Below are positions 1 to 34,849 of a stretch of DNA of 34,849 nt, in pieces. The notes under the pieces were generated by a model, which saw nothing but the letters and a program-made list of their open reading frames with translations, did not search any database and was not told the DNA's origin. Position 1 is the stretch's first letter. Every line of letters starts with the position of its first letter. Made by a program: the position numbers and the translations under genes. The DNA comes from Balneolaceae bacterium (GTDB lineage Bacteria; Bacteroidota; Rhodothermia; Balneolales; Balneolaceae): assembly GCA_003559375.1 (NCBI GenBank), contig PWLN01000230.1, positions 1 to 34,849 of the forward strand, read 5' to 3'.

Positions 1-303
1 ATCAATCCGGCTGATCCCGGTCTATTCCGATATGTTTTTTCGGGTACAGGTACAGACTATCAGCTTAGTTATCTTTTTCCTGTTAACATTGAAGCCATAG
101 GACGTTTTTCTGTTCAAAAACCTGATAGCGATTTAAGGGAAGTTTATCCGAAAATCAGGCAATATACATTTGGGCTTACAAAATATATTTGGGAACATGC
201 ACTCAAGCTGCAGTCGGAATTCACATACAACAAAGAAGATTTATTTCAATCCGAAGAGCGGAGTAACTGGTATTTGAGATTTCAGATTGAAATCGGGATT
301 TGA
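1..303 (+). CDS. C-terminal end of an outer-membrane porin (phosphate-selective porin O/P-like), 5' truncated
   Basis: An open frame enters from the left edge and stops with TGA at 301-303, giving 100 residues of a longer protein. The visible part alternates polar and aromatic residues as outer-membrane beta strands do: YQLSYLFPVNIEAIGRF, YPKIRQYTFGLTKYIWEHALKLQSEFTYNK, and a last strand NWYLRFQIEIGI. The pattern of a porin strand, a 'LTKYIWEHALKLQ' strand and a short C-terminal strand resembles the Porin O/P family, which forms 16-stranded OM channels. The substrate cannot be told from this fragment. It converges on the plug-domain lipoprotein gene at 385. I see no clear terminator in the 81-bp gap, only a weak GAG/CTC hairpin near 341-358. 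Confidence 0.6.
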   Translation: MNPADPGLFRYVFSGTGTDYQLSYLFPVNIEAIGRFSVQKPDSDLREVYPKIRQYTFGLTKYIWEHALKLQSEFTYNKEDLFQSEERSNWYLRFQIEIGI

Positions 304-384
304 AACACTTTTGGATCCCGAAAACAAAAATTTTTACCTCACTGAGAAGCAGGCTCTCTGTTTAATAAAATCTCTTATGTGGGC

Positions 385-810
385 TTAACGTTTTGTTGTA
401 ATAAGAATAACACCATTCGCACCACGAACCCCATAAATCGAAGCATCGCTGCCCATTAATACCCGGACATTTTCAATATCCCTGACGTTGATCATGTTGT
501 TTACCTGCGAATAACTGTTACCGACCGCATTGCCATCAATAACATAGAGTGGATCCGTATTTGCCATAAAAGAAGACGAGCCCCTGACCTTTATGGATGG
601 GTTATGGCTTGGCCCTGATACTTGAACACCTGGAACCCTCGCGAGATAATCAGCAAGAGTACGGTAAGTATCTCTTGCATCGGAAACCACGACAGGTGAA
701 CCATCAGGTGATCTGCTGGAATGATCCCGATCAGTTGTTTGCTCTGAAGTTGAACACGCCTGAAACAGAAGAGAAAAGATGAAAATGAATGAAAGGAATA
801 ATTTTTTCAT
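385..810 (-). CDS. Plug-only lipoprotein, TonB-dependent-receptor plug domain without barrel (copy 1)
   Basis: 141 residues. A lipoprotein signal peptide (MKKLFLSFIFIFSLLFQAC, Cys19 the lipidation site) is followed by about 20 polar residues and then a domain matching the plug of SusC/TonB-dependent receptors: LADYLARVPGVQVSG, IKVRGSSSF, DPLYVIDGN, INVRDIENVRVLMGSDASIYGVRGANGVILITTKR. The chain ends right after the ITTKR strand, where a receptor would enter its beta-barrel, so there is no barrel and no room for a carboxypeptidase-like domain. A good Shine-Dalgarno (GAGGTG) precedes the ATG. It lies 56 bp downstream of a close paralogue on the same strand, probably one transcript. Family knowledge supports outer-membrane anchoring. 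The function is unknown to me; it might act as a decoy, partner or regulator of a TonB system, but that is speculation. Confidence 0.85.
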   Translation of the reverse strand: MKKLFLSFIFIFSLLFQACSTSEQTTDRDHSSRSPDGSPVVVSDARDTYRTLADYLARVPGVQVSGPSHNPSIKVRGSSSFMANTDPLYVIDGNAVGNSYSQVNNMINVRDIENVRVLMGSDASIYGVRGANGVILITTKR

Positions 811-866
811 AAAGCCACCTCAGCGCATAACTTTGAATATCTGAAAAAGTATTAATATACCTATGC

Positions 867-1292
867 CTATCTTTTTGTTGTGATAACGATCACACCATTT
901 GCTCCTCTGACTCCATAAAAAGATGCATCACTGCCCTTTAAAACGCGTACATTAGCAATGTCGCGAACATTAAGCATATTGTTTACAAAGTTGTAATTGG
1001 TGCCTACAGGATTCCCGTCAATTACATAGAGTGGCTGAATTTCAGAATTAAAAGACGAAACACCTCTGATCAATACCATTTGGTTGTTTTGAGGGCCAGA
1101 GACATAAACACCAGGCACTCGCTGCAGATAATCAGCCAGAGACCGGAAATAATCCCGTTCATCTGTCACAATATTTACAGAACTGCCGGTATGCAATTCT
1201 ATCTCATTTGGCCGGGTAGCTTGTTCTGAAGTGGAACAGGCTGCCATCAAAAAGAGGAAGGAAAATAGGAATAGGAGAGTTTGAATTTTCAT
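867..1292 (-). CDS. Plug-only lipoprotein, TonB-dependent-receptor plug domain without barrel (copy 2)
   Basis: 141 residues, the same length and layout as its neighbour at 385-810: a lipoprotein signal (MKIQTLLFLFSFLFLMAAC, Cys19), a divergent linker, then the plug core SLADYLQRVPGVYVSG, VLIRGVSSF, QPLYVIDGN, LNVRDIANVRVLKGSDASFYGVRGANGVIVITTKR. The core is strongly conserved between the copies while the linker and signal peptide differ, as expected for a tandem duplication under selection on the plug fold. A GGAG Shine-Dalgarno sits 5 nt before the ATG. It lies about 80 bp downstream of the ilvE stop on the same strand, so it could be read from ilvE or from its own promoter. No receptor barrel or TonB/ExbBD gene is in the window. 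Domain call is confident; role unknown. Confidence 0.85.
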   Translation of the reverse strand: MKIQTLLFLFSFLFLMAACSTSEQATRPNEIELHTGSSVNIVTDERDYFRSLADYLQRVPGVYVSGPQNNQMVLIRGVSSFNSEIQPLYVIDGNPVGTNYNFVNNMLNVRDIANVRVLKGSDASFYGVRGANGVIVITTKR

Positions 1293-1373
1293 GGCAACTC
1301 CGTTAAGGAATATTTGAATATTTAATATACTAACAACGGATATAAAAGTCGCTTTGGTACTTTATTTTACAAT

Positions 1374-2498
1374 TCAGTAATAAACAGATTCCTTAATATT
1401 TACGGGATGAGTCCAGCCATGGGTATCTTCGATTTTCCCATATTGAATACCGGTAATGGCATCGTACATTCTTTTAGCAAATGGGCCAATTTTTTCCATA
1501 TCCAGATTGATATTTTGGCCCTGATGGTGGATAAGCCCGACAGGGGCAATCACAGCTGCCGTTCCGGCTCCAAAAATTTCGTTCAGGCTGCCATTATGGT
1601 GTGTTTCAAATAATTCATCAATGGAAATTCGGCGTTCCTCTACGTTTATTCCCCACTCTTTGGCAAGAGTGATTACCGATCGGCGTGTGATTCCCGGAAG
1701 TACTGTGCCACCCAGTTCCGGAGTAACAAGCGTATCACCAATCAGGAAAAAGATATTCATTGTGCCCACCTCTTCAATATACTTATGCTCATTTGCATCG
1801 AGCCAAAGCACCTGTGTATAACCGTTTTGCTGAGCCTTGAGTGCAGGAAGAAAGCTGCCGCCGTAATTCCCTGCGGCTTTTGCTTCACCGGTACCACCTT
1901 TTACTGCTCTAACATATTGATCAGAAGTGGTTAATTTAACAGGGTTAAATCCCTCACTGTAATATGCACCAACCGGGCTTGTGATAATAAAAAACCGATA
2001 CTCCTGTGAAACTTTTGCAGCAAGGTATTCCTCAGTGGCAATCATAACAGGACGAATGTAGAGAGCCTGGCCCTTTTTTTTGGGCACCCATTCATGATCA
2101 AGTTTCATTAATTCTTCAAGAGCTTCAATAAAAAGGAGCTCATCAGTTTCTGGCATGCAAAGCCTTTTAGCAGAATTGTTAAACCTGGCGTGATGATCCT
2201 TTGGCCGAAAAAGATTTATCGTGTTTTGATCAACATAATAAGCCTTCATTCCTTCAAATACGGCCTGCCCGTAGTGTAATGCCATCATAGATGGTTCAAA
2301 TGTGATAGGGCCGTATGGCAGAATTTCAGCAGATTGCCATTTGCCATCATGATATTTCATTTCAAACATGTGGTCTGAAAAAATCCGGCCAAAGTCAAGA
2401 TTGTTAAAATCAAGGTTGGAAATTCTGCTTTGTACTGCTTTTTTAATGCTTATTTTCATAGTATTAAGGCTTTGAAAAGGTGTATCCTGTTTGTTCAT
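1374..2498 (-). CDS. ilvE: Branched-chain amino acid aminotransferase
   Basis: PLP-dependent fold-type IV transaminase that interconverts leucine, isoleucine and valine with their 2-oxo acids using glutamate/2-oxoglutarate, in the cytosol. Family motifs are clear: ALHYGQAVFEGMKAY near the N-terminus, the PLP lysine in GEAKAAGNYGGS (Lys207 in this numbering), VLWLDANEHKYIEEVGTMNIFF, and LNEIFGAGTAAVIAPVG. The length (374 aa) fits the type with an extended N-terminus. I chose the ATG at 2498 because AAGGA lies 11 nt before it. A further upstream TTG (2534) has no better support, and an internal ATG at 2459 (MKISIKK) is a serious alternative matching where the family similarity begins. It is divergent from the M24 peptidase gene. 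Confidence 0.93.
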   Translation of the reverse strand: MNKQDTPFQSLNTMKISIKKAVQSRISNLDFNNLDFGRIFSDHMFEMKYHDGKWQSAEILPYGPITFEPSMMALHYGQAVFEGMKAYYVDQNTINLFRPKDHHARFNNSAKRLCMPETDELLFIEALEELMKLDHEWVPKKKGQALYIRPVMIATEEYLAAKVSQEYRFFIITSPVGAYYSEGFNPVKLTTSDQYVRAVKGGTGEAKAAGNYGGSFLPALKAQQNGYTQVLWLDANEHKYIEEVGTMNIFFLIGDTLVTPELGGTVLPGITRRSVITLAKEWGINVEERRISIDELFETHHNGSLNEIFGAGTAAVIAPVGLIHHQGQNINLDMEKIGPFAKRMYDAITGIQYGKIEDTHGWTHPVNIKESVYY

Positions 2499-2662
2499 TC
2501 CATCAACTTTCCTTGTATTCTCCGAATATATCAAGTACCCGTTGAATCAAACAAAATGCAGGACGGTAAATATAAATTCAAATGTTTTTAAAACTTTTGT
2601 AAGATAAGGCGAATTTATCAAACGGATAACAATTCAGTTCAATATTCTTTAATCATGAACAT

Positions 2663-4003
2663 ATGAAAAAATTTTCATCTATTTATTTGATCTGCCTCTT
2701 ATTAACAGCAGATTTTTCATTTAGCCAGACCCGTAATGATATAACACCTCATATACTTTCGATGCGCGAACGTGCCGAGGTTATGGATCGATGGACCGAG
2801 TACCGTCTGGACAACCTTGTGCCTGAACTTATGCGCCGTGAAGGAATTGACATGTGGGTTTTAGTGGCACGTGAATACAATGAAGATCCTGTTTTACTTA
2901 CAATGCTGCCTGCAACATGGCAATCATCACGCAGAACAACGATTCTGGTTTTTTTTGACGATGGAGAACAAGTAGAAAGGCTGGCTGTAGCCCGTTACAA
3001 TATCGGTTTTTTTGAAACCCAGTGGTTTCCTGATCAGGAACCAGACCAGTGGAAACGGTTTGGGCAGATTGTGGAAAAACGTGCACCGGAAAAAATCGGG
3101 GTAAATATCTCCGAACATTTTGCCCTGGCCGATGGCATCAGTTATACCGATTTTATGCACCTGAAAAACAGCCTTACATCTGAATTCAGCGAACGTATTG
3201 TTTCCGCGGAAAAGTTGTCAGTGGGATGGCTGGAAACACGAACCGATGATGAGATCACAGTCTATCGCCAGATTAACAGAATTGCGCATAACATTATTGC
3301 TGAGGGGCTCTCAGAGGCAGTTATTACACCCGGTGTGACCACAACACAGGATGTGCAGTGGTGGTTTCGTGAGCGGATTCGTGACCTGAACCTCACAACA
3401 TGGTTTCATCCATCGGTATCGGTTCACCGGAGCGAATCGCCTGAGCATACTGGCGATTTTTCAGATTATGCCGACAGTGATATCATATTACCGGGCGACC
3501 TAATTCATATGGATTTGGGTATTGAGTATCTTGGCCTTACGACGGATACACAACGGAACGCGTATGTATTGCGCCCAGGTGAAACAGACGCCCCGCAAGG
3601 CTTGAAAGATGCCCAGGCTGTCGGAAACCGCCTGCAGGATATTCTGACAAATGAGTTTGTAACCGGCCGGACCGGAAATGAAATTCTTGCAGCAGCACTG
3701 CAAAAAGCCGCTGAAGAAGGAATTAAAGCAACGATTTATACTCATCCGATTGGCTATCATGGACATGGCGCAGGCCCCACCATTGGGCTTTGGGATCAGC
3801 AGGGCGGTGTGCCGGGTAATGGTGACTATCCGCTATATCCAAATACCGCGCATTCTATAGAGCTAAACGCGGAAGTATACGTTCCTGAGTGGAACCGCAA
3901 TGTTCTGATTATGCTTGAAGAAGATGCCATTTTCGATGGAGAAAAGGTTTGGTATATCGATGGCAGGATGAAAGAGTTTTATCTGATACCCAGGCAGAAG
4001 TGA
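2663..4003 (+). CDS. Exported M24-family metallopeptidase (Xaa-Pro aminopeptidase-like)
   Basis: 446 residues starting with a Sec signal peptide (MKKFSSIYLICLLLTADFSFSQ), so it acts in the periplasm or outside. An N-terminal creatinase-like half (about 30-200) is followed by the pita-bread M24 catalytic domain. Likely dinuclear-metal ligands are all present: Asp284 (HMDLG), Asp295 (TTDTQR, the usual spacing of 11), His368 (YHGHGAGP), Glu400 (SIELN) and Glu420 (LEEDA). M24 enzymes of this type remove N-terminal residues before proline or cleave related dipeptides; the exact substrate cannot be told. The gene stands alone, divergent from ilvE across about 160 bp, and is followed by a gap holding heptamer repeats. 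Confidence 0.85.
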   Translation: MKKFSSIYLICLLLTADFSFSQTRNDITPHILSMRERAEVMDRWTEYRLDNLVPELMRREGIDMWVLVAREYNEDPVLLTMLPATWQSSRRTTILVFFDDGEQVERLAVARYNIGFFETQWFPDQEPDQWKRFGQIVEKRAPEKIGVNISEHFALADGISYTDFMHLKNSLTSEFSERIVSAEKLSVGWLETRTDDEITVYRQINRIAHNIIAEGLSEAVITPGVTTTQDVQWWFRERIRDLNLTTWFHPSVSVHRSESPEHTGDFSDYADSDIILPGDLIHMDLGIEYLGLTTDTQRNAYVLRPGETDAPQGLKDAQAVGNRLQDILTNEFVTGRTGNEILAAALQKAAEEGIKATIYTHPIGYHGHGAGPTIGLWDQQGGVPGNGDYPLYPNTAHSIELNAEVYVPEWNRNVLIMLEEDAIFDGEKVWYIDGRMKEFYLIPRQK

Positions 4004-4063
4004 GTTGCGGCGGAATATAGCTTTACCTGAACTTTCGGTATAGACAGAACAATTTATATTTTG

Positions 4064-4137
4064 AGCTATCAGCTATCAGCTATCAGCTATCAGCAAATGA
4101 CTTCAAAGACTGACAGCTGAAACCTGAAAGCTTATAA
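4064..4137. repeat. Degenerate heptanucleotide tandem repeat, locus A
   Basis: Four perfect tandem copies of AGCTATC (4064-4091) are followed by diverged units. After a two-base slip near 4108 they resume a 7-bp rhythm as CTGACAG / CTGAAAC / CTGAAAG / CTTATAA (4110-4137). It fills the gap between the M24 peptidase and recQ. The same 7-bp rhythm with different unit sequences recurs in other gaps of this window. Confidence 0.8.
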
Positions 4138-4220
4138 AAGAGAAGCAGATTTATTGTAAGGAAAGACAGTTTTTAGGTTCATACTAAGTAGATGATGATA
4201 TTTATAACAAAAAATGTTCC

Positions 4221-6422
4221 ATGATAAATCAAGCCAAAACAATTCTTAAGCAAACCTTTGGATACGATGAATTTCGACCATTACAGCAGGATGCTATTGA
4301 GAATGTGCTCAACAAGAGAGATACATTGGTGATTATGCCCACAGGAGGTGGGAAATCTTTAATATATCAGATACCGTCATTGATCTTTAACGGTATCACA
4401 ATTGTGGTTTCTCCGCTGATATCCCTTATGAAAGACCAGGTGGAGCAGCTTGATGCGTTTGGTGTTCCCGCACTGTTTTTGAACAGCACGCTCACTGTCG
4501 AACAATACAGAATGAATGTAAACCGGATAAGGTCGGGTCAGGCTAAACTTCTCTATCTCGCCCCTGAAACACTGATGCTTGAAAAAACAAGACAACTGCT
4601 TTCAAAATTGAAGATAGACTGTTTTACAATTGATGAAGCACACTGTATATCGGAGTGGGGCCATGACTTCAGGCCGGAGTATCGTCAGCTTGCCCAGGTG
4701 CGGAAAGACTTCCCGGATGCGGTTTGCCTGGCACTTACGGCAACAGCTACACCCCGCGTTCAGGACGATATCCAAAGTATGCTTGAAATGAAAGATTCAG
4801 CCCGGTTTGTGGCCAGCTTCGACCGGAAAAACCTGGTATTGAAAGTGGCCGACAAGGGGTATCCGCTCGACCAGATTCTTGATTTTCTTTACACACGAAA
4901 TATGCAATCGGGTATTATCTATTGTTTTTCAAGGAGACAGGTGGATGAACTGGCATATGACCTGAAAAACAACGGACATTCCGTACTTCCTTATCATGCA
5001 GGCCTTTCTGATGAGGATCGTATGAAAAACCAGGAAGCCTTTATCCGCGATGATGTTCGGATTATCGTGGCAACCATTGCTTTTGGGATGGGAATCAATA
5101 AACCGGACGTCAGGTTTGTGATTCACCACGATATGCCGCAAAACATCGAATCATACTATCAGCAAATCGGCAGGGCAGGGCGTGATGGGCTGAGTGCCGA
5201 CTGCCTGTTGCTATACAGCTATGCCGACAGACAGAAAATTGAGTATTTCATTGGCCAAAAAGTAGGAAATGAACGGGAAGTAGCAGAAAAACATCTTGAG
5301 TCACTGATCCGGTTTCTTGAATTTGACGGATGCCGGAGAATTCCGCTGATGAAATACTTCGGAGAAACGTACAGGAAAAGCCAATGCGGGATGTGCGACA
5401 ACTGTCTTCGAGACAAAGGAGATGAGGAAGATTATACAATCCCGGCTCAAAAATTTATGAGTTGTATTGCCCGAACCAATCAGCTATATGGTGCCCATCA
5501 TATAGCCGATGTCCTCAGAGGGTCATCTGCAAAAAAAATACTTGAGAAAAGGCATCATAAAATATCCACCTATGGTATCGGAAAAGAGTGGCCAAAAAAT
5601 CATTGGGTGCAGTTATCGAGGCTTTTAATTCGAAAAGGATTTGTGGAGATAGACCCTAAGTATGGAAGCCTGATTTTAACTGAGAATGCAAAGCCCGTGC
5701 TTAAAGGCGATATACGGGTAACCGGAATTCTTGACAGAACCCAAACAACACATCAGGAAGCATCAAAACAAAAAACTGCGGGTTTTGTAGAAAGCCGTTT
5801 CAATGAAGAACTGTTCGAAGAACTCAGGATAGCGCGCAAAAAACTTGCAGATGAGCTGGGAATTCCTCCGTATGCGATATTTCCGGATACAACCCTGATG
5901 GAGATGTCTTACTATTTTCCGCAGGATGAAATCAGCCTGATCGGGATATATGGTGTTGGAGAAGCGAAACTAAAAAAATATGGCAACCAATTTCTGAATA
6001 TTATCAGAAAATTCACCAGGACAAATGATATCAAATCGAGATCGAGGGTGATCAGGCAAAGAGTGAAAAAAAATGCATCAAAAAAGAGACATGAACTCAT
6101 TGGAAAAGAGTATCAATCGGGGAAATCCATCGAACACCTTGCCGAGCAATATGGAGTGAAGACGGCAACTATTCTCAGCCATTTAAGAAAATATCTAGAT
6201 GAGGGAAATACGATTGACCCGTCCGGAATCCTGAAAGCATCCGGCCTGTCGAAACGCAAACGTAACATGGTACTTGCTTCCATAAAAAAAGCCGGGCCCG
6301 AGTTTCTGAAACCGGTTTATGAAGATCTGAACAAAGAAGTGGATTATAACGAGCTTCGGATTATTCAGTTGGCATATATGGCAGGAATGAAAAAGAAAAG
6401 TAGTATCCGTGAAGGTTCATAA
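4221..6422 (+). CDS. recQ: ATP-dependent DNA helicase RecQ
   Basis: 733 residues, a full RecQ. The SF2 helicase core has Walker A PTGGGKS (Lys45), motif II DEAH (138-141), LTATATPRVQDDI, and motif VI QQIGRAGRDG. The RecQ-Ct zinc ligands are Cys371, Cys389, Cys392 and Cys395 (QCGMCDNC). Next come a winged-helix region (about 405-510), an HRDC domain (about 525-600, FNEELFEELRIARKKLADELG) and a C-terminal helix-turn-helix tail (about 620-725) typical of the Bacteroidota/Firmicutes type. It unwinds DNA 3'-5' in recombination and fork repair. The next gene starts inside its last codons (14-bp overlap), so translation of the two is probably coupled. Confidence 0.97.
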   Translation: MINQAKTILKQTFGYDEFRPLQQDAIENVLNKRDTLVIMPTGGGKSLIYQIPSLIFNGITIVVSPLISLMKDQVEQLDAFGVPALFLNSTLTVEQYRMNVNRIRSGQAKLLYLAPETLMLEKTRQLLSKLKIDCFTIDEAHCISEWGHDFRPEYRQLAQVRKDFPDAVCLALTATATPRVQDDIQSMLEMKDSARFVASFDRKNLVLKVADKGYPLDQILDFLYTRNMQSGIIYCFSRRQVDELAYDLKNNGHSVLPYHAGLSDEDRMKNQEAFIRDDVRIIVATIAFGMGINKPDVRFVIHHDMPQNIESYYQQIGRAGRDGLSADCLLLYSYADRQKIEYFIGQKVGNEREVAEKHLESLIRFLEFDGCRRIPLMKYFGETYRKSQCGMCDNCLRDKGDEEDYTIPAQKFMSCIARTNQLYGAHHIADVLRGSSAKKILEKRHHKISTYGIGKEWPKNHWVQLSRLLIRKGFVEIDPKYGSLILTENAKPVLKGDIRVTGILDRTQTTHQEASKQKTAGFVESRFNEELFEELRIARKKLADELGIPPYAIFPDTTLMEMSYYFPQDEISLIGIYGVGEAKLKKYGNQFLNIIRKFTRTNDIKSRSRVIRQRVKKNASKKRHELIGKEYQSGKSIEHLAEQYGVKTATILSHLRKYLDEGNTIDPSGILKASGLSKRKRNMVLASIKKAGPEFLKPVYEDLNKEVDYNELRIIQLAYMAGMKKKSSIREGS

Positions 6423-7098
6423 ATTTATTCAATCCCTTAAATACACACATCAAGGCCTGTTTAACCCATGGTTTCACAGGGATTTGAAACATGATCTTTC
6501 ACCGGAATCACCGCAGATCAGGCAGAGGCAACTGGAAGCCTATCTATCCGAAAGGATCAACCGGGCAAGGTTTCTTTTAATTGCAGAAGCACTCGGTTAT
6601 CAGGGGGGACATTTTACCGGGATTGCCATGACTTCCGAACGTATCCTGCTGGGCTATCAAAAAGAAAAATATGATATAAAACCGGAACATGTATTCAAAG
6701 GAATAAAACCCGAAAGAACCAGCCGGCCGGCACTTATAGAGCGGGGAATGAGCGAACCGACTGCCACGATTGTTTGGGGTGCGTTTATTGAAATGGGGAT
6801 AGATCCGTATGATGTGGTGCTTTGGAATGCTGTTCCCTGGCATCCTTACAAGCCGGAAAAGGGATTACTGAGCAACCGAACACCATTAAAAAGTGAACTG
6901 GAAACAGGATTAAAACATCTGAAAGTTATTACAGGCATGTTCAAAAATGCAAAAGTGGTTGCAGTAGGGAGGAAATGTGAAACAAGTTTATCCTTGCTTG
7001 ATATTGACTATACAGGAGTGCGTCATCCTGCAAATGGCGGTGCGGGTAAATTCAGGGAGCAAATAAAGCGTTTAATGATTCATTCAATATTGGATTAA
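6409..7098 (+). CDS. Uracil-DNA glycosylase superfamily protein
   Basis: 229 residues. Family-like motifs appear in order: LLIAEALGYQGGHFTGIAMTSER (about 57-79, the first active-site motif), VVLWNAVPWHPY (about 136-147) and VRHPANGGAGKF (about 203-214), where the His is the expected catalytic-loop residue. These fit the UDG fold, which excises uracil or other deaminated bases; the substrate range is not certain from sequence. The start is a GTG at 6409, overlapping the end of recQ by 14 bp and leaving no better ATG nearby, which argues for translational coupling. Pairing with recQ supports a DNA-repair role. Confidence 0.8.
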   Translation: MKVHKFIQSLKYTHQGLFNPWFHRDLKHDLSPESPQIRQRQLEAYLSERINRARFLLIAEALGYQGGHFTGIAMTSERILLGYQKEKYDIKPEHVFKGIKPERTSRPALIERGMSEPTATIVWGAFIEMGIDPYDVVLWNAVPWHPYKPEKGLLSNRTPLKSELETGLKHLKVITGMFKNAKVVAVGRKCETSLSLLDIDYTGVRHPANGGAGKFREQIKRLMIHSILD

Positions 7099-7176
7099 CC
7101 TGAAATCATCATATTTTTCGGGAACATGTACTATAACAATAGAGTTGCAGAGATTAATGATTAATTACCCGATCAA

Positions 7177-8025
7177 ATGAAAAAATATATTGCGATAATA
7201 TTGGTTGCCGTTTTTATGGCAAGTTGTGCTGCTTTGAGAGATTTTGCTGATACAAGACGCCCCACTCTTCAGTACAATAGTATGAGTATTCAAAGTATTG
7301 ATTTTAACCGGGCAGTTGTTCAATTTCATTTCGATGTGAATAATCCAAACCCTGTTGGTTTAACAGCGGATCGTTATTCCTATGAATTTTTCATTAATGA
7401 AAATTCATTTCTTTCCGGCTCCCAGGATCAAAATGTGCGTATTAGCCGGGAGAGCGTCAGTACATTGAGTGTACCGGTAACATTGAGTTTCTCTGATATC
7501 ATCAATTCGTTCGGTTCACTTATTGGAAGTGAATCCTTTGCATATCGAATCAATACTGAGGTACAATTTGATATACCCGGCCTCGGTGTACAGAGGCTTC
7601 CTGTGAGTGCTTCGGGTGAATTACCAATACAGAGAATGCCAAGGATTGAACTTGCCGGATTGGATGTTAGAAACCTTTCACTTGCCGGAGCTGAGTTAGA
7701 GGTGGCTTTCCGGGTTGCCAATCCCAACAGATTCGGTATCTCCATGTCGAATGCTGCATATATTCTCCAGGTGAATGGCAGGGATTGGCTCGATACCCGG
7801 ATTACTGACACTATTCGGCTTGGAGCTTCAGATAGTGATATCGTTCGAATACCCATACGATTAAACGCTACTCAAATGGGGTCGGTTCTGATTGACCTTA
7901 TGGCGGGGAGGTCAGAGTTTGACTATAATTTGTCAGGATCGGCAAACATATCTGCCGATATTGAAGGATTTAGCGGAGGCCAAAATTTGCCATTCGATCT
8001 TAGTGGCCGCTTTTCAACAGATTAG
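7177..8025 (+). CDS. LEA14-like (LEA type 2) lipoprotein
   Basis: 282 residues with a lipoprotein signal (MKKYIAIILVAVFMASC, Cys17). The mature part contains two tandem LEA14/WHy-type beta-sandwich repeats: one around 30-150 (VQFHFDVNNPNPVGLTADRYSYEFFINEN) and one around 155-275 (LEVAFRVANPNRFGISMSNAAYILQVNG). The 'NPN' signature of each repeat is visible. This family is linked to desiccation and stress in plants and is common as lipoproteins in Bacteroidota, but its bacterial role is poorly known. It sits 78 bp after the UDG-like gene. Its last 12 bases overlap the end of a small reading frame on the opposite strand. Confidence 0.85.
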   Translation: MKKYIAIILVAVFMASCAALRDFADTRRPTLQYNSMSIQSIDFNRAVVQFHFDVNNPNPVGLTADRYSYEFFINENSFLSGSQDQNVRISRESVSTLSVPVTLSFSDIINSFGSLIGSESFAYRINTEVQFDIPGLGVQRLPVSASGELPIQRMPRIELAGLDVRNLSLAGAELEVAFRVANPNRFGISMSNAAYILQVNGRDWLDTRITDTIRLGASDSDIVRIPIRLNATQMGSVLIDLMAGRSEFDYNLSGSANISADIEGFSGGQNLPFDLSGRFSTD

Positions 8026-8201
8026 TAGAATTCCCAGTATTTCTGCACAACGATTTTTGATGTCGTATTTCTGATAATTGGCAGAATCTCTGAATGCCCT
8101 TATATCCTCGTAAAAAAAGGCCAATCTCTCAAATCTATCATACGTATGGCTTTATTAGTGAACTGTCCAAAATTATTAAGGATTAGTGCGGCTTTTAACA
8201 T
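8014..8201 (-). pseudogene. Small unrecognised gene interrupted by a frameshift at a T7 run
   Basis: On the minus strand an ATG at 8201 opens MLKAALILNNFGQFTNKAIR, then MIDLRDWPFF, and would stop at 8100 after 33 residues. If the ribosome slips back one base, or if one T is missing, at the run of seven T (8112-8118), the frame continues as YEDIRAFRDSANYQKYDIK, NRCAEILGILLIC and stops at 8014, giving about 62 residues. Both halves have plausible protein composition and the junction in the joined product is smooth. The run read as T_TTT_TTT fits a -1 slippery heptamer, but a simple indel or a base-calling error fits equally well. I do not recognise the product. The 3' end overlaps the LEA gene by 12 bp. 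Confidence 0.4.
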
Positions 8202-8280
8202 TAAAATTTCTTAATAAATAGAATATTATGTAAATTTCCCATACAACAAGTGGGGTACAATATTGAAGGGTCCGAATAAC

Positions 8281-11200
8281 ATGTCATACTTCGTGCTTGT
8301 TTTGATAGGTTGTGTAATACTATCTGGGAAAAATACAAGTACAATTGCAAAATCAGCTTATTCCGATATAGAATTAAGTAAATCGGAATATATCATTAAA
8401 AGAGAGATCAATACCGAGAATGGTTTGCCTGCCAACGGCGTAAGTATGATAATTCAGGATTCAAAAGGATATATATGGGCTCCTACATTCAACGGATTAG
8501 TTCGGTATGGCGGAAAAAGAATTGTTACATACAATTCCGTGAATGTGCCCGGTTTGGAAACCAATAGATTTACATCTGTAATGGAAGACCGGCATAGCAG
8601 GATTTGGGCTGGCCTTGAGTATAGCAGCTTTGTAATGTTCGATGGAAATAAAACCAAGGTATACAGGCTCGATCCGGATATTGCTGAAACAAACACCTAC
8701 ATAACCAGTTTATTTATTAATGGAGAGGAGGGGATCTGGATAGGTACAAATTCTGGTTTGTACTATTATCATAACGGAAATTATTCAAAAATTGATGGAA
8801 TGCCTCGCGCCGCTGTTCAAAGTATCACTGAGATTAATGGTGAAATATATGTGTTGTTTGAAAATTCATTATTTGTCAATAACAACAGTAGCCAAAACTT
8901 TAAAAAAATATTAGAAGTATCAGATAACAACATCCATCACAGTTCAGGATTTATCATAACTGAATTTGATGTTATTTACAGGTTTTGGAATATCTATTCG
9001 ATAGATGACAGATATATGGTGGTTCATGAAAATGGAATATTTTCATTTAATGATGATGGATATGAGATTCATTTATACAACTGGCAGCTTAATCAATCAG
9101 CACTACACGGTGTTATAAAAAACGAAGAGTTGATATATGTTTACGGTGCCGACGGGCTGTATGAGATAGAAAATTTTTATGGAGAAAGCAGGAGTGCGAA
9201 GCAATTATCGGATATCCGAATAACCTATATGACGATTGATCTTGAGGGCACAATTTGGGTATCAACGTTTGCTCAGGGTATTATTCAAATGATAAGTACA
9301 CCGGTTAATCAGGGCAATAAATTTCAGCTTATAGCAGGTGTACCGGTTACTGCGATGATGGAAGACAGCAAGAGCAACCTGTGGATGGGGACGAATTGTG
9401 ACGGGCTTTACAAATTTTCTGGCACAGAAACAAAACGTTTTGGTGCTGCAGAGGGTATCGACAATGTTTGTGTATGGTCGGTTTTTGAAGATTCTAATGG
9501 AACAATCTGGGCTGGAACCTGGGGTGGCGGTGTTTATTATTATACTCTTGATGCAGATAAATTTGTACGCTTTCAAACTGATGAAATGAAAGATGCTAAT
9601 GCGATATTATCCGTCTTTGAAGATTCAAATGGAAATTTATGGTTCGGTTCATTTGACAGAGGATTAATCAAGTATGATGGCAGAACAACGGAAATTATAA
9701 AAAATAAAGATGATGAGAATCTTAGTGCTGTCCGAATGATTTTTGAAGATCACACGAAAACACTTTTATTTGCAACTGATAGAGGTATCGGATATTATGA
9801 TGGAGAGAGAATCATAAAACCCGAAGAGTTAAATCAACTCCAAAACAGAAATTATAGGGTAATCAAAAAAGATAATGAGGGTCGTTATTGGTTTGGCAGT
9901 TATGGAGGGGGAATATTTATTTACTCACCAGGAAATAGTAGCAGAAAAATTACAACGGAGAACGGCTTATTTGATAACACAATTTCTCAATTACAATTCG
10001 ACTCTGCTAATAATGTTTGGATAGCTGGGAACATGGGAGTTTTCTTTATCAGTTCTGCGGAGATCAGTCGGTTTATGAGTTTTGAGATTGATGAACTGAG
10101 TGTATCAAGAATTGGTGTAGCTGAAGGATTGCCAACCCGTGAAACAACAGGAGGTTTTATGCCATCAAGCCATTTCAACCCTGTATCAGGTGAGCTTTTT
10201 ATTCCGCTTGTACAAGGTATTGCTATGTTGCAAACTGAAAATATGCAGTTAAACAAGCAACAACCTGCTATACTACTCGAAGAAATTGAGATAAATGGTG
10301 AGGTTTATTCATCTGGCGATATCAGGGAAATACCATATGGAGCTAACAGAGTCATCTTTAAATTTGACGTACTTAGTTTTAAAAATCCTGAATATGTTCA
10401 GATTCATTATAAAATGACAGGTATTGACAGCCAATGGCAGAACGCATCGGATTCAAGAGAAGCAATTTATACCACAATGCCCAGCGGTGAATATCAATTA
10501 CTTGTTAAAGCAACAAATAATGACGGGTTCTGGTCTGATGAAATATTACTACATACCATTACGGTAACTCCGCCATTCTGGCAAAAACTTTGGTTTATCC
10601 TATCGATAATCGCTCTGCTTGGGGCTGTTATATTTGGTATTTATCAATACAGATTGAGAAATATCAGGAAAATGAATGTCACATTACAGAAAAAAGTATT
10701 CGAGCAAACTTTAGAGTTGCGGCAGTCAAATGAGGAGTTAAAAGAGTTGATTGATGAAAAAATTAAGCTCCAAAGAGTTCTTGCCCACGATTTAAGAAAT
10801 CCGTTTACGGCTATTTTGGGCTATATGGAATTGCTTAAAAGTAATTATGAGAAGGAACAAAATCAGGAGAATATTGAAATCATTGATATGATACTTTATT
10901 CCGGGAAGAATACTTTAAACCTTTTGGAAAATCTGCTTCAATGGTCTATATCAAGAAGTGGCGCACTTAAAATTGACATTAAACCCAGTAATATTCAATT
11001 CCTTGTTGATGAGGCACTTGAAAGTACTGAAGCACAGGCTGCATTTAAAAATATCAAAGTGATTTCACATATTTATGATCCGATTTATGTCTTGGCTGAT
11101 AACAACATGATTAAGACTGTTTTGAGAAATCTTATCTCAAATTCTATAAAATTCTCAGCTCAAAATGAAAATATAGATATTTACTGCACTGATCATAATT

Positions 11201-11451
11201 CGGATATCATTATTTCAGTTTCAGATAATGGAATCGGGATAAGTGAAGATAAAATACGCGAATTATTTTCAACAGAAAAAGTAGTTACCAAAGTTGGTAC
11301 ATCGGGGGAGAAAGGTATTGGAATCGGCCTAAAAATATGCAAAGAATTTATTGACAAACACGATGGTATCATTTGGGCCGAGAATAACTCACACAGGGGT
11401 ACAGTATTTAAATTTTCATTGAAAAAGGCCTCAGTACTCGCAGAAGTGTGA
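8281..11451 (+). CDS. Propeller-type transmembrane sensor histidine kinase (Reg_prop / Y_Y_Y / HisKA / HATPase)
   Basis: About 1056 residues. An N-terminal hydrophobic segment is followed by many two-component-regulator propeller repeats (about 40-660; examples GYIWAPTFNGLVRY, NLWMGTNCDGLYKF, TIWAGTWGGGVYYY, NLWFGSFDRGLIKY). Next are a Y_Y_Y domain (about 680-765), one transmembrane helix (about 770-791), a short coiled coil, HisKA with the phospho-acceptor His836 (LAHDLRNPFTAILGYME), and HATPase_c (NLISNSIKFS, DNGIGIS, GIGIGLKICKEF). The sensor half resembles hybrid systems that sense glycans in Bacteroides, but here the protein ends after the ATPase domain with no receiver or AraC domain. 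No response regulator is adjacent, so it looks like an orphan kinase. An upstream TTG at 8263 (MKGPNN extension, adding a Lys) is a possible alternative start. Confidence 0.93.
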   Translation: MSYFVLVLIGCVILSGKNTSTIAKSAYSDIELSKSEYIIKREINTENGLPANGVSMIIQDSKGYIWAPTFNGLVRYGGKRIVTYNSVNVPGLETNRFTSVMEDRHSRIWAGLEYSSFVMFDGNKTKVYRLDPDIAETNTYITSLFINGEEGIWIGTNSGLYYYHNGNYSKIDGMPRAAVQSITEINGEIYVLFENSLFVNNNSSQNFKKILEVSDNNIHHSSGFIITEFDVIYRFWNIYSIDDRYMVVHENGIFSFNDDGYEIHLYNWQLNQSALHGVIKNEELIYVYGADGLYEIENFYGESRSAKQLSDIRITYMTIDLEGTIWVSTFAQGIIQMISTPVNQGNKFQLIAGVPVTAMMEDSKSNLWMGTNCDGLYKFSGTETKRFGAAEGIDNVCVWSVFEDSNGTIWAGTWGGGVYYYTLDADKFVRFQTDEMKDANAILSVFEDSNGNLWFGSFDRGLIKYDGRTTEIIKNKDDENLSAVRMIFEDHTKTLLFATDRGIGYYDGERIIKPEELNQLQNRNYRVIKKDNEGRYWFGSYGGGIFIYSPGNSSRKITTENGLFDNTISQLQFDSANNVWIAGNMGVFFISSAEISRFMSFEIDELSVSRIGVAEGLPTRETTGGFMPSSHFNPVSGELFIPLVQGIAMLQTENMQLNKQQPAILLEEIEINGEVYSSGDIREIPYGANRVIFKFDVLSFKNPEYVQIHYKMTGIDSQWQNASDSREAIYTTMPSGEYQLLVKATNNDGFWSDEILLHTITVTPPFWQKLWFILSIIALLGAVIFGIYQYRLRNIRKMNVTLQKKVFEQTLELRQSNEELKELIDEKIKLQRVLAHDLRNPFTAILGYMELLKSNYEKEQNQENIEIIDMILYSGKNTLNLLENLLQWSISRSGALKIDIKPSNIQFLVDEALESTEAQAAFKNIKVISHIYDPIYVLADNNMIKTVLRNLISNSIKFSAQNENIDIYCTDHNSDIIISVSDNGIGISEDKIRELFSTEKVVTKVGTSGEKGIGIGLKICKEFIDKHDGIIWAENNSHRGTVFKFSLKKASVLAEV

Positions 11452-11710
11452 TAATACAGCGCAAAATAAGCAATGTATCCTTTAACCGATTACCCATAAA
11501 AGTAAACCAAGATCATAGTAGATAAAACATTGCCTTCAGTTGATATTTTATAAAAAAAAAATGATTATGGAATACTTTTGGCAATTGCACTGTTGTTAAT
11601 AGTGATCATAACTTATTTTTTTAAAAGTACATCTGTAAAGAACAGGACATATACTTTATTTTTAATAGGTTAGTTTCACTTAAACTTTCTGCCAATACTT
11701 CTTGCTCCAA

Positions 11711-12943
11711 ATGAAAGATCTAATTAACTCTCAGAAATCAATAAGTTTAATACTTTTTTTCATCATTCCTTTTACAGCTTGTTCCGAAGCCATAGAGATC
11801 GAGGAAGAGATCGGGTACAACCAAAATAACGACACGGAAGATACATTTGGATCTGATTTTTATTTTCCTTTGTCTTCCGATTTAGGACAACTTTATGAAA
11901 CAGAAGAATTAAATTTTTATGTACAAACAGTAGTATCAGGAGTAAGAGTGCCGTGGGGCATGGCGTTTCTTCCAGACGGTACGATGCTTATTACTGAGCG
12001 CGATGGCAATATATGGCTTGTAAGCGAAGGGAGGAGGGTAAACGAACCGGTAGGGGGCGTTCCCCAGGTTTTTGCACAAGGACAGGGTGGGCTGCTGGAT
12101 ATCGAGATTCATCCCAATTATGAAGAAAATGGCTGGATTTATATCAGTTATTCAAAGCCGGGTTCAGGCGGTGCGCACACGGCTGTTATGAGAGCCCGCT
12201 ATGATGCAAACAACCATACACTGACGGATCAGGAAGACATTTATGTTGGCCATCCTATGACAAGCGCCAGGCATCACTTCGGTAGCCGTATTGCTTTTGA
12301 TCCCGAAGGTTATCTTTTCTTCGCAATCGGCGACCGCGGGTCCATGCACACAGCACAGGATATTACCAATTCAAACGGGAACCTTTTCAGGATTTTTGAT
12401 GACGGCAGTATTCCGCCGGATAATCCTTTTGTTGGCAGAGATGGCCTTGATGAGATTTATGCCTATGGGCTAAGAAATATTCAGGGAATGGCCGTTCATC
12501 CGGAAACAGGGGTGATTTGGACAAACCTGCATGGCCCGAGGGGCGGCGATGAATTAAATGTTCACGATAAACCGGGCGCCAATTACGGCTGGCCGGAAAT
12601 TACTTATGGAATAAATTATAACGGAACAATCATAACCGAGCACACAGAAAAAGAGGGAATGGAACAGCCGGTAATGCACTGGACGCCCTCAATCGCGCCA
12701 TCTGGAATGGACTTTGTAACGAGTGACAAATATCCCGGATGGAAAGGTAATATTCTGAATGGTGCTCTCGCTTTTCAGCTGATTTCCCGTATTGTGGTTG
12801 ATGGAGATCAGTTTGTGCATGAAGAAAGATTTCTGGAGGGGATTGGCAGGATCAGGGATGTTCGCCAGGGCCCTGATGGTTATATCTATTTCAGCAATGA
12901 ATCGAATGGTACGATAAACAGAATTATTCCTGCCAATCAGTAA
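11711..12943 (+). CDS. PQQ-dependent sugar dehydrogenase lipoprotein (soluble aldose dehydrogenase family)
   Basis: 410 residues from the ATG at 11711 (an upstream TTG at 11702 is less likely). The lipoprotein signal ends LFFIIPFTAC. The rest is the six-bladed propeller of the glucose/sorbosone dehydrogenase family: VPWGMAFLPDGTMLITERDG, GQGGLLDIEIHPNY, the active-site RHHFGSRIAFDPEGYLFFAIGDRG, YAYGLRNIQGMAVHPETG, GANYGWPEITYGINY and PSIAPSGMDF. Members oxidise aldose sugars using PQQ, often Ca2+-bound, in the periplasm or on the cell surface. PQQ synthesis genes are not in the window, so the cofactor may be made elsewhere or imported. It is monocistronic and converges on pntB. Confidence 0.9.
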   Translation: MKDLINSQKSISLILFFIIPFTACSEAIEIEEEIGYNQNNDTEDTFGSDFYFPLSSDLGQLYETEELNFYVQTVVSGVRVPWGMAFLPDGTMLITERDGNIWLVSEGRRVNEPVGGVPQVFAQGQGGLLDIEIHPNYEENGWIYISYSKPGSGGAHTAVMRARYDANNHTLTDQEDIYVGHPMTSARHHFGSRIAFDPEGYLFFAIGDRGSMHTAQDITNSNGNLFRIFDDGSIPPDNPFVGRDGLDEIYAYGLRNIQGMAVHPETGVIWTNLHGPRGGDELNVHDKPGANYGWPEITYGINYNGTIITEHTEKEGMEQPVMHWTPSIAPSGMDFVTSDKYPGWKGNILNGALAFQLISRIVVDGDQFVHEERFLEGIGRIRDVRQGPDGYIYFSNESNGTINRIIPANQ

Positions 12944-12989
12944 TTATAGTCCTTTAAGGAAATAGCCAATTTCAGTTTAATTTGTTGTG

Positions 12990-14408
12990 TCAATCCAGCT
13001 CTTTAATAGCAGAGGCCAGTTCCTGGAGTGATTTTTTCGCATCGCCGAAAAACATCTGATTCTTTTCATTGTAAAAAAGGTCATTATCAATGCCTGCGTA
13101 GCCTGGGTTCATGCTGCGTTTGAATACGATTGTGCGTCGAGCTTCATCAACATTCAGTATGGGCATTCCGTAAATAGGACTTCCAGGTGTGGTTTTTGCG
13201 GCTGGGTTCACAACATCGTTTGCACCGATGATTAAAACCACATCTGTGGTGGGAAAATCCGGATTAATCTCATCCATATCTTTAAGCTGATCATAAGGTA
13301 CATCGGCTTCAGCAAGCAATACATTCATGTGGCCCGGCATACGCCCTGCAACCGGGTGTATTCCATATTTTACAGTAACACCGCGCTCTTCGAGCAGGCT
13401 GGCAACCTCTTTCAGAGCATGTTGTGCCTGTGCAACAGCAAGTCCATAGCCAGGTGCTATCACCACTTTTTTGGCATAGGCACATTGAATGGCTACATCA
13501 TCAGGAAATGTTTGCTGAATTGATTTGTCTGTGTCTCCTGTATCAACTAAACCAGTCGCATCACCGCCAAAGGCGCCAAAGAGAACATTTGGAAGAGTGC
13601 GATTCATCGCTTTACACATTATGTTTGTAAGTATCAGGCCTGCTGCACCTACAAGGGCACCGCTGATGATCAAAAGATTATTGCCCACAACAAATCCGGC
13701 CATAGAAGCTGCAATTCCGGAATAGGAATTCAGCAGAGATATTACAACCGGCATGTCGGCACCGCCAATCGGAAGAACTGTGAGTATACCAATAAGCAAA
13801 GCGAGGCCAAACAGAAGCCAAAATACAAGCTGGTACTCCGGGTCTACGGCGAACCATATGATAAATGCAAATGCAACGAATGTTAAAACAAGATTGATAA
13901 TGTTTTGCCCCGGCAAGGCGATTCGTCCGCCTCCAACATATCCACTAAGTTTTCCGAAAGCTACGAGACTGCCGGTGAAAGTGATGGATCCAATAAGGAT
14001 ACTAAGGCCAATGGTTACAAGGCTTTGAATATCGAAAAAAAGAGGGTCCATACGGCTGAACTCACCCCATGCAACAAGGGCGGAGGCACCACCGCCAGAA
14101 CCATTGAAGAGGGCAACCATCTCAGGCATTGCTGTCATTTGTACTTTTTTCGCAGCAAAAATACCGATTACCGCCCCGATCAGTACTCCTGCAATGATAA
14201 ATTCGAAGCTGATAATTTCACGATCGAATAGTGTTACAACCACACCAAGAAGCATTCCAAATGATGCATATTGATTGCCTGAACGTGCCGTTGCAGGTGA
14301 ATTCAAACGCTTAATACCGACGATAAAAAAACCGGTAGCAATCAGGTATGCAATCTGAATCGCATTAGGGATATATTCCTGGATGAATTCTGGCAAAAAC
14401 TGACTCAT
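12990..14408 (-). CDS. pntB: NAD(P) transhydrogenase subunit beta
   Basis: 472 residues. The N-terminal half (about 1-270) is a bundle of transmembrane helices, part of the proton channel (domain II). The C-terminal part (about 290-472) is the NADP(H)-binding domain III, with APGYGLAVAQAQHALKE, GIHPVAGRMPGHMNVLLAEA and LIIGANDVVNPAA. With the two alpha pieces it couples proton entry to hydride transfer from NADH to NADP+, supplying NADPH. Its ATG overlaps the stop of pntA2 by 4 bp (ATGA), a classic coupling arrangement. It is the last gene of a three-gene operon and converges on the PQQ dehydrogenase gene. Confidence 0.97.
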   Translation of the reverse strand: MSQFLPEFIQEYIPNAIQIAYLIATGFFIVGIKRLNSPATARSGNQYASFGMLLGVVVTLFDREIISFEFIIAGVLIGAVIGIFAAKKVQMTAMPEMVALFNGSGGGASALVAWGEFSRMDPLFFDIQSLVTIGLSILIGSITFTGSLVAFGKLSGYVGGGRIALPGQNIINLVLTFVAFAFIIWFAVDPEYQLVFWLLFGLALLIGILTVLPIGGADMPVVISLLNSYSGIAASMAGFVVGNNLLIISGALVGAAGLILTNIMCKAMNRTLPNVLFGAFGGDATGLVDTGDTDKSIQQTFPDDVAIQCAYAKKVVIAPGYGLAVAQAQHALKEVASLLEERGVTVKYGIHPVAGRMPGHMNVLLAEADVPYDQLKDMDEINPDFPTTDVVLIIGANDVVNPAAKTTPGSPIYGMPILNVDEARRTIVFKRSMNPGYAGIDNDLFYNEKNQMFFGDAKKSLQELASAIKELD

Positions 14409-14698
14409 TGCTCATCCTCCTTTTTTTTCTTGAACATTTCCAGCATTCGGTCGGTAACCATAAAGCCCCCTGCAACATTGATGGTGGCAAATATAATGGC
14501 AGCCAAACCTATCCATTGTGAGTAAACACTTTCAGAACCGCCGGCAATAATTAATGCTCCTATGAGTGTTATTCCTGATATTGCATTTGCCCCAGACATC
14601 AACGGAGTGTGAAGGGTTGGCGGAACCTTTGAAATAAGTTCAAAACCGATAAAAGCGGCAAGTACAAAGATGAAAAGGTTAAAAATGAGATCTTCCAT
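14405..14698 (-). CDS. pntA2: NAD(P) transhydrogenase subunit alpha part 2 (membrane segment)
   Basis: 97 residues holding only the alpha-side membrane helices (domain II): an N-terminal helix LIFNLFIFVLAAFIGFELI, the conserved loop KVPPTLHTPLMSGANAISG, then two more helices and a basic tail (MFKKKKEDEQ). The HTPLMSGANAISG motif is diagnostic. It is encoded separately from the NAD-binding part, as in the three-polypeptide transhydrogenases known from Rhodospirillum rubrum. The 104-bp gap to pntA1 is wide for an operon and holds a short heptamer repeat. It overlaps pntB by 4 bp. Confidence 0.95.
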   Translation of the reverse strand: MEDLIFNLFIFVLAAFIGFELISKVPPTLHTPLMSGANAISGITLIGALIIAGGSESVYSQWIGLAAIIFATINVAGGFMVTDRMLEMFKKKKEDEQ

Positions 14699-14707
14699 AG
14701 TTCAGGG

Positions 14708-14735
14708 GTGAGTCATGAGTAGTAAGTAGTGAGAT
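14708..14735. repeat. Degenerate heptanucleotide repeat, locus B
   Basis: Four diverged 7-bp units (GTGAGTC / ATGAGTA / GTAAGTA / GTGAGAT) lie in the gap between pntA1 and pntA2. Copies share a (G/A)T(G/A)AG core. Short, but in the same style as the longer heptamer arrays elsewhere in the window. Confidence 0.55.
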
Positions 14736-14802
14736 GTTTTATCGTTTTACATGAATATAAATGCAAGAATATATTACTCTTGTACCGGTATTGGCAGTAT
14801 AG

Positions 14803-15930
14803 TTAACTATTTTCAAGAACAAATGGTGATATGATATCTCCTTCGTGTGTAATTGTGGCATTCACAATGATTTCATCATCAAAATTGAAATTTGGGCTTC
14901 CATCCTCAATCAGAAGGGTTAGAAATGACAAAATATTTTTTGAGTAAAGTTTACTGGCATGGTAAGCGAGAGAGCTTGGAAGGTTAAGGGGGCCAGCTAC
15001 GTAAACGCCATTATGATGAATCGTTTTACCCGGCTTGGTAATCTCGCAATTACCACCCTGTTCAGCTGCAATGTCTACCACTACAGATCCGGGATTCATA
15101 TCCTCCACCATTTCACGGGTTATCAGCAGGGGTGCAGGCTTGCCCGGGATAAGAGCTGTGGTGATGACAATATCCGATTTTTTTACATGTTCGTGAATCA
15201 CTTCACGCTGTTTTTCCTTGTTTCTGTCTGATAACTCTTTGGCATAACCACCAGTGGTTTCAGTGTTCTCTTCTTCAAGGGGTACCTCAACAAATTTAGC
15301 TCCCAGACTTTGAACCTGCTCTTTAACAACCGGTCGAACATCAAATGCTTCCACAACGGCACCAAGACGCTTGGCAGTGGCTATAGCCTGCAAACCGGCA
15401 ACACCCGCACCAAGTACCAGTACCTTTGCAGGGGGTATTGTGCCTGCAGCAGTCATCATCATTGGCATATATTTGTCCAGAATATCTGCGCCAATCAGAA
15501 CTGCTTTATATCCCGCAATATTGCTCATGGATGAAAGGGCATCCATAGATTGAGCCCGGCTGATTCTCGGGATGGTATCCATCGCCAGGGAAGTGATTTT
15601 TCTGAGTTTCAGGTGTTCAACATAACTCCTGTTCTGTAATGGCCAGATAAAGGACACCAGAATAGCCCCGGGTTTCAGGTTATTGATTGTCTCTTTATCA
15701 GGCGCCTGTACAGCCAGAAGTATATCACAGGAATTGATTACTTTGATTCGGCTGTTTTCTATTGCGGCGCCGGAAGAAAGATAATCCTGATCCGTATAAC
15801 TCGATGCCATACCTGCCCCGCTTTCTACTGTCACAGTGAGGCCCATCGCGGTTAGTTTTTGAGAAATCTCGGGGGTAAGAGCAACACGCTTCTCATTGTG
15901 CCCGGTTTCTTTACATACTCCAATAATCAA
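14803..15930 (-). CDS. pntA1: NAD(P) transhydrogenase subunit alpha part 1 (NAD-binding)
   Basis: 375 residues forming the soluble NAD(H)-binding domain I. Seen are IIGVCKETGHNEKRVALTPE at the start, the Rossmann loop VLVLGAGVAGLQAIATAKRLGA (about 170-191) followed by VEAFDVRP, and DIVITTALIPGKPAPLLITREMV and GSVVVDIAAEQGGNCE. The start codon is TTG at 15930. An upstream ATG frame closes at once (ATG ACA ATG GAG GAA TAA), while a strong GGAGG sits 6 nt before the TTG, and the protein then begins MIIGVCKE as family members do. First gene of the pntA1-pntA2-pntB operon, divergent from trxB. Confidence 0.96.
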   Translation of the reverse strand: MIIGVCKETGHNEKRVALTPEISQKLTAMGLTVTVESGAGMASSYTDQDYLSSGAAIENSRIKVINSCDILLAVQAPDKETINNLKPGAILVSFIWPLQNRSYVEHLKLRKITSLAMDTIPRISRAQSMDALSSMSNIAGYKAVLIGADILDKYMPMMMTAAGTIPPAKVLVLGAGVAGLQAIATAKRLGAVVEAFDVRPVVKEQVQSLGAKFVEVPLEEENTETTGGYAKELSDRNKEKQREVIHEHVKKSDIVITTALIPGKPAPLLITREMVEDMNPGSVVVDIAAEQGGNCEITKPGKTIHHNGVYVAGPLNLPSSLAYHASKLYSKNILSFLTLLIEDGSPNFNFDDEIIVNATITHEGDIISPFVLENS

Positions 15931-15936
15931 ATTATT

Positions 15937-15941
15937 CCTCC
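15937..15941 (-). promoter_or_regulatory. Strong Shine-Dalgarno fixing a TTG start (pntA1)
   Basis: GGAGG on the minus strand, 6 nt before TTG. It decides the start of pntA1, because the nearby ATG codons lead straight into a stop. Confidence 0.75.
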
Positions 15942-16130
15942 ATTGTCATGGTTTGCATAAACATAGCGAATTCTGAGAATTTTGCAACATTGTTCATGAA
16001 ATGGAAGCGTTTTTAATTTTTTTGTTTGTAAAGTTTTAAAAAAGCTATAGACCTTATAGAGAATAGTGACCATATCATGCCATGTTTTTTCTTACTTTTA
16101 TATCAGAATTAATTTAAAAATAGAACAGAT

Positions 16131-17111
16131 ATGAAAGATATTGAAGGAAAAACATTTGAGGTTGTGATTATTGGATCAGGCCCTGCAGGTTTAACTGCCG
16201 CATTGTATGCTGCAAGGGCCGATCTTAAACCGATTGTTTTTGAAGGCCCTGAGCCTGGTGGGCAACTGATGCAGACTACAGACGTTGAAAATTTTCCAGG
16301 TTACCCAACTGGAGTGCTTGGCCCGAAAATGATGCAGGATTTCAGGGAACAGGCGATGAATTTTGGCGCTGACTGCCGGTATGGATATGTGACGGATATT
16401 GATTTCAGCAAACGGCCATATAGGGTTACCGTCGATGAAGAAACTGTTGTTTATGCCAAAACAATTATTATTTCAACAGGTGCATCCGCAAAATGGCTCA
16501 ATTTGCCAAGTGAACAACGGTTGCGCGGTAAAGGTGTAAGTGCATGTGCTACATGCGATGGTGCCTTCTTCAGGAATCAGCATGTTGTTATTGTAGGCGG
16601 GGGCGATACAGCCATGGAAGAAGCCACTTTTTTAACAAAGTTTGCCAGCAAGGTGAGTGTTATTCACCGGCGCGATGAGCTGCGTGCATCAAAAGCCATG
16701 CAGAAAAGGGCATTTGAAAATGAGAAGATTGAATTCATATGGGATTCAGCACTGGAAGAGGTTCTTGGTGATCAGGTTGTTGAGGGGGTAAAAGTTAAAA
16801 ATCTGAAAACCGGAAACATTACCATGCTCGAAGATGTAACAGGGGTATTTGTTGCCATAGGACATAAACCGAATACAGACTTGTTCAAGAACGTGCTAAC
16901 AATGGATGATGTAGGATATATCATTACCAAAGGCCAGTCCACCGAAACCGATCTGCCCGGCATTTTTGCAAGCGGGGATGTAATGGATCCGGTATATCGC
17001 CAGGCTGTTACCGCTGCAGGTACTGGCTGCCGGGCTGCGCTGGATGCAGAACGGTTTCTTTCTGAACATGCTGATGAACTTGCCATTGTTCAGGATCATG
17101 TAAAATCATAG
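16131..17111 (+). CDS. trxB: Thioredoxin-disulfide reductase
   Basis: 326 residues. FAD-binding GSGPAGLTAALYAARADL lies near the N-terminus, the NADP-binding GGGDTAMEEATFL in the middle, and the redox-active CATC motif at Cys139-Cys142 (SACATCDGAFF). The C-terminal FAD motif is LPGIFASGDVMDP followed by RQAVTAAGTGC. It passes electrons from NADPH to thioredoxin in the cytosol, keeping protein thiols reduced. It lies beside the transhydrogenase operon, which makes NADPH, but is divergent from it (200-bp gap), so any link is functional rather than an operon. ATG start with an AT-rich leader and no strong Shine-Dalgarno. Confidence 0.97.
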   Translation: MKDIEGKTFEVVIIGSGPAGLTAALYAARADLKPIVFEGPEPGGQLMQTTDVENFPGYPTGVLGPKMMQDFREQAMNFGADCRYGYVTDIDFSKRPYRVTVDEETVVYAKTIIISTGASAKWLNLPSEQRLRGKGVSACATCDGAFFRNQHVVIVGGGDTAMEEATFLTKFASKVSVIHRRDELRASKAMQKRAFENEKIEFIWDSALEEVLGDQVVEGVKVKNLKTGNITMLEDVTGVFVAIGHKPNTDLFKNVLTMDDVGYIITKGQSTETDLPGIFASGDVMDPVYRQAVTAAGTGCRAALDAERFLSEHADELAIVQDHVKS

Positions 17112-17181
17112 ATCCAAATCAGGAAGATTATCTTTACTGAAATGATGAAATAATTGCTCTTTAATGATTTGAGCAGGAAGA

Positions 17182-17374
17182 GGATGCTGGATGCTGGCAG
17201 ATAATTTTATTTAAGTTAATTATTGAAAAGTAATTCAGGTTTTGGGGTTCAAATTCTTACCCCGTTTGATACACGGGTTTTATCAAGAAACAATAGCTGA
17301 ATAAAGTAACTCGAAACCAGCATCCGGATAACTTTGAACCTGAAACCTGAATCCCGTATCCCGCATCCGGATAT
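17182..17374. repeat. Heptamer-repeat cluster with units in both orientations, locus C
   Basis: GGATGCT occurs twice in tandem plus GG (17182-17197). Its reverse complement CCAGCATCC reappears at 17317-17325. A six-unit array follows at 17333-17374: TTTGAAC / CTGAAAC / CTGAATC / CCGTATC / CCGCATC / CGGATAT. The stretch 17233-17253, read on the minus strand, closely resembles the first three of those units. So the trxB/DUF4342 convergent gap is built largely of 7-bp units in both directions. A weak CCCGT/ACGGG hairpin near 17261-17277 could help terminate trxB, but it is too short to call. Confidence 0.65.
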
Positions 17375-17808
17375 CACTTATTCTTTCCTACCGTTTTGTC
17401 AGTCTCACTATCATTTGAATCGGCTTCATCTACCTCATCTTCATCTTTAATTTCGATGACTTCAGCCTGAACTTCATATTCATCTTTATCTTGCTCAACT
17501 TCTCGTTCGATAATAACAGATACATCATTTGCAACAAGCAACAGAGTAGTAATAGCTGTTATAACAGGAGCATAAAAAACAAAAAAAGTTAGCCCTGCAG
17601 CTCCGATTGTTAATTGGCTTTGGAATAGAATTTTCCCGTTTTTGTTTTTGACAATAACCCTTCTTGCATTTCCTTCTTTCAAGATTTTTCTGATCTGGTT
17701 AATCACCTCATCAACGGTTCCCTGAATCTCCTCGAGAATGGTTTTTGACTGCTTTTCCATGATTGAATCGTTTTTTTTAAAATTTTTTGTAAGGAATTCA
17801 CTTTTCAT
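17374..17808 (-). CDS. DUF4342-family membrane-associated protein with acidic tail
   Basis: 144 residues. An amphipathic N-terminal region (TVDEVINQIRKILKEGNARRVIVKNKNGKILFQ, about 31-64) is followed by a hydrophobic segment (LTIGAAGLTFFVFYAPVITAITTLLLVA, about 66-93). The last 45 residues are very acidic and probably disordered (rich in Asp and Glu). The 'EGNxRRxxVKxxxGKxLxxxxLT' block fits DUF4342, whose function is unknown. The ATG at 17808 has no clear Shine-Dalgarno; ATG 17760 (MEKQSK) is an equally possible start. Divergent from comM over 45 bp (93 bp with the later start). Its 3' end abuts the heptamer repeats. Confidence 0.7.
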   Translation of the reverse strand: MKSEFLTKNFKKNDSIMEKQSKTILEEIQGTVDEVINQIRKILKEGNARRVIVKNKNGKILFQSQLTIGAAGLTFFVFYAPVITAITTLLLVANDVSVIIEREVEQDKDEYEVQAEVIEIKDEDEVDEADSNDSETDKTVGKNK

Positions 17809-17852
17809 AGTTCATACTACGAGAAGCCATATAAAAAAGATACAGATAAAAC

Positions 17853-19394
17853 ATGCTTTCAAGAGTATTTTGCGCCTCTACAATCGGAGTAGATGCGAGA
17901 TTGATTGAAGTCGAGGTAAATTTGAGCGGAGGTGTACCCAAATATTTTCTCGTCGGCCTTCCCGATCGTGCAGTAAGCGAATCAAAAGACAGAATTGATG
18001 CTGCACTGAAAAATGTTGGTGCTTATTTCCCAAGAGGAAAAATTACAGTAAATCTCGCACCGGCCGACCTTCCCAAAGAGGGGAGTGCATTCGATTTGCC
18101 GATTGCAGTAAGCCTTCTTGCAGTTTCAGGACAAATTGAAACCGATAAACTTCACAAATCCCTGATACTTGGTGAGTTAGCTTTGGACGGAAAACTGAGG
18201 CCTGTAAAAGGGGTATTACCAATGACTGTGGAAGCAAAAAGAAGAGGTAAAGAATATGTTCTGGTTCCGAGAAGTAATGGTGCAGAAGCGGCAGTGGTAG
18301 ATGGTATCAAAGTTATTGGATTCGACAACCTTCTGGAAGTCATGGAATGGTTTCAGGATCACAGCCGCATGCAGCCCATTGTTGCAGACCTTAAATCACT
18401 CTTTCAGAAAAACGGAGAGGCAGAGTTACTGGATTTTGAAGATGTAAGAGGGCAGGAAAATGTTAAACGGGCCCTCGAGGTAGCTGCTGCCGGTGGGCAT
18501 AATGTGATTATGGTAGGCCCCCCAGGTTCAGGAAAAACAATGATGGCAAGGAGAATCCCGACAATATTGCCGCCACTTACACTTAATGAAGCGCTTGAAA
18601 CTACAAAAATCCATTCGGTGGCAGGCCTGATGGAACCGGGAAATTCACTGGTTACAAACCGACCGTTCAGAAGCCCTCATCATACTGTTTCTGATGTGGC
18701 TCTGGTTGGAGGGGGCAGCATTCCGATGCCCGGTGAAATTTCAATGGCCCACAATGGTGTCCTTTTTCTTGATGAACTGCCAGAATTCAAAAGAAGTGCG
18801 CTTGAAGTTATGAGGCAGCCTCTTGAAGACGGGTGCGTGAGCATATCACGGGCTCGTATGAGCGTAAACTATCCAAGCCGGATTATGCTGGTGGCATCCA
18901 TGAATCCTTCACCAACCGGTGACTGGCATGATCCAGCCGATGAAAACGGAGCCACAAATATTCAGATGCAACGATATTTGAGCAAAATCAGCGGCCCGCT
19001 GCTCGACAGGATCGATCTCCATATCGATGTTGATAAAGTGAGTTTTGAAGAACTGTCGGCCAAAACGAAAGGTGAAAGCTCAGCAAAAATCAGAGACCGT
19101 GTTGTTGAGGCAAGAGAATGGCAAAGCAGAAGATTCCTGGGTATGAGTGGTGTTTACTGTAATGCCCAAATGAGTACAAAACTGGCCAGAAAAATTTGCA
19201 GAATCGATGAGGCTGGTGAACAGATGCTGAAAAAAGCCATGAATACACTTGGCCTATCGGCAAGAGCATTCGACCGGATTTTAAAAGTATCACGTACCAT
19301 TGCAGATTTGGACCGGTCAGAATCAATAAAATCGAATCATATTGCGGAAGCAATTCAGTATCGAACACTCGACAGGGAGGGTTGGCTGGGTTAA
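17853..19394 (+). CDS. comM: YifB/ComM-family Mg-chelatase-like AAA+ ATPase
   Basis: 513 residues, the usual family length. An N-terminal ChlI/Lon-protease-like domain (about 1-165) precedes the AAA+ core with Walker A GPPGSGKT (222-229, Lys228), FRSPHHTVSDVALVGGG, Walker B LFLDELPEF followed by KRSALEVMRQPLEDG, and a C-terminal Mg-chelatase domain (about 400-510, LSARAFDRILKVSRTIADL). ComM is a hexameric helicase that promotes branch migration during natural transformation; yifB homologues are widespread even in bacteria not known to be competent. It is followed by a 167-bp gap and converges on the SDR gene. Confidence 0.95.
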   Translation: MLSRVFCASTIGVDARLIEVEVNLSGGVPKYFLVGLPDRAVSESKDRIDAALKNVGAYFPRGKITVNLAPADLPKEGSAFDLPIAVSLLAVSGQIETDKLHKSLILGELALDGKLRPVKGVLPMTVEAKRRGKEYVLVPRSNGAEAAVVDGIKVIGFDNLLEVMEWFQDHSRMQPIVADLKSLFQKNGEAELLDFEDVRGQENVKRALEVAAAGGHNVIMVGPPGSGKTMMARRIPTILPPLTLNEALETTKIHSVAGLMEPGNSLVTNRPFRSPHHTVSDVALVGGGSIPMPGEISMAHNGVLFLDELPEFKRSALEVMRQPLEDGCVSISRARMSVNYPSRIMLVASMNPSPTGDWHDPADENGATNIQMQRYLSKISGPLLDRIDLHIDVDKVSFEELSAKTKGESSAKIRDRVVEAREWQSRRFLGMSGVYCNAQMSTKLARKICRIDEAGEQMLKKAMNTLGLSARAFDRILKVSRTIADLDRSESIKSNHIAEAIQYRTLDREGWLG

Positions 19395-19561
19395 AAACAA
19401 CCACTAACTTCCATGAAACTTTATCAGAAATTGCCAGTATGATGAATAAAAAAGTCAATGAACCGGGAATATCAGACATACTGGAAAGGAAATTGGGTAT
19501 TTACCCTTCCGTTTATTCTGCTGCTTCTCTACCTCTTTTTATAGCGAACAGAACGGTATAA

Positions 19562-20284
19562 TTATATCCTTTCGATTAGCCAATTTGGTGATAGCTTGAT
19601 CACCCATGCAATTAACCGCCAGCGGCGTGTGATGTACGAGATCTTTTTTTTCTTTTCAATATCAATCAGCATTTGACGGACAGCTTTATCTGTATTGGCA
19701 ACCCAGAACATTCCTTTTTTTCCTTCAGTCATTTCACTTTCAACAAAGCCAGGTTTCACATCTGTTATAGTGATATCATAATCAGAATGATAACAGCGGT
19801 TTCTGTATCCTTGCATATATGTTGAGATAAAGGCCTTTGAAGCCGAATATGGAGCAGCACGCGCCGACCCAAATAATGCCGCAATTGAAGAGATTCCAAC
19901 GATATGGCCGTGTCCTTGTTGCCGAAAATATTGAAATGCTTCACCAAATAAATTGACAAATCCGCTCACATTTACATCGATGATTTCCTGTTCCATTGAA
20001 CTGATCGAAGAAGCAGGATAGTTGGATATGCCAGAGTTTAGTACAATAATATCCATGCCTCCCATTTCATTGATAAGTGAATGAAGAATAATACTGGCAT
20101 TCCCGGGCTCAACGACATCCATTTGGCGGAAATAGAATTCTTCTCCAAGTTGTTTTTGAAGTTCTTCCAACCTTTCGACACGCCGGCCTGTTCCGCCTAC
20201 TATGTAACCCTTCCCATGCGCCTGGCGTGCCAGGGAAGCACCGATGCCTGAAGTGGCACCGATAATGATTATTCTTTTTTTCAC
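19562..20284 (-). CDS. Short-chain dehydrogenase/reductase (SDR) family oxidoreductase
   Basis: 240 residues, a classical SDR. The nucleotide-binding GATSGIG is at 9-15, DVVEPG (about 56-61) marks the adenine site, LNSGIS is near 82-87, and the catalytic Ser132/133, Tyr146 and Lys150 are present (ISSIAALFGSARAAPYSASK). The C-terminus carries a basic, hydrophobic stretch (KKKKISYITRRWRLIAWVIKLSPNWLIERI) that may touch the membrane. GTG start at 20284, 13 bp after the stop of the DUF6580 gene, so the two are most likely one operon. The substrate cannot be deduced. Confidence 0.88.
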   Translation of the reverse strand: MKKRIIIIGATSGIGASLARQAHGKGYIVGGTGRRVERLEELQKQLGEEFYFRQMDVVEPGNASIILHSLINEMGGMDIIVLNSGISNYPASSISSMEQEIIDVNVSGFVNLFGEAFQYFRQQGHGHIVGISSIAALFGSARAAPYSASKAFISTYMQGYRNRCYHSDYDITITDVKPGFVESEMTEGKKGMFWVANTDKAVRQMLIDIEKKKKISYITRRWRLIAWVIKLSPNWLIERI

Positions 20285-20297
20285 GAAAAGGAGATGT

Positions 20298-20861
20298 TCA
20301 GGATTTTACAAAAGCAGGTAGAACCGATGGGTAACGGAATTTGAGCCATTCATATCCACCAAATAATAGTGCTGAATAGATAACATTTCCTGCAATGGTA
20401 TAATGGAAAAAAGGGATGGCTGCTACATAACATGTTACTAGTCCTTCAAGAGTAGGCGGGTACATCGGGCTGGTAACCCAAACACCGAAGTTGCTTATCA
20501 CATAAAAAATTACTGACGCACCAAGAGCGCCACCAAGCACCCGGCCAAAGGTCACTTTTTTCAAGAGAACATAACCGAGAAGTACAATCATAATTACACT
20601 TCCGTAAAGGTATAGAAAACCACCTGTGAGCCAGGTGAAACCATCAAAATATGCTGTATAGACAATGTTGTTGAGGTATAGGTCACTCAGCCAAAGTGCA
20701 GCAAGAGGAACAATCAATGCCCATTTTTTATCTGAAAAATATGCGGCTCCAAAAAGAGCAATTGCCCCGATTGGTGTGAAATTATAAGCATGCGGTAATA
20801 ATCGTGAAAGAACGGCAAATAGAATAAAACCGCCTAAAATGTAAATCGATTTCTTTGACAT
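20298..20861 (-). CDS. DUF6580-type integral membrane protein (putative transporter, ECF-S-like)
   Basis: 187 residues with about five or six transmembrane helices (for instance IYILGGFILFAVLSRLLP, FTPIGAIALFGAAYF, LIVPLAALWLSDLYLNN, LYGSVIMIVLLGYVLL, FFHYTIAGNVIYSALLFGGYEWL). The 'RLLPHxYNFTPIGAIALFGAAYFSDKKWAxxVPLAAxxLSD' opening is characteristic of DUF6580 proteins, annotated as putative transport proteins and similar in layout to substrate-binding S components of ECF vitamin transporters; the ligand is unknown. First gene of a likely two-gene operon with the SDR. An 8-bp-arm palindrome lies 75 bp upstream of its ATG. Confidence 0.75.
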   Translation of the reverse strand: MSKKSIYILGGFILFAVLSRLLPHAYNFTPIGAIALFGAAYFSDKKWALIVPLAALWLSDLYLNNIVYTAYFDGFTWLTGGFLYLYGSVIMIVLLGYVLLKKVTFGRVLGGALGASVIFYVISNFGVWVTSPMYPPTLEGLVTCYVAAIPFFHYTIAGNVIYSALLFGGYEWLKFRYPSVLPAFVKS

Positions 20862-20935
20862 TGTAACTTGTGGCTTTTGATTGTTGCACTAATATAAGAG
20901 TTGAGAAACAAAAGTGTGAAGAAGAATTGTGTACA

Positions 20936-20955
20936 TTTTGTGGTGACACAAAATT
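20936..20955. promoter_or_regulatory. Operator-like palindrome upstream of the DUF6580-SDR operon
   Basis: ATTTTGTG-GTGA-CACAAAAT, a perfect 8-bp inverted repeat with a 4-bp centre, 75-94 bp before the ATG at 20861. No T-run follows on either side, so it looks more like a regulator-binding site than a terminator. The regulator is unknown. Confidence 0.4.
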
Positions 20956-20995
20956 ATTGAGAGTGGTATTGTGAATGTTCACCTTTTAAATGGGC

Positions 20996-21029
20996 AAAAA
21001 AAAGCCGTACCCATAAAATGAGTACGGCT
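20996..21029 (-). terminator. Rho-independent terminator of the YceI gene
   Basis: On the minus strand an 8-bp stem AGCCGTAC...GTACGGCT is extended inward by CAT/ATG across one mismatch with an AAA-type loop, and is followed directly by eight T. It lies 38 bp after the yceI stop and separates it from the DUF6580 operon. Confidence 0.88.
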
Positions 21030-21066
21030 GAAGAATCTAAAAGCGGTTGATTTAACTGGTCAGTAT

Positions 21067-21687
21067 TTATCGGTTTGTGGTAAGTTCAAGATTTATTCGA
21101 ATATTAACCCTGTCGCCAACTACAGCTGTGGCGGCCCAGTCTCCGACACCAACCCCGTATTCAGTTCTCATGAGATTGGTTTCGGCAACAATACCGGCTA
21201 CAACCACATTTTCACGCATCGGATGATTCATTACACCAAGCAGTTCAAAAGGAAGTTCAAATTCACGGGTTACATCACGAATGGTTAATTCTCCTTTGGC
21301 AACAAACTGATTGTTTCCCGTTTGCTCTATTGTTCTGCTTTGAAAAGTGATATTTTCCCACTGAGCAGTATTGAAGAAATCTCCAGACCGGAGATGATTA
21401 TCGCGGCGCTGATTTCTGGTATTGATACTTTCCACGGGAATAGTAACCTCTATGCTGCTGCCGGCAAGGTTTTCCGGGTCAAAAAATATTTCTGCAGAAT
21501 AGTCATCAAAATTACCGTCAACAGGTGTAAAGAAGTGATTGATGGTAAAGTTAACAGCACTATGCGAACGGTCGATATTCCATGGAGTTGCTTTATCATC
21601 ATTTTGGAATGTGAAAGCAAATGCTGATGAGGAAAAAATAAAAAATGCAATAGTAAAGATTGCACCGAGTAGTCTTTTTGTTTTCAT
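21067..21687 (-). CDS. YceI-family periplasmic protein
   Basis: 206 residues with a Sec signal peptide (MKTKRLLGAIFTIAFFIFSSSAFA). The mature lipocalin-like barrel shows the family pattern: WNIDRSHSAVNFTINHFF near the start, VEVTIPVESINTRNQRRDNHLRSGDFFNTAQWENITFQS (about 80-118), the TIRDVTREFELPFEL strand, and a final VGDRVNIRINLEL strand. YceI proteins bind isoprenoid-type lipids such as polyprenyl chains; the physiological role here is not known. Single gene with its own terminator. The upstream gap holds a MITE. Confidence 0.93.
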   Translation of the reverse strand: MKTKRLLGAIFTIAFFIFSSSAFAFTFQNDDKATPWNIDRSHSAVNFTINHFFTPVDGNFDDYSAEIFFDPENLAGSSIEVTIPVESINTRNQRRDNHLRSGDFFNTAQWENITFQSRTIEQTGNNQFVAKGELTIRDVTREFELPFELLGVMNHPMRENVVVAGIVAETNLMRTEYGVGVGDWAATAVVGDRVNIRINLELTTNR

Positions 21688-21819
21688 ATGTAGTATTGTG
21701 TTTGGTTATCTGGTTCATAACTAACTTGTATTTTCAAACGTTCCGGATGCGAGATTTCAATTCTTGATTATATATAACATTGGTGCATTATTATGAAAGA
21801 GTTGCTCAGTATTTGTGAT

Positions 21820-22050
21820 CACATCTGTCCCCTTGTGCCTATGGCACAACGTTTAAAATAAATTTTGAATTACCCGTAAGGGATCTCCCTGCTAAAGGGC
21901 AGCCCTATAGCCACGTTTGGAGATCCCGGCTTATCTTTGTGAGATTTTCCCTGTTGTGAGATAACTTGCTTTGATAAATGGCAAGTGGTGCAAAGGCCGG
22001 GATGACGGGGTTTATCTGCGCCGCCAGGTGGCACCAAGTGGACAGCTGTG
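21820..22050. mobile_element. 231-bp MITE-like element with terminal inverted repeats and 9-bp target duplication
   Basis: The left end CACATCTGTCCCCTTGTGCC (21820-21839) pairs with the right end (22030-22050; its complement is 21 bases beginning CACAGCTGTCCACTTGG) at 18 positions, with two mismatches and one gap. Both ends are flanked by the identical 9-mer ATTTGTGAT (21811-21819 and 22051-22059), the expected target-site duplication. The inside codes for nothing convincing but is rich in hairpins: TTGTGCC/GGCACAA (21833-21849), GGGATCTCC/GGAGATCCC (21880-21927), ATCCCGGC/GCCGGGAT (21923-22003), ACTTGC/GCAAGT (21964-21986). It lies 8 bp past the mpg stop codon. It explains most of the 371-bp gap between yceI and mpg; the remaining 123 bp upstream of yceI show no feature beyond presumed promoter DNA. 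Confidence 0.82.
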
Positions 22051-22058
22051 ATTTGTGA

Positions 22059-22655
22059 TCAAAAACAATCTGCAGGTATACAGAAACGCCATAACTTATT
22101 GGCATCTTCACCGGCATAATCAATGCCAATTCTTTTTGTTTGTTCAATACTGTCGGTATTAATATCTATTTGCCTGTCCTCAATCCAAATGGGTGGTTTT
22201 AACAGTGAAACGGCATTGAGATCCGTGGTTATTCCCAGTGCCTGGGTCAGCTTGCCCGGCCCATTGGCCAGATTGGTTGTATTTATTTTGTCTCTCCGTT
22301 TCATCATAATTTCAATGCCATCAACCGGGCGAATTGCACGGATCAATACTGCATCTGCCAATCCCTCCTTATTGGTTACAACATTCAGAAGATGATGTAT
22401 GCCATAACAGAGATAGATATACGCAACACCGGGTCTTCCGTACATTACCTCGGTTCTTGCTGTCCGGAGCCCATTATTGGCATGGCATGCTTTGTCATTG
22501 CGACCTGAGTAAGCTTCAGCTTCCGTAATGATGCCGGCAGTTAACTTGTTGTCAATGGTACTGCATAAAACCTTGCCAAGCAGCATCCGGCTTATTTCTA
22601 CAACATCCGAACCGTTATAAAAGGATTCCGGTAGCAATTTTCCCTGAGTTTTCAT
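22059..22655 (-). CDS. mpg: DNA-3-methyladenine glycosylase (AAG/MPG family)
   Basis: 198 residues, the usual bacterial length. Family landmarks: LLGKVLCS, the catalytic-glutamate motif ITEAEAYSGRNDKACHA, RTEVMYGRPGVAYIYLCYGIHHLLNVV, AVLIRAIRPVDG and NGPGKLTQALGIT. It flips and removes alkylated or deaminated purines (3-methyladenine, hypoxanthine). It is 2 bp downstream of yihY, so co-transcribed. The stop codon overlaps the target duplication of the MITE that follows, so the insertion fell just outside the reading frame. Confidence 0.95.
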   Translation of the reverse strand: MKTQGKLLPESFYNGSDVVEISRMLLGKVLCSTIDNKLTAGIITEAEAYSGRNDKACHANNGLRTARTEVMYGRPGVAYIYLCYGIHHLLNVVTNKEGLADAVLIRAIRPVDGIEIMMKRRDKINTTNLANGPGKLTQALGITTDLNAVSLLKPPIWIEDRQIDINTDSIEQTKRIGIDYAGEDANKLWRFCIPADCF

Positions 22656-22657
22656 TG

Positions 22658-23581
22658 CTAAGAGATAGCAGTATACGGGTTTTTTTCGATAGCCGGTGCG
22701 TTGCGCAAATAAACATCCTGATATGCCCTGGCCAGAATGGATGTGAACACAAAAAGTGCTGCAGCATAAAATGCCCAGAAAGTTATAATAAGAAGTGCAG
22801 CGTAACCCTGGTAGAAAAACCTGTATGCTGTGAATGCGTATTCAAGGTAAATGCTTATTCCATATCTGCCCAATTCAAAGAGAATGGTGTAGGATAAAGC
22901 AGCGACAAGTGCAACACGTATATTCAGCCTTCCCTCACTGATGAATCGATAAATCACAAAAAAAAGCAAAAAGGTAAACGTCAGCGGAATAAATCCTGTC
23001 AGCCAATCAGACAACCAGCTGAGTTCGATCACGATTTCTGTAAAAGGCACATTGTACTCATCAAAACTGAAAAATGAAATTATTGAGACGGCCATCGTAA
23101 AAATGATGAAAACAGCACCAATGATTCCGAATGCAAAAAAATTGTATATAAATTCCATTGCCGGGCCTTTCCTGTCTTTTATATCAAACACCAGAAAGAG
23201 AACATGTTTTAGTGAATGGAGCAATCCCTGTGCAAAAACAATCAAAATAATCAGCCCTGTGATTCCAAAAATCTGCCTTGCTCCGATGAGAGGATCGAGC
23301 ATGGCTTCAATTGTTACAGCACCTTCAATGATATCGCCAGCCTGTGATTCGTACGCAAACGATGGAAGCAATTCCCTGCCATAGCGAACTAATTCGTCAA
23401 AGGCAGCATCAATGGAAAGGATATAACCCAGTACGGAAATGAGGATCAGCGTGAACGGAATCGCGCAAATAAAGAGGTTAAATGTTATGGCCGACGCGTT
23501 AAATAATACATCTTTCCTGTATAACAGAGTGCCTACGCGCTTCCAATAGAGTACTATGTTTTTCTTAACTAATTCACTCAT
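22658..23581 (-). CDS. YihY/BrkB-family inner-membrane protein
   Basis: 307 residues with about six transmembrane helices in the YihY arrangement: a first helix after 'LFNASAITFNLFICAIPFTLILISVLGYIL', a periplasmic loop (about 55-95), then helices near 97-118, 137-162, 187-210, 217-240 and 262-285. The early 'DVLFNASAITFNLFxAxxP' block and the 'GRxNIRxALVAALxxxILFELGRYGxxxYL' block are family features. The function is unsettled (once mis-named ribonuclease BN). It is the first gene of a two-gene operon with mpg and is divergent from mutS. Confidence 0.9.
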   Translation of the reverse strand: MSELVKKNIVLYWKRVGTLLYRKDVLFNASAITFNLFICAIPFTLILISVLGYILSIDAAFDELVRYGRELLPSFAYESQAGDIIEGAVTIEAMLDPLIGARQIFGITGLIILIVFAQGLLHSLKHVLFLVFDIKDRKGPAMEFIYNFFAFGIIGAVFIIFTMAVSIISFFSFDEYNVPFTEIVIELSWLSDWLTGFIPLTFTFLLFFVIYRFISEGRLNIRVALVAALSYTILFELGRYGISIYLEYAFTAYRFFYQGYAALLIITFWAFYAAALFVFTSILARAYQDVYLRNAPAIEKNPYTAIS

Positions 23582-23766
23582 ATATCAGGAAAAATAAGTT
23601 GATCAGAATTGAAAGCAAAATGACCTTTTTATTGAATCGAAAAGCAGAATCTGTTAGTATCATTGTGTATGTTTGGAGAGTGATGTTGCTTGGTGAAAAC
23701 AGGATTGATGAATGAAGTTATAATGGCCATATTTGAAAAAAGCGGAATGTTTTTATAGAAACCATC

Positions 23767-26436
23767 ATGAGTATAAAGAAAAAGCAGACGCCGCTGATGC
23801 GGCAATATTTTGATATTAAAGAGAAACACCCGGGCACTATTCTGCTGTTCAGGGTCGGGGATTTTTATGAGACATTTGCAGATGATGCTGTGCTGATAAG
23901 CAGAGAACTTGGTATTACACTTACAAAAAGAAATAATGGGGGCGATCAAACCCCACTGGCCGGATTTCCCTTTCATGCAGTAGACACATACCTGCCCAAA
24001 CTTGTGAAAAGGGGATACCGTGTTGCGGTCTGTGAACAAACCGAAGATCCTGAAACAGCAAAAAAAGCCGGAAAAAAAATTGTTAACCGTGAGGTTACGG
24101 AGATCACAACTCCTGGGGTTACTTTGTCGGATAAGCTGCTCGACCACAACCGGAATAACTATATCGCTTCGGTTTACTTTGCAGGAGGAACAGCCGGTGT
24201 TGCTTTTTCTGATATATCGACTGGTGAATTTGCGCTCAGCCAGATCTCAAAATCCGAACTGGATTCCTTGCTGCAATCCCTTCAGCCATCTGAGGTTTTA
24301 GTACAGAAAAAACTTAAGAATAATTTACCTGAAGTCCTGAGCCGATACAATATTACCTTCATAGACGATTGGGTTTACGATGGTAATTATGGTTATAAAC
24401 TTCTTACCGATCATTTTAAAACGCACTCTTTAAAAGGTTTCGGTGTGGAAGAACTGGAGATTTCGCACACCGCCGCAGGTTCACTGCTTCACTATATGCA
24501 GGAAACCCAGAAATCTTCTTTAGGACATTTGAGACGTTTGTATGCCTATGAAAACAGCGATTATATGTCGCTTGATGGATCCACAAAACGGAATCTGGAA
24601 TTGGTTGCAACGATGCAGGAGAGCGGTACAGACGGAACCCTTGTCTCTATTCTTGATGATACGGTAACAGCTATGGGCGGCCGGTTACTGAGAAAGTGGA
24701 TCATGCGCCCGTTGAAAAAAATTAAGCCGATCGGTGAGAGGCTGGAAGCAGTGAGATGGCTATGTGAGCATCACGAAAGGCGGAATGAATTGCGCGAGGA
24801 GATGGAACAGATTGGAGACCTGGAACGCCTCATTAGCCGCATCAGTGTAGGCAGGACGAACGCACGCGACCTTAAACAGCTTCAGCTTTCCCTGTCTCAG
24901 ATTCCCCGTGTAAAAATCCAGCTTTCACAAACCGATAACCCGCTGTTAAACTGGATTAACGGAAGGCTGAAACTACTTATTGAAGTACAGGAGCGGATCG
25001 AGAGAGCCATCACTGAAGATCCTCCTGCCGGTATTCGGGATGGCGGTATGATTGCCGATGGATTCAACAGCGATCTCGATGAACTTCGCGAAATTGCACG
25101 GAATGGAAAGCAATATATTGCACGAATCAAAGATAAACTGGCAAAGGATTCGGGTATACCGTCACTTAAAATTGGTTATAATAAGGTTTTCGGATACTAT
25201 ATTGAGATTACAAATACCCACAAAAATAAAGTGCCCAATTACTTTATCCGCAAACAAACACTTGTTAATTCCGAACGATATATCACACCCGAATTAAAAG
25301 AAGTTGAAGAAAAAGTTTTATCGGCAGAAGACAGAAGCAAAACACTTGAGGGCGAGCTTTTTGAAGAACTTCGTTTATATGTTGCCGAGTTCGCTGAGGA
25401 TGTTCAGCAAATAGCCCAGGCACTTGCAGAACTTGATTGCCTTCAGAGTTTTGCCGAGGTAGCTTTTCGCAACAGCTATGTGCGTCCGGTAATCAATACC
25501 GGTGATGTTATCGATGTAAAAAAAGGCCGTCATCCGGTTGTGGAAAAAACGCTGCCGGCGGGTGAACCGTTTATACCCAACGATATCTATCTCGACAATT
25601 CAGAATACCAGATATTGATCATTACCGGGCCGAACATGGCCGGTAAAAGCATTATCCTGAGGCAAGCCGGCCTCATTGTTTTAATGGCACAGGTTGGATG
25701 CTTTGTTCCCGCTCAAGCGGCTACAATCGGGTTGGTAGACAAAATCTTTACAAGGGTTGGTGCATCAGATAATCTTGCAGCCGGTGAAAGTACCTTCCTG
25801 GTTGAAATGAACGAAGCGGCCAATATACTTAATAACGCCACACCAAAATCTCTGATATTACTGGATGAAGTGGGCAGGGGTACCAGCACTTTTGACGGCT
25901 TGAGTATTGCATGGTCGCTGTCAGAGTACCTGCACAACAAACCGGAAGTTGCAGCGAAAACACTTTTTGCAACTCATTATCATGAATTAAACGAACTCGA
26001 AAGCCGTTACGAACGCATAAAAAACTTCAATGTTGATGTGAAAGAGCATGATGGCAAAGTGATTTTTATGCGAAAACTTGTTCGGGGTGGCTCCGATCAC
26101 AGCTATGGTATTCAGGTGGCAAATATGGCAGGATTGCCACAGGTGGTCATCAATCGGGCTAAAGAAATACTTGCAAACCTTGAAAGCCATACTCTTGATG
26201 TAAGCCATGAAGGAAACGGGGCCGTAAAAAAATCAGTCCTGAAAAAAGAAGCGGCTAAAAAAACCGTTCAAGAGGTGCAGAAACAGCAGCAATTACCGCA
26301 AATGACATTATTCGATACCAGAATGGACCCTAACATTGAAACTGTGATAAACAAACTTGAAGCAAGTGATCCCGAAAGAATGACACCCATTGAGGCCCTG
26401 CTGCTGCTTAGCGACCTGAAAAGGCTTGTAAAATAA
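23767..26436 (+). CDS. mutS: DNA mismatch repair protein MutS
   Basis: 889 residues. The mismatch-reading Phe33-Tyr-Glu35 motif (GDFYETF) is intact. The order is mismatch domain I, connector, lever/clamp (about 250-560), then the ABC-type ATPase with Walker A GPNMAGKS (621-628), the signature region LAAGESTFLVEMNEAANIL, Walker B LILLDEVGRGTSTFDG and the H-loop ATHYHEL. The C-terminal tail has a basic segment (VKKSVLKKEAAKKTVQEVQKQQQ) and ends in the dimer/tetramer region with a TPIEALLLLSDLKRL helix. It binds mismatches and small loops and recruits MutL (not in the window). Single gene, divergent from yihY. Confidence 0.98.
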   Translation: MSIKKKQTPLMRQYFDIKEKHPGTILLFRVGDFYETFADDAVLISRELGITLTKRNNGGDQTPLAGFPFHAVDTYLPKLVKRGYRVAVCEQTEDPETAKKAGKKIVNREVTEITTPGVTLSDKLLDHNRNNYIASVYFAGGTAGVAFSDISTGEFALSQISKSELDSLLQSLQPSEVLVQKKLKNNLPEVLSRYNITFIDDWVYDGNYGYKLLTDHFKTHSLKGFGVEELEISHTAAGSLLHYMQETQKSSLGHLRRLYAYENSDYMSLDGSTKRNLELVATMQESGTDGTLVSILDDTVTAMGGRLLRKWIMRPLKKIKPIGERLEAVRWLCEHHERRNELREEMEQIGDLERLISRISVGRTNARDLKQLQLSLSQIPRVKIQLSQTDNPLLNWINGRLKLLIEVQERIERAITEDPPAGIRDGGMIADGFNSDLDELREIARNGKQYIARIKDKLAKDSGIPSLKIGYNKVFGYYIEITNTHKNKVPNYFIRKQTLVNSERYITPELKEVEEKVLSAEDRSKTLEGELFEELRLYVAEFAEDVQQIAQALAELDCLQSFAEVAFRNSYVRPVINTGDVIDVKKGRHPVVEKTLPAGEPFIPNDIYLDNSEYQILIITGPNMAGKSIILRQAGLIVLMAQVGCFVPAQAATIGLVDKIFTRVGASDNLAAGESTFLVEMNEAANILNNATPKSLILLDEVGRGTSTFDGLSIAWSLSEYLHNKPEVAAKTLFATHYHELNELESRYERIKNFNVDVKEHDGKVIFMRKLVRGGSDHSYGIQVANMAGLPQVVINRAKEILANLESHTLDVSHEGNGAVKKSVLKKEAAKKTVQEVQKQQQLPQMTLFDTRMDPNIETVINKLEASDPERMTPIEALLLLSDLKRLVK

Positions 26437-26641
26437 TTGTAACTCTGATTTTGATAAATGTTTGAATATATTACGAGTTCAAAAAATTAAATCAGGATTT
26501 ATATTGAACAGGAATTGAGAAAAATGTTTTTCTTCAGTATCCTTTTATAATAAGCAGTAAACATATGGTGGTGATCACTCAAAACACTTATACTACGAAC
26601 AAACCCATCAAAACCGAAACTTAAAAGAAAAGAAAATTCAC

Positions 26642-27505
26642 ATGGAATACTCACGTCGTTCGTTTTTAAAAAGATCCGGAGCTCTGGCATCCGGCCTGGC
26701 TTTAGGGACTCTACCATTCCTAAAATCCTGTGCGCCTGCTGAGGCTTCATACAGTCCCTTCGGTATCCAGCTCTATACGTTGCGCCATGTAATCGGCGAC
26801 GATCCTCAGGGTGTTATCCGACAGGTTGCTGAATTCGGTTATAATCAAATTGAAAGCTATGAAGGCCAGGCAGGTATATTCTGGGGCATGGGTAATACAG
26901 GGTTTAAGCGGTTTCTGGATGACCTTGGCATAGAAATGGTGTCAACGCATGCCAATGTTTTTCAAGGCTATGAACAAAAAGTTGATCAACTTGCAGAAAT
27001 TGGCGTTCCATACATCGTATGTCCATTTATTGGCGATCAGGGATCGATTGATGCTTACAAAGAGATGGCAGACAGATTCAACAGCCTTGGCGAAATAGCA
27101 AATAATGCAGGTATAAAATTTGCATATCACAATCACGCCTATACATTCCATGAGCTGGAAGGTGAAATTCCACAGGAAGTGTTAATGGATAACACCGATC
27201 CTAACCTCGTTGAATACCAAATGGACATTTACTGGGTGCATAACGGTGGCCACGACGCATTGGAGTGGGTAAGAAAATATCCAAACAGGTTTACCTCATG
27301 CCACGTGAAAGATGCTTCCAATGGCAATGGTGATATGGAGTCTGTTACATTAGGTACAGGTGTAATCGATTACCCCGCAATTTTACCGGTAACACGTGAA
27401 TACGGTATGCAATATTTCCTTGTTGAGCAGGAAGCTTATACTGGTACTACACCGATTGATGCAGTACGTGCAAATGCGGAATTCATGAAAAACCTGGAAT
27501 TCTAA
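26642..27505 (+). CDS. Tat-exported sugar phosphate isomerase/epimerase-like TIM barrel protein
   Basis: 287 residues beginning with a twin-arginine signal (SRRSFLKRSGALASG, then LPFLKSC, where the Cys might be lipidated). The rest is an AP-endonuclease-2/xylose-isomerase-like TIM barrel: FGIQLYTLRHVIG, YNQIESYEG, FAYHNHAYTFHE, YQMDIYWVHNGGHDALEWV, FTSCHVKDAS, FLVEQEAYTG. The His, Asp and Glu ligands expected for a divalent metal are in these strands (HNHAYTF, MDIYW, HVKD, VEQE). Such exported relatives are common in Bacteroidota sugar or inositol catabolism, but the substrate cannot be assigned. It ends at a strong terminator and is probably transcribed alone. Confidence 0.87.
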   Translation: MEYSRRSFLKRSGALASGLALGTLPFLKSCAPAEASYSPFGIQLYTLRHVIGDDPQGVIRQVAEFGYNQIESYEGQAGIFWGMGNTGFKRFLDDLGIEMVSTHANVFQGYEQKVDQLAEIGVPYIVCPFIGDQGSIDAYKEMADRFNSLGEIANNAGIKFAYHNHAYTFHELEGEIPQEVLMDNTDPNLVEYQMDIYWVHNGGHDALEWVRKYPNRFTSCHVKDASNGNGDMESVTLGTGVIDYPAILPVTREYGMQYFLVEQEAYTGTTPIDAVRANAEFMKNLEF

Positions 27506-27553
27506 GTTAATCCTGTATATCGGATTATTTTCATGATCTTTAGTGCTAACTTG

Positions 27554-27602
27554 AACCTGCACAAGCTAAGCCGGATGCTGATGCTTGGGCAGGTTTTTTT
27601 TT
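27554..27602 (+). terminator. Rho-independent terminator after the isomerase-like gene
   Basis: AACCTGC (27554-27560) pairs with GCAGGTT (27589-27595). One mismatch inward, CAAGC pairs with GCTTG, giving a 12-bp stem with one A.G mismatch and a 16-nt loop. A nine-T run ends the structure. It lies 48 bp after the stop of the upstream gene and before the GntR start. Confidence 0.9.
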
Positions 27603-27625
27603 GCATTGTATTCACAACATTATAC

Positions 27626-28519
27626 ATGAAGCATTCTGCCAAACACATTGCCGATCGTATCCGCCTGATGATTGCAACAAAACAATTTCAGGTTGGAGAA
27701 ATATTACCATCAACCAGGGAATTGGGCAAACAGCTTGGTACAAGTTTCCACACTGTCAGAAAAGCCTATCACCAGCTCGAAGCTGAAGGCCTGGTATCCG
27801 GTGAACAGGGAAGAGGATTTGTGGTTATCAGGCAAAGTACAACTCTTGATAAAACCGAAAGGCTTGAACTTGCTGCTGAAAAAATGCAAACACTTCTTGA
27901 AGAGCTAATTGGATATGGCCTTGATGAATCGGAGGTAGAAGCCATTTTTGAAGAAAAAATCAACTTTATGGAATGGCCGGAAAAGATTCAAAGTATCGCT
28001 ACTGTGGGTGAAACTGACGAACTTGCCAAGTTGCTTTCTGATTCCATTAAAACCCAGATTGGGGTGAAGAGTGCAACACTGAGCATCAAGGATTATGATG
28101 AGGCTATACATTTTGATGCGTTATTTGTCCCGATTCAGCTAATCAGTCAGTTTCGAAATTTGGGTGATTCCATCCGCATTATACCCGTTGTTTTTCACTA
28201 CGATGCGGATGTTTTGCTATCAATTCTTGAGCGTTCCGGAATTGAAGCCATTGGGTTGGTAACGGCAGAAGAGGATACTATTCCAAAGATTATCAATGAA
28301 TTAAAAACATTATTGAAGTTTGAAGGGGCGTTCGTAGCCGGTGCAACGTATGGAAAATCGCTGCCACTGTTTGTACGAAATACCGACCTTATTGTTTATA
28401 CACCTGCAAGCGCCCGTCTTATTGAGGACAAAATACCCGAAAAAAACCGTATTAAACTTGAGTATATCATTTCAGAAAAAAGCGCCGAAGCGATCCGGGC
28501 AGAATTGTGGGATCAGTGA
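27626..28519 (+). CDS. GntR-family transcriptional regulator with an atypical C-terminal domain
   Basis: 297 residues from the ATG at 27626. The N-terminal winged HTH is classical GntR (KHIADRIRLMIATKQFQVGEILPSTRELGKQLGTSFHTVRKAYHQLEAEGLVSGEQGRGFVV, about 4-66). It is followed by a helical linker (LEEL, LDESEVEAIFEEKI) and an alpha/beta domain of about 180 residues (VKSATLSIKDYDEAIHFDALFVP, IRIIPVVFHYDADVLLSILERSGIEAIGLVTAEE, LIVYTPASARLIEDKIPEKNRI). That domain does not look like the FCD, UTRA or MocR aminotransferase effector domains. The frame is open further upstream to 27533, but that part contains a full terminator hairpin, so the later start is right. The target and ligand are unknown. 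Confidence 0.85.
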   Translation: MKHSAKHIADRIRLMIATKQFQVGEILPSTRELGKQLGTSFHTVRKAYHQLEAEGLVSGEQGRGFVVIRQSTTLDKTERLELAAEKMQTLLEELIGYGLDESEVEAIFEEKINFMEWPEKIQSIATVGETDELAKLLSDSIKTQIGVKSATLSIKDYDEAIHFDALFVPIQLISQFRNLGDSIRIIPVVFHYDADVLLSILERSGIEAIGLVTAEEDTIPKIINELKTLLKFEGAFVAGATYGKSLPLFVRNTDLIVYTPASARLIEDKIPEKNRIKLEYIISEKSAEAIRAELWDQ

Positions 28520-28537
28520 TGGGGGAGTACAAAAAAG

Positions 28538-28617
28538 TGAAAAGCTGGAGCGAATGCGACAGTACCGATAAGCATGTCGGGATGAAAAGCTGAAGCGAAA
28601 ATTGAAAAGTGAAAAAT
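28538..28617. repeat. Heptamer-like repeat over the helicase start, locus D (weak)
   Basis: TGAAAAGCTGGAGCGAA (28538-28554) recurs as TGAAAAGCTGAAGCGAA at 28583-28599. The second copy runs on in 7-bp steps GAAAATT / GAAAAGT / GAAAAAT (28597-28617), covering the GTG start at 28609. More degenerate than the other arrays. Confidence 0.4.
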
Positions 28618-30528
28618 ATCAATAAACTCATTCAAATGGCTGTATCCGCACTTGAAGCGGAAATAGAAGCAGTACGTGAAAAACCTTCCTCCGATATTCT
28701 GCTAAATGGCAAGCGGTTAAAATTATCTGCAAGTGAGCCGGTCCACTATTCATTTGAGTGCCATCAGCCTGCAATCCGTTTTGCAGAACAAATTAAAGCA
28801 TCATGTGATAATAAAACGTTCACAGTTCAGCCGGTCTCTTATGAAGATAAAACGGTGATTTTACAGTTTCCGGAAAACCTGGGTGAAACAATCAACCGTG
28901 CTGAACTTGAATGGGAAAATGATTTTGTACTACAGAGGACTCTATCGGAGATATTGAATCTTGAAGATGCTGATAAAACGATTATGGAAAGGCTTGAGAG
29001 GCTTTTTGAACCCGGCCATGAAATGCTGCCTTTTTCAGGGAATATTTTGTTTGATGAACTCAGGAATGAAGCGCAAAAAGATGCCATAGCAAAAGCCATG
29101 CAATGCCGTACACTTTTTATTTGGGGTCCTCCGGGTACGGGTAAAACCGCAACACTTGGCTATATCATCGCCAATTATCTGAATCAGGGTAAGCGTGTGT
29201 TATTCGCATCCAACACCAACCGTGCTGTAGATGTTGGCCTGCTGAGTGCCTTGCATGCAATCAAAAACCTTGGAATCAGGATACAACAGCATAAAATTAC
29301 CCGATTTGGGGATACAGCCCTGGATAGTGAGGAGCTTGAAGAAGTTCAGTTTGATAACCAAAATGAAAAAATAATCGGGGAACGGAAAATTGAAGCAGCA
29401 GAATGGATTGAGTTGCTGAGCAAGCGTGAAAAAATTGCAACATCAATCAAAAAAAGGCTTGAAACCGGAAAAAAGGCCACTTCAAACCAGGAGCTGGAAT
29501 TCAAATTGTTGGAGCAGAAGATTCAGGATAATGGAGGCCTTGAAGCTCTTGAGAACCGGTTATCAGAACTCACAGAAATTAAAGAGCGGAGAGAATTATG
29601 GAAAAAACAGCTTGTGGCGACAACCCTGGCAAAGGTATGTACGTCCGACCTTTTTCATGATCTTGATTTCGATGCAGTTGTAGTTGATGAAGGCTCTATG
29701 GCAAGTCTGCCGTACCTGATGGTACTCGCATCTCACGCGAAATGGCATATGACAGTAGTGGGCGACCCAATGCAACTCCCGCCAATTGCCCTCACATCCG
29801 ACCATTCATCACGGGATTTTCTTGAACGTGACATTTTTACAACGGTTTCTGGTGCACAAAACAGTGAAGAGCTTTTTGCCTGGCACGATGATAACCCGGA
29901 TTTCACCTCATTTTTTGATACACAATATCGCCTTGAATCATCATTGGCAGATGTGATCAGTACGGTTTTTTATGGAGGAAGGCTGAAATCAGGGAAAATG
30001 AGTGAAAATCTTCAGCTAATAAATGACCGTGCATTTCACCTTGTTGATACAACAAAGTACGGGCCTTACCTCGAGCAAAAAACCAGAGAAAAAGGGTTTA
30101 AACCGGTTAATATTGTGCACCAGGAAGTTACTGAAAGGCTTATCAGAAATATGCAGGGGCGGGGGATCTTCTCGGAGCAGATAGGCGTGATTGTGCCTTT
30201 TCGGAGTGCTGTCTATGATCTCAGAGACCGCCTTTTCAATGCAGGAATACGGAATGTTGAGGTGGGCACAATCCACACATTTCAGGGGCGTGAAAAAGAT
30301 TACATCATTTTTGATACGGTAATGAGCGGTGAACAGCAACGGGGGCAGGTACGCCACTATTCCGTGAGGCCGATGGATGAACAGAAAAATGGCCTGAGTG
30401 TACCAAGACTGCTGAATGTGGCTTTTTCACGAAGCCGGAAAGAACTGGTGGTGATTGCGGATATGGAACATATTGAAAAAGTGTATGGCAATAAATTTCT
30501 TGGCCGTTTGCTGAAAAGAATGCGATAA
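28609..30528 (+). CDS. SF1 superfamily DNA/RNA helicase (IGHMBP2/Upf1-like)
   Basis: 639 residues. The superfamily 1B motifs are all visible: Walker A WGPPGTGKT (Lys179), motif Ia NTNRAVDVGL, motif II VVVDEGSMASLPYL (DEGS in place of the usual DEAS/DEAG), motif III VVGDPMQLPP, motif IV TQYRLESSLADVIS, motif V GTIHTFQGREKDYIIFD and motif VI LLNVAFSRSRKELVV. A charged insertion (about 240-330), probably coiled coil, lies between Ia and II, as in Upf1-like helicases. The N-terminal about 130 residues form a domain I do not recognise. The GTG start lies inside a repeat; ATG 28636 is a possible alternative. It is 89 bp after the GntR gene. Its cellular role is unknown. Confidence 0.87.
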   Translation: MKNINKLIQMAVSALEAEIEAVREKPSSDILLNGKRLKLSASEPVHYSFECHQPAIRFAEQIKASCDNKTFTVQPVSYEDKTVILQFPENLGETINRAELEWENDFVLQRTLSEILNLEDADKTIMERLERLFEPGHEMLPFSGNILFDELRNEAQKDAIAKAMQCRTLFIWGPPGTGKTATLGYIIANYLNQGKRVLFASNTNRAVDVGLLSALHAIKNLGIRIQQHKITRFGDTALDSEELEEVQFDNQNEKIIGERKIEAAEWIELLSKREKIATSIKKRLETGKKATSNQELEFKLLEQKIQDNGGLEALENRLSELTEIKERRELWKKQLVATTLAKVCTSDLFHDLDFDAVVVDEGSMASLPYLMVLASHAKWHMTVVGDPMQLPPIALTSDHSSRDFLERDIFTTVSGAQNSEELFAWHDDNPDFTSFFDTQYRLESSLADVISTVFYGGRLKSGKMSENLQLINDRAFHLVDTTKYGPYLEQKTREKGFKPVNIVHQEVTERLIRNMQGRGIFSEQIGVIVPFRSAVYDLRDRLFNAGIRNVEVGTIHTFQGREKDYIIFDTVMSGEQQRGQVRHYSVRPMDEQKNGLSVPRLLNVAFSRSRKELVVIADMEHIEKVYGNKFLGRLLKRMR

Positions 30529-30551
30529 TTCATCCTGACCCCAACATCAAA

Positions 30552-30650
30552 AAACATGGTATGTTTATTCGATGACATGAAACAGTTCATCCCCTAATCC
30601 AGGCTTCAACACAGATCAACTTTCAGAGTACGGATAAACATACCATGTTT
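30552..30650. repeat. Perfect 17-bp inverted repeat, each arm itself a dyad
   Basis: AAACATGGTATGTTTAT (30552-30568) is the exact reverse complement of ATAAACATACCATGTTT (30634-30650), 65 bp apart. Each arm also contains its own dyad AAACAT-N3-ATGTTT. It lies in the 187-bp gap between two convergent genes. The 9-mer CCCAACATC occurs on both sides (30540-30548 and 30664-30672) but not flush with the arms. No T-run or protein code is visible. Confidence 0.75.
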
Positions 30651-30715
30651 CTCAAGCCGCCATCCCAACATCCTGAGTATGGTATTTCTATAGTTCCCCA
30701 AAACCACAATCATCA

Positions 30716-31633
30716 TCAAACCCACTCTCTCGGGTTTTTCAGTACTTCAATCAGCTTCTCCTCTCTGGAGTTTGGTGCAGGAAGAAAATCGTAGTCCCAT
30801 CGTACACGGGGCGGCAGGCTCATAAAGATTGATTCGATACGGCCATTGGTTTTTAGCCCAAAAAGGGTGCCGCGGTCGTGAATTAGGTTAAATTCCACAT
30901 ACCGGCCTCTTCTTATTTCCTGCCAATAACTTTGGGATGGGTTCCAGGGCTCATGCATCCGTTTTTTTACAATGGGCAGGTAGGCATCGAGGAAGGAGCG
31001 TCCTGTATTTTCCGTAAAATCGTTCCAATCGGCCAGTGAGCGCCCGTTGTCTTTACGAAGGTAATCAAAAAAAAGGCCGCCGATACCTCTCGACTCACCA
31101 CGATGTGTGTTATAAAAATATTCATCGCACTGTTTTTTAAACAGGGGATATAGCTCGCTGCCGTGTGGATCACAAGCCTGCTTTAATACAGTGTGAAAAT
31201 GCACTGCATCTTCATTCCATAGATAGTATGGCGTTAAATCGGCTCCGCCACCGAACCATGCATCAGACCGCCGGCTCATACCGGCATCATCATACAGCTC
31301 AAAATATCTGAAATTGGCGTGTACCGTTGGAACCATCGGGTTTTCCGGGTGGATAACCAGAGAAATTCCGCCAGCCCAGAACCATCCTTCACTAACCTGA
31401 AAATGTTTTTTTATCGGTTGAGGCAGCTCTCCATGTACAGTTGAAATATTGACACCGCCTTTTTCAAATACATTACCTTTTTCGATTACACGGGTCGTGC
31501 CGCCTCCGCCACCGTCACGTTCCCACTGGTCTTCCCTGAATTTGGATTTACCGTCAATTTCCTCAAGAGCGATGCAGATTTCGTTTTGAAGGCCGCGGAT
31601 ATATTCAGTAAATGATGTTCTGATGTTGCTCAT
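30716..31633 (-). CDS. hemF: Oxygen-dependent coproporphyrinogen III oxidase
   Basis: 305 residues, near the normal length of the aerobic enzyme, which converts coproporphyrinogen III to protoporphyrinogen IX by two O2-dependent decarboxylations. Conserved blocks are intact: WERDGGGGGTTRVIEKGNVFEKGGVN, MVPTVHANFRYFEL, RRSDAWFGGGADLTPYYLWNEDAVHFH, HRGESRGIGGLFFDYL, RGRYVEFNLIHDRGTLFGL and RIESIFMSLPP. This O2-using form implies aerobic heme synthesis. Last gene seen in the hemA-C-D-E-F cluster. The 121-bp gap to hemE contains a 42-bp heptamer array. Confidence 0.97.
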   Translation of the reverse strand: MSNIRTSFTEYIRGLQNEICIALEEIDGKSKFREDQWERDGGGGGTTRVIEKGNVFEKGGVNISTVHGELPQPIKKHFQVSEGWFWAGGISLVIHPENPMVPTVHANFRYFELYDDAGMSRRSDAWFGGGADLTPYYLWNEDAVHFHTVLKQACDPHGSELYPLFKKQCDEYFYNTHRGESRGIGGLFFDYLRKDNGRSLADWNDFTENTGRSFLDAYLPIVKKRMHEPWNPSQSYWQEIRRGRYVEFNLIHDRGTLFGLKTNGRIESIFMSLPPRVRWDYDFLPAPNSREEKLIEVLKNPREWV

Positions 31634-31709
31634 ATGGTTTTTTTAAGAGTGCCGGTGAGATATGTCACAAGCCCCGTAGGGGTAAACGAGACGCTTGCGC
31701 CATCCTGGT

Positions 31710-31751
31710 CTGCCATCTGCCATCTGTCGTTTGCCGTTTGCCATCTGCCGT
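31710..31751. repeat. Six-unit heptanucleotide array between hemE and hemF, locus E
   Basis: Uninterrupted 7-bp units CTGCCAT / CTGCCAT / CTGTCGT / TTGCCGT / TTGCCAT / CTGCCGT, directly downstream of the hemE stop (31755-31757). The pattern is YTGYCRT, with variation only at three transition positions. The rest of the gap has a small CCCC-GTA-GGGG hairpin (31673-31683). Confidence 0.85.
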
Positions 31752-31754
31752 TGT

Positions 31755-32807
31755 TTAATCCTTCTTCTGATACCCTTTCACCGTATCCACAAAAGCCCTG
31801 GCATGATCAACAGGTACGTGCGGCAGGATGCCGTGGCCCAGGTTGGCGATATAACGGTTGGTACCGAATCTGTCGATCATTCTGCGGGTTTTTTGTTCTA
31901 TTTCGTGAATGGGGGCAAGAAGGTGTGACGGGTCAAAGTTGCCCTGCAGGGTTATTTGATTTCCTGTTTTCTCGCGTGCAAATTCGGGAGAAATGGTCCA
32001 GTCGAGTCCCAGTGCTGCTGCTCCGCTTTTGTATGCCAGTCTTTCCATTGCATACCATGCCCCTTTGGCGAACAGGATCATAGGCACCCCCTTTACGGAG
32101 GCTGTAATTTCCATGAGGCTGGGTAATGCCCACTCATTAAAATCATCCGGGCTCAGAAGCCCGGCCCAGGAATCAAATAATTGTACGGCCTGGGCACCAG
32201 CTTCGATTTGTGCATTCAGGTAGTGAATGGTCGCAGTTGTCAGTTCACGCATCACATGCTTTGAAGCATCCGGATGCTGGTATAAAAAGGATTTAGCCTT
32301 GTCAAAGGTTTTGGAACCCTGTCCCTCAACCATATAGCAAAAGAGTGTCCATGGCGCTCCGGCAAAACCGATGAGAGGAACACGGCCGTTCAGCTCCTTG
32401 CGTGTCAGTGTGATAGCATCCATCACATAGTGAAGTTTTTCAGCAACATCTTCGGCCTGGATCGAAAAAGCATCTTCTTCGGATTGAATCGGATTGCCCA
32501 TTACCGGCCCTTTTCCGGGTATCATTTGCACATCGATTCCGAGTGCCTGGGGTACCGTGAGGATATCGGAAAATATGATGGCAGCATCCGGTTCCAGCTC
32601 ATCAATGGGTTGGATGGTTATTTCACAGGCCAGTTCGGGAGTTTCTACCCGTTCGAAAAAGGAGTACTTCCGTCTCAATACCATGTATTGAGGGAGGTAT
32701 CGGCCAGCCTGCCGCATCATCCATACAGGAGGGCGTTCCACCTCTTCACCTTTCAGGGCACGAAGAAAAAGGTCATTTTTAAGTTTTGGGAAGTTTTGAT
32801 CTGACAT
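31755..32807 (-). CDS. hemE: Uroporphyrinogen decarboxylase
   Basis: 350 residues, the usual length. It removes the four acetate carboxyls of uroporphyrinogen III to give coproporphyrinogen III. Landmarks: RPPVWMMRQAGRYLPQY near the N-terminus (the substrate-binding arginines), AAIIFSDILTVPQALGI with the key Asp, APWTLFCYMVEGQGSKTF, QLFDSWAGLLSPDDF, GLDWTISP and LQGNFDPSHLLAP. Its ATG lies 29 bp inside the 3' end of hemD, so translation is probably coupled. A heptamer array starts right after its stop. Confidence 0.97.
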   Translation of the reverse strand: MSDQNFPKLKNDLFLRALKGEEVERPPVWMMRQAGRYLPQYMVLRRKYSFFERVETPELACEITIQPIDELEPDAAIIFSDILTVPQALGIDVQMIPGKGPVMGNPIQSEEDAFSIQAEDVAEKLHYVMDAITLTRKELNGRVPLIGFAGAPWTLFCYMVEGQGSKTFDKAKSFLYQHPDASKHVMRELTTATIHYLNAQIEAGAQAVQLFDSWAGLLSPDDFNEWALPSLMEITASVKGVPMILFAKGAWYAMERLAYKSGAAALGLDWTISPEFAREKTGNQITLQGNFDPSHLLAPIHEIEQKTRRMIDRFGTNRYIANLGHGILPHVPVDHARAFVDTVKGYQKKD

Positions 32808-33555
32808 AATTTGATGATGTTTTCATTTCATTCAAAATCTGGGCGGTAAACCTTAAAAAAACCCGGGTATCCGGTTCTGGTGAAATATGAACATGTTTGC
32901 CGCTTTCAATACTCAGTTCTTCTGCAGTTGTATTTCCGATGGCGAAAAGTTCTGCATTCACCGGTGTCCTGAAGCCGCCACTATTCCGATAGGCCTGAAC
33001 AGCGCTAGGGCTGTAAAAAAGTATGCCATCAACCTGTTCTTTTGGTATTTCCATGGGCAACAGTACTGTTTTATAAACAACAACGTCTCTAATATCAATT
33101 TTTGAATCTATAAGATATTGTCGGAATTCATCCCGGCGTTTATCACCGCAAAAATGCAGTACGGTTGCATCGCGCAATTCCGGATCATTTAAAAAGTCGG
33201 TGGTAATTTTTTTTGCCAATCCGGTGCCGTCGTTCTGTTCAGGTATGATGGCCTCGATCCCCGACCCTTCAAAAGCTTCAGCCGTTTTATCTCCGACAGC
33301 ATAAACGGGTACTTTTTTCACTGGCGATCGCCCGGAACCCAGGAAGCGCCGGAATGCAAATACTCCATTTTTACTTGTAAAGGCCAGTACCGGATTATCG
33401 ATCGTCCTGAAATGAGATTCAACCACAAACCAGTCATCTCTGAACTGAATCTGAATCGCAGGCACTATATCCACTTCAAGTCCGAGGGATGCTGCGAGAT
33501 TGAGTTCTGCATCTGAGAGATTGCGGGTAACCAGTATGTTGAATGTATTTTCCAA
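32779..33555 (-). CDS. hemD: Uroporphyrinogen-III synthase
   Basis: 258 residues, normal for this poorly conserved family, which inverts ring D and closes hydroxymethylbilane to uroporphyrinogen III. It has the two-lobed pattern: an N-terminal ILVTRN strand, LAFTSKNGVFAFRRFL, VPVYAVGDKTAEAFEGSG and VVYKTVLLP between the lobes, then DGILFYSPSAVQAYRNSGG and ELFAIGNTTAEELS. The position between hemC and hemE supports the call. The start is TTG at 33555: an in-frame stop lies 4 to 6 bases upstream and no ATG precedes ILVTRN. The 117-bp gap to hemC holds a short heptamer array. Confidence 0.92.
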   Translation of the reverse strand: MENTFNILVTRNLSDAELNLAASLGLEVDIVPAIQIQFRDDWFVVESHFRTIDNPVLAFTSKNGVFAFRRFLGSGRSPVKKVPVYAVGDKTAEAFEGSGIEAIIPEQNDGTGLAKKITTDFLNDPELRDATVLHFCGDKRRDEFRQYLIDSKIDIRDVVVYKTVLLPMEIPKEQVDGILFYSPSAVQAYRNSGGFRTPVNAELFAIGNTTAEELSIESGKHVHISPEPDTRVFLRFTAQILNEMKTSSNYVRSKLPKT

Positions 33556-33611
33556 CTTCTAAGATCTATAATAAATTGTAAATTCTGTTCAGAAATCATA
33601 CTGTAAAAAAA

Positions 33612-33639
33612 CTGACATCAGACATCTGATAGCTATACA
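33612..33639. repeat. Degenerate heptanucleotide repeat between hemC and hemD, locus F
   Basis: Four 7-bp units CTGACAT / CAGACAT / CTGATAG / CTATACA. They lie inside the hem operon, next to an A-rich stretch. Short, but CTGATAG and CTATACA resemble units of locus A. Confidence 0.55.
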
Positions 33640-33672
33640 TCTAAATAATTTATTAGATTCGATTTCTCCTCA

Positions 33673-34611
33673 CTATTCAGTCGCTTCACCATGACTGGTC
33701 TTTCTCATTTCATTTACCAGTTTGTCAGCACCTTGTTCCAGCAGCTCAATCGCAGCCTGGCGGCCGATATTTTTAGCTTCCGGAAGCTGCACCCGTTTTT
33801 GAATGTCATATTGCAGGGTGCCATCCGTTTTCAGTACTACGGCGTGGAGGTAAACTTCCCTGTTATCGATCCAGCAAAATGCTCCAACAGGAGCGCTGCA
33901 TCCAGCCTCCATCTCATTCAGCAGGTCTCGTTCAATTCCTGTGCAAAGTGCTGTTTGATGGTGATTCAACAGGGATGTGATTTTGTTCATTGATTCATCT
34001 TCTTCCCGGATCATCACAGCCATGGCACCCTGTGCCGGAGCAGGAACCATCCAGTCCAGATAAACGGAAATATGATGGTCAAGATTGATTCTTTTAAGTC
34101 CGGCAGCAGCAAAAATGGCCCCATCCCAGCCGGAATCAGCAACTTTTTTCAGGCGAGTATTTACGTTGCCGCGGATATTGGTAATGCTGTGGTTGGGATA
34201 CCGGTGAAGCCACTGCGCTTTTCTGCGATTGCTGCTCGTGGCTATAACGGCGGTTATTGAATCATCATCAAGAAAACCGGTGCCTTTTGGTGCAACCAGT
34301 GTGTCGCGGTGGTCTTCTCGTTCAAGAACGGCAGAAACCTTTAAGGGGAGAGGATTTTCAGTGGGAAGATCTTTATATGAATGTACGGCAATATCAATGT
34401 GGTTATTCATCAGGGCATCATCCAGTGCCTTAGTGAATACACCTTTGCCACCCATCTCCGGAAGCGGTGTGGTAAGATCAAGGTCGCCGTCCGATTTAAC
34501 AAAAACCAGTTCTGAGTAAAATCCGTGATCGCGTAGTTTTGCGGATACTGTTTTTGCCTGCCAGGTAGCCAGTTCACTATCTCTTGTACCGATGCGAATG
34601 GGATCAGTCAT
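33673..34611 (-). CDS. hemC: Hydroxymethylbilane synthase (porphobilinogen deaminase)
   Basis: 312 residues from the ATG at 34611 (the frame is open to a TTG at 34647, but MTDPIRIGTR is the proper family start). It links four porphobilinogens into hydroxymethylbilane. Seen: IRIGTRDSELATWQA, the catalytic Asp81 in VHSYKDLPTE, RGNVNTRLKKV, and Cys238 in EMEAGCSAPVGAF, which carries the dipyrromethane cofactor. The gene overlaps the end of hemA by 8 bp, showing tight coupling in the operon. Confidence 0.97.
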   Translation of the reverse strand: MTDPIRIGTRDSELATWQAKTVSAKLRDHGFYSELVFVKSDGDLDLTTPLPEMGGKGVFTKALDDALMNNHIDIAVHSYKDLPTENPLPLKVSAVLEREDHRDTLVAPKGTGFLDDDSITAVIATSSNRRKAQWLHRYPNHSITNIRGNVNTRLKKVADSGWDGAIFAAAGLKRINLDHHISVYLDWMVPAPAQGAMAVMIREEDESMNKITSLLNHHQTALCTGIERDLLNEMEAGCSAPVGAFCWIDNREVYLHAVVLKTDGTLQYDIQKRVQLPEAKNIGRQAAIELLEQGADKLVNEMRKTSHGEATE

Positions 34612-34849
34612 ACCCGTTTTTAGCCTCGAGCTTAAACATTTTGGCAACCATTTCGGCTACTTCGTCCGAGTTGTGATGGTCGCGAAGATGTTCGATACTG
34701 TAAGCCGCAATTTTTTTAACAATGCGCCGGGTCAGTTTGTCGATTTTATCAAAATCATCCGTTTCAATCTTATTTCTGAAGAAATTGGTTTCTTCTTCAC
34801 GGATGTTTTCAAATTTTTTGGTAAGTGCCTTGATTGTTGGAACTACGCG
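34604..34849 (-). CDS. hemA: Glutamyl-tRNA reductase, C-terminal end (5' truncated by window edge)
   Basis: An 82-codon frame (81 residues plus stop) runs in from the right edge and stops at 34604. It reads VVPTIKALTKKFENIREEE, then TRRIVKKIAAYSIEHLRDHH and a final MVAKMFKLEAKNGYD. The helical 'PTIKALxxKxExIRxxE...L(T)RRIVxKIxxxxIxxLR' pattern is the dimerisation domain of glutamyl-tRNA reductase, the first committed enzyme of the C5 pathway to 5-aminolevulinate. Position directly before hemC, with an 8-bp overlap, supports this. Being the C5 enzyme, it implies that ALA is made from glutamyl-tRNA rather than glycine. Confidence 0.88.
   Translation of the reverse strand, partial: RVVPTIKALTKKFENIREEETNFFRNKIETDDFDKIDKLTRRIVKKIAAYSIEHLRDHHNSDEVAEMVAKMFKLEAKNGYD

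Follow-up and report, generated by a model that had tools for sequence, protein, structure and literature searches.

A Probable IS4-Derived MITE with a Mosaic Interior Between mpg and a yceI-Like Gene in a Balneolaceae Genome

The window analyzed here, a 34,849-nucleotide stretch of Balneolaceae DNA, carries a 231-bp non-coding element (positions 21820 to 22050, forward strand) that is very probably a MITE, i.e., a non-autonomous DNA transposon, in this case one derived from an IS4-family IS with IS4Sa-type ends. The MITE family is new, and the kind of mobile DNA to which it belongs is well known; its unusual features are a mosaic interior and 15-bp extended ends.

Borders and Insertion Site

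The element is flanked by two exact copies of the 9-mer ATTTGTGAT (21811 to 21819 and 22051 to 22059), as stated in the preliminary description, and 9-bp duplications also occur at other copies. The direct repeat around the window element is 11 nt long (ATTTGTGATCA) instead of 9 because the right flank starts with CA by chance, and the border is therefore ambiguous by 2 bp from this copy alone; comparison with other copies fixed CACA as the element border. No transposase reading frame lies within these limits. The ends form imperfect inverted repeats: CACATCTGTCCCCTTG-TGCC and CACAGCTGTCCACTTGGTGCC share 18 of 20 letters with one 1-nt gap, in agreement with the ends of about 20 bp and 18 matching positions described earlier, and their 11-bp cores match at 10/11 positions. 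On the left, the terminal inverted repeat spans 36 bp (21820 to 21855, plus strand) and is composed of the core CACATCTGTCC, a 15-bp insert (CCTTGTGCCTATGGC in the window copy, ACTTGTGCCTATGGT in most copies) and a degenerate AAAACGTTTA, which reads ACAACGTTTA in the window copy. The right end consists of the core CACAGCTGTCC (22040 to 22050, minus strand), from which the likeness to the left end runs ~10 bp further with one gap.

Both neighboring genes are intact and lie on the minus strand, with mpg, coding for a methylpurine-DNA glycosylase (22059 to 22655; Pfam PF02245, E 2.3e-63), upstream of the element and a yceI-like gene (21067 to 21687; Pfam PF04264, E 5e-42) downstream. The stop codon of mpg occupies 22059 to 22061, so the edge of the element is situated 8 bp past it, exactly as first described; mpg remained intact because the right target duplication overlaps the stop codon by one base, its last. 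Elsewhere in the window (385 to 1292, minus strand), two adjacent and similar 141-aa lipoprotein-like proteins are encoded, and the one at 385 to 810 matches a TonB-receptor plug domain.

The mpg and yceI genes are also adjacent in 20 relatives, and the element was found in none of these 20 gaps, which provide the empty site in sequences too diverged for pinpointing the exact empty target 9-mer. The gaps measure ~46 to 415 bp, mostly 90 to 180 bp; the gap in the window (371 bp) comprises 131 bp without the insert plus 240 bp. The comparison with sister genomes that had been advised thus revealed the absence of the insert.

Fold and Possible Function

Strong internal folding had been noted at the outset and is well supported: the element folds at -87.2 kcal/mol against -67.4 ± 4.9 kcal/mol for its shuffles (z = -4.1; 0/200 shuffles equally stable), and includes a hairpin (21880 to 21927, plus strand) in which GGGATCTCC (21880 to 21888) pairs with GGAGATCCC (21919 to 21927) over 9/9 positions. 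Such a fold located directly past the mpg stop codon, along with the proximity of some other copies to gene 3′ ends, would suit a functionally conserved local structured RNA or terminator of the mpg transcript that is no transposon at all. This is very unlikely, considering that the same gap exists without the element in 20 relatives, that copies with target duplications are dispersed in the genome, and that the element contains no T-run terminator and matches no Rfam family above threshold. On this last account, the proposal that the hairpin chain serves as a terminator or RNA-stability element has so far found no support, and an effect of this kind is possible. A secondary regulatory role is compatible with a MITE origin, as the insert could separate the transcription of mpg and yceI or stabilize the mpg message. 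A folded insert between codirectional genes would lend itself to this role and other MITEs of bacteria are known to act in comparable ways (PMC3733652), but relatives do without the element and no terminator was found in it, which makes such a role rather unlikely.

Dispersed Copies in the Genome and in Relatives

The reading of the element as a MITE is supported by further copies with like ends and 9-bp duplications in its own genome, in which related ends, whole or fragmentary, number about 30. A search of this genome with the 249-bp stretch (element and duplications) returned 33 partial matches that form separate blocks, namely the left end (query 1 to 65), the interior (85 to 199) and the right end. 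The 21-nt end pattern TCACANCTGTCCACTTGTGCC, with at most 3 mismatches, recovered 26 ends versus 1 for the reversed pattern. Six further elements of 47 to 1202 bp with 9-bp duplications were delimited: two with duplications matching at 9/9 positions (468 bp on contig C461, ATACTAAAT; 385 bp on C225, ATTTAAGAA), two at 8/9 (1202 bp on C4; 81 bp on C192) and two at 7/9 (47 bp on C58; 62 bp on C296). The C296 copy (L055, 1501 to 1564; G000:C296, about 8603 to 8664) is made of two inverted repeats back to back and forms a near-perfect palindrome. Of the 25 ends tested, 8 could be paired with another end at a duplication match of 8/9 or better, and 11 at 7/9 or better; in a control with swapped duplications (300 rounds), the mean was 0.18 at the threshold of at least 7/9 and 0 at that of at least 8/9. 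For many of the own-genome ends, pairing yielded no partner.

A 5-bp duplication with AT belonging to the ends was also considered. It does not fit the C225 copy, with ATTTAAGAA on both sides, nor the C4 copy, with GA as the last two bases on both sides; AT is therefore unsuited as an end in these two copies and the 9-bp duplication stands. Once their duplications were collapsed, verified insertion sites proved intergenic except for short overlapping frames, and some of this small sample lie near gene 3′ ends. Short, non-coding, bounded by terminal inverted repeats and dispersed in copies with target duplications of fixed length, the window element has the attributes of a MITE. The reverse pattern, i.e., a lack of further copies combined with conservation at the locus in relatives, did not occur.

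Most elements have two unlike arms with a common inverted repeat of ~36 bp, CACAnCTGTCC-ACTTGTGCCTATGGT-AAAACGTTT, after which arm A runs on as TAGAATTTTAAAAAATCTTTATTTCTGAGGTTTCAGGACTGATGATTTCGCAT and arm B as AAAAAAATTATGAATTACCC; the 15-bp middle block is missing from some ends. The window copy carries arm B on its left (21820 to 21875, plus strand, ending ...TTTTGAATTACCC), and its right side is reduced to the short inverted repeat, which is fused to another repeat, TTTATCTGCGCCGCCAGGTGGCACC.

A profile of arm A, built from 11 sequences, gave 30 hits; in a search of 28 same-genus genomes it hit, apart from the own genome, G011, G013, G017, G019, G020, G021, and G009. The sister genome G013 contains family elements of 462 and 521 bp, each with 9/9 duplications. 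A 25-nt pattern searched with at most 3 mismatches in 92 genomes of the family Balneolaceae matched only the own genome and G011, and an exact 19-mer searched in the GTDB genome collection was found in a Balneolaceae MAG contig and in one gammaproteobacterial contig, the latter match being probably due to chance. Viral contigs gave no match to the element.

Full-Length IS4-Family Partners

A search for an IS sharing the ends had been recommended, and a full-length IS was indeed found in two same-genus genomes. It measures 1369 bp in G019 (contig C23; duplication AAAAAACTT, 9/9), where it encodes an intact 394-aa DDE transposase, and 1376 bp in G009 (contig C210, L153; duplication ATATAGGAT, 9/9), where the transposase is split into two overlapping frames; the G009 copy is therefore probably inactive unless frameshifted. 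Both have the left end CACATCTGTCCAAAACGTTTAAAAAAA and the right end CATAGCTGTCCAAAACGTTTT, and lack the 15-bp block. The transposase combines DUF4372 and DDE_Tnp_1, and scores 260 bits with the NCBIfam IS4 family model, against a cut-off of 115. The single-ORF DDE transposase of G019 carries the motifs D(65)D(104)E and Y(2)R(3)E(6)K, which fall within the D(60–110)D(100–150)E and Y(2)R(3)E(6)K taken as the signature of IS4 and IS4Sa transposases. In addition, the ends CACATCTGT and CATAGCTGT, the exact 9-bp duplications and the lengths of both copies lie within the description of IS4Sa, i.e., CA------T ends, repeats of 8–10 bp and a size of 1150–1750 bp (De Palmenaer et al., 2008, Table 1; PMC2266710). 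By their terminal sequences, the length of their duplications, their overall size and the YREK motif, the full-length partners would fit subgroup IS4Sa. An IS of Persicobacter, 48% identical, has the ends CAGTAGTGTCCAAA, and two of its insertions are flanked by 9-bp duplications (ATTGTAGAA and ATAGAAACC).

The likeness between the MITEs and the IS extends past the outermost bases. Arm A resembles the right end of the IS beyond the inverted repeat or first 20 bp (z 3.2–4.4), and not its left end. With the 15-bp insert set aside, the consensus of arm B agrees over its terminal ~28 bp with the left end of the IS, which lies upstream of the transposase; past these ~28 bp the subterminal match is weak (z 1.3).

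Search for a Helper in the Own Genome

The absence of a transposase from the element, as first described, stood up to analysis. The helper that it was said to need elsewhere can be specified as of the IS4 family and IS4Sa-like, and it is absent from the own assembly, in which (92% complete, 466 contigs) no close full-length helper IS was found. A protein search of this genome retrieved a 35%-identical fragment cut by a contig start (C365) and one marginal hit; the C365 fragment is the only clearly related transposase of the assembly and has no matching ends nearby. Given the completeness and fragmentation of the assembly, a multi-copy IS could be missing from it; alternatively, the helper may have been lost from the genome.

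Other sources were examined and rejected. The own genome encodes six PF01609 transposases, and matching ends were found near none of them. IS256-type elements generate 8–9 bp duplications too, and the genome contains no PF00872 match. The 1202-bp copy on C4 contains no transposase frame and does not qualify as an autonomous element. The mover of the window copy was presumably the IS4-type transposase found in the two relatives, or a close relative of it.

Mosaic Interior

The nested hairpins reported inside the element do exist as a fold, and call for one correction. The stretch from 21895 to 22007 (plus strand) is independently repeated at several other genome sites without MITE ends, and much of the "hairpin chain" therefore belongs to a different repeat lodged within the MITE, separate from its ends. 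This stretch contains a palindrome-bounded 89-bp module (21919 to 22007, minus strand) of the form CGTC-ATCCCGGC...GCCGGGAT-CTCC, whose minus-strand bounds are CGTCATCCCGGC and GCCGGGATCTCC; a count of the pattern YGTCATCCCGRSC over the own genome gave 33 occurrences, against 0 for its reverse. Next to the module, what is left of a third type of repeat (TTTATCTGCGCCGCC...GGTGGCACC; 22010 to 22034, plus strand) is fused to the right inverted repeat, and a similar fusion is found in the copy on C358. The interior module also occurs without MITE ends in two tandem copies, 113 bp start to start, on another contig (L007/L010; G000:C237, 3337 to 3550).

Taken alone, the module has the CGTC or TGTC tag, the AT-starting stem and the short unpaired tail of CGTC-tagged REPs. 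It exceeds their 20–40 bp and their loop of 4–5 nt; with its 89 bp and long loop, it is therefore best called REP-like, and was not filed as a REP. Its CGTC-tagged palindrome, together with the four Y1 transposases of the own genome (L198–L201), could point to a REP/BIME-type repeat that owes its spread to a tyrosine (RAYT) transposase and is flanked by 9-bp repeats only coincidentally. This alternative is extremely unlikely for the element as a whole: its outer borders are the IS4-type ends, which are accompanied by 9-bp duplications at many sites, and Y1 elements usually do not make target duplications. Furthermore, none of the module motifs tested was found within ~1.5 kb at two of the four Y1 loci, and at C299 and C49, the remaining two, there are only single motifs, separated from the gene by ~200 bp or more. 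A RAYT as the mover of the interior module was likewise rejected, as none of the four Y1 transposases has module motifs directly at its gene. A degenerate MITE-like end precedes one of the Y1 (IS200-like) transposase genes by ~460 bp (L049/L199; G000:C299, 4136 to 4963), and no matching right end was found there.

The mosaic interior of the MITE presumably arose via nested insertion or recombination at short common sequences. On C4 (L014/L036; 2002 to 2132), arm A is directly joined to a partial interior module at the short common stretch ATCTCA, a junction that, from its sequence, looks like recombination at microhomology.

Proposed Mobilization and Significance

We propose that the MITE kept both ends of an IS4-family IS and lost its interior, including the transposase. 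The retained ends would allow an IS4-type transposase to bind, cut and paste the MITE in trans, likely into AT-rich intergenic sites, with 9 bp duplicated each time. Other palindromic repeats from the own genome would have taken the place of the lost interior as a mosaic, which in the window copy comprises the 89-bp CGTC-REP-like module and the piece of the third repeat fused to the right end. Speaking against this account are the lack of a close full-length helper in the own assembly, the 15-bp insert that sets the MITE ends apart from those of the IS, the weak subterminal match of arm B and the many ends left unpaired. One may even envision that, in this Balneolaceae lineage, IS4-type MITEs pick up palindromic CGTC-REP-like repeats, a class not known to have a transposase of its own, and disperse them by virtue of the MITE ends, an idea that we regard as improbable.

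With its helper type, borders and target duplication defined, this undescribed family of IS4-type MITEs of Balneolaceae can be masked by annotators, and its trans-mobilization becomes amenable to testing. Its mosaic interiors offer a route to asking how CGTC-type palindromic repeats without a known transposase spread.

Comparison with Known Systems

Literature searches on the present MITE family, and on MITEs of IS4 type whose interiors are palindromic, revealed nothing closer than the following four systems. The full-length partners share with IS4Sa (PMC2266710) the IS4-family transposase, the YREK motif, the CA......T ends, 9-bp duplications and a length of 1369–1376 bp, whereas the window element is devoid of a transposase, its inverted repeat is interrupted by 15 additional bp and its interior is foreign. 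The Acinetobacter element MITEAba12, presumably mobilized in trans by a resident IS, is similarly short and non-coding, with IS-like ends and 9-bp duplications (PMC6382973). However, its parent ISAba12 has other ends, the relatives listed in that paper being of the GGCTTTGTTGC type, and MITEAba12 is uniform (111–114 bp), unlike the window family with its variable interiors and lengths of 47–1202 bp. TIMEs, Tn3-derived miniature elements, are likewise non-autonomous with inverted ends and can form mosaic transposons, but their ends are of the Tn3 type and not IS4 (PMC4133298). Finally, the interior module resembles CGTC-tagged REPs (Di Nocera et al., 2013; PMC3733652) by its CGTC, ATCCCGGC stem and CTCC tail, and differs from these 20–40 bp repeats with 4–5 nt loops by its 89-bp length and long loop.
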